DNA of 64,000 nt, from the NCBI GenBank assembly GCA_028874995.1, contig JAPPGM010000128.1:1-64000 (forward strand). Direction: 5' to 3'. Made by a program: the position numbers and the translations under genes. How positions within the stretch are numbered: position 1 is the stretch's first letter; every line of letters starts with the position of its first letter. The stretch comes from Gemmatimonadota bacterium (GTDB lineage Bacteria > Gemmatimonadota > Gemmatimonadetes > Longimicrobiales > Gaopeijiaceae). This document shows positions 1 to 64,000 of this stretch, one piece after another. Under the pieces are notes generated by a model. The model searched no databases. It saw nothing but the letters and a program-made list of their open reading frames with translations, and had not been told where the DNA came from.

Positions 1-14
1 CCGGCCACTGCCCA

Positions 15-2000
15 TTGGGTGCCGCTGCGTCCCAGCGGAGGGGGGGGGGGGGGGGCGGGGGGGGGGGGGGGGGGGGGGGCGCCGGCGGGGGGGGGGCCAG
101 CGTGGCGGCCTCGGGCGCGGCCGCCACCGTTCGCATGCACCACTCGCTCATCAAGCTCCCGGAGCTGGGGGAGTACACGCCCCGCGCCCACGATTCCCGC
201 GCGGGGTACGGCGGCATGTCCTATCAGGACTACTCGGTGCCGCTGGGCGAACCGATGACGAAGCGCTTCATCCGCCGTCACCGCCTGGAGAAGCGGGACC
301 CGAACGCGGCGATGAGCGAACCCGTCGAGCCGATCTTCTACTACCTCGACCCGGGCACGCCGGAACCGGTCCGCTCGGCGCTGCTGGACGGCGCGCGCTG
401 GTGGAACCAGGCCTTCGAGGCGGCGGGCTTCATCGACGCCTTCCGCGTGGAGCTGCGCCCCGAGGACGTGAGCAGCCACGACGTGCGCTACAACGTCATC
501 AACTGGGTGCACCGCTCGACGCGGGGCTGGAGCACCGGTGGTTCGATCACCGATCCGCGCACCGGAGAGATTCTGAAGGGCACGGTGACGCTCGGTTCGC
601 TGCGCGTGAGGCAGGACTACCTGATTGCCGAGGGACTGCTGGCGCCCTACGAGAACGGCGACGAACAGCCGGCGGATATCGCGGAGTGGGCGCTGGCCCG
701 TATCCGCCAGCTTTCGGCGCATGAGGTGGGGCACACGCTGGGGCTCTCCCACAACTATTACGACAGCGACCTTGGCCGCATCTCCGTCCTCGACTACCCC
801 CACCCACTCATTACCCACGACGGCGACGATTTCGACTACTCGGAGGTATACGACACCGACATCGGCGAGTGGGACAAGGTGGCGATCCGCTACGGTTACA
901 CGCAGTTCCCGCCGGGCACGGACGAGGCCGCCGAACTGGAACGCATCCTCGACGAGGCGTGGGAGGAGGACATCCGCTTCTTCACGAACCAGGACGTCTC
1001 GGCGCACGCACGGGCGGATCAATGGTCGAACGGGACGGACGCGGGTGCCGAACTGGACCGCATGCTGGACGTGCGCCGTGCCGCCCTGAACCGTTTCGGC
1101 GAGCGCACGATCCGCACCGGACGCCCGCTGGCACAGCTGGAGGAGGTGCTGGTCCCCCTCTACCTGCACCACCGCTACCAGGTCACGGCGGCCGCATCGG
1201 TGCTCGGGGGGATGCACTACACCTACGCTACCCGGGGCGACGGACTCGACCCTGTTCGCGCGGCCCCGGCCGCCGAGCAACGGCGGGCGCTCGCCGCACT
1301 GGTTCGCGCCCTGCAGCCGGCCGAACTGACCATCCCGGGGCCGGTGCTGGACGACCTCCCGCCCCGTCCTTCCGGCTACGGCCGCACGCGCGAACTTTTC
1401 CCCCGCTACACGGGCTCCATGTTCGACGCGATCTCGCCGCCGGCGGTGGTCGCTGCGTCCCACGTGGTGGGCAACGTGATGAATGGGAGCCGTGCGGCGC
1501 GGCTCCTGCAGCAGCACCTGCTCGATCCTGCGCTGCCGGGTCTGGGCGACGTGTTGGAGGCGCTGACCGCCGTCGCGGCACCCGTTTCGGGGGACTCCCG
1601 CTACGAGGCGGAGGTGCGGCACGCGGTCGGCAGGGTCGTGGCCGACGGGCTGATGGGGCTGGCGGGTGGTGCCGCGATGCCGCAGGTGCGCGCGGTCGCC
1701 GCTCGGCACCTCACAAGGATGAAGTCCATGGCCGAGGGATTGGCCAGGGGCGACGACGATGCCGCTGCCCACTTCGCCCTGCTGGCCGGGGACATCCGGC
1801 GCTTCGAGGACCGCCCCTTCGAGTCCTGGACGCCCACCACCGCCCCGCAGGCCCCGCCTGGCGCTCCGATCGGATCACCCGCGCCGGATTGGATCGGTGT
1901 CTCGACCACTCCGGCCGCATCGCTGCTCGGCCGCGCGGGACTCGCTGTCCCCGGCTGGTCCGGCGCCCTCCGCCCCTTCTGCTCCTTCGAAGAATGGTGA
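15..2000 (+). CDS. Zinc-dependent metalloprotease (DUF5117/DUF4953-like), 5' end not reliable or truncated
   Basis: HEVGHTLGLSHN zinc motif, HHSLIKLPELGEYTPRAHDSRAGYGG and RRHRLEKRDP family-type segments; frame is open to the left window edge and runs through a poly-G tract. Confidence 0.8.
   Translation: MGAAASQRRGGGGGGGGGGGGGAGGGGASVAASGAAATVRMHHSLIKLPELGEYTPRAHDSRAGYGGMSYQDYSVPLGEPMTKRFIRRHRLEKRDPNAAMSEPVEPIFYYLDPGTPEPVRSALLDGARWWNQAFEAAGFIDAFRVELRPEDVSSHDVRYNVINWVHRSTRGWSTGGSITDPRTGEILKGTVTLGSLRVRQDYLIAEGLLAPYENGDEQPADIAEWALARIRQLSAHEVGHTLGLSHNYYDSDLGRISVLDYPHPLITHDGDDFDYSEVYDTDIGEWDKVAIRYGYTQFPPGTDEAAELERILDEAWEEDIRFFTNQDVSAHARADQWSNGTDAGAELDRMLDVRRAALNRFGERTIRTGRPLAQLEEVLVPLYLHHRYQVTAAASVLGGMHYTYATRGDGLDPVRAAPAAEQRRALAALVRALQPAELTIPGPVLDDLPPRPSGYGRTRELFPRYTGSMFDAISPPAVVAASHVVGNVMNGSRAARLLQQHLLDPALPGLGDVLEALTAVAAPVSGDSRYEAEVRHAVGRVVADGLMGLAGGAAMPQVRAVAARHLTRMKSMAEGLARGDDDAAAHFALLAGDIRRFEDRPFESWTPTTAPQAPPGAPIGSPAPDWIGVSTTPAASLLGRAGLAVPGWSGALRPFCSFEEW
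40..96. repeat. Poly-G low-complexity tract (probable sequencing/assembly artefact)
   Basis: Nearly uninterrupted run of G read directly; encodes poly-Gly where the family should have ordinary sequence. Confidence 0.8.
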
Positions 2001-2022
2001 CCACCCACCCGGATTTCGCGGG

Positions 2023-3075
2023 TCAGGCCGTCTGCCCGAACCGATCGATGACCACAACGCCCAACACGTTGTAATCGTCCATCCCGGTCAGCACCTCGAC
2101 GCCTTCTTCGAGGGTGACCGTGCGCGTGACGAGCCGGGCCGGATCGACGAATCCGGAGGCCACCATGCGCAGGATGCGGTCGTACTCGTGCGCCTGCAGT
2201 CCGTGGCTGCCCACCATCTCCAGCTCCAGGGCTATCGCCCGGTCCATCGGAACCCGGGCGTTGCGGTGATCCCCCGTCATGAGGCCCACCTGGACGTGGC
2301 GTCCACGCTTGCGCAGGCACGCGACGGAGTTGAAACAGGTGTCGGGATGGCCGAGCGCATCGATGGAGGCGTGAGCGCCGCCGCCGGTCAGCTCGCGTAC
2401 CTCCTCGGCCACGTCCGGCGACCGGGAGGCGTCCACCTCCGCCACGGCCCCCATCTCACGTGCCATCCGGAGCGCCCCCCGACGGATATCGACCGCCACC
2501 ACATTCGCGCCCAGCGCCGTCGCGATCATCACCGCCGCCAGCCCCACCCCGCCGCACCCGTGCACGGCCACCCAGTCGCCCCCCGTCACTCTCCCCTGGG
2601 CCTGCACCGCCCTGAAGGAGGTCGCGAAGCGACAGCCCAGACTCGCGGCTTCGACGAATCCGACCTCGTCGGGCAGCGCGGCCAGGGTAAGGTCGGCGCG
2701 GCGGAGTCCCACGCGCTCGGCGAACCCGCCCCAACCGTGGAATCCAGGCTGGAACTGCCGGTCGCAGACCTGCTGGTCGCCGGCGCGGCAGGGGCGGCAA
2801 CGGCCGCACCCCGCGATGAACGGTACCGACACCCGATCGCCCGCCCGCCACCGCCTGACGCCACGTCCCACCTCCTCCACCACCCCCGCGATCTCGTGCC
2901 CCGGAACGTGCGGCAGCACGATGTCGGGATCGTGTCCCACCCAGCCATGCCAGTCGCTACGGCAGATCCCGTTAGCCCGCACCCGCAGTACCACGCCGTC
3001 GGGAGCCGGCTCGGGGTCGGGCAACGATTCGATCGTGATGGGGCCACGATATTCGCGGTAGATTGCGGCTTTCAT
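2023..3075 (-). CDS. Zinc-dependent alcohol dehydrogenase (MDR superfamily)
   Basis: MKAAIYREYRGPITIE start, GHEIAGVVEEVG, CGRCRPCRAGDQQVC structural zinc site, HGCGGVGLAAVMIA Rossmann motif; start trimmed to ATG at 3075. Confidence 0.9.
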   Translation of the reverse strand: MKAAIYREYRGPITIESLPDPEPAPDGVVLRVRANGICRSDWHGWVGHDPDIVLPHVPGHEIAGVVEEVGRGVRRWRAGDRVSVPFIAGCGRCRPCRAGDQQVCDRQFQPGFHGWGGFAERVGLRRADLTLAALPDEVGFVEAASLGCRFATSFRAVQAQGRVTGGDWVAVHGCGGVGLAAVMIATALGANVVAVDIRRGALRMAREMGAVAEVDASRSPDVAEEVRELTGGGAHASIDALGHPDTCFNSVACLRKRGRHVQVGLMTGDHRNARVPMDRAIALELEMVGSHGLQAHEYDRILRMVASGFVDPARLVTRTVTLEEGVEVLTGMDDYNVLGVVVIDRFGQTA

Positions 3076-3140
3076 GGCATGTCTCGCGGGTCGGTGCCGA
3101 TCCGCCACGAAAGACGGCATCTTCCATTTCCGGCTGTTTT

Positions 3141-3158
3141 GGTACACATTCGTGCACA
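3141..3158. promoter_or_regulatory. Candidate 18-bp dyad GGTACAC-ATTC-GTGCACA upstream of ADH
   Basis: 7-4-7 imperfect inverted repeat in ADH/HU divergent intergenic region; resembles sites at 14001 and 20011. Confidence 0.35.
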
Positions 3159-3320
3159 CTCTCGCGGGACGTTGGGTGTCGGGTCCGGGGAACACCGGGA
3201 ACGAATCAGGTAACTGAGGGGAAGTATACCGAACCAGAACCAGGCGCGCTCGGCGCGCGCCGCTCTCAATGCCCCGGCTCCAGCGGAGTACGGGGCACCA
3301 ACCCAACAAGGAGCAGTTGC

Positions 3321-3605
3321 ATGAACAAGTCCGAGATGGCCAGGAAGCTCGCGGCGCGGTCTGGGTTGACCCAGGCGCAGTCGGCAGACGTGCTGGACGC
3401 GTTGTTCAGCCCGGTAAACGGAGTCATCGCCGACGAACTGGCAGCGGGCGGAAAGGTCTCGATCGGCGGCTTCGGAACCTTCGAAGCGCGTGAGCGGGCG
3501 GCGCGGGCCGGCCGCAACCCCCGTACCGGAGCGGCGATCACGATCGCTGCCAAGAGATATCCCGCATTCAAGGCTGCGAAGGGCCTGAAGGACACGGTTT
3601 CGTAG
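3321..3605 (+). CDS. HU family DNA-binding protein
   Basis: MNKSEMARKLAARSGLTQAQ...KVSIGGFGTFEARERAARAGRNPRTG; AGGAG Shine-Dalgarno at ~3308. Confidence 0.95.
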   Translation: MNKSEMARKLAARSGLTQAQSADVLDALFSPVNGVIADELAAGGKVSIGGFGTFEARERAARAGRNPRTGAAITIAAKRYPAFKAAKGLKDTVS

Positions 3606-3631
3606 GCCCTGCGGGCGCAGGACGGAAGGTT

Positions 3632-3670
3632 GAAGCGGGGCGGCTTCGAAACCCGGGGCCGCCCCGCTTC
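3632..3670 (+). terminator. Terminator-like hairpin after HU gene
   Basis: Perfect 13-bp stem GAAGCGGGGCGGC/GCCGCCCCGCTTC with 13-nt loop; no strong U-tract. Confidence 0.6.
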
Positions 3671-3722
3671 GTGTAGGGTATAGCGGCGAGGACGGGCGAC
3701 CGCCCACCAAGGGAGGCGTGCA

Positions 3723-3989
3723 ATGAGCGATTTTGCGACACCCGCGTTGATCGGCGAGCTGGTTTTCGTGATTCTGGCGGTCGCCCTGGTGTGGATCGTC
3801 TTCAAGGAGTTCATGCGGATCGCGATCCGGATCATCGTGCCGGCGGCGATTCTGCTCGGCGTTGCCGTATGGGCGGGGCTGCTTGACGAGACCGCGGCCG
3901 GAAACCTTCTGGTGGCGGTGGGTGAGGGGGTGGTGACCGGCGTGCGCGCGGTGGCCGACTGGATCGCCGCAGCGGCGCGTTCCGCGTAG
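3723..3989 (+). CDS. Small membrane protein of unknown function
   Basis: ATG with GGGAGG upstream; hydrophobic segments LVFVILAVALVWIVF and IIVPAAILLGVAVWAGLL. Confidence 0.6.
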   Translation: MSDFATPALIGELVFVILAVALVWIVFKEFMRIAIRIIVPAAILLGVAVWAGLLDETAAGNLLVAVGEGVVTGVRAVADWIAAAARSA

Positions 3990-3994
3990 GCCGG

Positions 3995-4456
3995 ATGCCG
4001 GCACTCCGCCCGGCGCCTGACCGGTCCCGCTGCAAGCTCGGAGCCGGACGGGAGTTGGTGGTCCGTTGCTTTCCATTCGTACTCATCGCCGGCTGGCTCC
4101 CGGGTTGTGCGACCTCTCCCGTGGTAGCGACGGAGGAGCGGATTCTGGATCCGGTGGGGACCTACGACCTGTCGATGTCGTCCGTGACGCTGGTGTCCGA
4201 TGGGACGATGGTGATCCGGGGCGAACCGGGAAACTACCGCGGCACCTTCTCGGTGGGCGTTCTTTCGGTGGCGATCGCGGGCGTGGAGGCGGGGGCCGGG
4301 GTGCTCAACGTCCATGCCGACCTTCCACAGGGGAGGATCATTCTGCGGCTTACCGGAGACGGATTCCGCTTCGCCGGGAACTGGCTGCTCGGTGCCCAGC
4401 GCGGAACGATCACGGCCGAAAAGCGTCCTCCTCCGGGTGGGGGCGGCGGTGGCTGA
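3995..4456 (+). CDS. Hypothetical secreted/lipoprotein
   Basis: Lipobox-like LIAGWLPGC; true start may be TTG/GTG at 4055/4058. Confidence 0.5.
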   Translation: MPALRPAPDRSRCKLGAGRELVVRCFPFVLIAGWLPGCATSPVVATEERILDPVGTYDLSMSSVTLVSDGTMVIRGEPGNYRGTFSVGVLSVAIAGVEAGAGVLNVHADLPQGRIILRLTGDGFRFAGNWLLGAQRGTITAEKRPPPGGGGGG

Positions 4457-4466
4457 CGGCGCCTGT

Positions 4467-5372
4467 TCAGTCGATGACGGCCGGTGGACCCGCATCGACC
4501 GGAAGGTCCTCCCGGCTTCCCCACTCGGACCAGGACCCGTCGTAGATCGCCACGTTGCCGTGGCCGGCGCACGCCATCCTCCAGGCGAAGGCGCACGCGC
4601 TGGTGCCTGATCCGCACGTCCCCACCAGCTGCCGGGCGGGATCGATCCCCGCTCGCGCGAGCAACCGCGCGAGGGCGCGGTCGTCGATCGCCAGACCCGT
4701 GCGGGGGTCCACGAGGTCCGTGTAGGGGACGTTGCGGCTACCGGGCACGTGGCCCGACCGGAGGCCTGCCCGGGGTTCCGGCTCGGTTCCCGCGAAGCGG
4801 CCCGCCGGTCGCATGTCCACGAGCTGGGTTTGAGCAGCGCCGATCGACGCGAGGACATCGGCGGCTGTGCGGATGAGGCGGGGTCGGGGCCGCGGTGTGA
4901 AGGGAGCGGGGGCTTCGAGCGTCCGCAGGGACGGTCCCGACTCGGTGGGGTGGCCGGCCGCGATCCAGTGTTTGAGACCGCCGTCCAGCACGGCCGCGTT
5001 GCCGTGCCCGAAGTAGCGGAAGGTCCACCACACCCGCGCCGCGCTGAGATTCACCCCCGAACCGTCGTAGACGATCACCGCGGATGTGTCCGACACACCG
5101 GCCGCTTCCGCACACTTCCGGAAGTGGTCGGGTGGGGGGATCGTGTGGGGAAGGTCTGCGGCGGGGTCGCTGCACGCGTCGACGTCGAAGAAGCGGGCGC
5201 CGGGGATCCGCCGTTCCTCGAACTCACGGGCCGGATCCCGCCCGGACCCGGGCAGATACCACGAACCGTCCAATACCACGAGTCCCGGACGGCCCTGGTT
5301 GGCGGCGAGCCACTCGGCGGACACCGCCGGGCCCGGGCCCGGGACGGGTGATCGGTTCGAGGAGGTCGGCAT
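4467..5372 (-). CDS. Sulfurtransferase (tandem rhodanese, thiosulfate/3-mercaptopyruvate type)
   Basis: VVLDGSWYLPGSGRDP, IPGARFFDVD, VIVYDGSGVNLSAARVWW, catalytic CGSGTSACAFA. Confidence 0.9.
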   Translation of the reverse strand: MPTSSNRSPVPGPGPAVSAEWLAANQGRPGLVVLDGSWYLPGSGRDPAREFEERRIPGARFFDVDACSDPAADLPHTIPPPDHFRKCAEAAGVSDTSAVIVYDGSGVNLSAARVWWTFRYFGHGNAAVLDGGLKHWIAAGHPTESGPSLRTLEAPAPFTPRPRPRLIRTAADVLASIGAAQTQLVDMRPAGRFAGTEPEPRAGLRSGHVPGSRNVPYTDLVDPRTGLAIDDRALARLLARAGIDPARQLVGTCGSGTSACAFAWRMACAGHGNVAIYDGSWSEWGSREDLPVDAGPPAVID

Positions 5373-5525
5373 GGATTCGATTGTAACCGGCGTCGGCGCG
5401 GAGCGCAGCAGTTGGCTCGGCGCGGACTCTGTCGCCCGCCCGGGGCGACATTCCCGCCGGTCAAGCCTCGGCCCCCCGGCCCCGGATTGCGGCACGGCGA
5501 CCGTCACTTCGTTACAGTAACTGCC

Positions 5526-6725
5526 ATGAAGTTGTGGATGCGGCTCGTGTTCTGCGCCTGGCTCACGGCGTGCGGATCGGGACCGGCTCCTTCCGGGCCC
5601 GTCCCCACACCCACGCCCGCACGCGAACCCACCCCCGGAGCCGTACCCGTGCGCATGCCCGCGGTCACGCCCTTCAGCATCGTCAGCCCGTGCGTCTGGC
5701 CACTCCCCGGAAGGAGCTTCGAGCACGCTCTGCTTCGCGCGGAATGCGGCGGGGCCCTCGAGCCCGGGAGGGCGACCTGGACCGTCACCGGCAACGCTGT
5801 GGTGCTCGAATTCCCGCCAGGGTCGCAAGGCCCGAAAGGGGCGGAGCTCGTGGCCGCGTGGCCGCCGCTCGACCGGCCGCCCTGGCTCGGACACCAGGTG
5901 AACCGGGTGGCGGTGCTTGCCGATGGGGGCATCCTGGTGGAGTTCGGGGACCCGGCGCGCGATCCGGCGCGTCTATTCGCGGATCCCAGATTGGCGGGAG
6001 TGCCGCTCCCGGTGGAGGGTGGGGACGTGCGGGACGCCATCGATGCGGACACGGGCGAAATCGTCACCCGTCATGACGCCTCGATCGAGTACGCGCGGTC
6101 GCTGGGGAGGAGTGTGCAACTGGTTGCGTACGACAAGCTCTATCTGGTGGCGTTCGCCGGGAATTCCGGGGATGACGGGGCGGTGGCCACCCGGGTGGAG
6201 GCGCTGCGGGCCGAAGCGACGATGGGTTGGGTCGGGCGAGGAGCGACGCTGGCGAGGCGGCCTCCGTCCGTCGAGTGGGAGACGGTGGCGGAGATGTGCG
6301 GATCCGGATCGGCGAGCGACCCCGGCGATACGGTTGCCACGGCGGCGGCGTCCGCGCAGGCAGCACCGCCGCCTCCCACCGTGAGCTTTTTGGACCGCGA
6401 TCCCGCGGCTCGCCAGATCGCGGAGCGGATGGTCTCGCTGGGGTTGCCCGGAGGGCCGCTCGGGGCAACGGTTGCGGAGCTCACCGGATCGCGTGAGCGG
6501 ATGGTGGTGCGTCCGGTTGCGCCCGGTGGCGCCCGCTGGAGCCGGACGGATGTGGCGACCGTGATCGCAGTACCCGCCGGGCCGGTTCATCCATGCTCCC
6601 TGTATGCGGAAGTGGAAGCCGATCTGGGTGGATGGGAGGGCGGACGCGAACGCGGAATCCCGACCGTGCTCCTGGTCGGCGAGACCGCGTCCTTCGCGAT
6701 CGGACCGACGGTGGGACGCCGATGA
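5526..6725 (+). CDS. Hypothetical Pro/Thr-rich lipoprotein
   Basis: MKLWMRLVFCAWLTACGSG lipoprotein signal; ATGA overlap with following kinase. Confidence 0.65.
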   Translation: MKLWMRLVFCAWLTACGSGPAPSGPVPTPTPAREPTPGAVPVRMPAVTPFSIVSPCVWPLPGRSFEHALLRAECGGALEPGRATWTVTGNAVVLEFPPGSQGPKGAELVAAWPPLDRPPWLGHQVNRVAVLADGGILVEFGDPARDPARLFADPRLAGVPLPVEGGDVRDAIDADTGEIVTRHDASIEYARSLGRSVQLVAYDKLYLVAFAGNSGDDGAVATRVEALRAEATMGWVGRGATLARRPPSVEWETVAEMCGSGSASDPGDTVATAAASAQAAPPPPTVSFLDRDPAARQIAERMVSLGLPGGPLGATVAELTGSRERMVVRPVAPGGARWSRTDVATVIAVPAGPVHPCSLYAEVEADLGGWEGGRERGIPTVLLVGETASFAIGPTVGRR

Positions 6726-8464
6726 GCTTCCGGGCCCGCATCGTCATCGCCGCGCTGGTCGTCGCCTGGGTCCCCGTGCTGGCACTGGGGCTGCTCATGC
6801 GGTCGGTCGGCGCGAAGCGGCTGGCCGATGCCAACGATCTGCGAATGCGGCAGCGGGGAGACGCGCTCGCGGCGGCCTGGGAGGAGGACGTCCGGCATCT
6901 GGAGGACCGCCTGGAGAGTCTGGCCCGACTGCTGGCCGAAGACAACGCGGTCAGGGTGGCGCTCAGGGCGGGACGGGGCCCGGCGCTGGACGATGCGCTG
7001 GCCCGTTTTGCATCGGCGGGCGGTGTCGGAGTGACTTGCGTTCTCGACGTGTCGGGCACGATCCTGGCGGCGAGCCATTTCCCCGGAGACGCGGGGCGGC
7101 GGGATCCGGTCCTGGCGGCGCTGGCGGGCGTGACGGGCGGGCCCGTCGTGGGGGTGGTGTCGCTGCCGCGGGGTGATGTGACCGCCGTGCTGAGAGCCCG
7201 GCCGGTCGATGTGGGGGGCGTCGGCGTGGTTGCGGTCGTGGGCACCGGGCTCGTGGATCTGGAGGCTGTGCCCGCGGGAGGGGACGTGTGGCTGCTGGCC
7301 CGCAAGGAGGGGGATGGGGGTGGTGCGGAGCGGGTGGTGCCGGGACCGGACGGGACGGTGCCCGGCCGCGCGGAGATCGAGGGTCGGCGCCGGATCGGTG
7401 GGGTGGGGTGGCTGGGGTGGGACGGCGAGGCGGAATTCGCCGACGTGGGCCTGTACATCGCGTGGCGGGACCCGGTGCTGGCCGCCATGGTCCGGGACTG
7501 GGACCGTGTTCTGTTGCTGTCACTCGCGGGCTCGGCTCTCCTGGCCCTGGTGCTGGGAGGCGCCCTTGCCCCCCGCCTGTCGGGTCCGGTCGAGAGGCTG
7601 GCCGAGACCGCGCGGCGGGTGCACCTGGGTCGGCTCGACGCGACCTTCGGCCGTGGTGGAGGACGGGAGCTGGACCGGCTCAGTCATTTCCTCGACGGCA
7701 TGCTGAAGCGCATCCGCGAAGAGGTGGCCAGGGTTCGCGACGCGGAGAAGCGCGCCACGGTCGGAGAGCTCGCGCGGCAGGTCAACCACGACGTGCGCAA
7801 CGGCCTCGTCCCCATCCGCAACGTCCTGGACCATCTCGGCCAGGCGCACCGGAGCGGCCCGGGCGACCTGTCCGAGGCCTTCGAAGCGCGGTCCCGCACG
7901 CTCGTCGAAAGCCTCGACTACCTCGGCGACCTGGCCGATCAGTACCGGGCGGTGGCCGTGCACGGCCGCAGGGACCGGGCGGAGCTGGCAGGAGTGGCCC
8001 ACGCGGTCGTCGCGTCGTACACGGATGTGCCGAGGGGGGTGCGCATCGTCGAATCGCTGGGTGCGGAGGAAGCGTGGGTGGAGATGGACGCCGTGTCGCT
8101 GCGGCGGGTGGTCGAGAACCTGGTGACGAACGCGGTCGCGGCGGTGGAGGGGGAGGGGGGCGAGGTGGCCGTGTCGCTGGCGGAGATGGACGGCGACGGG
8201 CCGTCGGCGTACCGCCTGACGGTCGCGGACGACGGGCCGGGAATCCCCACCGAGCTGCGCGCCCGCGTCTTTGAACCGTTTTTCACCTCGCGGCGGGAGG
8301 GGACGGGGCTGGGGCTGGCGATCGCGCGCCGGCTGGTCACCGATGTGGGTGGCAGGATTGTGCTTGAGAGCGAACAGGGTCGGGGCACGTGCGTGCACGT
8401 GATCCTCGGCGTGGCGGAACCCGTGGAGAGCGCGCACCAGAAAACGGTGCGTGAGGAGGTTTGA
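6722..8464 (+). CDS. Membrane sensor histidine kinase
   Basis: Two TM segments, HAMP-like region, NHDVRNGLVPIRNVLDHL H-box, VVENLVTNAVAAV N-box, DDGPGIPTELRARVFEPFFTSRREGTGLGLAIARRLV. Confidence 0.9.
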   Translation: MSFRARIVIAALVVAWVPVLALGLLMRSVGAKRLADANDLRMRQRGDALAAAWEEDVRHLEDRLESLARLLAEDNAVRVALRAGRGPALDDALARFASAGGVGVTCVLDVSGTILAASHFPGDAGRRDPVLAALAGVTGGPVVGVVSLPRGDVTAVLRARPVDVGGVGVVAVVGTGLVDLEAVPAGGDVWLLARKEGDGGGAERVVPGPDGTVPGRAEIEGRRRIGGVGWLGWDGEAEFADVGLYIAWRDPVLAAMVRDWDRVLLLSLAGSALLALVLGGALAPRLSGPVERLAETARRVHLGRLDATFGRGGGRELDRLSHFLDGMLKRIREEVARVRDAEKRATVGELARQVNHDVRNGLVPIRNVLDHLGQAHRSGPGDLSEAFEARSRTLVESLDYLGDLADQYRAVAVHGRRDRAELAGVAHAVVASYTDVPRGVRIVESLGAEEAWVEMDAVSLRRVVENLVTNAVAAVEGEGGEVAVSLAEMDGDGPSAYRLTVADDGPGIPTELRARVFEPFFTSRREGTGLGLAIARRLVTDVGGRIVLESEQGRGTCVHVILGVAEPVESAHQKTVREEV

Positions 8465-9864
8465 TGCGAAAGCTGGTGCTGATCGTGGACGACGTTCGTC
8501 CGCTGGCCGAGCAGTACGCCTACGACCTCGAACGGCTGGCGCGCTTCCGGACGCGGGTGGCGGGGGGCGGGGCGGAGGGTCTCGACATCCTCGGCCGCGA
8601 GGTCGTCGACTGCGTGATCCTCGACCTTGAAATGCCCGGCCTCGACGGCTTCGACGTGCTGCGCGCCATGGAGCACCAGGAGATCGACGTGCCGGTCATC
8701 GTCTACACCGGAACCGGAAGCTTCGACCGCTGTGTGGAGGCGGTGCGGCTCGGGGCCTTCGGGTTCATCGACAAGGCCGAACCGATGGAGCGCGTGGTGC
8801 ACGAGGTCCGCCTTGCGCTCCGTCAGTCCGACCTGCGGGAACGACTCGGCCAGCTGGAGGAAAAGGCTTCCGGGACCTCGCCGCTGATCGGCGAGAGCGA
8901 AGCCATGTCGCGGCTGCGAACGGCGATCGGACGGCTGGCGCGCATTCCCAGTCCGGTACTGGTCCTGGGCGAGAGCGGTACGGGCAAGGAGCTGGTCGCG
9001 CGCGAGCTGCACCGGCTGAGTCCGCGGAGCGACGAGGCGTTTGTCCCCGTCAATTGCGGCGGCTTTTCCGAGGGACTCGTCGACAGCGACCTCTTCGGAC
9101 ACGACCGGGGAGCCTTCACTGGAGCCGTAAAGGCCCGGCGTGGCGCCTTCGAGCGTGCCTCCGCCGGGACCCTCTTCCTGGACGAGATCGGCGAGCTGCC
9201 GGGCGCCGTGCAGGCGCGTCTGCTGAGGGTGCTGGAAGGGGGCGAGGTGACGCGCCTGGGCGGCGAGGACTCGATCGTGGTCGGAGCGCGGGTCGTGGCC
9301 GCCACGCACCGCGACCTCGACACCGAGGTGGGAAAGGGGTCCTTCCGGCAGGATCTGCTGTACAGGCTGAACGTGCACGTGCTGCGGGTTCCCCCGCTCC
9401 GCGAGCGGCCCGAGGATGTTCCCCTGCTGGCGGCGCACTTCGCGGCCAGTCTCGCGCCCGGCCTGGGACTGGCACCGCGCCCCGTGTCGGACGAGGCGAT
9501 GGCCGCGCTCCGGGCACGGCGCTGGGGACGCAACAACGTGCGGGAGCTGCGCAACACCATCGAGCGCATGATCATCGCCTCGGACGGGGCCGCGCTCGAC
9601 GCCGGCGATCTGCCGCCGGATCTCGGGGCGCACGGCGAGCCGGATGGCGTGGGCGGAATCGCGGCTCAGCCCGCTATGCCGGGAGTCCGCTCCACCGGCA
9701 CCTTCCGCGAACAGAAGGTCGCCGCGGAGACCGGAATCGTGCGTGCCGCGCTCGACGCCAACGACTGGAAGATCAGTCAGACGGCCCGCTCCCTCGGCCT
9801 CGCCGACCACTCCAGCCTGCTCAAGATCATGAACCGCCTCGGGATTCGTCGCCCGACGGATTGA
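8464..9864 (+). CDS. Sigma-54-dependent NtrC-family response regulator
   Basis: Receiver DVRPLAEQY...LDLEMPGLDGFDVL, GESGTGKELVARELH Walker A, GAFTGAV sigma-54 loop, LFLDEIGELP, C-terminal Fis-like HTH. Confidence 0.95.
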   Translation: MRKLVLIVDDVRPLAEQYAYDLERLARFRTRVAGGGAEGLDILGREVVDCVILDLEMPGLDGFDVLRAMEHQEIDVPVIVYTGTGSFDRCVEAVRLGAFGFIDKAEPMERVVHEVRLALRQSDLRERLGQLEEKASGTSPLIGESEAMSRLRTAIGRLARIPSPVLVLGESGTGKELVARELHRLSPRSDEAFVPVNCGGFSEGLVDSDLFGHDRGAFTGAVKARRGAFERASAGTLFLDEIGELPGAVQARLLRVLEGGEVTRLGGEDSIVVGARVVAATHRDLDTEVGKGSFRQDLLYRLNVHVLRVPPLRERPEDVPLLAAHFAASLAPGLGLAPRPVSDEAMAALRARRWGRNNVRELRNTIERMIIASDGAALDAGDLPPDLGAHGEPDGVGGIAAQPAMPGVRSTGTFREQKVAAETGIVRAALDANDWKISQTARSLGLADHSSLLKIMNRLGIRRPTD

Positions 9865-9909
9865 ACCGGCCTGCCGGTGCACCGGCGATCACCGGTCCGG
9901 CCCACCCAT

Positions 9910-9927
9910 CGTGTCCATCCGTACACG
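9910..9927. promoter_or_regulatory. Candidate enhancer (UAS) dyad CGTGTCC-ATCC-GTACACG
   Basis: 6/7 inverted repeat ~100-115 bp upstream of a -24/-12 element. Confidence 0.35.
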
Positions 9928-10026
9928 AACAGCCAATGGAAACGCATCGAGCAGTTCCAGTCGTCCGTCGTACAAGTCTCGATATTGCAATGTCTTAACC
10001 ATCTTTCGAGTCCCAGCCCGGCTTCC

Positions 10027-10041
10027 TGGCCCGCAGGTTGC
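10027..10041 (+). promoter_or_regulatory. Sigma-54 (-24/-12) promoter TGGCCCGCAGGTTGC
   Basis: Matches TGGCACGnnnnTTGC at every position except A5 to C, with exact spacing; 90 bp upstream of TPR gene ATG. Confidence 0.6.
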
Positions 10042-10130
10042 CCCTGTGGCAGGCAAACGCAACGGCCTCGCGCCAGCAGCCGGAACAGGATCCGGCCGGG
10101 GCGTCCGGGGCCAAGGATCGGGAGGGAAAG

Positions 10131-11183
10131 ATGGAAAGCAGAAACGCAGGGTACGATCGTTCGGAAACGGTGCTGCGCTGGTCGGCCGCCGTACTCGCCG
10201 CGGTGTCCTTCGTCGCGGCACTGGCGTGCAACGTCGAGAAGCGGGACGATCCCATGGAGCAGGTCGTCTACGCCGAGGTCGGCGGGCAGACTCCGGGGAC
10301 GAAGCCGGTTCCGGAGACGGCGCGGGTTCCGGCAGGCGACGTGAGCATCCCGGCGATGCAGACCGCGGTGCCCGCTTCCGCCGAGACCGCCGCGCCAGCC
10401 ACGGGAGCAAGCCCATCAGCGCGAACCGGGGAGGCCGCGGCACCGACGGAAGGCGACACTCTGGCACCGGAGACCACCGACGCGCCGATGGCCCCCTGGG
10501 AGCACTACGATCAGGGCATCTCCGCCTGGAAGAGCGGCGAGACGACCACCGCCGAAACGCACCTGCGGGAATGGGTGGCGTACGCGCCGGACCATGTGAA
10601 GGGCAGGGTGAACCTGGCCCGTGTGCTCATCGAGATCGGGCGTCCGCGCGAGGCGAAGGAACACGCGTCGCTGGCCGCCAACCTCGACCCGGCGTCGGTC
10701 CCCGCAAAGCGCGTTCTGGCACGGGCGCTCGCCGAGGCCGGAGATGCTTCCGCCGCGCTTGCGATGTACGAGGAAGCCCTCTGGCTCGACCCGGACGACC
10801 ACTGGTCGCTCAATAACATGGGCTACTTGCTCATCCTGCGCGGCCGCCACGAGGAGGCCGTAGGACCGCTGGCCCTGGCGGCGGAGCTTGACAGCACCAA
10901 CGCGATGTTCCGCTCGAACCTGGGCGCGGCGCTGGAGGGTGCAGGCTACCCTGCGGCCGCCCTGGCGGCCTTCGCCGCGGCCGTCGCCATCGACCCCGGT
11001 CACACCCGCGCGGCCGCCAGCGTGGCCCGCTTGCGAGAGCTTCTGGGCGAAGACGCCGCACCCGAGGTGGACACGGACCTCCTCGCCGACGATTATCGAA
11101 AAGGGCTGGTAGGCATTCCGGAGCCGGAAGAACCAGGCCCCATCGAGTACCCGTGGCGGGGCTATCCGTGGCAGGGCGATTGA
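10131..11183 (+). CDS. Tetratricopeptide repeat lipoprotein
   Basis: AALACNVEKRDDP lipobox-like; TPR units APDHVKGRVNLARVLIEIGRPREAKEHA, WLDPDDHWSLNNMGYLLILRGRHEEAVGPL. Confidence 0.8.
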   Translation: MESRNAGYDRSETVLRWSAAVLAAVSFVAALACNVEKRDDPMEQVVYAEVGGQTPGTKPVPETARVPAGDVSIPAMQTAVPASAETAAPATGASPSARTGEAAAPTEGDTLAPETTDAPMAPWEHYDQGISAWKSGETTTAETHLREWVAYAPDHVKGRVNLARVLIEIGRPREAKEHASLAANLDPASVPAKRVLARALAEAGDASAALAMYEEALWLDPDDHWSLNNMGYLLILRGRHEEAVGPLALAAELDSTNAMFRSNLGAALEGAGYPAAALAAFAAAVAIDPGHTRAAASVARLRELLGEDAAPEVDTDLLADDYRKGLVGIPEPEEPGPIEYPWRGYPWQGD

Positions 11184-11337
11184 GGGACGCACAATCAGGC
11201 CCGCCCCCCCGTCGCCGAGTCGCGGCCAGGGGGGGCCGGGCCCGGCCACGGCGGGATCGAAAACGGGGTACTGACATCGGGTCGCGCTCCTGAGGCCCTG
11301 GCGGCTCGTCACCACTCATCGAACGGAACCGGAGGAC

Positions 11338-13155
11338 GTGCGCAAGAAGACGAAGCTGCAACCGGCCAAGGTGTGGCGCGAGGCCCGCGAGATCATCTGG
11401 CGCTACCGCCGCCGGGTGGCCTTCGGTCTCCTGGTCATGGTCATCGGCCGGCTGGCGGGGCTCGTGCCGCCCGCGTCCTCCAAGTTCCTCATCGACAACG
11501 TGGTAGGACAGGGACGGACGGATCTCCTGGTGCCGCTGGCCCTCGTCGTCGCGGCCGCGACCCTCATCCAGGGCGCGAGTTCCTTCTCGCTGTCCCGGAT
11601 CCTGGGGGTCACCGCCCAGAGGGCCATCACCGAGATGCGCAAGACGGTGCAGGCCCACGTCGCGCGGCTACCGGTGGGCTACTTCGACTCCACGAAGTCC
11701 GGGGTGCTCATCTCGCGAGTCATGACCGACGCGGAGGGGATCCGGAACCTGGTCGGGACCGGTCTCGTGCAGCTTGCGGGAGGTGTGGTCACGTCGCTGG
11801 CGTGCTTCGCCATCCTCCTCTACCTGAACTGGCAGCTGACCGTCTTCACCATGGCGGTGCTGCTCCTCTTCGGCGGGGCGATGGCCTTCGCGTTCCGCAG
11901 ACTGAGGCCGCTCTTCCGCGAGCGCGGCCGCATCAACGCGGAGGTGACCGGGCGGCTGGGCGAGAGCTTCGCGGGAGTGCGCATCGTCAAGGCGTACACC
12001 TCCGAACGCAAGGAGGACCTCGTCTTCGCGCGCGGGGCCCATCGGCTGCTGCGCAACGTGGCCAGGTCGGTTCTGGGGGTCTCGGCGGTGACCTCCTTCT
12101 CGTCGGTGATCGTCGGCTCGATCAGCGTGGTGATGATCGTGATCGGCGGGCGCGCGATCCTCGGTGGCGACATGACGCTGGGCGACTTCGTGATGTACGT
12201 CTTCCTGACCGGCATGATGGCCGGTCCCCTGGTGCAGATGGCGAGCATCGGCACGCAGATCACCGAGGCCTTCGCCGGGCTGGACCGCATCCGCGAGCTG
12301 CGCTCGATGTCGACCGAGATCGACGGCGACGAGGGAAAGAGTCCGTTGAGGGCGACAGAGGGCCGAATCACCTTCGAGAACGTGTCCTTCTCCTACGACA
12401 ACGGGGTACCCGTGCTGAGGGATGTGTCGCTCGAGGCGCCACCCGGTTCGACGACCGCGCTGGTCGGATCGTCCGGCTCCGGGAAGAGCACGCTGGCCAG
12501 CCTCGTGCTGTCCTTCAACGCTCCCGACACCGGGCGCGTTCTGATCGACGGCCGCGACCTGGGGCGGCTGCGGCTCGCCGACTACCGGCGCCATGTGGGT
12601 GTCGTGCTCCAGGACAACTTCCTCTTCGACGACACCATCGAGTACAACATCCGCTACGGACGCACCCGGGCCACGCGCGACGACGTGATACGGGCGGCCA
12701 GGCTGGCGCACTGCCACGAGTTCATCACCGCCTTCCCGGACGGCTACGACACGGTCATCGGCGAGCGCGGCATCAAGGTGTCGGGCGGCCAGCGGCAGCG
12801 CCTCGCGATCGCCCGCGCCATCCTGGCCGATCCCAGGATCCTCGTGCTCGACGAGGCCACTTCGAGCCTCGATTCCGAGAGCGAGGCCCAGATTCAGGAG
12901 GGACTGCGGGCGCTGCGCCGCGGTCGCACCACCTTTGTCATCGCCCACCGGCTCTCCACCATCCGCAGCGCCGACCAGATCCTGGTGATCGAGGAGGGCC
13001 GGGTGGTGGAACGGGGCACACACGACGAGCTGATCGCGGCCGGGGGCCGGTACCGTGAGCTGCACGACCGACAGTACCGGATCGAAATGAACCGTTTCGT
13101 GAATCCGGGAGAGGAACTCCTGCCGGGCCCGGGGGCGGAAGGCAACCCGGTGTGA
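11338..13155 (+). CDS. ABC transporter, fused permease/ATPase (MsbA-like exporter)
   Basis: GTG start; GSSGSGKSTLASL Walker A, VSGGQRQRLAIARAIL signature, ILVLDEATSSLDSESE Walker B. Confidence 0.95.
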   Translation: MRKKTKLQPAKVWREAREIIWRYRRRVAFGLLVMVIGRLAGLVPPASSKFLIDNVVGQGRTDLLVPLALVVAAATLIQGASSFSLSRILGVTAQRAITEMRKTVQAHVARLPVGYFDSTKSGVLISRVMTDAEGIRNLVGTGLVQLAGGVVTSLACFAILLYLNWQLTVFTMAVLLLFGGAMAFAFRRLRPLFRERGRINAEVTGRLGESFAGVRIVKAYTSERKEDLVFARGAHRLLRNVARSVLGVSAVTSFSSVIVGSISVVMIVIGGRAILGGDMTLGDFVMYVFLTGMMAGPLVQMASIGTQITEAFAGLDRIRELRSMSTEIDGDEGKSPLRATEGRITFENVSFSYDNGVPVLRDVSLEAPPGSTTALVGSSGSGKSTLASLVLSFNAPDTGRVLIDGRDLGRLRLADYRRHVGVVLQDNFLFDDTIEYNIRYGRTRATRDDVIRAARLAHCHEFITAFPDGYDTVIGERGIKVSGGQRQRLAIARAILADPRILVLDEATSSLDSESEAQIQEGLRALRRGRTTFVIAHRLSTIRSADQILVIEEGRVVERGTHDELIAAGGRYRELHDRQYRIEMNRFVNPGEELLPGPGAEGNPV

Positions 13156-13281
13156 GACTGTGCAGGCGGCGACGGAGCCTCCTAACCCCAAGGGATGCCA
13201 CTGATTGAAGTTTTCGCCACCGGGGGACGTAGATTAAGATTGGGCAGGATTCGAAAGTCCCCCCGAACCGGGAGCGATCCA

Positions 13282-13881
13282 GTGAAGCGACGGCACCTGT
13301 TGTTGTTGGCGGGAATGAGCGTGTTGACCGCACCGGCTTGCGAGCCGGCCGATACCGGCGAGGCCGAGGCCGATGCCACGGAGGCGGCGGCACCACCCCC
13401 GAGCGCAACCACGGTCCGGTCGGAGATGCTGGCCGACCTGGGCGAGCTCCGCGAGAAGTACCTGCGGCTGGCCGATGCCATGCCGGAGTCGGCGTACGGG
13501 TGGCGCCCGGCGGAAGGCGTCCGGTCGGTGTCGGAGGTCTACATGCACATTGCGGCGGCCAACTTCGGAATCGTCATGAGCGTGCTGGAGGTACAGCCGC
13601 CGACCATGGCCGACCCTGCCTGGTACGATTTCCAGAACGCCGAATCGATCGCCGACAAGATGACCATCGGCGAGGCACTGGCCGCATCGTTCGACTACGT
13701 GGGCGAGGTGATTCAGGGCGCTTCGGACACCCGTCTTCAGGAAGCGGTCGACCTGTTCGGCCGGGAAACTTCGGTGCGGGGGGCCCTGCTGCTGGTGATC
13801 ACGCACTGTCACGAGCACCTGGGGCAATCGATCGCGTACGCACGCATGAACGGCGTCACGCCGCCGTGGTCGGAGGGCTGA
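13282..13881 (+). CDS. DinB-family protein with lipoprotein-like signal
   Basis: YMHIAAANFG and TSVRGALLLVITHCHEHLGQSIAYARMNGVTPPWS, typical of DinB-like four-helix proteins. Confidence 0.75.
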   Translation: MKRRHLLLLAGMSVLTAPACEPADTGEAEADATEAAAPPPSATTVRSEMLADLGELREKYLRLADAMPESAYGWRPAEGVRSVSEVYMHIAAANFGIVMSVLEVQPPTMADPAWYDFQNAESIADKMTIGEALAASFDYVGEVIQGASDTRLQEAVDLFGRETSVRGALLLVITHCHEHLGQSIAYARMNGVTPPWSEG

Positions 13882-14000
13882 GGGCGGCGGGTGCTGAAAG
13901 CTTGCGCTGGCATCATTCAGGACGGATGTTGACCCGTGCAGGTCAGACCGCGCCGTGCCGGGTCCGTTTCCGAGACCGGCCGGCCCGGTCGGCACGAGGG

Positions 14001-14018
14001 GGTAAACATTTGTGTACC
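14001..14018. promoter_or_regulatory. Candidate 18-bp dyad GGTAAAC-ATTT-GTGTACC upstream of aminotransferase
   Basis: 7-4-7 near-palindrome similar to 20011-20028. Confidence 0.4.
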
Positions 14019-14129
14019 GCTGACTTGAGGAATACCGCGCAGCGACCTGCCGACCTACGGTTGCAGTGGCTTCGCTGTTATTGTCGTTAAAGGAGTTTGG
14101 AAGGCCGCCAAGTGGCAGGAAGGTTCCAG

Positions 14130-15269
14130 ATGCGAAGACGCGACTTCATTCGGACAGGGACGTTCACGGGTCTCGTGGCGGGTGCAGGGGGGATCGGGGG
14201 CGCGGGGGACCCCTTGGCCGCAATTGTCGGTGGCCCCGCGCGGAGGACGGCCGCCGGCCCCGTGCGTCTCAGCTCCAACGAGAACCCGCTGGGGATATCC
14301 CCGGCCGCGAAGGATGCGCTCGTCGAGGCCGTCGTGCTCTCGAACCGTTATCCCGCGGATCAGCACCGGGCGCTCGTCGGCAAGTTGGCGGCGGCACACG
14401 AAGTGGCCGAGAACCAGGTGGTGCTCGGTACCGGGTCGGCGGAAGTGCTGCAGATGGCGGTGCAGGCTTTCGCGGCTCCACGGGCGAAGCTGGTCATGGC
14501 GGAACCGACGTACGAGGCCGTGACCAACTACCAGCGCACCGAGGCGTACGAACTGATCAGGGTGCCGCTGACTTCCGGCCACGAGCACGACCTGGACCGG
14601 ATGCGCGAGGTCGCCGAGAGCTCCGGCCACCCCGCCCTGGTCTACCTCTGCAACCCCAACAACCCCACTGCGACGATCACGCCCAGCGCGGCGATCGACG
14701 CCTGGATCGCGGACGCGCCCGAGCACGTCTTCTTCCTCTCCGACGAGGCGTACATCGAGTACGTGGAAGACGAACGCTTGTGGAGCTCGCTGCCGTGGAT
14801 CGGCAGCAAGCGCAATGTCCTCGTCGTGAGGACCTTCTCGAAGATATACGGGCTGGCGGGACTCCGGATCGGGTACGGGATCGCGCATCCCGACACCGCG
14901 GCGCGACTCTCCGACTTCGCGTCGCGGAACAACATCAACCAGCTGGCGATTGCCGCGGCGGGCGCGTCCTTCCGCGACGAGGCACTCATGGAGAAGAGCC
15001 GCAAGGTCAACCGCCAGTCACGTGAGATGGTCGAGGCCACCCTGGGCGAACTGGGGTTGGAGCACATGCCCACGCAGGCGAACTTTCTGATGCACCGGAT
15101 CAACGGAGACCTTGCCACGTACCGCGGCCGCATGGCCGAGGCGGGTTTTCTTGTCGGGCGGGACTTTCCGCCCATGCTGGATTGGAACCGGCTCTCCTTC
15201 GGACTTCCCGAGGACATGGGCCGCTTTTGTGACACTCTGCGCGGATTCCGCGGAAAGGGATGGATCTAG
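14130..15269 (+). CDS. Histidinol-phosphate aminotransferase-like PLP enzyme with Tat-type signal
   Basis: MRRRDFIRTGTF twin-Arg leader; LSSNENPLGISPAAKDAL, CNPNNPT, FSKIYGLAGLRIGYGI. Confidence 0.9.
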   Translation: MRRRDFIRTGTFTGLVAGAGGIGGAGDPLAAIVGGPARRTAAGPVRLSSNENPLGISPAAKDALVEAVVLSNRYPADQHRALVGKLAAAHEVAENQVVLGTGSAEVLQMAVQAFAAPRAKLVMAEPTYEAVTNYQRTEAYELIRVPLTSGHEHDLDRMREVAESSGHPALVYLCNPNNPTATITPSAAIDAWIADAPEHVFFLSDEAYIEYVEDERLWSSLPWIGSKRNVLVVRTFSKIYGLAGLRIGYGIAHPDTAARLSDFASRNNINQLAIAAAGASFRDEALMEKSRKVNRQSREMVEATLGELGLEHMPTQANFLMHRINGDLATYRGRMAEAGFLVGRDFPPMLDWNRLSFGLPEDMGRFCDTLRGFRGKGWI

Positions 15270-15273
15270 CCAA

Positions 15274-18153
15274 ATGAAATCGAAATTGCTTCTGCTCGGA
15301 ACGCTTATCGCATTGAGCCAGCCCGCTGTCGCTGCGGCCCAGGGCACGCTGCGGGGCACCATCACTTCGGCCGGGACCGGCGCGGCGGTGGAGGGGGCCC
15401 AGGTCCTTCTTACGGACCTCAACATGGGCGCCAACACCATGGCCGGCGGCGCCTACGAAATCACCGGCATTCCGGCCGGAACCCACGAGGTGGAGATTCG
15501 TCTGATCGGCTATCAGCTCGTGCGCCGTGAAGTCACCATCACCGACGGGGGGACGGCCCGCCTCGACGTCGCCCTGACCGAGGTCGCGCTCGAAATCGGT
15601 GCCGTGGTCGCGGTTGGGACTCGTGCGGAGCCCAGGACCGTGACCGAATCGCCCGTCCCGGTCGATGTGATTCAACCGCGGGACCTCGTCCGCCAGGGCG
15701 ACACCGACTTCGCGAACGTCCTTCGCAACGTGGTCCCCTCGTTCAACGTGAACATCCAGCCGATCTCCGACGCGGCGACCTTCGCGCGGCCCGCCAACCT
15801 GCGCGGCCTGGCGCCGGACCACACCCTGGTCCTCGTCAACGGCAAGAGGCGCCACCGCACGGCGGTCATCACCTGGTACGGAAACGGCCTCGCCGACGGC
15901 TCCCAGGGCCCCGACATCGCGCTCATCCCCGGCCTGGCCCTCGGACAGGCCGAGGTGCTGCGTGACGGGGCGTCCGCCCAGTACGGGTCGGACGCGATCG
16001 CCGGGGTCATGAACTTCGTGCTGAGGAACGACCGCTCCGGCGGCTCCATCGAGGTCAAGTCGGGCGGGAACATCTTCGGCCAGACCAGCGAGCCCTTCGA
16101 CCAGGGAAGCGTCCCGGGCGACGGTGAGATGTACACCGTCGCGGGCAACTTCGGCCTGCCGCTCGGCGAGACCGGCTACCTGAACCTGACGGGCGAATAC
16201 GGCAACGCCTGGCCCACCGACCGCAGCCTTCAGCGCGACGACGCCACCGCGCTGATCAACTCCGGCAACACTGCCGTCCGCTCGCCCGCTCAGATCTGGG
16301 GCTCTCCCCAGGTCAGCAACGATTTGAAGCTCTGGGCGAACATGGGCTATGTGTTCGACAACATGAAGTTCTATTCGCACGGCGGTTTCGTAAGCAAGCA
16401 GGTCGAAGGCGGGTTCTATTTCCGCAACCCGGGCACCCGCAGCGGTGTCTTCGGAACGCGGAACGCCGACGGCGAGCGGATCCTTCTGGTGGGCGACATG
16501 CTCGATGCGGCGGACGGCGTGCTGGACGGATCGGCGGGCTGCCCCGAAGTACGGGTCGACGACAACGGAGTGGTGCAGGACCAGGCGGCATTCAACCATG
16601 TCATGAACGATCCCAACTGCTTCAGCTTCCGGAAGCTCTTCCCCGGCGGTTTCACCCCGCAGTTCGGCGCGAACGTCATGGACGGTTCCGTGGTGGCGGG
16701 GTTGGAGGGCACCTCGGGCGAGCTGGCCTGGGACGCGAGCGCGAGCTGGGGCAAGTCCAACATGGACTTCTACATGTACAACACGGTCAACGCTTCGCTG
16801 GGACCGGACCAGCCCTGCGCCGGAGCCGACAGGAACCTATCCTTCGTCGTGCCGGACCAGCCCTGCACCCCGTGGTTCCACCCCGGGATCTACGACCAGC
16901 AGGAGCAGAACCTCAACCTCGATCTGTCGTACGACTACAGCGACATGGTGAACATCGCGGGTGGCGCGGAGTTCCGGAACGAGCGCTTTGAAATCGTGCC
17001 GGGAGACAGGCCCTCGTGGACGGAAGGCTCGCTGGCCACACAGGGCTTCACGCCGGGTTCCAACGGGTTCACCGGCTTCGGACCGCTGACGGAAGGCGTT
17101 TGGAACCGCAACAACTTCGCGGGCTACCTCGACATCGAGCTCAGTGATCCCGACAATGCCTGGCTGCTCGATGTGGCCGGCCGCGTCGAACGGTTCTCGG
17201 ACTTCGGTACCACGATCAACGGCAAGTTCGCCGCCCGCGTCAGCGTGTCCGAGCAGATGGGGCTCCGAGCCAGCGCCAGCACGGGCTTCCGCGCGCCCAC
17301 GCCCGGGCAGCAGAACGCCTTCAACATCTCCACGATCTACGATCCGGCGATCATGGATCTGACGAACAACGGCACGATTCCTTCCACTTCTCCCCTGGCG
17401 GAGAGATTCGGGGGCAAGCCGCTTACGCCCGAGAAGTCCATCAACATGGCGGTGGGCACCGTGTACGACAGCGGCCCGTTCAAATTGTCCATGGACTTCT
17501 TCCGCATCCAGGTTTCGGACCGCCTCACCACCAGCGCGGACAGGCAGCTCAGTCCGCAGGAGATCGAGGAGCTCATCGGCCTGGGCATCATCCGGCCGGG
17601 TGGCGTACTGGCGCGCTTCCGATTCTTCATCAACGACTTCGCGACGACCACGAACGGAATCGATCTGGTCGGCGCGTATGAGATTCAGGGAGCGGGCGGG
17701 TCCACCACCACGCTGTCCAGCGCGTGGAACTGGACTTCGACCGACGTGACCGAGTTCAACGATACCACGCTCACGCCGCATCGCATCCGGATCCTCAAGG
17801 AGGGACTTCCCGGGATTCGCGGCAACCTCGCCGTTCACCACGCATTTGCCGGCGGCACCCGTTTCCTGGTGCGCGGCAGCTATTGGGGCGGCTACTTCGA
17901 CGGGGAGCAGCCCTACTATGAGTCGAACCCCGAAAACACCATCGACTACCCGGCCCGCATGCTCTTTGATGTCGAGGGCGCACACACCCTGATGAACCGC
18001 TGGACCCTCACGGTGGGCGCGCAGAACGTGCTGAACACCTACCCGGAGGAGTATCCCGGCGCGGCGGCCGGCGTCGGCAACCGGTACGGTCAGTTCACGC
18101 CGTTCGGCTTCAACGGTATGTTCCTCTACAGCAAGGTGGGCTACTCCTGGTAA
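15274..18153 (+). CDS. TonB-dependent receptor with N-terminal carboxypeptidase-regulatory-like domain
   Basis: Signal peptide, GTLRGTITSAGTGAAVEGAQVLL domain, plug VNGKRRHRTAVI / RDGASAQYGSDAIAGVMNFVLR, C-terminal aromatic W. Confidence 0.93.
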   Translation: MKSKLLLLGTLIALSQPAVAAAQGTLRGTITSAGTGAAVEGAQVLLTDLNMGANTMAGGAYEITGIPAGTHEVEIRLIGYQLVRREVTITDGGTARLDVALTEVALEIGAVVAVGTRAEPRTVTESPVPVDVIQPRDLVRQGDTDFANVLRNVVPSFNVNIQPISDAATFARPANLRGLAPDHTLVLVNGKRRHRTAVITWYGNGLADGSQGPDIALIPGLALGQAEVLRDGASAQYGSDAIAGVMNFVLRNDRSGGSIEVKSGGNIFGQTSEPFDQGSVPGDGEMYTVAGNFGLPLGETGYLNLTGEYGNAWPTDRSLQRDDATALINSGNTAVRSPAQIWGSPQVSNDLKLWANMGYVFDNMKFYSHGGFVSKQVEGGFYFRNPGTRSGVFGTRNADGERILLVGDMLDAADGVLDGSAGCPEVRVDDNGVVQDQAAFNHVMNDPNCFSFRKLFPGGFTPQFGANVMDGSVVAGLEGTSGELAWDASASWGKSNMDFYMYNTVNASLGPDQPCAGADRNLSFVVPDQPCTPWFHPGIYDQQEQNLNLDLSYDYSDMVNIAGGAEFRNERFEIVPGDRPSWTEGSLATQGFTPGSNGFTGFGPLTEGVWNRNNFAGYLDIELSDPDNAWLLDVAGRVERFSDFGTTINGKFAARVSVSEQMGLRASASTGFRAPTPGQQNAFNISTIYDPAIMDLTNNGTIPSTSPLAERFGGKPLTPEKSINMAVGTVYDSGPFKLSMDFFRIQVSDRLTTSADRQLSPQEIEELIGLGIIRPGGVLARFRFFINDFATTTNGIDLVGAYEIQGAGGSTTTLSSAWNWTSTDVTEFNDTTLTPHRIRILKEGLPGIRGNLAVHHAFAGGTRFLVRGSYWGGYFDGEQPYYESNPENTIDYPARMLFDVEGAHTLMNRWTLTVGAQNVLNTYPEEYPGAAAGVGNRYGQFTPFGFNGMFLYSKVGYSW

Positions 18154-18196
18154 GCCGGCTCATCCTGACGCGGCTTATCCGGGCCGCGGACGCTAC

Positions 18197-18233
18197 CCGG
18201 CCCCGGGTCGGCTTCGTGCCGGTCCGGGGCCGG
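18197..18233 (+). terminator. GC-rich hairpin between TonB receptor and herA-like gene
   Basis: 10-bp perfect stem CCGGCCCCGG/CCGGGGCCGG. Confidence 0.5.
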
Positions 18234-18255
18234 TGGCTTATCTTGGTGACCCGTC

Positions 18256-19956
18256 ATGAGCGAGCACCCCACCTCCCCTCCCGTCGGCCGTGTCATCGGC
18301 ACCGACCCGGCTACGCCCCTCGAGTTCTGGGTGGCCGTGAGCGAGGACCGCTTCCTGCAGCTCGACGATGTCGTCGTGGTCGAGCGGTCCCTCCCCGGGC
18401 GCTCCGAGCCCATCCGCATCTACGGCATGGTGGCCGACCTGCGCGTCCGGCACGAGGGCGCGCGCTTCGACAGCGATGTTTTCCTGATCGAGGACGGGGT
18501 GCTCCCGGCACAGGTGACCGAGGCCGCGAAGGTGCTGGCGACGCGTTTTGAACCGGAGGTGTTCGTCCCCCCGGTGCCGGGCGAGGTCGTTCGGAAAGCG
18601 GTCGGCAAGGCCCGCGACGAGGCCCTGTTTTTCGACGGCATGGAACGCCGCATTCCGGCCGGCCTCTCGCGCGACGGCGAGGTCATCCACGCCAACCTGG
18701 AGTTCATGGACGGGACGCGGGGCGCGCACGTGAACATCAGCGGCGTATCGGGCGTGGCCACCAAGACCAGCTACGCGGTCTTCCTGCTACACTCTCTCTT
18801 CACCTCGGGCGAGCTGGGGGCCGGCGCCCACAACACAAAGGCGCTGATCTTCAACGTCAAGGGCGAGGACCTCCTCTTCCTCGACCGCCCCAACCGCCAC
18901 CTCGACGGCGAGCAGATGGCGCGCTACACGTCGCTGGGCCTCCCGGCCTCGCCCTTCGCGAGCGTCGAGTTGTGGGCCCCGCCCCGCCGCGGCGACCCCT
19001 CCGCCGCCCCCCGCACCGGCAGCCGCGCCGACGGGGTGACCTCGTTCTTCTGGACGCTGGCCGAGTTCTGCCAGGACGAGCTTCTCCCCTTCCTCTTCGC
19101 CGACGCGGGGGACGAACGCCAGCAGTACACGATCGTGGTGCACAACGTGACGGCGCGACTCCGGCGCGAGGCCAATCCCCTCGACGATGGCGGCGTTCGG
19201 CTCGGCGGAGTCACGTGCCGCACTTTCGAGCAGCTCATCGACGTGATCAGCGACCGTCTGGAGGACGACGCCGACCGGGGCGACTGGGCGGGCCGCTCCA
19301 TCGGCACCGGCACCATCAACGCCTTTGTGCGCCGCCTCTACGCCTCCCGTCGCGACGCCGAGCACCTCGTCCGCGGCGACGTCCCCAACCCCGGCAAGCA
19401 CCGCATCGGCATGCAGGCGCAGGTCGCGGTGGTGGATATCGCGAAGCTGTCGCGGCGGGCCCAGCGCTTCGTCGTGGGGGTGGTGCTCTGCAGGACCTTC
19501 CGTGACAAGGAGGAGACGGGTGCGCGCGAGCCCCTCCTCTTCGTCGTGCTCGACGAACTCAACAAGTACGCGCCGCGCGAGGGACACAGCCCGATCAAGG
19601 AGATCCTCCTGGACATGGCCGAGCGGGGGCGCTCGCTGGGCGTGATCCTGATCGGTGCTCAGCAGACCGCCAGCGAGGTGGAGCGACGGGTGATCGCCAA
19701 CTCGTCCCTCCGGGTGGCGGGCCGTCTGGACAGCGCCGAAGCGGGCCGGCCCGAGTACGCCTTCCTCCCCACCGCGCACCGCCAGCGCGCCACCATCCTC
19801 AAGCCCGGCACCATGATCCTGTCGCAACCGGAACTGCCGGTCCCGCTGGTGCTGGAGTTTCCCTTCCCGGCGTGGGCCACGCGGCCGGATGAGGTGGGGA
19901 CGGCGCCCGGTGACTCGGAGGACACCGGCGATCCGTTTGAGGGTCTGGTGGAGTGA
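18256..19956 (+). CDS. HerA-like ATP-binding protein (DUF87-type DNA translocase)
   Basis: HAS-barrel-like N-terminus (GRVIGTDPATPLEFWVAV), variant P-loop NISGVSGVATKTSYAVFLL, Walker B LLFVVLDELNKYAP, GAQQTASEVERRVIANSSLRVAGRL. Confidence 0.82.
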   Translation: MSEHPTSPPVGRVIGTDPATPLEFWVAVSEDRFLQLDDVVVVERSLPGRSEPIRIYGMVADLRVRHEGARFDSDVFLIEDGVLPAQVTEAAKVLATRFEPEVFVPPVPGEVVRKAVGKARDEALFFDGMERRIPAGLSRDGEVIHANLEFMDGTRGAHVNISGVSGVATKTSYAVFLLHSLFTSGELGAGAHNTKALIFNVKGEDLLFLDRPNRHLDGEQMARYTSLGLPASPFASVELWAPPRRGDPSAAPRTGSRADGVTSFFWTLAEFCQDELLPFLFADAGDERQQYTIVVHNVTARLRREANPLDDGGVRLGGVTCRTFEQLIDVISDRLEDDADRGDWAGRSIGTGTINAFVRRLYASRRDAEHLVRGDVPNPGKHRIGMQAQVAVVDIAKLSRRAQRFVVGVVLCRTFRDKEETGAREPLLFVVLDELNKYAPREGHSPIKEILLDMAERGRSLGVILIGAQQTASEVERRVIANSSLRVAGRLDSAEAGRPEYAFLPTAHRQRATILKPGTMILSQPELPVPLVLEFPFPAWATRPDEVGTAPGDSEDTGDPFEGLVE

Positions 19957-19989
19957 AGCACCCGGATCAGCACACTCAACGATCCAAAA

Positions 19990-20007
19990 TGTAATGTCAA
20001 CTTTACA
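19990..20007. promoter_or_regulatory. Candidate operator dyad A: TGTAATG-TCAA-CTTTACA
   Basis: 6/7 inverted repeat with 4-bp spacer in AT-rich gap before mre11. Confidence 0.45.
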
Positions 20008-20010
20008 GAA

Positions 20011-20028
20011 TGTACACTACAGTTTACC
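20011..20028. promoter_or_regulatory. Candidate operator dyad B: TGTACAC-TACA-GTTTACC
   Basis: Same architecture as dyad A, start-to-start distance 21 bp; its reverse complement GGTAAACtgtaGTGTACA resembles 14001-14018. Confidence 0.45.
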
Positions 20029-20100
20029 AGTGCCCGAACAGATTAACTCGGGCGCCACCCCTGCAAGCCTGACCGGCCCCCCTCGCCCCCGCCGCCCCTC

Positions 20101-21258
20101 GTGAAGATCCTCCACACCGCGGACTGGCACGTCGGCCGAACCCTGCGCGGCCGCAGCCGCGCCGACGAACACAGGGAGGTCCTCGACGAGATCGTGGCCA
20201 TCGCGGAGAACCGCGCGGTCGATCTCGTCCTCGTCGCCGGCGACCAGTTCGACCGCGCGGTGCCCACCCCTGAATCCGAGCGGATCGTCTATGACGCGCT
20301 GCTGCGCCTGGCCCGGACCGGGGCCCAGGTCGTGGTCATCGCCGGCAATCACGACAACCCCCGCCGCCTGACCGCCGTTCGCCCCCTGCTCAAGCTGGCA
20401 AACATCAACGCGGCCTCATCGGTCGCACCGCCCGACCAGGGCGGCCTGCTTCACCTCGCCACCCGCTCCGGCGAGACCGCCCGTATCGCGCTCTTCCCCT
20501 TCCAATCGAAGCGTGGAATCGTCAAGGCCGAGGCGCTGATGACCGGGGACCCCGACGACCACCAGAAGGAGTACGCCGACCGCTGCCGCAGGATCGCAGA
20601 CGCGCTCTGCGCCGACTTCACGGCCAACACCGTCAACGTGGTCGTAGCCCACCTGACGGTCGTGGGTGCGGCCACCGGGGGCGGCGAGCGCACCGCCCAC
20701 GTCTTCGACTACTACGTTCCCGCCGACATGTTTCCCGTGGCCGCACACTACGTCGCCCTCGGGCACATCCACAGACCCCAGAGGATCCCGGGGCGCTGCC
20801 CGATCTGGTACGCCGGGTCGCCCTTCGCCCTGGATTTCGAGGAGACCCACGGCGAGCACCGCGTTCTGCTCATTGAGGCGGAGGCCGGCAAACCGGCGCA
20901 CATCGAGCAGGTTCCACTGAAGTCGGGGCGTGCGCTCACCACCATCCGTGGCGGCAGTCTCCAACTGGAGCAATTGGCGGGCACGACCGGGGACGACTTC
21001 CTGCGCGTCATAGTGGAGGAGGCGCCCACACCGGGCCTGGCGGAGCAGGTGCGGGACATGTTCCCCAACGCGGTCGACGTCATCGTGGCCCGGCCGGGCG
21101 AAACCGGCCCTGAGCGCAAGGCGATCGACCCGGGCGAGCTGCGGGATCCGCGCAACCAGTTCCAGCGGTACCTGAAAGAGCGCGGCATCGAGAGCGACGA
21201 GCTGGTGAGGCTCTTCGGCGAGCTGCTGGAGGACGAGTATGCGTCCCCTTCGGCTTGA
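20101..21258 (+). CDS. Mre11/SbcD-family DNA repair exonuclease
   Basis: GTG start; MKILHTADWHVGRTL, LVAGDQFDRAVPTPE, VIAGNHDNPRRL, YVALGHIHRPQ calcineurin-like phosphoesterase motifs. Confidence 0.95.
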   Translation: MKILHTADWHVGRTLRGRSRADEHREVLDEIVAIAENRAVDLVLVAGDQFDRAVPTPESERIVYDALLRLARTGAQVVVIAGNHDNPRRLTAVRPLLKLANINAASSVAPPDQGGLLHLATRSGETARIALFPFQSKRGIVKAEALMTGDPDDHQKEYADRCRRIADALCADFTANTVNVVVAHLTVVGAATGGGERTAHVFDYYVPADMFPVAAHYVALGHIHRPQRIPGRCPIWYAGSPFALDFEETHGEHRVLLIEAEAGKPAHIEQVPLKSGRALTTIRGGSLQLEQLAGTTGDDFLRVIVEEAPTPGLAEQVRDMFPNAVDVIVARPGETGPERKAIDPGELRDPRNQFQRYLKERGIESDELVRLFGELLEDEYASPSA

Positions 21259-24019
21259 GCTGGAGGGCTTCACCTCCTACCGCGAGCCCACGGTCGTGGA
21301 CTTCGCCGATACCGACCTGCTGGTCTTCACCGGCGCCACCGGATCGGGCAAGTCCAGCCTCATCGACGCGATGATCTTCGCGCTCTATGGATCGGTCCCG
21401 CGGTACGACCACGTCAGCCTGATCGCACCCGTCATCAGCCAGGGGAAGGTCCGCGCCCGGGTGCGGCTCGACTTCGAGGCGCGGGGAAGGCGGTACACGG
21501 CGGTCAGGGTAGTCCAGCGCACCACGACAGGCGCCACCACCCGCGAGGCCCGCCTCGAGGAACACGTCATCGGCCACCCGGTCAGGACAATCGCGGCCAC
21601 CGAAACGGATCTCTCGGCGAGCGTTCAGAACGACGTGATCGGCCTCGGCCTCGATCATTTCACCAAGTGCGTCGTGCTTCCCCAGGGCGAATTCGCCGCC
21701 TTCCTGCGCGCGAAGCCCGCCGAGCGCAAGCAGTTGCTGGAACGTCTGCTCGGGCTGGGACTCTACGAACGGTTGCGGAAGGCCGCGAACCTGCGGTGGA
21801 AGCTCGAGGAAGGCCGGGCCGACAATCTGCAATGGCAGCTGGACTCGGCGCTCGCGCACGCGACCCTGGAAGCCGTCGGCGCCGCCGAGGCCCGGGTCGA
21901 GGTGCTGGACCGGCTCCGGCGACGCGTTGACGAGGTCTCAACGCAACTGAACGAACTCGACTCGAAGATCCGGGCCGCCGCCGATCGATGGACAAAGGCG
22001 GCATTGCAGTCGGAGCGTCTGGCGGAGGTCCGCGTGCCGGACGGAACGGCCGAGCTGGCGACCCGCCATCGTGAAGCCGAGCAGGATCTCCAGCAATCCA
22101 CCGAGGCGTGGACGGCCGCCTCCGAGCACTTGCGCGGCGCCCGTTCGGCGCGGGAGGAACTCCCCGAGAAGGCGGCCATCGAGAAGGTCGTTGAGCAGCG
22201 CGACCAACTCGCGCACCGGGAAACGCGGATCGCGCAGATCCGGTGCGACCTCGAGGTGACGACGGCGACCGTGGCGGAGGCCATCCGGGTGGAGAAGGCC
22301 CTTCGGGACGAGTTCGCGCGGGCCAGGCAGCGTCTGAAGGAGCTGCCCGAAAGGTCGGAACTGGAGAACATTGCCCAGAGGCACGAGCAACTCCGGCAGC
22401 TTGAGGGCGACTTGGAGCGCACGCGCCTCGAACTGGCCCAGGCCGAGCAGGCATACGACACGGCCGCGCAGGGAAAGACCGAAGCGGACCGGATTCTGGA
22501 AGCCGCCACGGATGCTCTGGAAGCGCTCCGCACCGCCCACAGCGCCGCCGACATGGCCCACCATCTTCAGAAGGGCGAACCCTGCCCCGTCTGTCTCCAG
22601 GCCGTCGCCCGGCTACCCGACCATGACGCTCCCGCCGACCTGGACGCGGCCCGCAGGCGATGCCACGCGGCACAGGAGTCCTGCAGCGGGGCCATCGCCG
22701 AACGGGACCGTTGCGTCTCGGCGCGCACCGCCCGCGCCACCGCGCTGGAACTGCAGAAGCAATCCACACAGTCGCTTCGGCAGTCCCTGGCGGATGCTCC
22801 GGCCCAACCGGCGATCACCACCATGATGGCCGAGATCGCCCGGACGGATGCACAGATCCGCCTGCTCGAAAACCGCCTGAACGACGCGGCCGGCGAGCGC
22901 ACCGCCCGGGAACGCGATGCGCACCACGCCACCGCGGCGCTGGAAGAGCAGGAGAAGTCCGTCGCGACCCTCCGCGACCACCTGGCTACGGCCCCTTCTC
23001 CAGAGGAGACGGCCGCACTGCTGGACAAGATCCGCGCGGCCGACGAGTCGGTGCTTCAGGCCCGAACCGGGGAGGCGTCCTCCCGGCGGGCGCACGACAC
23101 CGCCGCGGAGGCGCACCAGCGCTGGAAGTCGCGGCTCGGCGGCGCCTGGAGCGAATACCACGCCGCACGCGATTCAGTCGCCGAAATGAGTCCGCCGCCC
23201 TTCGCGGACGGAGACCTGGCCGGCTCCTGGGACGCCCTGTTCCAATGGGCCCGCCGCACCCGCGCGGCCACGAAAGCCGTCGTTTCCCAGGCCGACGCCG
23301 ATCGCACCGCCGCATCCCGCGAGAAGGACCGCCTCGATGCGCAGATCCGGCAACGTTGCGCAACCGACGGCATCACGCTCGACCCGGACGAAGCCCCCGC
23401 GCAGAAGGTCTCGGAAGGCCTGGGTGCCGCCCGCAAGGAACTCGACCATCTCCGTGCCACCTCCGAGAAGAGACGGCGCGTCGAGGCGGAAGCCCGCGAG
23501 ACCCGTGTGCGAACCCTCATCGCCAGAGACCTGGGCAGCCATCTCGGCGCAAAGAAGTTCGGCGCCTGGATGCAGAACCAGATCCTCACCTGGCTCGTCG
23601 AAGGCGCCACTGCGCGGCTGCACGAGCTGTCCAGCGGCCAGTACTCGCTCGATCTTTCCGACCGCAACGAATTCCTGGTCATCGACCACCGCAACGCCGA
23701 CGAACCCCGCCTGGCCAAGACCCTCTCCGGCGGCGAGACGTTCCTCGCCTCGCTGGCCCTCGCGCTGTCGCTGGCCGAGCAGGTTGCCAATCTCGCCGCC
23801 CACGGTAGCGCGAAGCTGGAAGCCCTCTTCCTCGACGAAGGCTTCGGAACCCTCGATTCGGAGACGCTCGACGTCGTGGCGGCCACCATCGAACAGCTGG
23901 GCACCGAGCGCATGGTGGGGCTCGTGACCCACGTTCCCGAACTGGCCGGCCGCATTCCGGTCCAGTACCGGGTCACGAAGGTGGGTAACTCGTCTTCGGT
24001 CGAACGCGTGGAGACGTGA
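21239..24019 (+). CDS. Rad50/SbcC-family SMC ATPase
   Basis: GATGSGKSSLIDAMIFALYG Walker A, GEFAAFLRAKPAERKQLLERLLGLGLYERLR, CPVC zinc hook at 22583-22594, LSGGETFLASLALALSLAEQV signature, LFLDEGFGTLD Walker B. Confidence 0.97.
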   Translation: MRPLRLELEGFTSYREPTVVDFADTDLLVFTGATGSGKSSLIDAMIFALYGSVPRYDHVSLIAPVISQGKVRARVRLDFEARGRRYTAVRVVQRTTTGATTREARLEEHVIGHPVRTIAATETDLSASVQNDVIGLGLDHFTKCVVLPQGEFAAFLRAKPAERKQLLERLLGLGLYERLRKAANLRWKLEEGRADNLQWQLDSALAHATLEAVGAAEARVEVLDRLRRRVDEVSTQLNELDSKIRAAADRWTKAALQSERLAEVRVPDGTAELATRHREAEQDLQQSTEAWTAASEHLRGARSAREELPEKAAIEKVVEQRDQLAHRETRIAQIRCDLEVTTATVAEAIRVEKALRDEFARARQRLKELPERSELENIAQRHEQLRQLEGDLERTRLELAQAEQAYDTAAQGKTEADRILEAATDALEALRTAHSAADMAHHLQKGEPCPVCLQAVARLPDHDAPADLDAARRRCHAAQESCSGAIAERDRCVSARTARATALELQKQSTQSLRQSLADAPAQPAITTMMAEIARTDAQIRLLENRLNDAAGERTARERDAHHATAALEEQEKSVATLRDHLATAPSPEETAALLDKIRAADESVLQARTGEASSRRAHDTAAEAHQRWKSRLGGAWSEYHAARDSVAEMSPPPFADGDLAGSWDALFQWARRTRAATKAVVSQADADRTAASREKDRLDAQIRQRCATDGITLDPDEAPAQKVSEGLGAARKELDHLRATSEKRRRVEAEARETRVRTLIARDLGSHLGAKKFGAWMQNQILTWLVEGATARLHELSSGQYSLDLSDRNEFLVIDHRNADEPRLAKTLSGGETFLASLALALSLAEQVANLAAHGSAKLEALFLDEGFGTLDSETLDVVAATIEQLGTERMVGLVTHVPELAGRIPVQYRVTKVGNSSSVERVET

Positions 24020-24020
24020 A

Positions 24021-25034
24021 GTGAGCGAGGGCGGGAAACGCGTCGATTCCCTGTCGATCGAGGGGTGGTCCCCCGAATTCGGCTCCCCCGTCGAAACGGA
24101 CAGGGACGAGGTCCCCGCCGCGCAGGTCGACGCCGGGGCGGAGCTTCCCCCGGCGGAATGGCGTCCCCTGGGCGCGGCCGGCGCAATGAAACCGGCCAGG
24201 GTGTACTTCGTCGACGGGGTACGCCGGATCGAGGCGCGCGTGTGGATGAGCCATGGAGGCGAGCCGAGTCTTGGGATCTGCGCGTCCTACGGGGCGGGCG
24301 TGGTCCGTTGCGGCCGCAGGGCGGAGATCGTGGCGGCCCGCGTGCGGCGCGCCTTCTTCGGCAGGGCCGGCGTGCCCGACCTCGTGACCCGGGCGGGCAC
24401 GTTCACCGCATGCCCGGTCGCGGACGACGACATCCGGCAGCTGGTGAACGGGCTGCAGGAACGCATGGGACAACTCGAGATCGAGGTGGCGGAGACCGCG
24501 CTGCCCTCCGCGTCGCGATCGTCCCGCGACGGTGCGCTGATGGTGGTGGACGGTCCACTACGCGGCCGCCAGCGCATCGCCGGCGCGACCGGCTACGTCA
24601 AGAGCCATCGAGTCCAGTACCTGTCCGGCGAGCCGCGCGCGACCGTCGCCCGCCTCGCTCCGGGGCAGCGCACTCCCGTCTTTCTCATCCAGACCACCTG
24701 GACCCGCTACTCGTGGTACCTGCGCCTCACCCGGGCCGAGGGTCATCCCTGGGCCGGCATCGTGCGGTGCGAAGCGTGGCACGACACGGGGCTGGGGGAG
24801 GTGAAGAGATTGGCGGATGCCACGGCCGCCGTCCTCCCGCGATTCGCCTCGGAACCCCACAAGGACGACCGCGCCCCCCAGAACCTCTACCCGATTGGGG
24901 GCCTGGAACGCGAGCTGAGGCGCCGGCTTGGCGACACCGGGATGGTCTACCGCGCTCTCCGGCGCGCGGCGGGCGACTACCGACCGCGGCACGGATCCCC
25001 TACTGGCCCCGGTACCGCCGCAGTCCCACCTTGA
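24021..25034 (+). CDS. NurA-like nuclease domain protein
   Basis: VYFVDGVRRIEARV and LMVVDGPLRG acidic motifs, GYVKSHRVQYL, RAPQNLYPIGGLERELRRRLGD C-terminal motif; position at end of herA-mre11-rad50 run. Confidence 0.72.
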   Translation: MSEGGKRVDSLSIEGWSPEFGSPVETDRDEVPAAQVDAGAELPPAEWRPLGAAGAMKPARVYFVDGVRRIEARVWMSHGGEPSLGICASYGAGVVRCGRRAEIVAARVRRAFFGRAGVPDLVTRAGTFTACPVADDDIRQLVNGLQERMGQLEIEVAETALPSASRSSRDGALMVVDGPLRGRQRIAGATGYVKSHRVQYLSGEPRATVARLAPGQRTPVFLIQTTWTRYSWYLRLTRAEGHPWAGIVRCEAWHDTGLGEVKRLADATAAVLPRFASEPHKDDRAPQNLYPIGGLERELRRRLGDTGMVYRALRRAAGDYRPRHGSPTGPGTAAVPP

Positions 25035-25127
25035 ACCGGGAGACCCCACGCGGCCCGAGACCCCTCACGGTGGCCTCGCAAGACCGCGCCGGACTCTTGC
25101 CCGACCCAACGCAGCCGGAGGTGTCCG

Positions 25128-25805
25128 ATGTCGTCAAGCTCCCCTCTCACCGCGCCGGACTCTGGTCCCGCCACGCGTAGCCGGTGGGCCTGGATGACCT
25201 GCCAACCCCCGTTCACCGCGCGATCCGCCCTGCTCTTCACCGTGACGTCGGCAATCCTCGCCGCCACCCCGCCGGAAGCTGCCGCCCAGCGCAAGTTCGC
25301 CACCATCGATTCCCTGCGGCACATCCAGTCGGTCGAGCCGCGCACGGGACCCCCCGGCACCGTCGTCAAGGTGTACACCGAAAACCTTCCCCTGCAGGCC
25401 AGGATCCACGTGGGTGTGGGCGCCATGCGTGCCGGCTTCGAAGCTCTGGCCGAGGGCACCCAGGACATCTGGGGCGAAGTATCGGCGACCGTACGAATCC
25501 CCGCCTACGCGACCTGGGAGCGTCCGGTCGTCTTCATCGTCTTCAACGGCAACTTCAGCCCGATCGGGATTTCCGACCCCTTCCACGTCACGAATGAGGA
25601 GGGCCTGGTGCGGCGCGCCGGACGCATTACCGACGAAGGCCTCGGCTGCGTCACGCTGCGCGACGGCGATCAGTACATGTACGCGCTCGCAGGAGACCTG
25701 GGTGACCTGAAGCCCGGCGACGAGGTGGTGGTGGAGGGGACCGTTACGGTGGACGGGCCCTGCGATGGAGCCGACCAGATCGCGGTGGTGAACCTGAAGC
25801 GCTAG
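25128..25805 (+). CDS. Secreted protein of unknown function, possible IPT/TIG-like N-terminal and OB-like C-terminal regions
   Basis: Signal-like segment; SVEPRTGPPGTVVKVYTENLP; LKPGDEVVVEGTVTVDGPCDGADQIAVVNLKR. Confidence 0.6.
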   Translation: MSSSSPLTAPDSGPATRSRWAWMTCQPPFTARSALLFTVTSAILAATPPEAAAQRKFATIDSLRHIQSVEPRTGPPGTVVKVYTENLPLQARIHVGVGAMRAGFEALAEGTQDIWGEVSATVRIPAYATWERPVVFIVFNGNFSPIGISDPFHVTNEEGLVRRAGRITDEGLGCVTLRDGDQYMYALAGDLGDLKPGDEVVVEGTVTVDGPCDGADQIAVVNLKR

Positions 25806-26965
25806 TACCCCGCGGGCTCCAGCCGCACGATCGGCGTCTTGTCGCCGCCCCGGGCCGAGAGCGCCACGTAGATGTAGCCGTCGGGCCCCTGCCGCACGTC
25901 CCGCACCCGGCCCATCCCGCGCAGGATGGTTTCGCTCGCCACGACCTCACCGTCCTCGATGACCAGGCGGTCGACCTGCCGACCCGAGAGCCCTCCCGCA
26001 AAGAGGTTGCCCCGCCACTCGGGGAACTTGTCGCCGGTGTAGAAGGCCAGTCCGGACACGCCGATGGAGGGCACCCAGATGTGGACCGGCTGCTCCATCC
26101 CCTCGGCGTGGGTCGAAGGGTGGATCGCGGTGCCGGAACGGTAGTTGACCCCGTAGCCGATCACCGGCCAGCCGTAGTTGGCGCCGGCCGTCGAGACGTT
26201 GACCTCGTCCCCTCCCTGTGGACCGTGCTCGGTGAGCCACACCGCTCCCGTCCCGGGGTGGATCGCCAGGCCCTGCGGGTTGCGGTGGCCGTAGCTCCAG
26301 ATCTCAGGGCGCGCGCCCTCCCGGCCCGCGAACGGGTTGTCGCCGGGTACGCTGCCGTCATCGTTCAGCCGCACGATCACGCCGTGATGGTTGGAGAGGT
26401 CCTGGGCCGGATGCGCGGCGAGATCGCCGGTCGGGCTTGCCATGCGATCGCCCACCGAGAGGTAGAGGTAGCCGTCGGCGTCGAATGCCAGTCTGCACCC
26501 GTAGTGCCCCCCGCCCCGGGACACGGCCTCGAAGATCTCGTCCACGAGTGTAAAACGATCGTTCTCGAAGGTGCCCCGGATGACCGCCGTCGTGCCTCCC
26601 CGGCCAAGATCCTCCCTGGGCTTCGAGTAGCTGATGTATATCATTCGATTCGACGCGAAGCCGGGGTGCGGGACGACGTCCATCAGCCCGCCCTGGCCGC
26701 GGGCCACGACTTCGGGTATGCCCGGAACGGGGTCCGGCAGGAGCCTGCCGTCGCGCACGATCCGCAGCCTGCCGGCGCGTTCGGTCACCAGGATATCGCC
26801 TCCCGGAAGGAACGCAATCGACCAGGGAACCTCGAATCCCTCCGCCACGGGGACCACTCGGAAGTCGTGGAAGGCCGTGCGATGAAGGTCGGATTGGGCC
26901 GAAACGGGGGACCAGATGGAGGCCAGAAGTCCACCGGAGAGGAAAAGCGACGCTGCACGGGTCAT
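25802..26965 (-). CDS. PQQ-dependent sugar dehydrogenase (glucose/sorbosone dehydrogenase family)
   Basis: GFEVPWSIAFLPGGDILVTERAGRLRIV, GGGHYGCRLAFDADGYLYLSVGDR, YGHRNPQGLAIHPGTGAVWLTEHGPQGGDEVN. Confidence 0.93.
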   Translation of the reverse strand: MTRAASLFLSGGLLASIWSPVSAQSDLHRTAFHDFRVVPVAEGFEVPWSIAFLPGGDILVTERAGRLRIVRDGRLLPDPVPGIPEVVARGQGGLMDVVPHPGFASNRMIYISYSKPREDLGRGGTTAVIRGTFENDRFTLVDEIFEAVSRGGGHYGCRLAFDADGYLYLSVGDRMASPTGDLAAHPAQDLSNHHGVIVRLNDDGSVPGDNPFAGREGARPEIWSYGHRNPQGLAIHPGTGAVWLTEHGPQGGDEVNVSTAGANYGWPVIGYGVNYRSGTAIHPSTHAEGMEQPVHIWVPSIGVSGLAFYTGDKFPEWRGNLFAGGLSGRQVDRLVIEDGEVVASETILRGMGRVRDVRQGPDGYIYVALSARGGDKTPIVRLEPAGY

Positions 26966-27380
26966 GAATCTTGCCTTTGGGAGCTGACTGGATTTGGTGC
27001 GACTGAACGGAATGGATACCGCCATTTCGACCGTGAGGCCAGCCCCGGTGTCGGTCCTCCGCTTCCTCCAACGGCGAACCACAAGACTCGTAAAGTACTA
27101 TACAGCAACATCTTACCTACTCACATCCACACTTGATCCCTTCCGCTGGACGGCCCGGAGCGGCCACGGTCGGGACGCCCCGATCCGCACCGGCGGCTTG
27201 ATTCCTCCAGTCTACCGCAGGTGGGCCGCCGCGTCCCGGCACGGGTTTTCGGCCGCCGCCTGCGGGTCCGCGTTTGCGTTTTGCGAGACCGCAACGTATT
27301 GTGTGAGCGTCGGCAATGCCGTCCGAAGGAGTCGGCGGTCGACAGCGTGGACACATTCACCTCTTGAAAGGAGATGTCCA

Positions 27381-30365
27381 ATGTCCAATCGCTACTGCAT
27401 CAGCGGTGTGATTGCGGCTCTGGTGCTCGCGTTCAGCGTAGCCGGAGCCACGAACCTCGCCGCACAGACAGGCACCGTGACCGGTGTGGTCACGGATGCC
27501 ACCACAGGTCAGCCCCTCAACGACGCCGCCGTCAATCTGGTGGACACCGAGGTGACGGGGCTGACCGCCACCAACGGGCGCTACCTGTTCAACAGCGTCC
27601 CCGTTGGTGTGTACACCGTCAGGGTCGTGATCCTCGGGTACGCGACCCAAGAGAAGGAGGTCACGGTCACGCCGGGGGCCAGCCAGGAGGTCGACTTCCA
27701 GCTCGAAATCTCCGCCATCAACCTAGACGAAATCGTCGCGACGGGTGTGGCGGGAGCGGTGGAGCGCCGGAAGGTCGGCGTGTCACTTCCGTCGGTCAAG
27801 GTGGAAGAGCTCACCGAGACCATGCCGGTCGACAACTTCAGCCAGATCCTCGAGGGTCGTATTCCCGGTGTCCGCTCGATCGGAACCAACGGGTCGATCG
27901 GCGGGGGGCGCCAGCTTCGCATTCGCGGCGTCGACACGTTCGGATACACGAGCGTGCGTCCGGTGGTGTACATCGACGGCGTCCGGGTCGACACGAACAA
28001 GTACGACTGGGGCTGGATGGCCGGTGTTTCCTGCTGCTTCTTCTCCGGCGGGGCCGGCGAAGACCGGCTCGGCGACCTCAATCCCGAGGAAATCGACCGG
28101 ATCGAGGTCCTGAAGGGCCCAGCGGCAGCGACGCTCTTCGGTTCCGAGGCCGCGGCCGGTGTTATCCAGGTGTTCACGAAGCGCGGCCGGAGCAACACGC
28201 CGTCCTCCTTCACCCTGAACACCAGCGTGGGCATGAACCGCCTCCGGGCGAACCTTCCCACGAAGTTGCGGCCCAATTTCCGCGGACCGGATGGCTACAT
28301 CCCGTGGGACCCGAATGAGACGCTCATCGAGAACGGTCTCGTCAACACCTACGACCTGTCGGCGTCGGGCGGCGGGGAAGACGTCACGTACTTCGTCTCC
28401 GCCGGGCTGAGCTACGAGGAAGGCTCGATCAAGCCCAACGACGCCACCCGCGGCAACATCCGCGTGAACCTCAACTGGACCGCGTCCGAGAATCTCTCCC
28501 TCGGCCTGACCTCCGGGTATGTCCGGAACAAGATCTGGGCGCTGCAGACCGGAAACAACTGGTTGGGGATCTACACCAACGCCATGCTTAGCAACCCGTT
28601 CAACGCCACCGAGGAGGAACCCTACGGCGGCGGGCTGGACGTGAACGTGGCGAACTCGCAGGCGATCAAGACGTTCTCCGACGCCGACCGCTGGACCGGC
28701 AGCGTGACGCTGAACTACACGCCGATGCCGAATTTCACCCATCGGTTCACCTTCGGGCTCGACGCGGTGAACGACCAGAAGACCCGGCACCTGCCCTGGG
28801 GTCGCTACTACACCTACCTCGGAGAGCGGGGAGAGAAGAACATCGGGTACCGGTCGGCCCGGAAATTCACGAGTGATTTCCTGTCGTCCTACGACTATGA
28901 CAACCTGTTCGGCATGGACTTCCTGACCGGGTCGCTCTCGTTCGGTGGCCAGGGCTACTGGGACGTCGGGTCGAATTCGATGGCGACCGGCAAGGGTTAC
29001 GCCGCCGACGGTGTAACCACGGTCAGGGGCGCGGCGGAGACCATCGGGGACGAGACCTTCACGGAGGAGATCAACCTCGGGTTCTTCCTGCAGAACCGTT
29101 TCGACCTCACTGACGACCTCTTCCTCACGACCGCGGTTCGCGCGGACGGCAACTCCGCATTCGGTGACAACTACGGCTTCCAGGTCTACCCGAAGGTGGA
29201 CGTCGCCTACAACATTCCGCAGTCGGTCCTTCCCGAGATGGTCTCCAGCCTCAAGTACCGTGCGGCCGTGGGCATGGCGGGCAAGGCCCCCGGTGCGTTT
29301 GCCAAGTTCCAGACTTTCTTCCCCATCACGGTGCTGGACGACAAGCCCGGTGTGGCGCCCGCGGGTGCCGGCAACCAGGACATCGAGCCCGAGAACAAGC
29401 GGGAAGTGGAAACCGGTCTCGACATCGGACTGTTCAGCAACAGGGTCGGGATGGAGCTGACCTACTACGACGCGCGGACGATCAACGCTCTGTTCTACCT
29501 GCCCAAGGCAGCCAGCACGGGTACCTATGGACGGACGGAGAATTGCTGCGTATGGCTGAACCGGGGCTTCGAGGCGGCGGTGACCGGATCGGTCATCGAG
29601 TCGCCCTCGTTCCGCTGGAACATGAACCTCACCTACGAGTGGAACTACAATCGCCTCCACGATCTCGGCGACGCCGCAGTGGACGACTCGGTTCCGATGT
29701 ACACAAGGGACGACGTAACCGGGTTCTGGGAGTTCAGCCACTGGAGGTACACCAAGCAGTTGAGCGGGTGGTTCGTGGGTGAGTCCATCGGCAACCTGTG
29801 GGGTCGGTATGTCACGAGCTGGGATCCGGAAGCCAGCGTACACAACCTCACCGATCACTACTTCAACCTCGGCCTGAGATTCCCCACGCACATGGGGTCG
29901 ATCAACAACACCTTCCAGATCATGAACGATCTGACGGTCAGGTTCCAGTTGCGGGGCGAGACCGGTGCGCACATGCAGAACGCGGACCGCGCCTACGGGA
30001 TCCGCCAGTACGGCTACGACGAGTTGCTCGGGGAAGCCACCCAGACGGAGAACGGAGCTTTTGAGTTGACCGCGGCGGGTGACTCCATCCTCGACTTCCA
30101 CCGCAAGGTGTGGGCGCTCGATTCGCGCGCGCACATCCGCCTGCAGGAGGTTTCGCTGGCGTACACCGTGCCGGAGACCATCAGCGGTCGGCTCGGACTG
30201 CAGAGGACGACCGTCATGCTGTCGGGGTACAACCTGCACTGGTGGGACGGCTGCAACTGCCAGGATCCGAATGCGTCCTATCACGCCAGTGACTTCGACG
30301 GCTTCCCGTTCCTGAGTCCCTCGCAGCCGAGAAAAGTCCAGCTATCCGTCAGAACGCGGTTCTAG
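27381..30365 (+). CDS. SusC/RagA-family TonB-linked outer membrane protein
   Basis: GTVTGVVTDATTGQPLNDAAVNL, LDEIVATGVAGAVERRKVGVS, RIRGVDTFGYTSVRPVVYIDGVRVD, VLKGPAAATLFGSEAAAGVIQVFTKRG. Confidence 0.95.
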   Translation: MSNRYCISGVIAALVLAFSVAGATNLAAQTGTVTGVVTDATTGQPLNDAAVNLVDTEVTGLTATNGRYLFNSVPVGVYTVRVVILGYATQEKEVTVTPGASQEVDFQLEISAINLDEIVATGVAGAVERRKVGVSLPSVKVEELTETMPVDNFSQILEGRIPGVRSIGTNGSIGGGRQLRIRGVDTFGYTSVRPVVYIDGVRVDTNKYDWGWMAGVSCCFFSGGAGEDRLGDLNPEEIDRIEVLKGPAAATLFGSEAAAGVIQVFTKRGRSNTPSSFTLNTSVGMNRLRANLPTKLRPNFRGPDGYIPWDPNETLIENGLVNTYDLSASGGGEDVTYFVSAGLSYEEGSIKPNDATRGNIRVNLNWTASENLSLGLTSGYVRNKIWALQTGNNWLGIYTNAMLSNPFNATEEEPYGGGLDVNVANSQAIKTFSDADRWTGSVTLNYTPMPNFTHRFTFGLDAVNDQKTRHLPWGRYYTYLGERGEKNIGYRSARKFTSDFLSSYDYDNLFGMDFLTGSLSFGGQGYWDVGSNSMATGKGYAADGVTTVRGAAETIGDETFTEEINLGFFLQNRFDLTDDLFLTTAVRADGNSAFGDNYGFQVYPKVDVAYNIPQSVLPEMVSSLKYRAAVGMAGKAPGAFAKFQTFFPITVLDDKPGVAPAGAGNQDIEPENKREVETGLDIGLFSNRVGMELTYYDARTINALFYLPKAASTGTYGRTENCCVWLNRGFEAAVTGSVIESPSFRWNMNLTYEWNYNRLHDLGDAAVDDSVPMYTRDDVTGFWEFSHWRYTKQLSGWFVGESIGNLWGRYVTSWDPEASVHNLTDHYFNLGLRFPTHMGSINNTFQIMNDLTVRFQLRGETGAHMQNADRAYGIRQYGYDELLGEATQTENGAFELTAAGDSILDFHRKVWALDSRAHIRLQEVSLAYTVPETISGRLGLQRTTVMLSGYNLHWWDGCNCQDPNASYHASDFDGFPFLSPSQPRKVQLSVRTRF

Positions 30366-30410
30366 CCGACAGGCGGAATTGCCTTGACTGCTAAAGAACA
30401 GGAGAGAGAA

Positions 30411-31706
30411 ATGAATTGGAAGAAGAAAGGAAGGGTTCTGGGTGTCGCACTGTTGTCAGTGTCGCTCGGTGCCTGCGACATCCTTACGGTGAATGACCCG
30501 GGACGCTACACCGGCCCCGACCTTGACGACGCGCTACAGGCGGTCGCCGACGGGGTGGAGGGTCGTTCGCAGCTGTACGTTCAGTACTTCGCGGCCTACA
30601 CGGCGCTGCTGGGAGACGAATACCAGCACACTGGGACATGGTCGGGCTTCGACGCCCTCGACCATGGCAACTTCCTCAAGGAATGGTATGGCTTTTTCGC
30701 GGACTATCACACGAGCAACCGAGTGTTCTCCGAGCAGTCCTGGGAGAGGTTTGAAAGGGTGCTCGGAGCAGCGGAAGCCGCAAGCAGCACGGTAGGCGCC
30801 CAGGTCAAGCTGGCCAGAGCCACATACACTCTGTTGTCGGTCTGGCACAATTGCGAAGCGGTGGCTGAGCCCGCCCCGTCGCCGAGTCTGTCCGATACCG
30901 AGATCCGGAAGATTGCCGCCCAGCGGTTCTCCGACGCGATCGACGTGGCACAGGCCGCCGGTGCGTCGTTCCATGGGAACGCGGCCCGGGCAGGCAAGGC
31001 CATTGCGCTCTACCTGACGGGTGACTATGCGGGCGCGGTGGCGGAAGCTGCGCAGGTCCCTGATGGTTACGTCTACGGTCAGATCTTCAACCAGGTCTAC
31101 CGGAACTACGTCGTCGTAGTGACGACGAAGGGCCACAACGAGGCTGCGGGGCTGATGTACTGGCTATGGCCGCGGATCGACAAGACCGAAGACACCCACA
31201 CCTACATCAGGGACTGGGCGACGAACGAGCATGACATGCGCATGCCGGCATGGTTCGACGGCGAGATCGCGACGGACAACATCACGCCGCACTACAGCCA
31301 GTACAAATACGACACCGACATGACCCTGATCCCCATGTATCATTCGGACCACATGAAGCTGATCGAGGCCGAGGCCATGGTCATGAACGGGGACTACGCG
31401 GGAGCGACGGCGGTGCTGAACGGTCTGCGGGCCGCGGTTGGCCTGGCTGCGCTGGAAGTGCCGGACAACGAAGAGATGATGATGGAAGCACTCCTGAACG
31501 AGCGCTTCGCGGAACTCTTCATGGAAGGATACCGCGCAACCGACCTTCATCGCTTCGGTCTGGTGCGGGAACGCTTCGATTCCTTCAACGATCCCGAGCG
31601 GCCCGGTGAGGGACGGCCGACCAAGTTTGCCGGCAGCAACCGCGAGACTCGGTACAATGACATGATCGAAGACGACGATGCATTGCGCTGCTGGCCGCAG
31701 TCGTGA
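30411..31706 (+). CDS. RagB/SusD-family nutrient-binding lipoprotein
   Basis: SVSLGACDILTVNDPGRYTGPDLDD lipobox; LIEAEAMVMNGDYAGATAVLNGLRAAVGL; MMEALLNERFAELFMEGYRATDLHRFG. Confidence 0.92.
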   Translation: MNWKKKGRVLGVALLSVSLGACDILTVNDPGRYTGPDLDDALQAVADGVEGRSQLYVQYFAAYTALLGDEYQHTGTWSGFDALDHGNFLKEWYGFFADYHTSNRVFSEQSWERFERVLGAAEAASSTVGAQVKLARATYTLLSVWHNCEAVAEPAPSPSLSDTEIRKIAAQRFSDAIDVAQAAGASFHGNAARAGKAIALYLTGDYAGAVAEAAQVPDGYVYGQIFNQVYRNYVVVVTTKGHNEAAGLMYWLWPRIDKTEDTHTYIRDWATNEHDMRMPAWFDGEIATDNITPHYSQYKYDTDMTLIPMYHSDHMKLIEAEAMVMNGDYAGATAVLNGLRAAVGLAALEVPDNEEMMMEALLNERFAELFMEGYRATDLHRFGLVRERFDSFNDPERPGEGRPTKFAGSNRETRYNDMIEDDDALRCWPQS

Positions 31707-31775
31707 GGTTTCGTATCGAGTGAACTCGGTGATCGGGTGAGTCCAGCTCACTTGTTGCCGAAAGACTCAGACGGA

Positions 31776-31811
31776 GCGGGGTCGGGCCGGATGTACTCGG
31801 CCCGGCCCCGC
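31776..31811 (+). terminator. Hairpin terminator after susCD-like pair
   Basis: 14-bp stem GCGGGGTCGGGCCG/CGGCCCGGCCCCGC with one G-U pair. Confidence 0.6.
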
Positions 31812-31833
31812 GCCGGTTTGGGGGAATGAACAG

Positions 31834-32688
31834 ATGACGTCAGCGAATCTGCGAGGCACGGGTTGTCGGCTGGCAGGACCCCCGGCAGCCCGCGGAGAGC
31901 ATCCCCGCGGTGTTCGGCCGACGATGCGTCCGGGCTGGATCGTTCCCCTTGCGATCCTGACCGCTGCCGGATTGCCGGCTCGCCCCACGTTGACCGCTCA
32001 GGAGCCCGGGATACACGTCGGAGCCATTGCCGGGCAGGTGTTTGACCAGGACACTCGGAAATGGATTGCAGGCGTCGAGATCACGGTCGACGAGATGGAA
32101 CCGGTCATCACCGATGTGGAGGGCCACTTCAGAATCGACGGCATTCCGGTCGGGTGGCATCGCATTATTACCCGGAGGATCGGGTACGAAACACGTGTCG
32201 ATACCATCGCGATCCCGACGAATTCCGTCCTGGCGTTGCGCGTGGCTCTTGCCCGGGAGCCCGTGGCCCTGGAACCGCTGACGATCACCGTGCGCTCCGC
32301 GACGCTGGAGCGCAACGGCTTCTACGCTCGTTCCCAGCAGGGTTACAGTGGAGTCTACCTTGACCGGGCCCGGATCGAGGCCATGCGCGCAACGACGGTC
32401 ACCCAGCTGTTCCGGAACATGACCGGGATTCGGGTGATCTATGACGGCTTGTACGGAGCGCGCCTGATGATCAACCAGGTAGTCAGTCTGAGTGATCCGA
32501 ACCACGAAGTCGGCGGCTGCGAGCCGTCATACTGGATTGACGGCGTCCGTTCGACCATGACTACTCCCGACATGATGCGGCTTGACGAGCTCGAAGGCGT
32601 TGAAGTCTACCGGCGGGCCGGCGCCCCGGGGAAATTCATCCACTCGTGTGGAACCATTCTTTTCTGGACGCGAGTGCCGGTCAGATAG
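31834..32688 (+). CDS. Orphan carboxypeptidase-regulatory-like + TonB plug-like protein (no barrel)
   Basis: GAIAGQVFDQDTRKWIAGVEITVDE...; YWIDGVRSTMTTPDMMRLDELEGVEVYRRAG; alternative start ATG 31924 gives a cleaner signal peptide. Confidence 0.7.
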   Translation: MTSANLRGTGCRLAGPPAARGEHPRGVRPTMRPGWIVPLAILTAAGLPARPTLTAQEPGIHVGAIAGQVFDQDTRKWIAGVEITVDEMEPVITDVEGHFRIDGIPVGWHRIITRRIGYETRVDTIAIPTNSVLALRVALAREPVALEPLTITVRSATLERNGFYARSQQGYSGVYLDRARIEAMRATTVTQLFRNMTGIRVIYDGLYGARLMINQVVSLSDPNHEVGGCEPSYWIDGVRSTMTTPDMMRLDELEGVEVYRRAGAPGKFIHSCGTILFWTRVPVR

Positions 32689-32699
32689 GGTGCGATTCG

Positions 32700-33860
32700 T
32701 CAGAGCGACTTCAGGAAGACCGCCAACCGTTGCTTCCGCGCCGGTGAGAGACGGTTGAAGGCATCGCGCGCGGCGCTCGCCTCGCCGCCGTGCATCTCCA
32801 TCACCATCGTGAAGTCCAGGGCCTGTCCGTGATGCAGAAACGCATCGCGAAACCTGAGGCCGACCAGTGGCGTCGTGCGCCACTCACCGGGTACGCTGCC
32901 GGGGGAGCAGATGTCCGCTAGCTCGCGCCCCATGTCGTGGAGCAGAAGGTCCGAATAGATGCGGAAACGCTTGCGGTCGAGGGCCGGGTCGTCGTTGGAC
33001 GCGGTCGTCATGGTGGGCGTATGGCATTTCGCGCAGCCTATATCGCGAAAAATCTCTTCGCCAACAGGGTCGGAGGGGGTCGTGGGTTCGGTGGGCGCCA
33101 GAAAGCGAATGTAGTCCGCCAACAGCCCGATCTCGACATCACCCACTTCGGGGTCGGGAGCCGGATCCATCCCGGGCGGAAGCGGTTCGCCGTTGAGCAG
33201 CATCTCGTCCGGGTGTTCCGGCGTGGTGAGGCCCATCTCCACGCGGATCGCCTCCTCGATGAACGAATCGAGCGTGGCATGCGTCGCCCGCAGCCCGAAC
33301 CGCGCCAACCGGCCATCGGGGTCGAGCCCCGGACGGCCGGAGATACCGTCGCCATCGTCGTCTTCGGGGTCGGACCGGGATAGTATCGCCTCCGCCGACA
33401 GCGCTTCCACCAAACCGAGGCCGAAGAGCGACGGCGGGAACATCAAGGTGACTCCGCTGGCTTCGCGCGGGGTCCGTTCGGGGCGCAGACCCGCTTCCCT
33501 CATGGCCGGGACGATCACGGACTGTAGCAGAGCGCCACCCAAACGTGTGAGGGGATCGCAGCCCGTGTCCGGATCGTAGTGGCTGATCTTGGTCACGGGC
33601 TCCGCGCCGTGTCCGCCGCTCTCGGGGAGGTCGTGACAGGACACGCACCTGGCCTGATTGAAGATCGGCCCGAGGCCCTCTTCGGGGGTAAACGCGCGGC
33701 CGAAGAGGGCGCGGCCCTCGCGGAACCGGAGGAGCTGGTCTTCGGTCAGACCGGGCAAGGGGGTGCCCGGCTCACCGTCAATCAGCGGGGTCTCGATCGA
33801 CGCGCACCCGCTCACCGCCAGCAGGAGGACGGCGCGCAGTCGCGCGGCGACGAGACTCAA
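32700..33860 (-). CDS. Di-haem oxidoreductase-like (DiHOR) c-type cytochrome
   Basis: Two CxxCH motifs (CVSCHDLPESGGHG, CAKCHTPTM); GLGPIFNQARCVSCH; LLHDMGRELADICSPG. Confidence 0.9.
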   Translation of the reverse strand: MSLVAARLRAVLLLAVSGCASIETPLIDGEPGTPLPGLTEDQLLRFREGRALFGRAFTPEEGLGPIFNQARCVSCHDLPESGGHGAEPVTKISHYDPDTGCDPLTRLGGALLQSVIVPAMREAGLRPERTPREASGVTLMFPPSLFGLGLVEALSAEAILSRSDPEDDDGDGISGRPGLDPDGRLARFGLRATHATLDSFIEEAIRVEMGLTTPEHPDEMLLNGEPLPPGMDPAPDPEVGDVEIGLLADYIRFLAPTEPTTPSDPVGEEIFRDIGCAKCHTPTMTTASNDDPALDRKRFRIYSDLLLHDMGRELADICSPGSVPGEWRTTPLVGLRFRDAFLHHGQALDFTMVMEMHGGEASAARDAFNRLSPARKQRLAVFLKSL

Positions 33861-33865
33861 CGGAG

Positions 33866-34354
33866 TCAGGGTCCGCCGCGAACGGTGGGGTCTTCGCCCT
33901 GCAGATCGTGGTACTGGTACACGAAACGCAAGCGGTCCCGCTTTCCGTCTTCCGTCCTTGGGCTGAGAAGCCGTTGGACGTCATACCACTCCTTGCCGTC
34001 GATGTCGACCGTCATTCCGACGAGTGCCTGGACCTCTTCCACGGGATAGGTTTCGACGAGGATCTGGTACCGGTCAGTGAACTCGAAGGTGTTGGAGTAC
34101 GGGGACGAAACGACGAACGTATCTGCCGATATGATACTCTCGATAACCGGACATTCCGGGTCCCCCGCGCACACGGGCTCCTGATACCGCACGAAGTTCT
34201 GTGAAACGATAACGGTGAGCTGGTTCACATCTTCGCTCGTGATCTCAACAACGGCTTCGTCCGGCGGCCCTCCCGGGCGAAGCCAGTCGCACCCGGCTGT
34301 CAGAACCAGGCCGATGGCCACCACGACTTGAAGTGAATGGATCCTTTTCGCCAT
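33866..34354 (-). CDS. Hypothetical lipoprotein
   Basis: MAKRIHSLQVVVAIGLVLTAGCDW lipobox. Confidence 0.7.
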   Translation of the reverse strand: MAKRIHSLQVVVAIGLVLTAGCDWLRPGGPPDEAVVEITSEDVNQLTVIVSQNFVRYQEPVCAGDPECPVIESIISADTFVVSSPYSNTFEFTDRYQILVETYPVEEVQALVGMTVDIDGKEWYDVQRLLSPRTEDGKRDRLRFVYQYHDLQGEDPTVRGGP

Positions 34355-34673
34355 GGAAATCAGACGCTCCTGCCGGCGGTCAATCAATGCTGCTACCGAT
34401 GGGTTGGCGGTCCCTCGAAAACCCCCCGGCGCTGGCCAGGGACCGCAACAGTACGCTAGGGCGGTTCACTTCGTTCCGCAAGCTCCGTTTCGCCCCTTCA
34501 TGAGCGTGCAGTCCGTGGGCAAAGTCGCCCCGGGAATCGAGCGGTGACTTGGCGGCGTGAGCCGGGAACGCGCTTGACGATGCGCCGTGGGCGACCGAAT
34601 AAATGATACCTGCCAGCTTGGGATTGCCCGGTTCCGGTCCCTGACGAACTACTTTTCCGCAGCGGAGGTTGCC

Positions 34674-37028
34674 ATGTCATCCAACAGACGCCTGGTGCCG
34701 CGATTCTGTCTGTCCCTTCTCCCGACGATCCTGATCGCGGGGAGCGCGCACGCTCAGGAGCTCGACGTGACGCGCTATCATCGCGCCGAGCGTCTGCTCG
34801 CGTGGAACCTCAATCCCCTTGTCGGCGGGGGCGCAGTGTCGCCCCGGTGGATGTCGGGCGGGCACCGCTTCTGGTACCGCAACCAGACCGGCGACGGGGC
34901 GGAGTTCGTGCTGGCCGACCCGGAGCGGAGGTCGCGCACCCTCCTGTTCGACCACGAGAGGCTGGCCGCCGCCATGTCGCTGGCCGCCGATACCGCATTC
35001 GAGGGCCGGAAGCTGCCGTTTCAGACCTTCGAGTTCGCCGAAGGCGAGTCCGCGATCGTCTTCAACGCGAACGAGCGCGGTTTCACCTGCGACATCCGCG
35101 CCTATGAATGCGAGGTCGGCGACACGCTGCCCAATCGGACGCCCTTCGTGCGTTCTCCGGATGGCCGCCTCGAGGCTTTCGTGCACGAACACGATCTCTG
35201 GGTACGATCGGTGGAGGCTGGGGATTCGACCCGGCTGACCACGGACGGCGAGGAATACTGGTCCTACGGAATCACCGCGCCGCGCCCCTCCCAGATCATT
35301 GCGTCGCTGCCTGCCCGTCCCGTCCTCCAATGGTCTCCCGACTCGAGGCGGATCGCGGTCCAGAGGATGGACGAGCGCCACGTGGAGCGGATGCCGATCA
35401 TCTCCCACACCTCGATACGCCCGAAGCTCTACACCTACCCGTACGGGCTTCCGGGGGACTCGATTGTCGCGACCTTCGACATCCACGTGATCGATGTGGA
35501 GACCGGCGGGAACGTGAAGCTGCAAACCGACCCGCAACCGTACATGACCTTCACGGTTACGGGGATGCGCGACTCGACGTGGGTGACGGTGAAGTGGAAG
35601 GAGGGGGGCGAACGTCTCTACTACGTGCGTGGATCGCGGGGGGGGAAGAGCGTCAAGCTGTACGAGGCCGACCTGGCGACCGGCGCGGCCCGCGAGATCA
35701 TCGAGGAGACGCGGGCCACACACGTCGAACTCAACCTCGACCTGATAGGCGGCTACCCGAACTGGGACGTGATCAACGGGGGTGAAGACGTGATCTGGTT
35801 CTCGGAGAGGGACGGGTGGGGGCACCTCTACCGTTTCGACGGCGACGGGCGGTTGAAGGGGCGGATCACACAGGGGGCGTGGACGGTGGGCGACATGCTG
35901 CACATCGACGAGGAGTCGGGACGGATCGTCTTTACCGCGCGGGGGATGGAGGAGGGGAGAATTCCGACGATGGCCGACCTGTACGCCGTCAACCTCGACG
36001 GCACGGGGCTCGAGCGCCTTGGCGGGGAGGACGCGGACCACACGGTGCGCGCCAGCCCGGACGGCCGCTACTTCGTCGATGCGTACTCACGCCCCGACAC
36101 CCCGCCGCTGAGCGTGGTGCGTGATCGCAACGGCAGGGTGGTGCTGGAACTGGAGCGCGCCGATGTCTCGCGGATGGAGGAGGTGGGATGGTCCCCGCCC
36201 GAGATCTTCGAGTACAAGGCCCGCGACGGCGTGACGACCATGTACGGGCTGCTCCACAAGCCGTCGGATTTCGATCCGGAGAAGGTCTACCCGATCGTCG
36301 AGTACATCTATCCGGGTCCGTTCATCGGGAGCGTGGGGCGGTGGAACTTTGGTGGGGGGGTTATCGGTTCGGCGCTGCGCGGTGACCAGGACGCGCTGGC
36401 CGAACTGGGGTTCATCGTGGTGCAGATGGACCATCTGGGCACGCCCTTCCGCTCCAAGGCCATCCAGGACAACTACTGGGGGAACATGGGCGACAACGGG
36501 ATCCCCGACCACGTGGCCGCGGTCAAGCAACTTGGCGCCCGCCATCCGTGGATCGACCTGGACCGGGTGGGGATCTACGGTCACTCCGGCGGCGGCTTCG
36601 CCTCGACCGACGCGATCCTGCGCTACCCGGACTTCTACAAGGTGGCGGTGTCCACGGCGGGGAACCACGACAACCGCAGCTACCACGCGGCCTACGCTGA
36701 GAAGTACCAGGGTCTGCTGGTACGGGACACGGTCAAGGGCACGGACAACTACGCGAACCAGGTGAACGCGTCGCTCGCGGAGAATCTGAAGGGGAAGCTG
36801 TTCCTGATGACGGGCGACATGGACGACAACGTGCACCCGTCGATGACGTATCGGGTCGCGAATGCGCTGATCGCGGCCAACAAGAACTTCGACTTTCTCA
36901 TCCTGCCGGACCGGGCGCACGGCCTTAATGAGCCGTATGTGATCCGGCGGCGCTGGGACTACTTCGTGGAGCATCTGCTGGGGCTGGAGCCGCCGGCGGA
37001 TTACGTGATCCAGCCGCCGCCGGGTTGA
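34674..37028 (+). CDS. S9-family dipeptidyl peptidase (DPP IV-like)
   Basis: Signal peptide; beta-propeller; YGHSGGGFASTDAILRYPDFYKVAVSTAGNHDNRSYH; C-terminal DRAHGLNEPYVIRRRWDYFVEHLLG. Confidence 0.95.
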   Translation: MSSNRRLVPRFCLSLLPTILIAGSAHAQELDVTRYHRAERLLAWNLNPLVGGGAVSPRWMSGGHRFWYRNQTGDGAEFVLADPERRSRTLLFDHERLAAAMSLAADTAFEGRKLPFQTFEFAEGESAIVFNANERGFTCDIRAYECEVGDTLPNRTPFVRSPDGRLEAFVHEHDLWVRSVEAGDSTRLTTDGEEYWSYGITAPRPSQIIASLPARPVLQWSPDSRRIAVQRMDERHVERMPIISHTSIRPKLYTYPYGLPGDSIVATFDIHVIDVETGGNVKLQTDPQPYMTFTVTGMRDSTWVTVKWKEGGERLYYVRGSRGGKSVKLYEADLATGAAREIIEETRATHVELNLDLIGGYPNWDVINGGEDVIWFSERDGWGHLYRFDGDGRLKGRITQGAWTVGDMLHIDEESGRIVFTARGMEEGRIPTMADLYAVNLDGTGLERLGGEDADHTVRASPDGRYFVDAYSRPDTPPLSVVRDRNGRVVLELERADVSRMEEVGWSPPEIFEYKARDGVTTMYGLLHKPSDFDPEKVYPIVEYIYPGPFIGSVGRWNFGGGVIGSALRGDQDALAELGFIVVQMDHLGTPFRSKAIQDNYWGNMGDNGIPDHVAAVKQLGARHPWIDLDRVGIYGHSGGGFASTDAILRYPDFYKVAVSTAGNHDNRSYHAAYAEKYQGLLVRDTVKGTDNYANQVNASLAENLKGKLFLMTGDMDDNVHPSMTYRVANALIAANKNFDFLILPDRAHGLNEPYVIRRRWDYFVEHLLGLEPPADYVIQPPPG

Positions 37029-37050
37029 GGGGGGAGACGGGAGACGTTCG

Positions 37051-40000
37051 ATGAATCTCGAGTTTTTTCCGCGGGTTGCCACCAGCGCCCGCGCCGCCAC
37101 CCTGCTTGCCATCCTCGGGGTGACCGGGGTGTGGGCGGACCACTCCACCGCCCAGGCCCGTGTAACCGAACAAACCCGCGTGATCGACACCTACCCGTTC
37201 TCGGAGCCCGATCCCATCCCGATCTTGGCCAGCGACGCGCGTCTGTACCCGTACCACGCCTTTCGCGGCTACTCCGCAACCTCCGAGCCGCGCGAGTGGA
37301 AAGTCGTGAAGCTGGAGAACGACCTGATCGAGGTCTTCGTGCTCCCGGAGGCGGGCGGGAAGGTGTGGGGGGCGGTGGTGAAGGAGACGGGGCACGAATT
37401 CATCTACCGCAACGAGGTCATGAAATTCCGCGACATCGCGCTGCGGGGGCCGTGGACCTCGGGCGGCATCGAGTTCAACTTCGGGGTGATCGGTCACACG
37501 CCCGCAACCGCGACCCCCGTCGACTACCTGGTGCGCGAGAACGCGGACGGCAGCGTCAGCTGCATCGTCGGGGCGATGGACCTGCCGTCGCGCACCCACT
37601 GGCGGGTCGAGATCCGGCTGCCGCCAGACCGGGGCTATTTCGAGACCCGCGCGCTTTGGTACAACCCCACACCGCTTGAACAGCCCTACTACAACTGGAT
37701 GACCGCGGCGGCCTTCGCGCAGGACGACCTGGAACTCTACGTGCCCGGAGGGTCCTACCTGGAGCATTCGGGGCGCGAGCGGACGTGGCCGGAGGACGAA
37801 TCGGGGCGCTTCCTTCCGCTCTATCGGAACAACCGGTTCGGGGGACACAAGTCATACCACGTGGTGGGCGAGCTGAACGACTTCTTCGGCGGCTACTACC
37901 ACGACGACGGGTACGGCTGGGGCCACTGGGCCCGCTACGAGGACATGCCGGGCCAGAAGATGTGGCTGTGGGCGCTCTCGCGTCAGGGAGGGGTGTGGGA
38001 GGACCTGCTGACCGACACCGACGGGCAGTATGTGGAGTTCCAGGCGGGGCGGCTCTTTGTGCAGTATTCGCTTGGGGAGCATGTGAATCCGGTGACGCAA
38101 GCCGCGTTCGATCCGCTGTCGGCGAGCGAGTGGACGGAGACGTGGTTTCCGCTGGAGGGGACGGGGGGGCTGAGTGACGCGTCGCGCGAGGGGGCAATGC
38201 ATGTGGAGTTGGGGGATGGTGTGGTGCGGGTGGCCGTGAACGCCTTCGGGGACGTGACGGACACGTTGCGGGTCTGGGCGGGGGAACAGCTGATCACCGA
38301 CATGGAGGTCGACCTGGTGGCGCTTGAGCCCTTCGAGGTGACGATCTCGGACGTGGCGTCCGATCCGCCGGTGCGGGTGCAGGTGCCGGGGCTGGACCTC
38401 GACTACACCACTGGGTCGCGGGACCGTGCGCTGTCTCGCCCGTTCGAGACGGATCCGGGCGCGTGGGCGAGCATTCCGGAGGCGGACCGGCTGGTCTACC
38501 AGGCGCGCGAGCTGGCGAAGGGGCGGCGCTATGGCGAGGCGCGGGCGCTCTTCGAAGAGGCGGTCGCGACGGAGCCGTGGAATCGGGGGGCGCTGCTGGG
38601 ACTGGCCGACCTGGCGCTGAGGTCGGCCCGGTACGAGGAAGGGCTGGAGCACGCGCGGCGGGCGCTGCAGCTGGACACGTATGACGCGGCGGCGAACTTC
38701 GTGGCGGGGAATCTGTATCTGGCGCTGGGGCGCGACATGGACGCGCGCGATGCCTTCGGCTGGTCGGCCCGGGCGGTGGCGTTCCGAGCTGCGTCGTATG
38801 TTCGGCTGGGTGAGGTGATGGTGGGGGCGGGGAGGTGGGGCGAGGTGAAGCGGTACGCCGAGCTCGCGCTGGACTTTGATCGCAAGAGCGTGTCGGCGTG
38901 GCAATTGCTGGCGGTCGTCGCGCGACTGTCCGGCGACCGGGAGGGGGCCGAGCGGGCGCTTGTGACGCTGCTCGACATCGACCCGCTGCACCACTTCGTG
39001 CTGGCGGAGCGTCACCTGGCGGAGCCGGAAGGCGCGAGCGCGGAGGAGCTGCTCGGCGCGCTGCAAAGCGAGTACCCCGGGCAGACGCTTCTGGAGATGG
39101 CGGTGTGGTACGCCGGGCTCGGCCTTCGCGATGATGCGCTGTCCGTCCTGCAGCCGGCTGGCGCCGGATCGGTCGAGCCCTCGTCCGAGTCGCGCAGCCC
39201 CCGCGCCGGAAGCGACGACCTGCGGCGCGGCCTCGACGGTCCCGTGCTGCATGCGTGGCGAGCCTTCCTGGGCGCGGATCCCACCGGCCTCGACGACCCG
39301 GGCGACCTCGCCTTCGCCCTCCCCTTCCGTCCCGAGACCCTGCCCGTGCTCCGATGGACCGCCGCCGAGAGCGACCACTGGGGATGGCGCTACCTGCTCG
39401 GCCTCAACCTGTGGGCGCTCGATCGGAAGGACGAAGCCCGCGAGATCCTGGACGAGTTGAGGGACCGTCCCGACTACGGCCCCGCATACGCGGCACGGGC
39501 TCATCTGGGGCGTGAGGTGGGCCGCGATCCGGGCCGCGATCTCGTGCGGGCGGTGGAGCTCGACCCGGACAGCCGCATCCTGCGCGTTGAGGAGATCCGG
39601 TACCTCCAGGAAGAGGAACGGTGGCCCGGCGCCCTGCAGGCTTCAGCGCGGGCACGCGAGATCTTCCCCGGCGACTTCAATCTGGACCTGTTGCATGCAC
39701 GGTCCCTCATCCACCTGGGCGGCTACGACGAAGCGATCGCGGTCCTCGCGAACACCCGTGTCCTCCCCTCCGAGAACGCACGCGAGAGCCACCTCCTCTA
39801 CGAGCAGGCCCATGTCGGCGCCGCTCTCGACGATCTCGAGGCCGGCGAGCTCGAGGCGGCTCGCGCCCGCCTGGAGGCCGCGCTGCTATGGCCCGAATCG
39901 CTCGGCCAGGGCCGCCCCTACGACCCGGACGAGCGGCTCGTCCGCTTCCTGCTCGGGGTCGCCGCATGGGAGGCCGGGGACAGGGACGGCGCACTTGAGC

Positions 40001-40239
40001 AATTCCGACCCGTGGCGGCAACCATCGCCGGACGTACGGACCTGCCGCGCGAAATGGGCGATCTCCTCGCAATCGAGGCCTCGCGAGTCCTGGGGATCGC
40101 CCGCGGGTTGGAGGTGGAGGATGCCGTGGCGGGGTTCATGTCCGACCCGCCCGAGGGGTTCGGGCGGGGCCGCGAAGCCTTGGAGTGGCGACTTACGAAT
40201 CGGGCGCTTCGGTTGGCTGCGGCAGTCCCGCCGTCGTGA
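37051..40239 (+). CDS. DUF5107-domain TPR protein
   Basis: VIEVFVLPEAGGKVWGAVVKETGHEFIYRN-type DUF5107 region; multiple TPRs in C-terminal half. Confidence 0.85.
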   Translation: MNLEFFPRVATSARAATLLAILGVTGVWADHSTAQARVTEQTRVIDTYPFSEPDPIPILASDARLYPYHAFRGYSATSEPREWKVVKLENDLIEVFVLPEAGGKVWGAVVKETGHEFIYRNEVMKFRDIALRGPWTSGGIEFNFGVIGHTPATATPVDYLVRENADGSVSCIVGAMDLPSRTHWRVEIRLPPDRGYFETRALWYNPTPLEQPYYNWMTAAAFAQDDLELYVPGGSYLEHSGRERTWPEDESGRFLPLYRNNRFGGHKSYHVVGELNDFFGGYYHDDGYGWGHWARYEDMPGQKMWLWALSRQGGVWEDLLTDTDGQYVEFQAGRLFVQYSLGEHVNPVTQAAFDPLSASEWTETWFPLEGTGGLSDASREGAMHVELGDGVVRVAVNAFGDVTDTLRVWAGEQLITDMEVDLVALEPFEVTISDVASDPPVRVQVPGLDLDYTTGSRDRALSRPFETDPGAWASIPEADRLVYQARELAKGRRYGEARALFEEAVATEPWNRGALLGLADLALRSARYEEGLEHARRALQLDTYDAAANFVAGNLYLALGRDMDARDAFGWSARAVAFRAASYVRLGEVMVGAGRWGEVKRYAELALDFDRKSVSAWQLLAVVARLSGDREGAERALVTLLDIDPLHHFVLAERHLAEPEGASAEELLGALQSEYPGQTLLEMAVWYAGLGLRDDALSVLQPAGAGSVEPSSESRSPRAGSDDLRRGLDGPVLHAWRAFLGADPTGLDDPGDLAFALPFRPETLPVLRWTAAESDHWGWRYLLGLNLWALDRKDEAREILDELRDRPDYGPAYAARAHLGREVGRDPGRDLVRAVELDPDSRILRVEEIRYLQEEERWPGALQASARAREIFPGDFNLDLLHARSLIHLGGYDEAIAVLANTRVLPSENARESHLLYEQAHVGAALDDLEAGELEAARARLEAALLWPESLGQGRPYDPDERLVRFLLGVAAWEAGDRDGALEQFRPVAATIAGRTDLPREMGDLLAIEASRVLGIARGLEVEDAVAGFMSDPPEGFGRGREALEWRLTNRALRLAAAVPPS

Positions 40240-40266
40240 TCCGCTGTCCCGCTGCGCGGCGGCCGC

Positions 40267-41019
40267 TCACCCGTCCCCGGCGGCGCCCGCCTCCAGCAGC
40301 CGCGCACAGGTCGCCCAGACATCCCGGGCCAACTCCGGATCGCTCGGCCTCAGCACGGGCCGACCGGTTCGTCGCCCCTTGCGGGATCGTGCGATCGACC
40401 GACACTCGCGGACGATCCTGGCGCGCTCCTCCGGCAGCAGGCGGCCGCTCACCCGTGCCCAAAGCGGCGGACGGTGCAGCGCGGTCCAGGCGAAGTCATA
40501 GAAGTCCCTCGACACCATCTGCCCGGCATCGAGAACCCTCCCGAACAACTCTCGCGTCAGAATGCTGCCGGGTGACTCGCACCGGATGTCCATCGCGGTG
40601 CGGCCCTCGGTGGAGACCTTGGCGTCGACACCCTCAAACACGAACGACATCCTTACCCCGCCCGAGGTGAGCATCACCGATCGACGCCTTGCGTACCGCC
40701 ATATGTCGATCGTGCCCTGGCGCTGAAGCGCTTCGAGCCCGTCGCGCAGCGCTTCGGCATCGGGCGGTTCATCCTCCTCCACCAGGAAGTCGAGGTCGGT
40801 GCTGTGCCGGTGGTTCCAGCGCATGGCCAGGACCGTGCCTCCGCCCAGCAGCAGCGCGGACCAGTCCCGCACCAGCAGCTCGTCGATCACTCCCCGGAAG
40901 TCACCGAGAGGCGTGCGGTGGGCGCCGGGCAGCTCCAGCCTCAGCCCGTCCGCCACTCGTCGTCCCAGTCCTCGTAGAGGTACTGACGCATCCAGCCGAC
41001 GGCGTAGTGCGCCCGGCAT
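40267..41019 (-). CDS. AbiEii-like nucleotidyltransferase
   Basis: ALLLGGGTVLAMRWNHRHSTDLDFLVEED nucleotidyltransferase motif; VSRDFYDFAWTAL; start uncertain. Confidence 0.7.
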   Translation of the reverse strand: MPGALRRRLDASVPLRGLGRRVADGLRLELPGAHRTPLGDFRGVIDELLVRDWSALLLGGGTVLAMRWNHRHSTDLDFLVEEDEPPDAEALRDGLEALQRQGTIDIWRYARRRSVMLTSGGVRMSFVFEGVDAKVSTEGRTAMDIRCESPGSILTRELFGRVLDAGQMVSRDFYDFAWTALHRPPLWARVSGRLLPEERARIVRECRSIARSRKGRRTGRPVLRPSDPELARDVWATCARLLEAGAAGDG

Positions 41020-41417
41020 TCTATGATGTGCATCACGCGGGCGATCTCGTAGATCGAAGCACCGCAGCTCTGGCGAAAGGCGAAGAGGTCGATTCCGCGC
41101 AGGACCTCGAAGAAGTCATGCAGCGCGGTCTCCTCGTCCGGTGTGAGGACTCCGTCCCGGTCGGTGCGCATCCAGCGCCGCATGCGGAAGGCCTCCCTGT
41201 CCATGCGAACCGGGCTGCCGGACATGTGCTGGTGCCATAGGGCCCGGATCACCTTCGCGTCGAGCGGGGATCGCTCCTTGAACGAAGGCACGGCATCGTA
41301 CTCCTCCAGCGACGGCAGAACGGGCCGCATCATCCACGGCGTGGGACTGCCCCTGCCGCGCCGCCAGGCCGTGGTTCGAACAGGTGCGGTGTTCGGATTC
41401 CGCTGATCTGTCGCCAT
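40941..41417 (-). CDS. Hypothetical partner protein upstream of AbiEii-like gene
   Basis: Compact ORF overlapping the nucleotidyltransferase start; LRGIDLFAFRQSCGASIYEIARVMHIIECRAHYAVGWMRQYLYED. Confidence 0.6.
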   Translation of the reverse strand: MATDQRNPNTAPVRTTAWRRGRGSPTPWMMRPVLPSLEEYDAVPSFKERSPLDAKVIRALWHQHMSGSPVRMDREAFRMRRWMRTDRDGVLTPDEETALHDFFEVLRGIDLFAFRQSCGASIYEIARVMHIIECRAHYAVGWMRQYLYEDWDDEWRTG

Positions 41418-41431
41418 CCCGATTCTCCGTT

Positions 41432-41488
41432 GACGCCCGAGCGAGGATACGACGCCCGAGCAAGGATCCGACGCCCAAACAAGGATAC
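41432..41488. repeat. Three tandem 19-bp imperfect repeats (GACGCCCGAGCAAGGATAC)
   Basis: Units at 41432-41450, 41451-41469, 41470-41488 read directly. Confidence 0.85.
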
Positions 41489-41603
41489 GCGATGAGCGTA
41501 CGGACGCAACGGACGCGCCCGGCCCCACGCGCGGCACCGCAATGGACGCGCCCGGCCTCACCGGCAAATGGACACGTCGCCCCCCCCTCCCTACCTTGAC
41601 GGC

Positions 41604-44141
41604 ATGTCCATCAGGAACGCTCTGCCGGTCGTCGCCCTCGGAGGCACGGCGATTGTCACGGCCGTCGGCGCCGGAGACGCGGTGTCAACCCCAGGTGCGC
41701 CGGCACCCCATCGAGTTCCCACATTCGCGGCCGCCATCACCGTCGGCGGAACCCCGCTCGTGGCCGGTGGGATACAAACGCATGCTCCGGACCCACTCCG
41801 CCATGCCCTGAGCTACATCCGCCATCCCTCTGATACCATCCGCCATCCCACCGTGTCCGTGGCCGAGGTCGTCGAGCGCTACTGCACACGCTGCCACAAC
41901 CCGACCCGGTTCCTCGGCAATCTCTCGCTCGAGGGCTTCGATGCGACCCGCGCCGCAGACAACGCCGAGGTCGCCGAGCGCATGATACGCAAGCTGCGCG
42001 CCGGAATGATGCCCCCACCCGGCGTCCCCCGCCCTTCGGCCGACACGCTGGCCGCCCTGGCGCAGCTCCTGGAGGACGACATCGACCGCGCCGCCGCCAC
42101 CCGTCCCCACCCCGGGAACCGCCCCTTCCAGCGCCTCAACCGGGCCGAGTACACGCAGGTTGTGCGCGACCTGCTCGGGGTCAACATCGACGCCGCGCGT
42201 TGGCTGCCCCAGGACCCCATCTCGCACGGCTTCGACAACATCGCCGACGCGCAGACCCTGTCCCCCACCCTCATGGACGCGTACCTCAGCGCGGCCAGCG
42301 AGGTGGCGCGCCGGGCCGTCGGTGACCGGGACGCGGCGACCACCGCCGTCACCTACACGAATTCGCCCATGGTCTCGCAGCACGAGTGGGAGCGCGTCGA
42401 GGGGGCGCCCTTCGGCACTCGCGGGGGCATCAGCGTGCTGCACGGCTTCCCCGCCGATGGCGAGTACACCTTCGAGATGACCTTCATGTCGGGGTGGGGG
42501 GAGCGCTTCGACGACATCGACATCTCGATCAACGGCGAGCGCGTCGCCCTGGTGCGCTACGGCGGCAACATCGACTTCCAGGGCCGGAAGCGTTTCCCCG
42601 TGCGCACGGAGCCGATCCCGGTGCGTGCCGGCGAGCACCGCGTGACGGCTGCCTTCATCCGCAAGATGGACGGTCCGTACGAGGACCTCATCCGTCCCAA
42701 CGACTGGTCGCTCACGGGAACGGAGACGAGCTACGGTACGACCTCGCTCCCCCACCTCATGAGCCTGACGCTGGAGGGCCCCTACAACCCCACCGGCGTG
42801 TCGGACTTCGAGTCGCGGCGGCGCGTCTTCACCTGCCGGCCCACCGCTCCGAGCGAGGAGGAGCCGTGCGCCCGGCGGATCATCTCGCGGCTGGCGACCG
42901 AGGCCTACGGCCGCGAGCTCGCCCCGGACGAGGTGGACGACCTTGTCGGCTTCTACGAGTTGGGCGCCGAGGAGGCGGGCTTCGAGGCGGGCATCCGGAC
43001 CGCGCTGGAGGCGGTCCTCGCGAGTCCCCACTTCCTCTTCCGCATGGAACGCCAGCCCCCGGGCGTCATGCCGGGGGAGATCTATCCGGTGGCCCCGGGG
43101 GATCTGGCCGCCCGGCTCTCCTTCTTCCTCTGGGGAACCGCCCCGGACCGCGAACTGATGGACGCGGCGACGTCAGGGCGCCTGGCCGATCCGGATGTCC
43201 TCGAGGCCCAGGCCCGCCGCCTCCTGGCCGATCCCCGTTCCGTGGTTCTGGCGACCCGTTTCGCGTCGCTCTGGCTGCGCCTGCAGGATGTGGAGAAGGT
43301 CGCCCCTGATGCCTTCCGCTTCCCCAACTACAGCCGGCAGCTGGCCGAAGCGATGCGGCACGAGACGGAGCTCTTCTTCGACAATCTCGTGCGGGAGGAC
43401 CGGAGCCTGCTGGAACTCTACGAGGCGGACTACACGTTCGTGAACGAGCGTCTGGCCCGCCACTACGGGATCCACGGCGTGCAAGGCGACCACTTCCGGC
43501 GTGTCGCTTATCCGGACGATCGGAGGCGCGGGGTCCTGGGACACGGGAGCATGCTGGTGCAGACCTCGCTTGGGAACCGCACCTCGCCCGTGCTCCGGGG
43601 CAAGTGGGTCATGGAGGTGCTGCTGGGGACGCCCCCTCCCCCTCCCCCGGCGGACATCCCCGACCTGGAGGACACGGACGCCTCCCGGGACGGCAAGGTC
43701 CTGTCGACGCGGCAGCGGCTGGAGGTCCATCGCGCCAAGCCGGCCTGCGCGTCCTGCCACAACTTCATCGATCCGATCGGCCTGGCGCTCGACAACTTCG
43801 ACGTCACGGGACGGTGGCGCATCCGCGAGCAGGGGGCCGCACTCGATACCCGCGGCACCTTCTACGACGGCACCGAAATCGCGGGCGCGAGCGACCTCTC
43901 GCGGGTGCTGCTCAAGCGGCCGATCCCACTGGTGCGCCACTTCACCGAGAGCCTGATGGCGTATGCCCTGGGACGCACGATCGAGTACCGTGACCAGCCC
44001 GCCGTGCGGGCCATCGCCAGCGAGGCGGCGGCGAACGGGTACCGGCTTTCCTCGTTTGTCGTCGGCGTGGTCATGAGCGACGCCTTCCGCATGAAGCAGG
44101 CGTTCGTCGAGGACGGAGCGCCGGATGGGTCCACGCCGTGA
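41604..44141 (+). CDS. DUF1592/DUF1588/DUF1585-domain (planctomycete-type cytochrome) protein
   Basis: YCTRCHNPTRFLGNLSLEGFD; RPFQRLNRAEYTQVVRDLLGV; SPVLRGKWVMEVLLGTPPPPPPADIPDLE; CASCHNFIDPIGLALDNFDVTGRWR. Confidence 0.93.
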   Translation: MSIRNALPVVALGGTAIVTAVGAGDAVSTPGAPAPHRVPTFAAAITVGGTPLVAGGIQTHAPDPLRHALSYIRHPSDTIRHPTVSVAEVVERYCTRCHNPTRFLGNLSLEGFDATRAADNAEVAERMIRKLRAGMMPPPGVPRPSADTLAALAQLLEDDIDRAAATRPHPGNRPFQRLNRAEYTQVVRDLLGVNIDAARWLPQDPISHGFDNIADAQTLSPTLMDAYLSAASEVARRAVGDRDAATTAVTYTNSPMVSQHEWERVEGAPFGTRGGISVLHGFPADGEYTFEMTFMSGWGERFDDIDISINGERVALVRYGGNIDFQGRKRFPVRTEPIPVRAGEHRVTAAFIRKMDGPYEDLIRPNDWSLTGTETSYGTTSLPHLMSLTLEGPYNPTGVSDFESRRRVFTCRPTAPSEEEPCARRIISRLATEAYGRELAPDEVDDLVGFYELGAEEAGFEAGIRTALEAVLASPHFLFRMERQPPGVMPGEIYPVAPGDLAARLSFFLWGTAPDRELMDAATSGRLADPDVLEAQARRLLADPRSVVLATRFASLWLRLQDVEKVAPDAFRFPNYSRQLAEAMRHETELFFDNLVREDRSLLELYEADYTFVNERLARHYGIHGVQGDHFRRVAYPDDRRRGVLGHGSMLVQTSLGNRTSPVLRGKWVMEVLLGTPPPPPPADIPDLEDTDASRDGKVLSTRQRLEVHRAKPACASCHNFIDPIGLALDNFDVTGRWRIREQGAALDTRGTFYDGTEIAGASDLSRVLLKRPIPLVRHFTESLMAYALGRTIEYRDQPAVRAIASEAAANGYRLSSFVVGVVMSDAFRMKQAFVEDGAPDGSTP

Positions 44142-44264
44142 GCGGTCTGTGGATAGTCCCCGCAGCGGCACCGGGCGCGGCGACGCTCGCGCGGAGCAGT
44201 TCATGGGCTACATTACCGTGACCGGACCCGGTCCCCCGGGGCCAAGTATGGAGCTGGAGATGTC

Positions 44265-45668
44265 ATGCACTTTCTGACCGGCAAGGCCCTGCCGCGGCGC
44301 GCGTTCCTGAAGGGGGCGGGCGCGTCGGTGGCGCTTCCTCTGCTCGACGCCATGTTCCCCGCGGGAAGACTGCGGGCCGGATCCGCGGCCGACCGGCCGA
44401 CCCGCCTGATCTGCATCGAGGAGGTCCACGGGGTCGCCGGCTGCAACGAATGGGCCGCCGAGCGTCACCTCTTCGCCCCGGCGGCCACGGGCCGGGACTA
44501 CGTGTTGCCCGACGAAAACGTCCTCAAGGCGCTCGAGCCCTGGCGCGAATTCATGACGATCGTCAGCAACACCGACGTCAGGATGGCCGAGGCCTTCGAG
44601 GCGCAGGAGGTGGGGGGCGACCACTTCCGCTCCAGCGCGGTCTTCCTGACACAAGCCCATCCCCGGCAGACGCAGGGCTCGGACCTCTATTGCGGCACCT
44701 CGCTGGATCAGCTGCACGCCCGGCGCTTCGGCCAGGAGACGGTGCTGCCCTCGCTGCAGCTCTGCATCGAGCGCACCGACAAGGGCGGAGGCTGCGACTA
44801 CAACTACTCCTGCGCCTACACCGATTCGATCAGCTGGTCGTCGCCTACGACACCGCTTCCCATGATCCGCTCCCCGCGCACGGCCTTCGACATGCTCTTC
44901 GGTGCGGGGGGGACAGATGAGGAGCGCGCCCGCCGCCGCCGCACCCACCGCAGCATCCTGGACTGGGTCGCGGAGGAGGTGGCCGGCCTGAGGCGCGAGC
45001 TGGGTGCGGTGGACCGGCGCCGCGTGGACCGCTACCTGGAGAGCGTCCGCGAGATCGAGCGGCGGATCGAGCGGGTCGAGGTGCGCAACACCAGCGGCGA
45101 ACCCAGGGAGCTGCCAGGGGCGCCGCCCGGGGTGCCGGACTCCTTCTCCGAGCACATGCGCCTCATGTTCGACCTCCAGGTGCTGGCCCTCGAAACCGAC
45201 ACCACCCGTGTCGTGGCCTTCAAGACCGGACGCGACGCGTCGAACCGCAGCTTCCCGGAGAGCGGGTCGAACCGGGGCTTCCACCCCGCGTCGCACCACG
45301 GGGGCAGGGAGAAGAACATCCTCGAGTTCAACAAGATCTGCCGGTATCGGACGGGCCAGCTGGCGTATTTCCTGAAGCGGCTGGAGGAGACGGCGGACGG
45401 TGATGCGAGCCTCCTCGACCGGTCGATGATCATCTGGGGCTCGCCGATGGGCGATGCCAACCTGCACAACCACCGCCGCTGCCCGCTGGTGGTGATGGGG
45501 GGCGCGAACGGACAGCTCGGGGGGGGACAGCACCTGAGGGGGGCTGGCGGGACCCCGATGGCGAATGTGTTCACCACGCTGCTCCACAAGCTGGGCCACG
45601 ACGACCTTGAGCGTTTCGGCGACGCCACGGGGGAGTTTTCGCTGGCGGGGTCCGTTCCCGGGCCGTGA
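44265..45668 (+). CDS. DUF1552-domain protein
   Basis: ALPRRAFLKGAGASVALPLLDAMFPAG leader; SLQLCIE, DRSMIIWGSPMGDANLHNHRRCPLVVMGG. Confidence 0.9.
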   Translation: MHFLTGKALPRRAFLKGAGASVALPLLDAMFPAGRLRAGSAADRPTRLICIEEVHGVAGCNEWAAERHLFAPAATGRDYVLPDENVLKALEPWREFMTIVSNTDVRMAEAFEAQEVGGDHFRSSAVFLTQAHPRQTQGSDLYCGTSLDQLHARRFGQETVLPSLQLCIERTDKGGGCDYNYSCAYTDSISWSSPTTPLPMIRSPRTAFDMLFGAGGTDEERARRRRTHRSILDWVAEEVAGLRRELGAVDRRRVDRYLESVREIERRIERVEVRNTSGEPRELPGAPPGVPDSFSEHMRLMFDLQVLALETDTTRVVAFKTGRDASNRSFPESGSNRGFHPASHHGGREKNILEFNKICRYRTGQLAYFLKRLEETADGDASLLDRSMIIWGSPMGDANLHNHRRCPLVVMGGANGQLGGGQHLRGAGGTPMANVFTTLLHKLGHDDLERFGDATGEFSLAGSVPGP

Positions 45669-45737
45669 GGGGATGGTGGGTGCCATGAAGAGGGCGGGAC
45701 GGGGTGTTCCGAGACGGACCGGGCCTGAGGTGGCGGC

Positions 45738-47741
45738 GTGAGGAGGCCGGGACACGGGGCACCGAGATCGGCCGTGAGCGTGAGCGCAGTGATCTTGCCG
45801 CTGTTGCTTCTGGGGCTGTCGGGTGTGGGGGACTCCCCCGTGGCGGACGCGGCCCAGCGGGGGGACATCGAGGCTGTGCGACGGCTGCTGCGCGAGGGCG
45901 CCGATGTCAACGCCGCCCAGGGTGACGGGATGACGGCGCTGCACTGGGCGGCGGAGCGGGGGGACGGGGAGATGGGGGAGGTGCTGCTCTACGCCGGTGC
46001 CAGGGTGGACGCGGGCACGCGAATCGGGCACTACACCCCGCTTCACCTGGCCACCCGTTCCGCGCACGCTTTCATGGTGGAACTTCTGCTCCAGGCGGGA
46101 TCCGACCCGGAGGCCCGCACGTCCAATTCCGGATCGTCTCCTCTCCACCTGGCCGCCGGGTCGGGAGACGCGCAGGTGATCGGGATGCTGATCGACGCCG
46201 GCGCCGACGTCAACGGGCGCGAGTCCGCGTGGGGGCAGACGCCGCTGATCTTTGCCGCGGCCGGAAACCGCGTGGAAGCTGTCCGCGTCCTGCTGCGGGC
46301 GGGTGCCGATCCGTCCCTTGCATCCAGTGTGATCGACGTGGAAGAGCAGGCCACGGCCGACCAGGCAGCGGAGCGCCGCCTGAACGGGTTTCTTGCCGCG
46401 TTCAAGGAGAAGGAGGGTGGGGACACCGACTGGCAGCCGACGCCCAGCCAGGTGCAGGCGGCCATCGAGGCGGCGCGCGAGATCCAGCGCAAATGGCCGG
46501 ATGTCCCGGATCCGGCGGACGACGACAAGGAAGAAGAGGAGGGGGCGGCCGCGGACACGGCCGCGGCGGCGCGGGCAGATTCGGTTGCGGTGGCCGCCGA
46601 TTCGGCGGGTGCAGCGGTGGATCCCGCATGGGCGGGCGCGGATTCCGCCACAGGGGCCACCGATTCCGCCGCGGCGGCCGCGGACTCGAGCAATTCGGAG
46701 GCTGACGCGGCGGGACCCAGGTCCTACCCCCAGCTGGTCGGTGCGTGGGGCGGACTCACGCCACTGCTTCATGCCGTCCGGCAGGGCCACGCCGGCGCGG
46801 CCCTCGCCCTGCTGGAGGGTGGCGCCGACATCGACCAACCCTCCAGGGGAGACGGTACCACGCCACTGCTCATGGCCTCGGTGAACGGACAGTTCGACCT
46901 CGTGCTCACACTCATCGATCGTGGAGCGGACCCCACCGCGGCCAGCCGGGCGGGCACGACACCCCTGTTCGCGGTCCTCGAGCGCCAGTGGGCACCGCGG
47001 GCGTCCTACGCCCACCCCACGGAGCACGAGCAGCAGCAGGCCACCCACCTCGAGGTGATGAAGTCGTTGCTGGAGGTCGGCGCCGACCCCAACGCCCGCC
47101 TGGAGAGTCACCTCTGGTACATGGAGTACACGTTCGGCGTTCTCCGCGGGAGTGGCATCAACATGAAAGGGGCCACGCCGTTCTGGCGAGCGGCGTACGC
47201 CCTGGACATCGACGCCATGCGGTTGCTCCGGGACTACGGCGCCGACCCCCATATGCCCACCGTCAAGCCGCCCGAACGCCGGCGCCGCCCGGTACAGAAC
47301 GAGGACGCCGGCGAAGAGGAAGAGGAAAAGGCAGACCCGTCAGGTCTTCCGCCGGTGTCGGGGGGCGGCCCTCACATCCACCCCCTCCACGCTGCCGCGG
47401 GGGCCGGATACGGCCAGTCCTTCGCGGGCAATGCGCACCGTCACGTGCCGGACAACTGGATGGCCGCGGTGCGTTTTCTTGTGGAGGAGTGCGGTGCCGA
47501 CGTGAACGTGCGGGACGCCGGCGCCTACACGCCGCTGCACCACGCTGCGGCCCGCGGCGACCGGGAACTCGTCCTCTACCTGGTGGATCGCGGCGCCGAC
47601 GTGACGGTCGTCAGCCGGAGGGGCCAAACCACGGCGGACATGGCCAACGGTCCCATCCAGCGCCAGCAGCCCTTCCCCGAGACGGTGGTACTCCTCGAGG
47701 CACTCGGATCCAGGAACAACCACAAGTGCCTGTCCTGCTGA
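45738..47741 (+). CDS. Ankyrin-repeat protein with low-complexity Ala/Asp linker
   Basis: Repeats such as DGMTALHWAAERGDGEMGEVLLYAGARVDA, GSSPLHLAAGSGDAQVIGMLIDAGADVNG, AYTPLHHAAARGDRELVLYLVDRGADVTV. Confidence 0.92.
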   Translation: MRRPGHGAPRSAVSVSAVILPLLLLGLSGVGDSPVADAAQRGDIEAVRRLLREGADVNAAQGDGMTALHWAAERGDGEMGEVLLYAGARVDAGTRIGHYTPLHLATRSAHAFMVELLLQAGSDPEARTSNSGSSPLHLAAGSGDAQVIGMLIDAGADVNGRESAWGQTPLIFAAAGNRVEAVRVLLRAGADPSLASSVIDVEEQATADQAAERRLNGFLAAFKEKEGGDTDWQPTPSQVQAAIEAAREIQRKWPDVPDPADDDKEEEEGAAADTAAAARADSVAVAADSAGAAVDPAWAGADSATGATDSAAAAADSSNSEADAAGPRSYPQLVGAWGGLTPLLHAVRQGHAGAALALLEGGADIDQPSRGDGTTPLLMASVNGQFDLVLTLIDRGADPTAASRAGTTPLFAVLERQWAPRASYAHPTEHEQQQATHLEVMKSLLEVGADPNARLESHLWYMEYTFGVLRGSGINMKGATPFWRAAYALDIDAMRLLRDYGADPHMPTVKPPERRRRPVQNEDAGEEEEEKADPSGLPPVSGGGPHIHPLHAAAGAGYGQSFAGNAHRHVPDNWMAAVRFLVEECGADVNVRDAGAYTPLHHAAARGDRELVLYLVDRGADVTVVSRRGQTTADMANGPIQRQQPFPETVVLLEALGSRNNHKCLSC

Positions 47742-47748
47742 CGCGCGT

Positions 47749-48339
47749 TCAGGACCCCAGATTCAGCGCTTCCTTCACCTTCTCAACGATCAGTGGCTCG
47801 AGCTTTTGACGGGAGGTGCAGTCGACAGGGTATCCCGCGTTGGTCCGTGGTTTTGCGGTTGCGGCAATCGTGGTCGACACCTCGGTCTGCTCATCGTCCA
47901 CTTTGGTAAGCTGTGTCAGAATCGAGAGCGTGACCTCGTAGACGTTCGCGAGCGGCCCGCCGAAGTTGGTACCGCAATCCAGATAGGTGTTCATTCGCGT
48001 ACCATCGATCCGGCGGGCCTCGTAGCCGAGGTTGCCCACCGTCATCGACTCCGAATCGACCTCGGTGACCGGGATGCCGATTTGCTCGTAGACTCCTCCG
48101 AGGACACCCCACACCAGATCGGTCTCTGCGGGGATGGTCTGCTTCTCGGTTATTCTGTCGCGGCGCACAATCTCTTGCCCGACGCCCTGGACCGATGCGG
48201 TCTCCATGGTCGTCTCGGCGATCCTCGGTGCTTCGTCCCGCGGCGTGCTGGCGCACCCCACGGCTCCGACCAGGACAGCCAGGGCTGCGACCGACAGCAA
48301 ATGCCGGGTGGAACTGATGTTTCGAACTCGCTGTTTCAT
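47749..48339 (-). CDS. Hypothetical lipoprotein
   Basis: MKQRVRNISSTRHLLSVAALAVLVGAVGCASTP lipobox. Confidence 0.7.
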   Translation of the reverse strand: MKQRVRNISSTRHLLSVAALAVLVGAVGCASTPRDEAPRIAETTMETASVQGVGQEIVRRDRITEKQTIPAETDLVWGVLGGVYEQIGIPVTEVDSESMTVGNLGYEARRIDGTRMNTYLDCGTNFGGPLANVYEVTLSILTQLTKVDDEQTEVSTTIAATAKPRTNAGYPVDCTSRQKLEPLIVEKVKEALNLGS

Positions 48340-48442
48340 TCTCGCTCTCCACATGTGGTAGTCACGGCGAATCTTCCGGTGCTCGTGCGCCAACGCCCGC
48401 ATTCCATTGGATGCTCGACGAGGTCCGATCGTTGCCCGGGGA

Positions 48443-49177
48443 TCACGGATCGCTGTCCGTCGGGCGCGCCGCGGCGTCGGACTCGTAGACCTCGACCCCA
48501 TCTCGCGCCAACCTCCTCTGGAGCCTTTCCCTCCACGATGATTTGCGAATCAGCACCAGTTCAATGTACGGTGGAGATCGAATGCCGTCCAAGATCCGGA
48601 TGAAATGGAAGTCTCCCAGTTCTACCGGGTGGCCTGTCTCGAAGTTCCGGCCGGCCCATTTGAATGTGATCCGCTCGCCCCGGTCAAAGTCCGCCTTCTT
48701 CCAACTCTGCTCGATGTACACCTGGTCCTCCACCGCATAGGTGTCCGGCCCGATGCGGTCGCCGCTGCGGTAGTAGAGGGGGTCGAAGTCGAGTCCTTCG
48801 TTGCGAAGAAAGGTCTGCTCCATGGCATAGTCCACGCCGACCAGGTCGTCGCGGTCCGCGAGCGACTCCAGGTGGTGGCGGAGTTCGTGGGTGAGGGTCT
48901 CCCAGATCTGCTCGCGCCAGTCGAATGTGGGGTCCAACTCTGCGAGCGCGCGGAAGGATCCCCAATAGAGGAGTACGACCGAGCGCACCGTTTCGGGTCC
49001 CTCCCAACTGGACGGGTAGGATTCCGTCACACATTCGCCGAGGGTGTAGACGCCCGGGAAGCGTGGGTGCGGCAACGGCCTGCGGTGTACGGTCAGGCCG
49101 TCGACGCCTTCGCGGAACCCCTCGGGGATTTCGTCGAAGACGCGGCGCGATTCCCTTTCGAAGGCGTCGAATTCCAT
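48443..49177 (-). CDS. Metallopeptidase-like (zincin) protein
   Basis: WETLTHELRHHLESLA HExxH motif; FDEIPEGFREGVDGL N-terminus reminiscent of the minimal MMP-like metallopeptidase family. Confidence 0.6.
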   Translation of the reverse strand: MEFDAFERESRRVFDEIPEGFREGVDGLTVHRRPLPHPRFPGVYTLGECVTESYPSSWEGPETVRSVVLLYWGSFRALAELDPTFDWREQIWETLTHELRHHLESLADRDDLVGVDYAMEQTFLRNEGLDFDPLYYRSGDRIGPDTYAVEDQVYIEQSWKKADFDRGERITFKWAGRNFETGHPVELGDFHFIRILDGIRSPPYIELVLIRKSSWRERLQRRLARDGVEVYESDAAARPTDSDP

Positions 49178-49319
49178 GCGGCGTCTAGCGGTTCGTGGAT
49201 GGAGCCGTCCGGGTACCGGGCTGTTAGGTTGGGCGGTCTGTGAGTGTGAGGCGGCTGCGGGCTTCTGTCAGTGGAAACGGGGGTCGTGATCTCGGAAACG
49301 GTCTCGCGGGAGGTTCGTT

Positions 49320-50546
49320 GTGACATCATCGGGACGGCGCCGGCAGGCCGCCATGATCTTCATCCTCATCACGGTCTTCATCGACGTGTTGGGGATCGGT
49401 ATCATCATCCCGATTCTTCCCGAACTGATCAAGGAGTTCGCCGGCGGCAGCACCCCCGTGGCCGGGCGCTGGTTCGGTGTTCTCGCCTCCACCTACGCGC
49501 TGACCCAGTTCGTCTTCGCCCCCGTGCTCGGGGCGCTGTCGGACCGGGTGGGGCGCAGGCCCGTGATCCTGATTTCGCTCTTCGGTCTCGGGGTGGACTA
49601 CGTGATCATGGGGTTCGCTCCTTCACTGGGCTGGTTGTTCGTGGGGCGGCTGGTGGCGGGGGTGATGGGGGCGAGCATCACGACCGCCAACGCCTACATT
49701 GCGGATGTGTCGAAGCCGGAGGACCGGGCGCGGAACTTCGGGCTGATCGGGGTGGCCTTCGGTCTGGGGTTCATCTTCGGGCCGGGGCTGGGAGGGGTGC
49801 TGGGGGGGATCGACCTGCGGCTGCCGTTCTTCGTGTCGGCGGGGTTGGCGCTGGTGAACTGGCTGTATGGTTTCTTCGTGCTGCCCGAGTCGCTGCCGCC
49901 GGAGAAGAGGGATGCGTTCAGCTGGAAGAAGGCGAACCCGGTGGGGACGTTGTTCGTGCTCGGATCGTATCCGCTGGTCGCGGGTCTGACGGCGGCATTT
50001 GTCTTCGTAGTGCTGGCCCAGCGCGGTTTGGAGACGGTGTGGGTGCTCTACACGGGGCACAAGTTCGGGTGGGACGAGCAGATGAACGGCTTTTCGCTGA
50101 TGCTGGTGGGGCTGATGGCGACCATTGTCCAGGGGGGACTCGTGCGGCCCGTGGTGGGGCGGCTGGGGGAGCGGCGGGCGATCCTGTATGGGTTGGTCGT
50201 GGCGGTGGTTACGTATCTGGGGTACGGGTTGGCGACGGCGGGGTGGATGCTGTTCGCGTTCATCGTGTTCGGGTCGATCGGGGGGGTGGCGGGGCCGGCG
50301 ATCCAGAGTCTGGTGGCGGGGGCGGTGCCGCCCGAGGACCAGGGGAAGGTGCAGGGGGGTATCACGTCGCTGATGAGCCTGACCGGGATCCTGGCGCCGC
50401 TGATCTTCACGGCGGGGCTGTTCAGCTGGTTTACGTCGCCGGGGGCGCCGGTGGAGTTGCCGGGGGCTCCGTTTCTGCTGGGGGCGGTGATGTATGGGCT
50501 GGCGTTCTGGTCGCTGGTGAGACTGTTCAGGAGGATGCCGGGGTAG
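49320..50546 (+). CDS. MFS transporter (TetA/TCR-like multidrug efflux)
   Basis: FIDVLGIGIIIPILPELIKEF, YALTQFVFAPVLGALSDRVGRRPVILISLFGLGVDY; 12-TM-like hydrophobicity. Confidence 0.92.
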   Translation: MTSSGRRRQAAMIFILITVFIDVLGIGIIIPILPELIKEFAGGSTPVAGRWFGVLASTYALTQFVFAPVLGALSDRVGRRPVILISLFGLGVDYVIMGFAPSLGWLFVGRLVAGVMGASITTANAYIADVSKPEDRARNFGLIGVAFGLGFIFGPGLGGVLGGIDLRLPFFVSAGLALVNWLYGFFVLPESLPPEKRDAFSWKKANPVGTLFVLGSYPLVAGLTAAFVFVVLAQRGLETVWVLYTGHKFGWDEQMNGFSLMLVGLMATIVQGGLVRPVVGRLGERRAILYGLVVAVVTYLGYGLATAGWMLFAFIVFGSIGGVAGPAIQSLVAGAVPPEDQGKVQGGITSLMSLTGILAPLIFTAGLFSWFTSPGAPVELPGAPFLLGAVMYGLAFWSLVRLFRRMPG

Positions 50547-50627
50547 GGGGGTTCCCATCGGCGGCAGGTGGTCTGGCGGTTCCCGTGGCCGACCGGTGCG
50601 GAGTGGTCTTGAGTGGTGGGCGCTTTC

Positions 50628-50657
50628 TTGATGATACTACTATAATTTTAGTATTAT
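50628..50657 (+). promoter_or_regulatory. Promoter with BlaI-type dyad TACTA-TAATTT-TAGTA (50638-50653)
   Basis: TTGATG-18 bp-TATTAT; 5-6-5 perfect inverted repeat in spacer. Confidence 0.5.
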
Positions 50658-50706
50658 TTCACGTTGGTTTCCCCCGAGAAATCAGCCTGGAGGGGCCACG
50701 AATCTG

Positions 50707-51975
50707 ATGAGACTGAGAACCAAAACGGACATGGCCGCGATGAAATACCCGGTCCTGGTCAGTGCGGCGCTGGTTGGGGTCGGTCCAGGCCGGTCCGCGG
50801 AAGCCACGGCTCAGGACGCTACGGTCGTCGACTCGGCCGGGATTCGGATCGTGACCAGCCCGGCGATCGACATGATCTACGCGCGCATGGCCGAGGATGC
50901 GTCGCTGACCATCGGTGTCGTCGAAGGCCCCGAAGCACAGCTGTTCGAGCGTGTCGTGTCAGTGGCCCGCGACGGAGAAGGGAATCTGGTGGTTGCCGAT
51001 GCCGCGTGGTTCCAGGTCCGCACCTTCGACGCCGGCGGGGACCATCTGTGGACGGTGGGGGGCGAGGGGGAAGGGCCGGGTGACTTTGTGGACCTGAAAG
51101 GTGCGTGGCCCCGGGCTGGAGGCGGCGTGATCGCCGTTGACGGGTTCCTGCAAAGGGTCTCGGCGTTCGGGTCGATGGGTGAACTGGTGCGAGTGGCCCG
51201 GATCAGGGATTCGGGGAGCCCGTTGGCGTACCGGGCGTGGGGGTTGGACGGATCGGAATCGTTGCTGGGTTCAGCCACCAATCCGTCCACGCCGGGGCTG
51301 TCCCCCGGTGAGACGGCGCGTTCGCTCGTTCATGTCGTTCGACACCGGCTGGACGGAGCAATCCTGGACACGGTGTCGCAGTTCCCCGGGGCGGCTGGGG
51401 GTGTGGCGGGTTCGGGAGGGGACATCATCCACATGGTGAGCCTTCCGTTTTCAGCGGCACCGGCGGCGGCTGGTGGCGTGGATGGTGTCGCAACCACGGG
51501 AGGCGAGTCATATGAGATCCACCGCTTGGATCTGGCAGGGTCGCTCCGACACATCGCCAGACTCGCGGAAGCCCCTCCCGACCGGACCGAGGAACACCTG
51601 AAAGCCCTGGTACCGGACGACCGGATGCGCGCGCTCTACGAGCAGCTTCCCCTGCCGGCCACGCTTTCCGGCTATGTGAGGCTGGTGTTCGCGGACACCG
51701 GGGAACTCTGGGCGCAGCGCTACCTGGTTCCGGGCACGCCCTCGTTCCACTGGGACGTGTTCCATCCGGACGGGCGCTGCCTTGGCCGGGTCGAGATCGA
51801 TGCGTCGTTCCGGGTACACGCCGTCGACAACGGCCAGCTTCTGGGGGTGCACGAGGACGCGATGGGCGTGGAGCGCGTTCAGGTTCGGGATCTTGAGTCG
51901 GGCGGGGGGGGGAGCGCCGCGGCTGAGCCACCGGCTGCGGGTTCGTCGCGGACATCGGGTTCATCGCTGAATTGA
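50707..51975 (+). CDS. 6-bladed beta-propeller-like secreted protein
   Basis: FERVVSVARDGEGNLVVADAAWFQVRTFDAGGDHLWTVGGEGEGPGDFVDLKG. Confidence 0.7.
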   Translation: MRLRTKTDMAAMKYPVLVSAALVGVGPGRSAEATAQDATVVDSAGIRIVTSPAIDMIYARMAEDASLTIGVVEGPEAQLFERVVSVARDGEGNLVVADAAWFQVRTFDAGGDHLWTVGGEGEGPGDFVDLKGAWPRAGGGVIAVDGFLQRVSAFGSMGELVRVARIRDSGSPLAYRAWGLDGSESLLGSATNPSTPGLSPGETARSLVHVVRHRLDGAILDTVSQFPGAAGGVAGSGGDIIHMVSLPFSAAPAAAGGVDGVATTGGESYEIHRLDLAGSLRHIARLAEAPPDRTEEHLKALVPDDRMRALYEQLPLPATLSGYVRLVFADTGELWAQRYLVPGTPSFHWDVFHPDGRCLGRVEIDASFRVHAVDNGQLLGVHEDAMGVERVQVRDLESGGGGSAAAEPPAAGSSRTSGSSLN

Positions 51976-52163
51976 GATTCGACGGCGTCGCGTTTCTGTC
52001 GGCATGATCGTCGTATTACTGCCATCAATATCGTAATAATAATGCCGTCGCATTAGTCATATTCCTGCCGTTACATATTGCGCGAGTCGATCCTGCGAAG
52101 TTACGTTCCGGTGATCACGCGACTGGACGCGCATACGCCTCCCCTGCTCCGCCAAGCCCACCA

Positions 52164-53366
52164 ATGAGACGATACCTCCCCAGGACCGTGGATCTGGAGA
52201 TGCGCGAACTCCTCGGTGCCACCGGCTGCGTGGTGATCGAGGGCGTGCGCGGTTGCGGCAAGACCACGACCGCGAGGGAGTTCGCCGCGAGCGAGGTCCT
52301 GCTTGACGTTGACGAGGATGCTCTTCACCTGGCAGAGGCCGATCCGGCGGAAGTTCTGAAGGGGCCGCCGCCGCGCCTCATCGACGAGTGGCAGCTGGAG
52401 CCCAGGATCCTCACGGGGTCGGCCATTCCCGCGGACGACGCCACCCGGCACACGGGAATGCGTCGCATCGTCCGACTTCGCCTGCGGCCCATGTCGCTGC
52501 ACGAGGCGGGACGGTCATCCGGCGCCATCTCGTTGAAGCGCATGCTGGCGGGAGAACCCCCCGGGGCCGGACAACACGTGATGCCCATCGCAGAAGTGGC
52601 GGAACTCATCTGCCGGGGGGGATGGCCCGAAAGCGTGGACTGGCCGCTCGCGCGCGCGTTGCGGGCGAATCGTGGCCAGATGGACGAGGTGGCCCGTGTG
52701 GACATTCGGGCGGTGGATGGCGTCCGCCGGGATCCACAGCGCGTGAGGCTGCTTCTGCGTTCCCTGGCCCGGAACGTCGGCACCGCCGTCGCGACATCGA
52801 AACTCGCGGCGGACCTGGGAGGCCGGGACAACGGGGCCATGAAGCCGCACACCGCTGCGGACTATCTCAACGCCCTTGAGGGGATCATGGTCGTCGAGAA
52901 CCAGCCGGCGTGGGCGACCCACCTGCGGTCGCGGGCGGTCCTCCGGAAGCGTCCGGTCCGCCATTTCGTCGATCCGTCTCTGGCCGTGGCTGCGCTGGGC
53001 GCCGATCCCAGCCGATTGCTCAGGGATTTCAGATTTCTCGGCCTGCTCTTCGAGTCGCTGGTCGTTCGCGACCTCCGCGTGTACGCCCAGGCCGCCGACG
53101 CCGAGGTCTTCCACTACCGGGAGGACGGACGGCTCGAGGTCGATGCCGTGGTGCAGGCCCGCGACGGACGCTGGGCGGCCTTTGAGATGAAACTGGGTCC
53201 GAAGGCGGTCGAGGAGGGAGCCCGCAATCTGCTCCGGCTCGCCGAGCGCGTGGATCCAGAAGTGGTTGGCCCGCCCCAGGCGCTGGGCGTGATCGTGGCG
53301 AGCGGGTACGGATACGTCAGGCCGGACGGAGTGGGGGTGATCCCGATAGGGGCGCTTGGGCCGTAG
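52164..53366 (+). CDS. AAA ATPase with DUF4143 C-terminal region
   Basis: VVIEGVRGCGKTTTAREFAASEVLLDVD, RLIDEWQ, ILTGSAIPADDATRHTGMRRIVRLRLRPMSLHEAG, VQARDGRWAAFEMKLG. Confidence 0.88.
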   Translation: MRRYLPRTVDLEMRELLGATGCVVIEGVRGCGKTTTAREFAASEVLLDVDEDALHLAEADPAEVLKGPPPRLIDEWQLEPRILTGSAIPADDATRHTGMRRIVRLRLRPMSLHEAGRSSGAISLKRMLAGEPPGAGQHVMPIAEVAELICRGGWPESVDWPLARALRANRGQMDEVARVDIRAVDGVRRDPQRVRLLLRSLARNVGTAVATSKLAADLGGRDNGAMKPHTAADYLNALEGIMVVENQPAWATHLRSRAVLRKRPVRHFVDPSLAVAALGADPSRLLRDFRFLGLLFESLVVRDLRVYAQAADAEVFHYREDGRLEVDAVVQARDGRWAAFEMKLGPKAVEEGARNLLRLAERVDPEVVGPPQALGVIVASGYGYVRPDGVGVIPIGALGP

Positions 53367-53413
53367 AACACTGGGTAGACTAGCCGGTCGTGTAATCCAA
53401 TGAGACCGGGCAG

Positions 53414-53467
53414 TTGACTTGCCGCTTGCGGTACGATCATAATAGTATTACCATGATAGTATGATCG
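53414..53467 (+). promoter_or_regulatory. blaI promoter overlapped by 34-bp dyad CGATCATAATA-N12-TAGTATGATCG (53434-53467)
   Basis: TTGACT-18 bp-CATAAT with the inverted repeat over the -10 and start region. Confidence 0.6.
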
Positions 53468-53485
53468 GATCGGGACAACCCGGTC

Positions 53486-53920
53486 ATGCGCGCCAGGCAA
53501 CCCAAGGAGGAAGACTTGAAACGCAGATCGCTGAGCCGACTGGGCGAGACCGAGATGGAGGTTCTGCACCAGGTATGGGCCATCGGAGAAGCTTCGGTGG
53601 CTGACGTGCACGAGAGGATGCTCGGGTACCGCTCCGTTGCGTACACCACCGTCATGACGGTCATGAAGAAGCTGGCGCGGAAGGGGTTCCTGCACTGCGA
53701 CAGCAGCGGATCGCGCTACCTGTACTCCGCTGCGCGCGCGCCTGCGAAGGTCAGGGAGGAATTGGTCCAGGACCTTCTGGACAAGGTCTTCCACGGGTCG
53801 GCCGCGGCGCTGGTTCAGACGCTGGTGCGGGGGGAGGCGCTGTCGGCCGAGGAAAGCGCGGAGATCCAGAAGTTGCTGACGCGGATGGCAGCCGAGGAGG
53901 AGGAAGAGGAAGATGCTTGA
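53486..53920 (+). CDS. BlaI/MecI/CopY-family transcriptional repressor
   Basis: LGETEMEVLHQVWAIGEASVADVHERMLGYRSVAYTTVMTVMKKLARKGFL winged-helix. Confidence 0.95.
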   Translation: MRARQPKEEDLKRRSLSRLGETEMEVLHQVWAIGEASVADVHERMLGYRSVAYTTVMTVMKKLARKGFLHCDSSGSRYLYSAARAPAKVREELVQDLLDKVFHGSAAALVQTLVRGEALSAEESAEIQKLLTRMAAEEEEEEDA

Positions 53921-55358
53921 CTTTCTGGAAGCGATCGGTTCAGCCGGCGTCTGGCCGTTCTGGGTGCCAGTGCTGGTGTGGACGGCATTGGCGGGCGTGG
54001 TCGTGCTCGTGCTCGGCGCTCTTGACCGAAGGCTGCATCCCCTCGCTGGATATCGGCTGCGCCAGGCGCTCCTGCTGGCGCTGCCGGTGTCACTCCTGGC
54101 GGTGCCCTGGGCTCCTGTGTCGTGGGCGGCCGTGGCTGATCCGTTGCGCCCGGTGTCGCTTGGAGCCTTCGATCCGGCGATGCTGCAGCCACTCGAAACG
54201 GTGCCCGCGGGCGTGGACCCGGGCAGTCCCGCGAGTGTGGCGATGGCAGTGCTCGGCGTGGCGACGGTTGCGATGATCCTGCTCGCGGTCGTCCGTCTGG
54301 CCATGCTCGCGGCCGACGTCCGCCGGCTTCGCAGGTTGCGTCTCGCTGCACCCCGGGTGGCCGATCCGGCGACCATGCGGACGTTGGGTGCACTCGAGGA
54401 GCAACTGGGCGTACGGCGACCGGTGGAACTGCTGGAAGGACCGCCGGACAGCGTTCCCATGACGTTCGGCGGGCGGCGGCCGGTGGTTGTCGTCCCGCAG
54501 AACCTGCTCGATTCGCCGGAATCGCTGAGAACCGTGCTTGCCCACGAACTCATTCATGTGCGGCGGGCGGACTATCTCTGGGCCCTGGCCGATTGCCTGA
54601 CTTCGGCCGCCTTCGCCTTCCACCCCGTGGTCCGGCTGCTGCAGCAGGGGATCGAACGCTGTCGCGAAACGTCCTGTGACGCCGAAATCGTGGCCTCGGG
54701 CATCGTCCGGCCCAGCGACTACGCCGAACTGCTGGTGCGCACCCACACGCCGGCGCAATTCCCCATGACCGCAGTCGCCGCAAGCATGTCGGCCCGGTCC
54801 GTCCCACTGAAACAAAGGTTGGAAACCATGAAGAACTTCGCAGAAACTCGACCCTCGCGGCGGCAACGCCTGGGTGTCCTTTTCGCTTCCGGACTCCTGT
54901 TTGTCGTCGTCGCCGCGTTCGGTGCCTGCGTGGGCGGGACCGAGCGAGATGCCACGGCTCCGGGCGATCCGACCGGGCTTCTGGTATTGGATTCGAATCG
55001 TCCGTCCAGTGCCTCCGACACGCAGGTGTTTTCCTATCAGGTCCTCCTCGAGGACGACGGCAGATTCCCAAAGAGGACGGTCCTCCGTGTATCCGAGCAG
55101 GGATTGCTCGAAGAGCTGACGAGACTCGAGGTGCAGCGCGACTACCTGTGGGAGAGGATGGACGAGTTGTCGAGCGCGATGGAAGACGTTGCTGGTGAGG
55201 ACGCGGGATACGTGAGCGATAAGATCAGGTGGCGCGAATACAATGATCTCCAGGAACGCCAGTCTCTCCTCAGGTCCAAGTACAAAGAGCGAATCAGAAT
55301 GTCCGAAACGCTGAGGCTCCAGTACGAGACCCAGAAGAGAATGCGTGAACAACGATGA
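53913..55358 (+). CDS. M56-family (BlaR1-like) membrane metallopeptidase
   Basis: TVLAHELIHVRRADYLWALADCLTSAAFAFHPVVRLLQQGIERCRETSCDAEIV; overlaps blaI by 8 bp. Confidence 0.92.
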   Translation: MLDFLEAIGSAGVWPFWVPVLVWTALAGVVVLVLGALDRRLHPLAGYRLRQALLLALPVSLLAVPWAPVSWAAVADPLRPVSLGAFDPAMLQPLETVPAGVDPGSPASVAMAVLGVATVAMILLAVVRLAMLAADVRRLRRLRLAAPRVADPATMRTLGALEEQLGVRRPVELLEGPPDSVPMTFGGRRPVVVVPQNLLDSPESLRTVLAHELIHVRRADYLWALADCLTSAAFAFHPVVRLLQQGIERCRETSCDAEIVASGIVRPSDYAELLVRTHTPAQFPMTAVAASMSARSVPLKQRLETMKNFAETRPSRRQRLGVLFASGLLFVVVAAFGACVGGTERDATAPGDPTGLLVLDSNRPSSASDTQVFSYQVLLEDDGRFPKRTVLRVSEQGLLEELTRLEVQRDYLWERMDELSSAMEDVAGEDAGYVSDKIRWREYNDLQERQSLLRSKYKERIRMSETLRLQYETQKRMREQR

Positions 55359-57304
55359 GCATGGCCATCCGCCGTGGGTCGCCACCGGCCCCCGGCCTCG
55401 CGCTCATCGTCCTGCTGACGGTGGCGCTTGGCGCGTCCGGCGACCCTCATCCGAACCAGGCAACCCTCGCTCCCGGCGAACTCCACTTCACCCCGGAAGC
55501 CCCCGTTTCGGGCGAGCGGATCCTGGTGTCCTACGGGCCTCTCGCGACTCTTGCGGGCGAACCCCAACTGGTGCTGCGCGGCCACTTCCGAACGCCCGCC
55601 GACGAGAGGTACAACGGGCGTCTCCGCAACGAAAGGGTAGCCACCCTCGAACGTGACTCCGGCGGCACTTTCGCCGCGGGCTTCACACTCCCCGATTCGG
55701 CGGTCTATGCCGCGTTCGTGGTCGAGGACGTGGCGGGGCAGCGCCTCGATGCCGACGGCGGCAGACTCTTCGAACTCCTGGTTCACGCGGGCGACGGGAA
55801 ACCGCTCTATCACGCGCTGATCCAACGCGCCTACGACTTCGCGGGCCGGAACTGGATCACCGCCTACGAATCGAACCGACGGGCCATGGAGCTCTATCCC
55901 GATTCGCTGGCGGGCTGGAGCGAGCTTCGCTTCCACGAGAACGTAGCGCTCGGTTCCAGCGGTGCGGACACCCTGCTTGCGAGGCACCGGGAGAACTTCG
56001 CGGCCATTCACGGGCGCCATGCGGAGCAGGGACTTCTTCCACTGGAAACCATCGTTGCGATCGAGCGCTACGCCCGTGGCGTCGCCGATTCCGCCACGGC
56101 CGCATTCTGGACGCAACGGAGTAACGAGGCTGCGCTGACTTCTCCCGAGCAGAGCCGCGCGTTTTCCATGTATCGCGAATGGCTTGAGCACAGGGACGAA
56201 GCGGTGGTTCTGGCGGGGCTTGACGAACTGTGGCCCGAGGCGCGGGGCAAGGGGACGCAAGTCGCGGAGTTCGGTCTCTGGATCGCGGTTGAGGTGAAGG
56301 ACCTGGCGGCAGTGGACCTCTGTCCGGTGCGGATACTCTCCGAAGGCAGGCGAGGAGAGTTGTACGTCGCCCGGATCATCTCGGCCCTTCCCGAGCGCCG
56401 TGAGCTGTACGAACGGCTGACACGAGAGCAGTATGGCAAGCTCGTAGTGGAGCAGATGTCAACGCCCGTGCCGGACTTGGGTGAGCTCGTCGGGAATCAC
56501 GGCCGCCCGCTTGGCCGGACGGTGACCGAATACGCCAGAACCCTGCGGCGACTGCGGGCGGAGGCCCTGAGCAGCTATGGCGAAATCCTTCGTGGTGTCG
56601 GCGATGAGGCGACCGCACTCGCCGCCATTGAGGAAGCCGCGGCCGGGTCGGTCAATCCACAGCTGTTCCGAAGCCTCGGTGACCTGAAGCTGGAACTGGG
56701 CGACACCGAGGGCGCGGCCCGTGACTACGCGGTGGCGGCCACCGACCCGAGTACATCCGAGGCGGAAAGCGACTCGCTGGCCGCGCTGGCCGGGTTGTCG
56801 CCGGACAGCCCCGAATGGGTGCGGCTGCTCGACGCGGCTGTGGACCGGATCATGCCGGAAGTACTGGGCGATACCGTCCGCTGGACACCCCAATCCACTC
56901 ATGTGAGCGACGCTGACGAGAATCGCTGGTCCCTCTCTCAGCTGATGCACGGTAGACCCGCGGTACTGGTGTTCTGGGCGCGAAGCTGCGGCCCCTGCAT
57001 CGAGGAGATTCCCGAAGTCGTGCGCCTCCGGGAACGCCTGGAGCCGGAGGGGATTGAGGTGCTTTCGATCACCGTCGACGATCTGCCCGGCCCCGGCATG
57101 GACGACTTCATCCGGAACAGAGTGGTCAGCTATCCCGTCTACTACGATCTGGCCCGCGAGGCGAGCAACGCGTTCGGGATCAGCGCCATACCCGCGAACT
57201 TCGTGCTGGACGTGACCGGGACCGTGCGCTTTGCGTTTTCGGAGATTGCCGAGGTCCCGCTCCAGGTGGAGGCGCTGCGCCGATTGAATGAGGCGGCCAG
57301 GTGA
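55355..57304 (+). CDS. TlpA-like redoxin with large N-terminal extension
   Basis: VLVFWARSCGPCIEEIPEVVRLRERLEPEGIEVLSITVDD thioredoxin-fold CGPC; ISAIPANFVLDVTGTVRF. Confidence 0.88.
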   Translation: MSMAIRRGSPPAPGLALIVLLTVALGASGDPHPNQATLAPGELHFTPEAPVSGERILVSYGPLATLAGEPQLVLRGHFRTPADERYNGRLRNERVATLERDSGGTFAAGFTLPDSAVYAAFVVEDVAGQRLDADGGRLFELLVHAGDGKPLYHALIQRAYDFAGRNWITAYESNRRAMELYPDSLAGWSELRFHENVALGSSGADTLLARHRENFAAIHGRHAEQGLLPLETIVAIERYARGVADSATAAFWTQRSNEAALTSPEQSRAFSMYREWLEHRDEAVVLAGLDELWPEARGKGTQVAEFGLWIAVEVKDLAAVDLCPVRILSEGRRGELYVARIISALPERRELYERLTREQYGKLVVEQMSTPVPDLGELVGNHGRPLGRTVTEYARTLRRLRAEALSSYGEILRGVGDEATALAAIEEAAAGSVNPQLFRSLGDLKLELGDTEGAARDYAVAATDPSTSEAESDSLAALAGLSPDSPEWVRLLDAAVDRIMPEVLGDTVRWTPQSTHVSDADENRWSLSQLMHGRPAVLVFWARSCGPCIEEIPEVVRLRERLEPEGIEVLSITVDDLPGPGMDDFIRNRVVSYPVYYDLAREASNAFGISAIPANFVLDVTGTVRFAFSEIAEVPLQVEALRRLNEAAR

Positions 57305-58374
57305 TGGATCGATCCGTGAAGCAGCGGGGCGGACTTGCCCTGGTAGTGCTCGTCCTCTCGGCGTGCGAAGTGCCCGAAGTCAACGCGCCGACCGGCGGCC
57401 CTTTCATCGGCGACTGGACGGAGACGGTGCGGATCGGCCAGCTCGAAGCGCCCGAGGAGGAGGTGTTCGGGCGCATTCCGGCGGTGGCGCTCTTCGAACG
57501 AGGTGGCCTGGCCGTCCTCGACGCTCAGGCGGGACGCGCTGTCGGCTTTGGCGACCGGGGCAGTCACGCCTTCACGCTTGGACGCAGGGGGCAGGGCCCC
57601 GGCGAATTCGTCGACCCGTCCGCACTCTTCCGGATCTCCGACGACACGCTCGCTTTCCTGAACCGCAGCGCGCGAACACTGCAGCTGTTCGCCCGGAAGG
57701 CGGGCAACCCCTTCGCCGAGATCGGACGCTACGAACTGCCGTTCTGGCCGTCGGGCGGGTGTTCGATGTGGGGGAGGATCTTCATCCTTGGTGGCTTCGA
57801 GGATCGGGCCGTGCACGAGGTCGGCGCGGAAGGCGTGATCGTGAACTCCTTCCCGGCGAGCGACTACGCGGGCGAGGTGGCCGAAGGTGCTCCCGAGGCG
57901 ATCGCCTGGGACCTCCGCGACCAGGCCCAGAGCGGTCTTCTGGTCTGCTCGGAGGTATCGGGACATGTGATTCACACTCCCTACCGGCTGGGGTGGGCGC
58001 GTGCCTACACCGCCGGGGGCGACCTTGCCTGGCATGCGTTTGTTCCCGACTTCGTGAAGGAAAGGGTCGTTCCGGCAACGGGCGGCGGTGCCGTCAAGTA
58101 CGAATTCGACCCCGACTTCAACTACAGTCATTCCGTGGTGGGAGCCGCGGTTGTGGCGGATAGTCATGTCGCGCTTTCAATGTCTGTGGCGGTACCTCGT
58201 GGCCAGGAGCCGGAGGTGGAAGGCCTGCTCGCGCTCATCGATCTCGCCACGGGCGAGCAGACGCGGCGTGACGAGTTTGCAGGAGTGGTCAAGGCGGGTC
58301 GTGGAGATCGGGTCGCTGTAGAGTACCGGGAGCCGTTTCCCAAGGTGGTGATCCTGGAAAGGCGGGAATCATGA
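57301..58374 (+). CDS. 6-bladed beta-propeller-like lipoprotein
   Basis: LALVVLVLSACEVPEVN lipobox; GFGDRGSHAFTLGRRGQGPGEFVDPSALF. Confidence 0.72.
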   Translation: MMDRSVKQRGGLALVVLVLSACEVPEVNAPTGGPFIGDWTETVRIGQLEAPEEEVFGRIPAVALFERGGLAVLDAQAGRAVGFGDRGSHAFTLGRRGQGPGEFVDPSALFRISDDTLAFLNRSARTLQLFARKAGNPFAEIGRYELPFWPSGGCSMWGRIFILGGFEDRAVHEVGAEGVIVNSFPASDYAGEVAEGAPEAIAWDLRDQAQSGLLVCSEVSGHVIHTPYRLGWARAYTAGGDLAWHAFVPDFVKERVVPATGGGAVKYEFDPDFNYSHSVVGAAVVADSHVALSMSVAVPRGQEPEVEGLLALIDLATGEQTRRDEFAGVVKAGRGDRVAVEYREPFPKVVILERRES

Positions 58375-58422
58375 GGGTGCGCCGGAGAGGGCGTGTCGGA
58401 TTCAACGATTGCGAGGAATACG

Positions 58423-59946
58423 ATGATTGAGGTCCTGGAAGGGATTGGTGCAGCCAGCCTTGCGCCCTTTTGGGTCCCGGTTGCGGTTTGGACGGGGCTC
58501 GCGGTGGCCGTTGCGCTGGCGCTGAAGGTGGCCCGGGGGCTTCACCCCGCTGGAGGATACAGGGTTCGGCAGGGGATCCTGTTCGCCCTGCCGGTGTCCT
58601 TCCTCGCCGCCCCATGGGTGCCTGCCTTGAGCTTGCGTGGGTCATCGCTACCCGCATCCTCGTCGGCAGCGCGCGACCTGCCCATGCCAACGGTGTCGGC
58701 GACACTTCCCTCGGACACCCCGATTCCTGGAGCGAACGGCGCACCGGTTCCAGACGGGACGGGTGCCGAGGTGGGGATTGTCGTAGCGCTTCTGGGGGCG
58801 GCAACCTTCGTCGTCATCGTGGTCGCGGTCGTTCGGCTCGCGATGCTCGCGGCTGATCTGCACCGTCTCCGCAAGCTCCGCTCCGCTGCGCCGCGAGTTG
58901 TTGATCCTGCGGCGAACGCGTTGTTGTACGAGGTCGCGGGGCGGTTGGGAGTTCGGCGGCCTGTCGAGCTGCTGGAAGGCCCGCTGGACAGCGCCCCCCT
59001 GACCTACGGCGCGCGGCGACCGGTCGTCGTCGTCCCGCCGGTGCTCCTCGATTCACGGGATTCGCTCAGAACCGTACTCGTGCACGAACTCATCCACGTG
59101 CGCCGGGGCGACTGTGTCTGGGCCTTGCTCGAATGCCTCACGTCGGCGGTCTTCGCCTTCCACCCTCTGGTTCATCGGCTCCAGCGGGGGATCGAGCGGA
59201 GTCGCGAGACCTCGTGCGACGCGGAGGTGATGGCCGCGGGCATTGTACGCCCCAGCCGGTACGCTGACCTGCTGGCTCACACCCACGCACCGACACAATT
59301 CCCCTTGCCGGCCGTGGCGGCGAGCATGTCGGCGCGGTCCCTCACACTCAAGGAAAGGTTGGAAACCATGAAGAACTTCGCAGACAAGGACTTGACGTCG
59401 CGGCAGCGGGTCGGCATTGCACTCGGTGCCGGCATCGTGTGTCTGATGATCACGCTGGCTGGCGCCTGTGTGAACTGGACCAAGGAGGAGAATACCGTCC
59501 GGACAGAGGTGTCGGAGGAAGGCAAGACTCAGATCAGGGAATACGTGGAAGGCCTCGAAGCCGATCGTAGTCAGGGGCCCCGCTATACCATGCCTTTGTT
59601 GAACGACGAGTCGATCAGCTACTACTACAACGCCACCGAGGAGGACGTGCTTCAGGAACTGGCACGGCTGGACGCGCAGATCCAATACCTGCAGGAGCAG
59701 ATTGACGAGACGAATGCCACTTTGGACCGACTCGGTGAAAAGGCAGGGGAAGTCGTGGTCGGAACGGAGGAGTACTTGACCTATGTAGGAGAGTTGGCGC
59801 GCTTGCACGAAAGAGGCGGTTTACTGAGGTCGATGCGCACAGAACGCGTGAGGATGTCAGAGATCGTCAAGCTGGAATACGAGACGCAGAAGCGAATGGG
59901 AGACGGTCCAAGGCCACGTAATCCGCCCACCGCTGACATTTTCTGA
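58423..59946 (+). CDS. Second M56-family (BlaR1-like) membrane metallopeptidase
   Basis: TVLVHELIHVRRGDCVWALLECLTSAVFAFHPLVHRLQRGIERSRETSCDAEVM; strongly similar along its length to 53913-55358. Confidence 0.92.
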   Translation: MIEVLEGIGAASLAPFWVPVAVWTGLAVAVALALKVARGLHPAGGYRVRQGILFALPVSFLAAPWVPALSLRGSSLPASSSAARDLPMPTVSATLPSDTPIPGANGAPVPDGTGAEVGIVVALLGAATFVVIVVAVVRLAMLAADLHRLRKLRSAAPRVVDPAANALLYEVAGRLGVRRPVELLEGPLDSAPLTYGARRPVVVVPPVLLDSRDSLRTVLVHELIHVRRGDCVWALLECLTSAVFAFHPLVHRLQRGIERSRETSCDAEVMAAGIVRPSRYADLLAHTHAPTQFPLPAVAASMSARSLTLKERLETMKNFADKDLTSRQRVGIALGAGIVCLMITLAGACVNWTKEENTVRTEVSEEGKTQIREYVEGLEADRSQGPRYTMPLLNDESISYYYNATEEDVLQELARLDAQIQYLQEQIDETNATLDRLGEKAGEVVVGTEEYLTYVGELARLHERGGLLRSMRTERVRMSEIVKLEYETQKRMGDGPRPRNPPTADIF

Positions 59947-61087
59947 TAGCGGCTCGTCCCGGTCGGGGCCCTCCCTCCCACGGATGCCCCCCACTCAACT
60001 CCACCCCCCCCGCCTCAAACAGCAACTCCACCAACCTCTGCCACGACCGCCACCTGGTAGTCCGCCCATACGCCGACTTGGTCTTGTGCGCGATCACCAG
60101 ATCCAGCGCCGGAAACACACTGATCCACTGCCCCACCGCCCCCCTCCCCGTGTAGGCCCCCTCAAACGGTCCGCTCACACGCGGTCCGTCGAAGACCCAC
60201 CACATGTACCCGTACCCGAAGTAGCCCTCGCGCCGACCCGGCGGGTTCATCTCCTCGAGCGGGGTGACGACGCTGACAATGCGCCGCGCCCACTCCCGTG
60301 AGATCACCTGCTCGCCGTTCCACGCGCCCTCGTTGAGCATGAGGTGGCCGATGCGCGCCATGTCGCGGGTGGAGAGCCAGAAGTGGTAAGCCGGATTGCG
60401 CGAAATGCTCAGGTTGCCGGTCTTGCGCTGCGCGGAGCGGTCCCAATCCTCGAAGTCCAGGGGAATGGCCAGCTGTGCCTGCGCCTCGTTGTAGATGTCC
60501 CGTCCGGTGAGTTGCTCGAAGACGGCCCCGGCGGCGTTGAAGTCCCAGTTGCTGTAGAGCATGTAAGTGCCGGGCTGCCGGGAGCCGCGCGGGGGGGCAT
60601 CGGCCAGGTTGTCGCCGCTGTTGGAGGCGGGGTGGTAGACGCCTGAACGGGCGGTGATCAGGTGGTCGACCGTGGCTTGGCGCTCGATCGGGAGAAGGCC
60701 GCCAATGTCGTCGACACCGAGGCTTTCCAGCGTGGCATCCAGGTCGATGACGGCGTTCTCGACCCACGGGCCGTACAGGATCGCCAGGATGCTCTTGCGC
60801 ACCGACGCGAGGTACGAGAGCTCCTGGGTGTCGCCGAAGGTGAAGACGACGCGGCCCTTGTGCGCGACCAACACGCCGGTCGAGTTGGCGCTGTCGCGCA
60901 GGAACGCGGCGGTTCGCTGGAGCAGGTCGGGATCCCAGCCGTATTCGGCGAGGTCGGCGCGGCGGACCACTTCCCAGGTGTCGCCTGGAAAGACGCAATC
61001 GTCGCATTGGGCGGCGAGCGGTGTGAGGGGCGCGAACGCCAGACTGATCGAGAGGGCGCTGACAGGGCCAAAGATCCGGAACATCAT
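59867..61087 (-). CDS. Serine hydrolase (beta-lactamase-related / class C-like)
   Basis: MMFRIFGPVSALSISLAFAPLTPLAAQ signal; LASVRKSILAILYG SxxK; LITARSGVYHPAS; start trimmed to 61087. Confidence 0.88.
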   Translation of the reverse strand: MMFRIFGPVSALSISLAFAPLTPLAAQCDDCVFPGDTWEVVRRADLAEYGWDPDLLQRTAAFLRDSANSTGVLVAHKGRVVFTFGDTQELSYLASVRKSILAILYGPWVENAVIDLDATLESLGVDDIGGLLPIERQATVDHLITARSGVYHPASNSGDNLADAPPRGSRQPGTYMLYSNWDFNAAGAVFEQLTGRDIYNEAQAQLAIPLDFEDWDRSAQRKTGNLSISRNPAYHFWLSTRDMARIGHLMLNEGAWNGEQVISREWARRIVSVVTPLEEMNPPGRREGYFGYGYMWWVFDGPRVSGPFEGAYTGRGAVGQWISVFPALDLVIAHKTKSAYGRTTRWRSWQRLVELLFEAGGVELSGGHPWEGGPRPGRAAIRKCQRWADYVALDRLPFASASRIPA

Positions 61088-63228
61088 CGGACCACCTCCC
61101 CCCCCACCCCCAGCTGCCCCATGTGAAACGCCAGTTCCATCGCCGCGTTCCTCACGCTGCGGCTGAACGTCCGCCCCCCCGCGTGCCCCGCCCGGGGATC
61201 GTAGTCCAGGATCACCGGCAGCCCCGACGCGGTTGCCGCCTGCATCCGCGCCGCCATCTTCCTTGCCTGCAGCGGCGGTACCCGCGTGTCCAGGTCCCCC
61301 TGCATGATGATCATGGCCGGGTAGTCCACCCCGTCGCGCACATTCTGGTACGGCGAGAACGTCCGCAGCACCTCGAACTCCTCCTTCACCGCCGCGTTCC
61401 CGTACTCCAGCAGCGCGGGGATGTTGTTGGTCTCGGTGAACTGGTAGAAGCGCACCATGTCCAGATCCGGGACACCGCAATAGACGGAGCGGTAGAGATC
61501 CGGGCGCCTGGTCATCGCGCTGGCGACGAGGAGCCCGCCGTTGCTGCCACCCCGGATCGCGAGGCGGTCGGGGTTGGTGTAGCCGGCCTCGATGAGCCAC
61601 TCCGCGGCGGCGACGAAGTCGTCGAAGACGTTGGGCTTGTTCTCCAGCATGCCGTCGCGGTGCCAGTCCTCACCGAACTCGCCGCCGCCGCGCAGCGTCG
61701 CGATGGCGTAGACGCCGCCCCGTTCCATCCACACCGCGGCCCGCGCATCGAAGCGGGGCAGGAGGTTCACGTTGAAGCCGCCGTAGCCGTAGAGCAGCGT
61801 GGGCGTGTCGCCGTCCGGTTCGTATCCCTTGCGGTGGGCGACGTAGAGGGGACCGCGGGTGCCGTCGGCCGAAGTGTACCAGTGCTGGCTGACCTCGTAG
61901 GCTTCGCTGTCGAAGGGGACGGCTGACGGCAGCCACTCGGTGGTCTCCATCGTCTCGAGGTCGATTTCGAGGATGTGGGACGGGGTGATCAGCGAATTCA
62001 GGGTGAGAAGCGCGGTCCCGTCTTGCCACGAGCGCAGGCTGGCGACGGTGTGTTCGGGGATCGGGATCTCGTCGATCCGGGTGCCGTCCATCTCGAAACG
62101 TACGATACGGCTGCTCACGTTGTGCAGGTAGTCGGCGTAGATCTTCTCGTCGATGATCTGGTAGCCGGTCAGGAGGTCGTCGGCTTCGGGGAGCACGACG
62201 CGCCAGTTGGCGGGTTCGGGGTCGGGGCTGGCGGGGTTCACCGCGACGATCCGGTTCCTCGGCGCGTCGAGGTTCGTGAGCAGCCAGAGTTCGTCCTCCA
62301 CGAATCGGGTGCGGAAGCGGGCCGGGGCGCCGACGATCAGCGGCCGCGGCTCGCCGCCGGCTTGCGCATCCTGCAGGTAGACATCGACGCGAGCCCAGCC
62401 GTGCTGCACGGTGTAGACCGTGTAGCGCCCGTCGCCTCCCCGTGAGAACCCCACGAACTTCTCCGGCCCGTGCCCCTCGCCGAACAACTCCACGTCCTCC
62501 TCGATATCGGTCCCCAGCATGTGGAGCCGCACCCGCCCCCCGATCTCGCGCGAACGGCTCACGTAGTAGAACCCCGTCCCGTCGTCGTTGAACGAGATCC
62601 CGCCGTAGAGGAAGTTCGGCAGCCGGTCGGGCAGGTCCTCGCCCGTTGTGAGGTCGCGGACCCGGATCGAGACCTCGTCCTGCCCACCGTCCCGAATCGC
62701 GTACAGCATGAGGTTGCCGTCCGGGGAGAAGTCGCGGATGCCCACGCTGGTGGTGCCGTCGGGGTGGATGTCCAGGGGGTCGAGCACCATCTCGAAATCG
62801 CCTTCCGGGTCTATCGGCGCGTACTCACGCTCCTCGGGCGCGGGACGCCGGTAGATCGCGCCCACCTCGCGGCCCGGCGGCCGAAACGAGAAGTACTCGT
62901 AGTCACCCGCACGGCGGGGGAACAGCGCCCCGGGAGCGTCCATCAACTCGCGCAGGCGGGCCTCCAGTTCAGCACGCAGCGCGGTGTCGCCCACGATGAG
63001 CTCGGCGTAGGCGTTCTGCTCGTCGATCCAGGCGCGCGTTGCGGGGCTGTCCTGGTCCTCGAGCCAGCGGTAGTCGTCGACGAACTCGACGCCGTGAATG
63101 GTGTCGACGACCGGGTGGCGGGCGGTGTCGGGTGGGGGTGGAAAGGGGCCGCGGCAGGCCGCCGTCAGGACGGCGACGGCGAGCGTTGCGACCGCGAGGG
63201 GAATCGGACGGGGGATCGGGGGCCTCAT
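61084..63228 (-). CDS. Prolyl oligopeptidase (S9A family)
   Basis: VEFVDDYRWLEDQDSPATRAWIDEQNAYAE; RLAIRGGSNGGLLVASAMTRRPDLYRSVYCGVPDLDMVRF; start trimmed to 63228. Confidence 0.95.
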   Translation of the reverse strand: MRPPIPRPIPLAVATLAVAVLTAACRGPFPPPPDTARHPVVDTIHGVEFVDDYRWLEDQDSPATRAWIDEQNAYAELIVGDTALRAELEARLRELMDAPGALFPRRAGDYEYFSFRPPGREVGAIYRRPAPEEREYAPIDPEGDFEMVLDPLDIHPDGTTSVGIRDFSPDGNLMLYAIRDGGQDEVSIRVRDLTTGEDLPDRLPNFLYGGISFNDDGTGFYYVSRSREIGGRVRLHMLGTDIEEDVELFGEGHGPEKFVGFSRGGDGRYTVYTVQHGWARVDVYLQDAQAGGEPRPLIVGAPARFRTRFVEDELWLLTNLDAPRNRIVAVNPASPDPEPANWRVVLPEADDLLTGYQIIDEKIYADYLHNVSSRIVRFEMDGTRIDEIPIPEHTVASLRSWQDGTALLTLNSLITPSHILEIDLETMETTEWLPSAVPFDSEAYEVSQHWYTSADGTRGPLYVAHRKGYEPDGDTPTLLYGYGGFNVNLLPRFDARAAVWMERGGVYAIATLRGGGEFGEDWHRDGMLENKPNVFDDFVAAAEWLIEAGYTNPDRLAIRGGSNGGLLVASAMTRRPDLYRSVYCGVPDLDMVRFYQFTETNNIPALLEYGNAAVKEEFEVLRTFSPYQNVRDGVDYPAMIIMQGDLDTRVPPLQARKMAARMQAATASGLPVILDYDPRAGHAGGRTFSRSVRNAAMELAFHMGQLGVGGEVVR

Positions 63229-63533
63229 GATTTGACTCCGGCTGGTGGCGCCTTGCGATTGGGGGTCGCGGTGGCGGGCATCGGGAAAGTGGTTCGGCCC
63301 ACCGACTTGCCGCAAGCAGCGCACGATTTCCCTTGAACCATGGATGACGACAGTCCCGTCCGACCATGGAAACGCCCGATATCCGGCCCAAGAGTGGATC
63401 GGCGTAAACGGCAAGCGATCGCGACTCGCGGCCCCAGCCGGCCACGAACTCGCCACACAGAGATCCGCCCACCCTGGAGTCGACGTTGTCACGAAGACAC
63501 GATCAGTCCTACAAGCTCCTCTTTTCTCTCCCC

Positions 63534-64000
63534 ATGACCATCGAACAACTGATCCGCGGCTTCATCGGCGGCGACCTCGCTGGCGAACTCGACTTCAAGA
63601 GGATGGAGAGCCTCGCCACGGAAGGAACCACCGGACTGATTCGGTCGCAGGCCGACCTGCTGTGGAAGATCCACTTCCGGGGCAGCCCGCGATTCCTGCT
63701 GCTCCCGATCGAGTTTCAGTCGGTGGTCGACCGGTACATGCCCGTCCGGACCCTCCACTATGTTGCCGTCGCCTACCACGGTATGGTCAGCTCGCGGGAT
63801 CGCCGAAGAAAGCTGGCGCCCGACGGACGCCTGCCGCCGGTTCTGGCGGTCACCATCTACAACGGGTGCCCGCCATGGAACGCCCCGGACGACGTCTTCG
63901 ATCTGGTTGAGCCGGTCAAGGGCTGGCTGGCCGGGCGTCAGGTGCGTCTGCGCCAGCAGATCCTTGACCTGAGGGCGCTGGCGCGCGAACCTCTACCTGA
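63534..64000 (+). CDS. Rpn/YhgA-like PD-(D/E)XK nuclease family protein, 3' truncated by window end
   Basis: Hand translation MTIEQLIRGFIGGDLAGELDFKRMES...DLLWKIHFRGSPRFLLLPIEFQSVVDRYMPVRTLHYVAVAYHGMV...LPPVLAVTIYNGCPPWNAPDDVFDLVEP; absent from ORF track because no stop is present. Confidence 0.75.
   Translation, partial: MTIEQLIRGFIGGDLAGELDFKRMESLATEGTTGLIRSQADLLWKIHFRGSPRFLLLPIEFQSVVDRYMPVRTLHYVAVAYHGMVSSRDRRRKLAPDGRLPPVLAVTIYNGCPPWNAPDDVFDLVEPVKGWLAGRQVRLRQQILDLRALAREPLP

Follow-up and report, generated by a model that had tools for sequence, protein, structure and literature searches.

The window, the 64,000-nucleotide stretch of Gemmatimonadota DNA analyzed here, carries four consecutive same-strand genes encoding HerA, SbcD (Mre11), SbcC (Rad50), and NurA. 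The open reading frames lie where the original prediction placed them, and the four identities it assigned hold. The features of the locus, including two candidate operator palindromes between herA and sbcD, are as follows:

18256..19956, + strand: herA, 566 aa; hexameric DNA-pumping ATPase of the Deinococcus type, matching HerA of PDB 7f6d
19990..20007, no strand: candidate operator palindrome 1, TGTAAACTNNAGTTTACA with 3 mismatches, kept in two relatives
20011..20028, no strand: candidate operator palindrome 2, TGTAAACTNNAGTTTACA with 2 mismatches, 21 bp from palindrome 1, kept in two relatives
20101..21258, + strand: sbcD (mre11), 385 aa, GTG start; nuclease subunit, identified by TIGR00619 and motifs
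21239..24019, + strand: sbcC (rad50), 926 aa; ATPase with a CPVC zinc hook, identified by TIGR00618, Pfam, and motifs
24021..25034, + strand: nurA, 337 aa, GTG start; nuclease, matching NurA of 7f6d by sequence and fold

The 20-bp overlap of sbcD and sbcC (21239-21258) and the start of nurA (24021) 1 bp past the sbcC stop (24019) are exactly as predicted. A feature absent from that prediction is the 144-bp spacing between herA and sbcD, so that the four genes may not be transcribed strictly as a single unit. The operon is flanked by TonB, SusD, and dehydrogenase genes.

Two palindrome sites such as those in the herA-sbcD gap occurred in none of 100 shuffles of the window. The 18-bp palindrome TGTAAACTNNAGTTTACA has ~140 copies in the genome at ≤3 mismatches, compared with 2 for the reversed control. 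A search at ≤2 mismatches recovered it from 22 of 23 genomes of the genus; 17 genomes from other genera had none. The genomic sites adjoin unrelated genes (loci L169 to L178, together with window positions 19990-20028). TGTAAACTNNAGTTTACA is probably a genus-specific candidate operator or a dispersed repeat.

HerA from the window matches D. radiodurans HerA (PDB 7f6d) at the sequence level with an E-value of 8e-152. The nucleotide- and metal-binding residues of D. radiodurans HerA (K175/T176, D220, and D487/E488) correspond to K170/T171, D205, and D433/E434, and the two proteins share a variant Walker A motif (GVATKT/GISGVATKT), Walker B, and the ASCE acidic residue. The acidic NurA-binding patch of the D. 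radiodurans protein (D78/E80/D81) aligns only in part: D74 is kept and aligns with D78, and E79/D80 lie nearby in a shifted position.

SbcD scored above the cut-off of TIGR00619 (180 bits, E = 7e-53) and contains the phosphoesterase motifs HTADWH, GNHD, and GHIH. The match of SbcC to TIGR00618 (E = 5e-71) falls below that model's cut-off, and its AAA_23 and SbcC_Walker_B matches exceed the Pfam cut-off. The zinc hook CPVC is located at residue 449 of SbcC, and Walker A, the LSGGE signature, and Walker B are intact. Judged by their sequences, SbcD and SbcC are of the bacterial type.

For NurA, the Pfam match was below cut-off (E = 0.005), and direct sequence comparison identified the NurA of 7f6d (E = 5e-21) and Thermotoga TM1739 (E = 4e-5). 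We modeled the protein using AlphaFold with the window protein and 35 homologs as input (mean pLDDT 89), and the predicted structure has the RNase H-like fold. A Foldseek search with this model, set beforehand as the test that could refute a NurA-like nuclease at 24021-25034, returned 7f6d_G, the D. radiodurans NurA chain that was itself modeled into a low-resolution map (E = 6e-19, TM 0.68), and TM1739, a crystal structure (E = 2.5e-14). The search thus upheld the NurA assignment; TdpAB subunits were among the weaker matches. Residues D65, E153, and D177 are invariant across the 36 homologs.

A break-processing set of HerA, SbcCD, and NurA is best known from archaea, and the cluster had been described as archaeal-type. 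This description stands for gene content, as the archaeal herA-mre11-rad50-nurA operon combines the same four activities in one cluster, but it fails for descent. The archaeal HerA models NF040937 and NF040819 gave nothing at E ≤ 1 for the window HerA, whereas the same models matched a SIR2-linked defense HerA of sister genome G017 at ~1e-36. SbcD scored best against bacterial SbcD (1e-35), compared with 7e-8 at best against archaeal Mre11, and archaeal HerA, NurA, Mre11, and Rad50 are not the closest kin of the four proteins. The family scores of HerA and SbcD rule out an archaeal origin of the set; at the sequence level, all four proteins are bacterial versions.

Two bacterial counterparts are already known: HerA-NurA itself (PMC9960219) and a four-gene cluster in Oceanithermus (PMC5448004). 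The D. radiodurans HerA-NurA complex (PDB 7f6d; PMC9960219) shares HerA and NurA sequence and fold with the window. D. radiodurans nurA and herA are treated as an operon (PMC9960219), and the link of their products with SbcCD has been described as still open (PMC4663267); in the window, by contrast, sbcD and sbcC lie between herA and nurA. The nurA-hepA-sbcD-sbcC cluster of Oceanithermus profundus (PMC5448004) unites the same four gene families in a bacterium. Compared by gene order rather than sequence, it differs in having nurA-hepA first with sbcD-sbcC downstream, whereas the window has herA first and nurA last. Bacterial NurA-HerA has been described as limited to a few bacteria, for example, Deinococcus-Thermus (PMC9960219). 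The literature searched, with subscription papers mostly outside its scope, contained no report of the four-gene set in Gemmatimonadota or Actinomycetota.

HerA of the Deinococcus type was detected in 102 of 150 Gemmatimonadota genomes, with one match per genome. NurA, searched with a single query, was found in 67 Gemmatimonadota genomes, all of which are among the 102 with HerA. The single copy of HerA in these genomes fits a core function. Together with the cluster reported from O. profundus (PMC5448004), these counts remove the oddity from the earlier statement that bacteria typically carry only sbcCD. Of 40 Gemmatimonadota loci that were fetched, 32 contain all four genes within the fetched stretch; nurA mostly comes first, and it comes last in the close relatives of the window and in G052. 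A scan of named genomes, in which 80 HerA loci were kept, recovered Gemmatimonadota, many Actinomycetota (Acidimicrobiia, Nitriliruptoria, Micromonospora, Actinoplanes, Catellatospora, and Phytohabitans), and a few others. The order herA-sbcD-sbcC-nurA also occurs in Acidimicrobiia, Nitriliruptoria, and Micromonosporaceae, and 56 of the 80 named loci contain all four genes in the order of the window; for 22 of the remaining 24, the available stretch was short or ended close to the cluster. The expectation that relatives would keep the genes together was therefore borne out (32/40 and 56/80 loci), at a frequency beyond chance and with variation in the exact order. Some records titled as BD2-11 clade or Gammaproteobacteria (L073, L076, and L077) contain operons nearly identical to those of Gemmatimonadota. 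L073 and G078 share an identical HerA, which makes the titles or taxonomy of some records look mislabeled.

Within the family of the window, a strong HerA match was present in 18 of 96 genomes, and NurA was found in the identical 18. SbcC was detected in all 18 and in 2 of the other 78. Co-occurrence with HerA was significant for both NurA (Fisher P = 7e-20) and SbcC (P = 1e-17), in a test that ignores shared ancestry.

Each of these 18 genomes contains one of two diverged versions of the operon, and none contains both. In the genus of the window, its version is found in G000, G017, and G064. The second version, with nurA first and a HerA ~41% identical to that of the window, is found in G053, G058, G059, G061, and G067. 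Upstream of the operon, ~18 kb is collinear with G058 and G061, where the TonB receptor gene beside the operon is 77-78% identical to that of the window. The downstream side is not collinear, and the downstream dehydrogenase gene is located ~260 kb away in G058. The operon thus sits at a synteny break, and we rejected a clean in-place replacement because the genus-mates share the upstream flank only. The presence of a diverged operon beside the same upstream genes suggests exchange of the whole cassette. In G035 (L044), the operon is a mosaic, with nurA from the second version ahead of herA, sbcD, and sbcC from the version of the window; this suggests that parts of the cassette can be recombined.

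In trees, the window's version falls among or beside Actinomycetota, to whose HerA proteins the window HerA is at most 71% identical. When both Gemmatimonadota versions were constrained together, the AU test rejected neither tree (P = 0.87 for HerA and 0.21 for SbcC), and the constrained HerA tree was likelier than the free tree. We therefore make no firm claim of a transfer from Actinomycetota to the family of the window: the tree that joins the versions survives the AU test, the branches are long, and the direction is unproven. As read from these sequences, exchange of the operon between lineages is suggested as the simplest reading, one that the trees leave formally unsettled; differential loss of two ancient operons may account for the pattern instead.

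The genome that contains the window also has AddA-like and AddB-like genes side by side on contig C151 (L155 310-7007). The AddA-like protein has UvrD helicase and PDDEXK_1 domains and matches TIGR02785 below cut-off (E = 4e-67), and the AddB-like protein has PDDEXK_1 (E = 4e-33). PDDEXK_1 matches of similar strength were found in most genomes of the family. Given this pair, HerA-NurA-SbcCD is an additional route rather than the sole end-processing machine, and a role as a stand-in for AddAB or RecBCD is ruled out for this genome.

We propose that the operon is probably a housekeeping DNA-end resection operon and not a defense system. SbcCD would recognize and trim blocked, hairpin, or protein-bound ends. 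A HerA hexamer topped by a NurA dimer would then translocate along the duplex, feeding DNA to NurA, which would digest the 5' strand to leave a 3' tail for RecA. Work on D. radiodurans and archaea supplies, by analogy, these steps, the 6:2 stoichiometry, and the passing of ends from SbcCD to HerA-NurA; the observations made here concern gene identities and order, active-site motifs, the NurA fold, linkage in two phyla, co-occurrence in the family, and coexistence with the AddAB-like pair. The closeness of HerA and NurA to the D. radiodurans complex, which performs end resection in vitro, supports this proposal, as do the intact catalytic motifs, four-gene linkage, family co-occurrence, and the failure to recognize a defense system in the operon; the single copies fit a core function. 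Among the roles that the original prediction had considered (repair, defense, or both), end resection and repair is accordingly the one we favor, with reasonable confidence. Several points count against the proposal. Deletions in D. radiodurans and Thermus left damage resistance modestly changed or even improved, which has put a bacterial repair role in dispute. In addition, the AddAB-like pair could carry out bulk resection, the co-occurrence test ignores shared ancestry, and the 144-bp gap may set herA apart from the rest of the operon.

It is unlikely, but worth weighing, that the locus contains two independent modules. SbcCD would cleave hairpins and blocked ends alone, HerA-NurA would act separately (for example, in linear-DNA degradation or with RecJ), and linkage would reflect shared regulation or ancestry rather than a single machine. 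The candidate operators within the herA-sbcD gap are consistent with this explanation, as are the variable position of nurA, which opens the cluster in some lineages and closes it in others, Thermus nurA-hepA without adjoining sbcCD (PMC5448004), the binding of RecJ by D. radiodurans HerA (PMC4663267), and the two family genomes that have SbcC without HerA. However, the overlap or 1-bp spacing within sbcD-sbcC-nurA groups nurA with sbcCD and not with herA. In addition, SbcC accompanies HerA-NurA nearly always in the family, and the linkage persists across two phyla and two gene orders.

A role against phages or plasmids, with HerA-NurA and SbcCD degrading foreign DNA as is thought for other HerA-linked nucleases and TdpAB, is very improbable. 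In its favor, HerA does partner effectors in known defense systems, TdpAB subunits do appear among the weaker NurA fold matches, and the patchy occurrence of the operon in the family, in two versions that were exchanged, would also fit. Against it, no defense-system model recognized the operon (HerA_antiphage_2 scored 12.9 bits, with its cut-off at 850, and PADLOC gave only weak partial matches to HerA and none to NurA), the neighbors are TonB, SusD, and dehydrogenase genes, and HerA is present in one copy in 102 of 150 genomes of the phylum. SIR2-HerA, other HerA-linked defense systems, and TdpAB share a HerA-like motor with the window but differ in their partner genes and in a much weaker similarity. 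Sister genome G017 contains two further gene pairs with a HerA-like ATPase (L157 1792-4852 and L158 3058-6036), and the upstream partner of the ATPase in L157 matches a SIR2 antiphage family. These pairs are likely SIR2-HerA defense systems, separate from the operon.

The set has a wider range than published: HerA occurs in two thirds of the Gemmatimonadota sampled, and many Actinomycetota, named Micromonosporaceae among them, have the full cluster. Its coexistence with an AddAB-like pair argues against the set being a mere stand-in for RecBCD or AddAB, and the survey yields candidate organisms for testing whether Mre11-Rad50/SbcCD passes ends on to HerA-NurA, as has been assumed. We tentatively suggest, at somewhat less than even confidence, that the SbcCD and HerA-NurA of Gemmatimonadota and Actinomycetota may be parts of a single bacterial end-processing machine, which would act beside AddAB-like enzymes and which lineages would inherit and exchange as a four-gene cassette.
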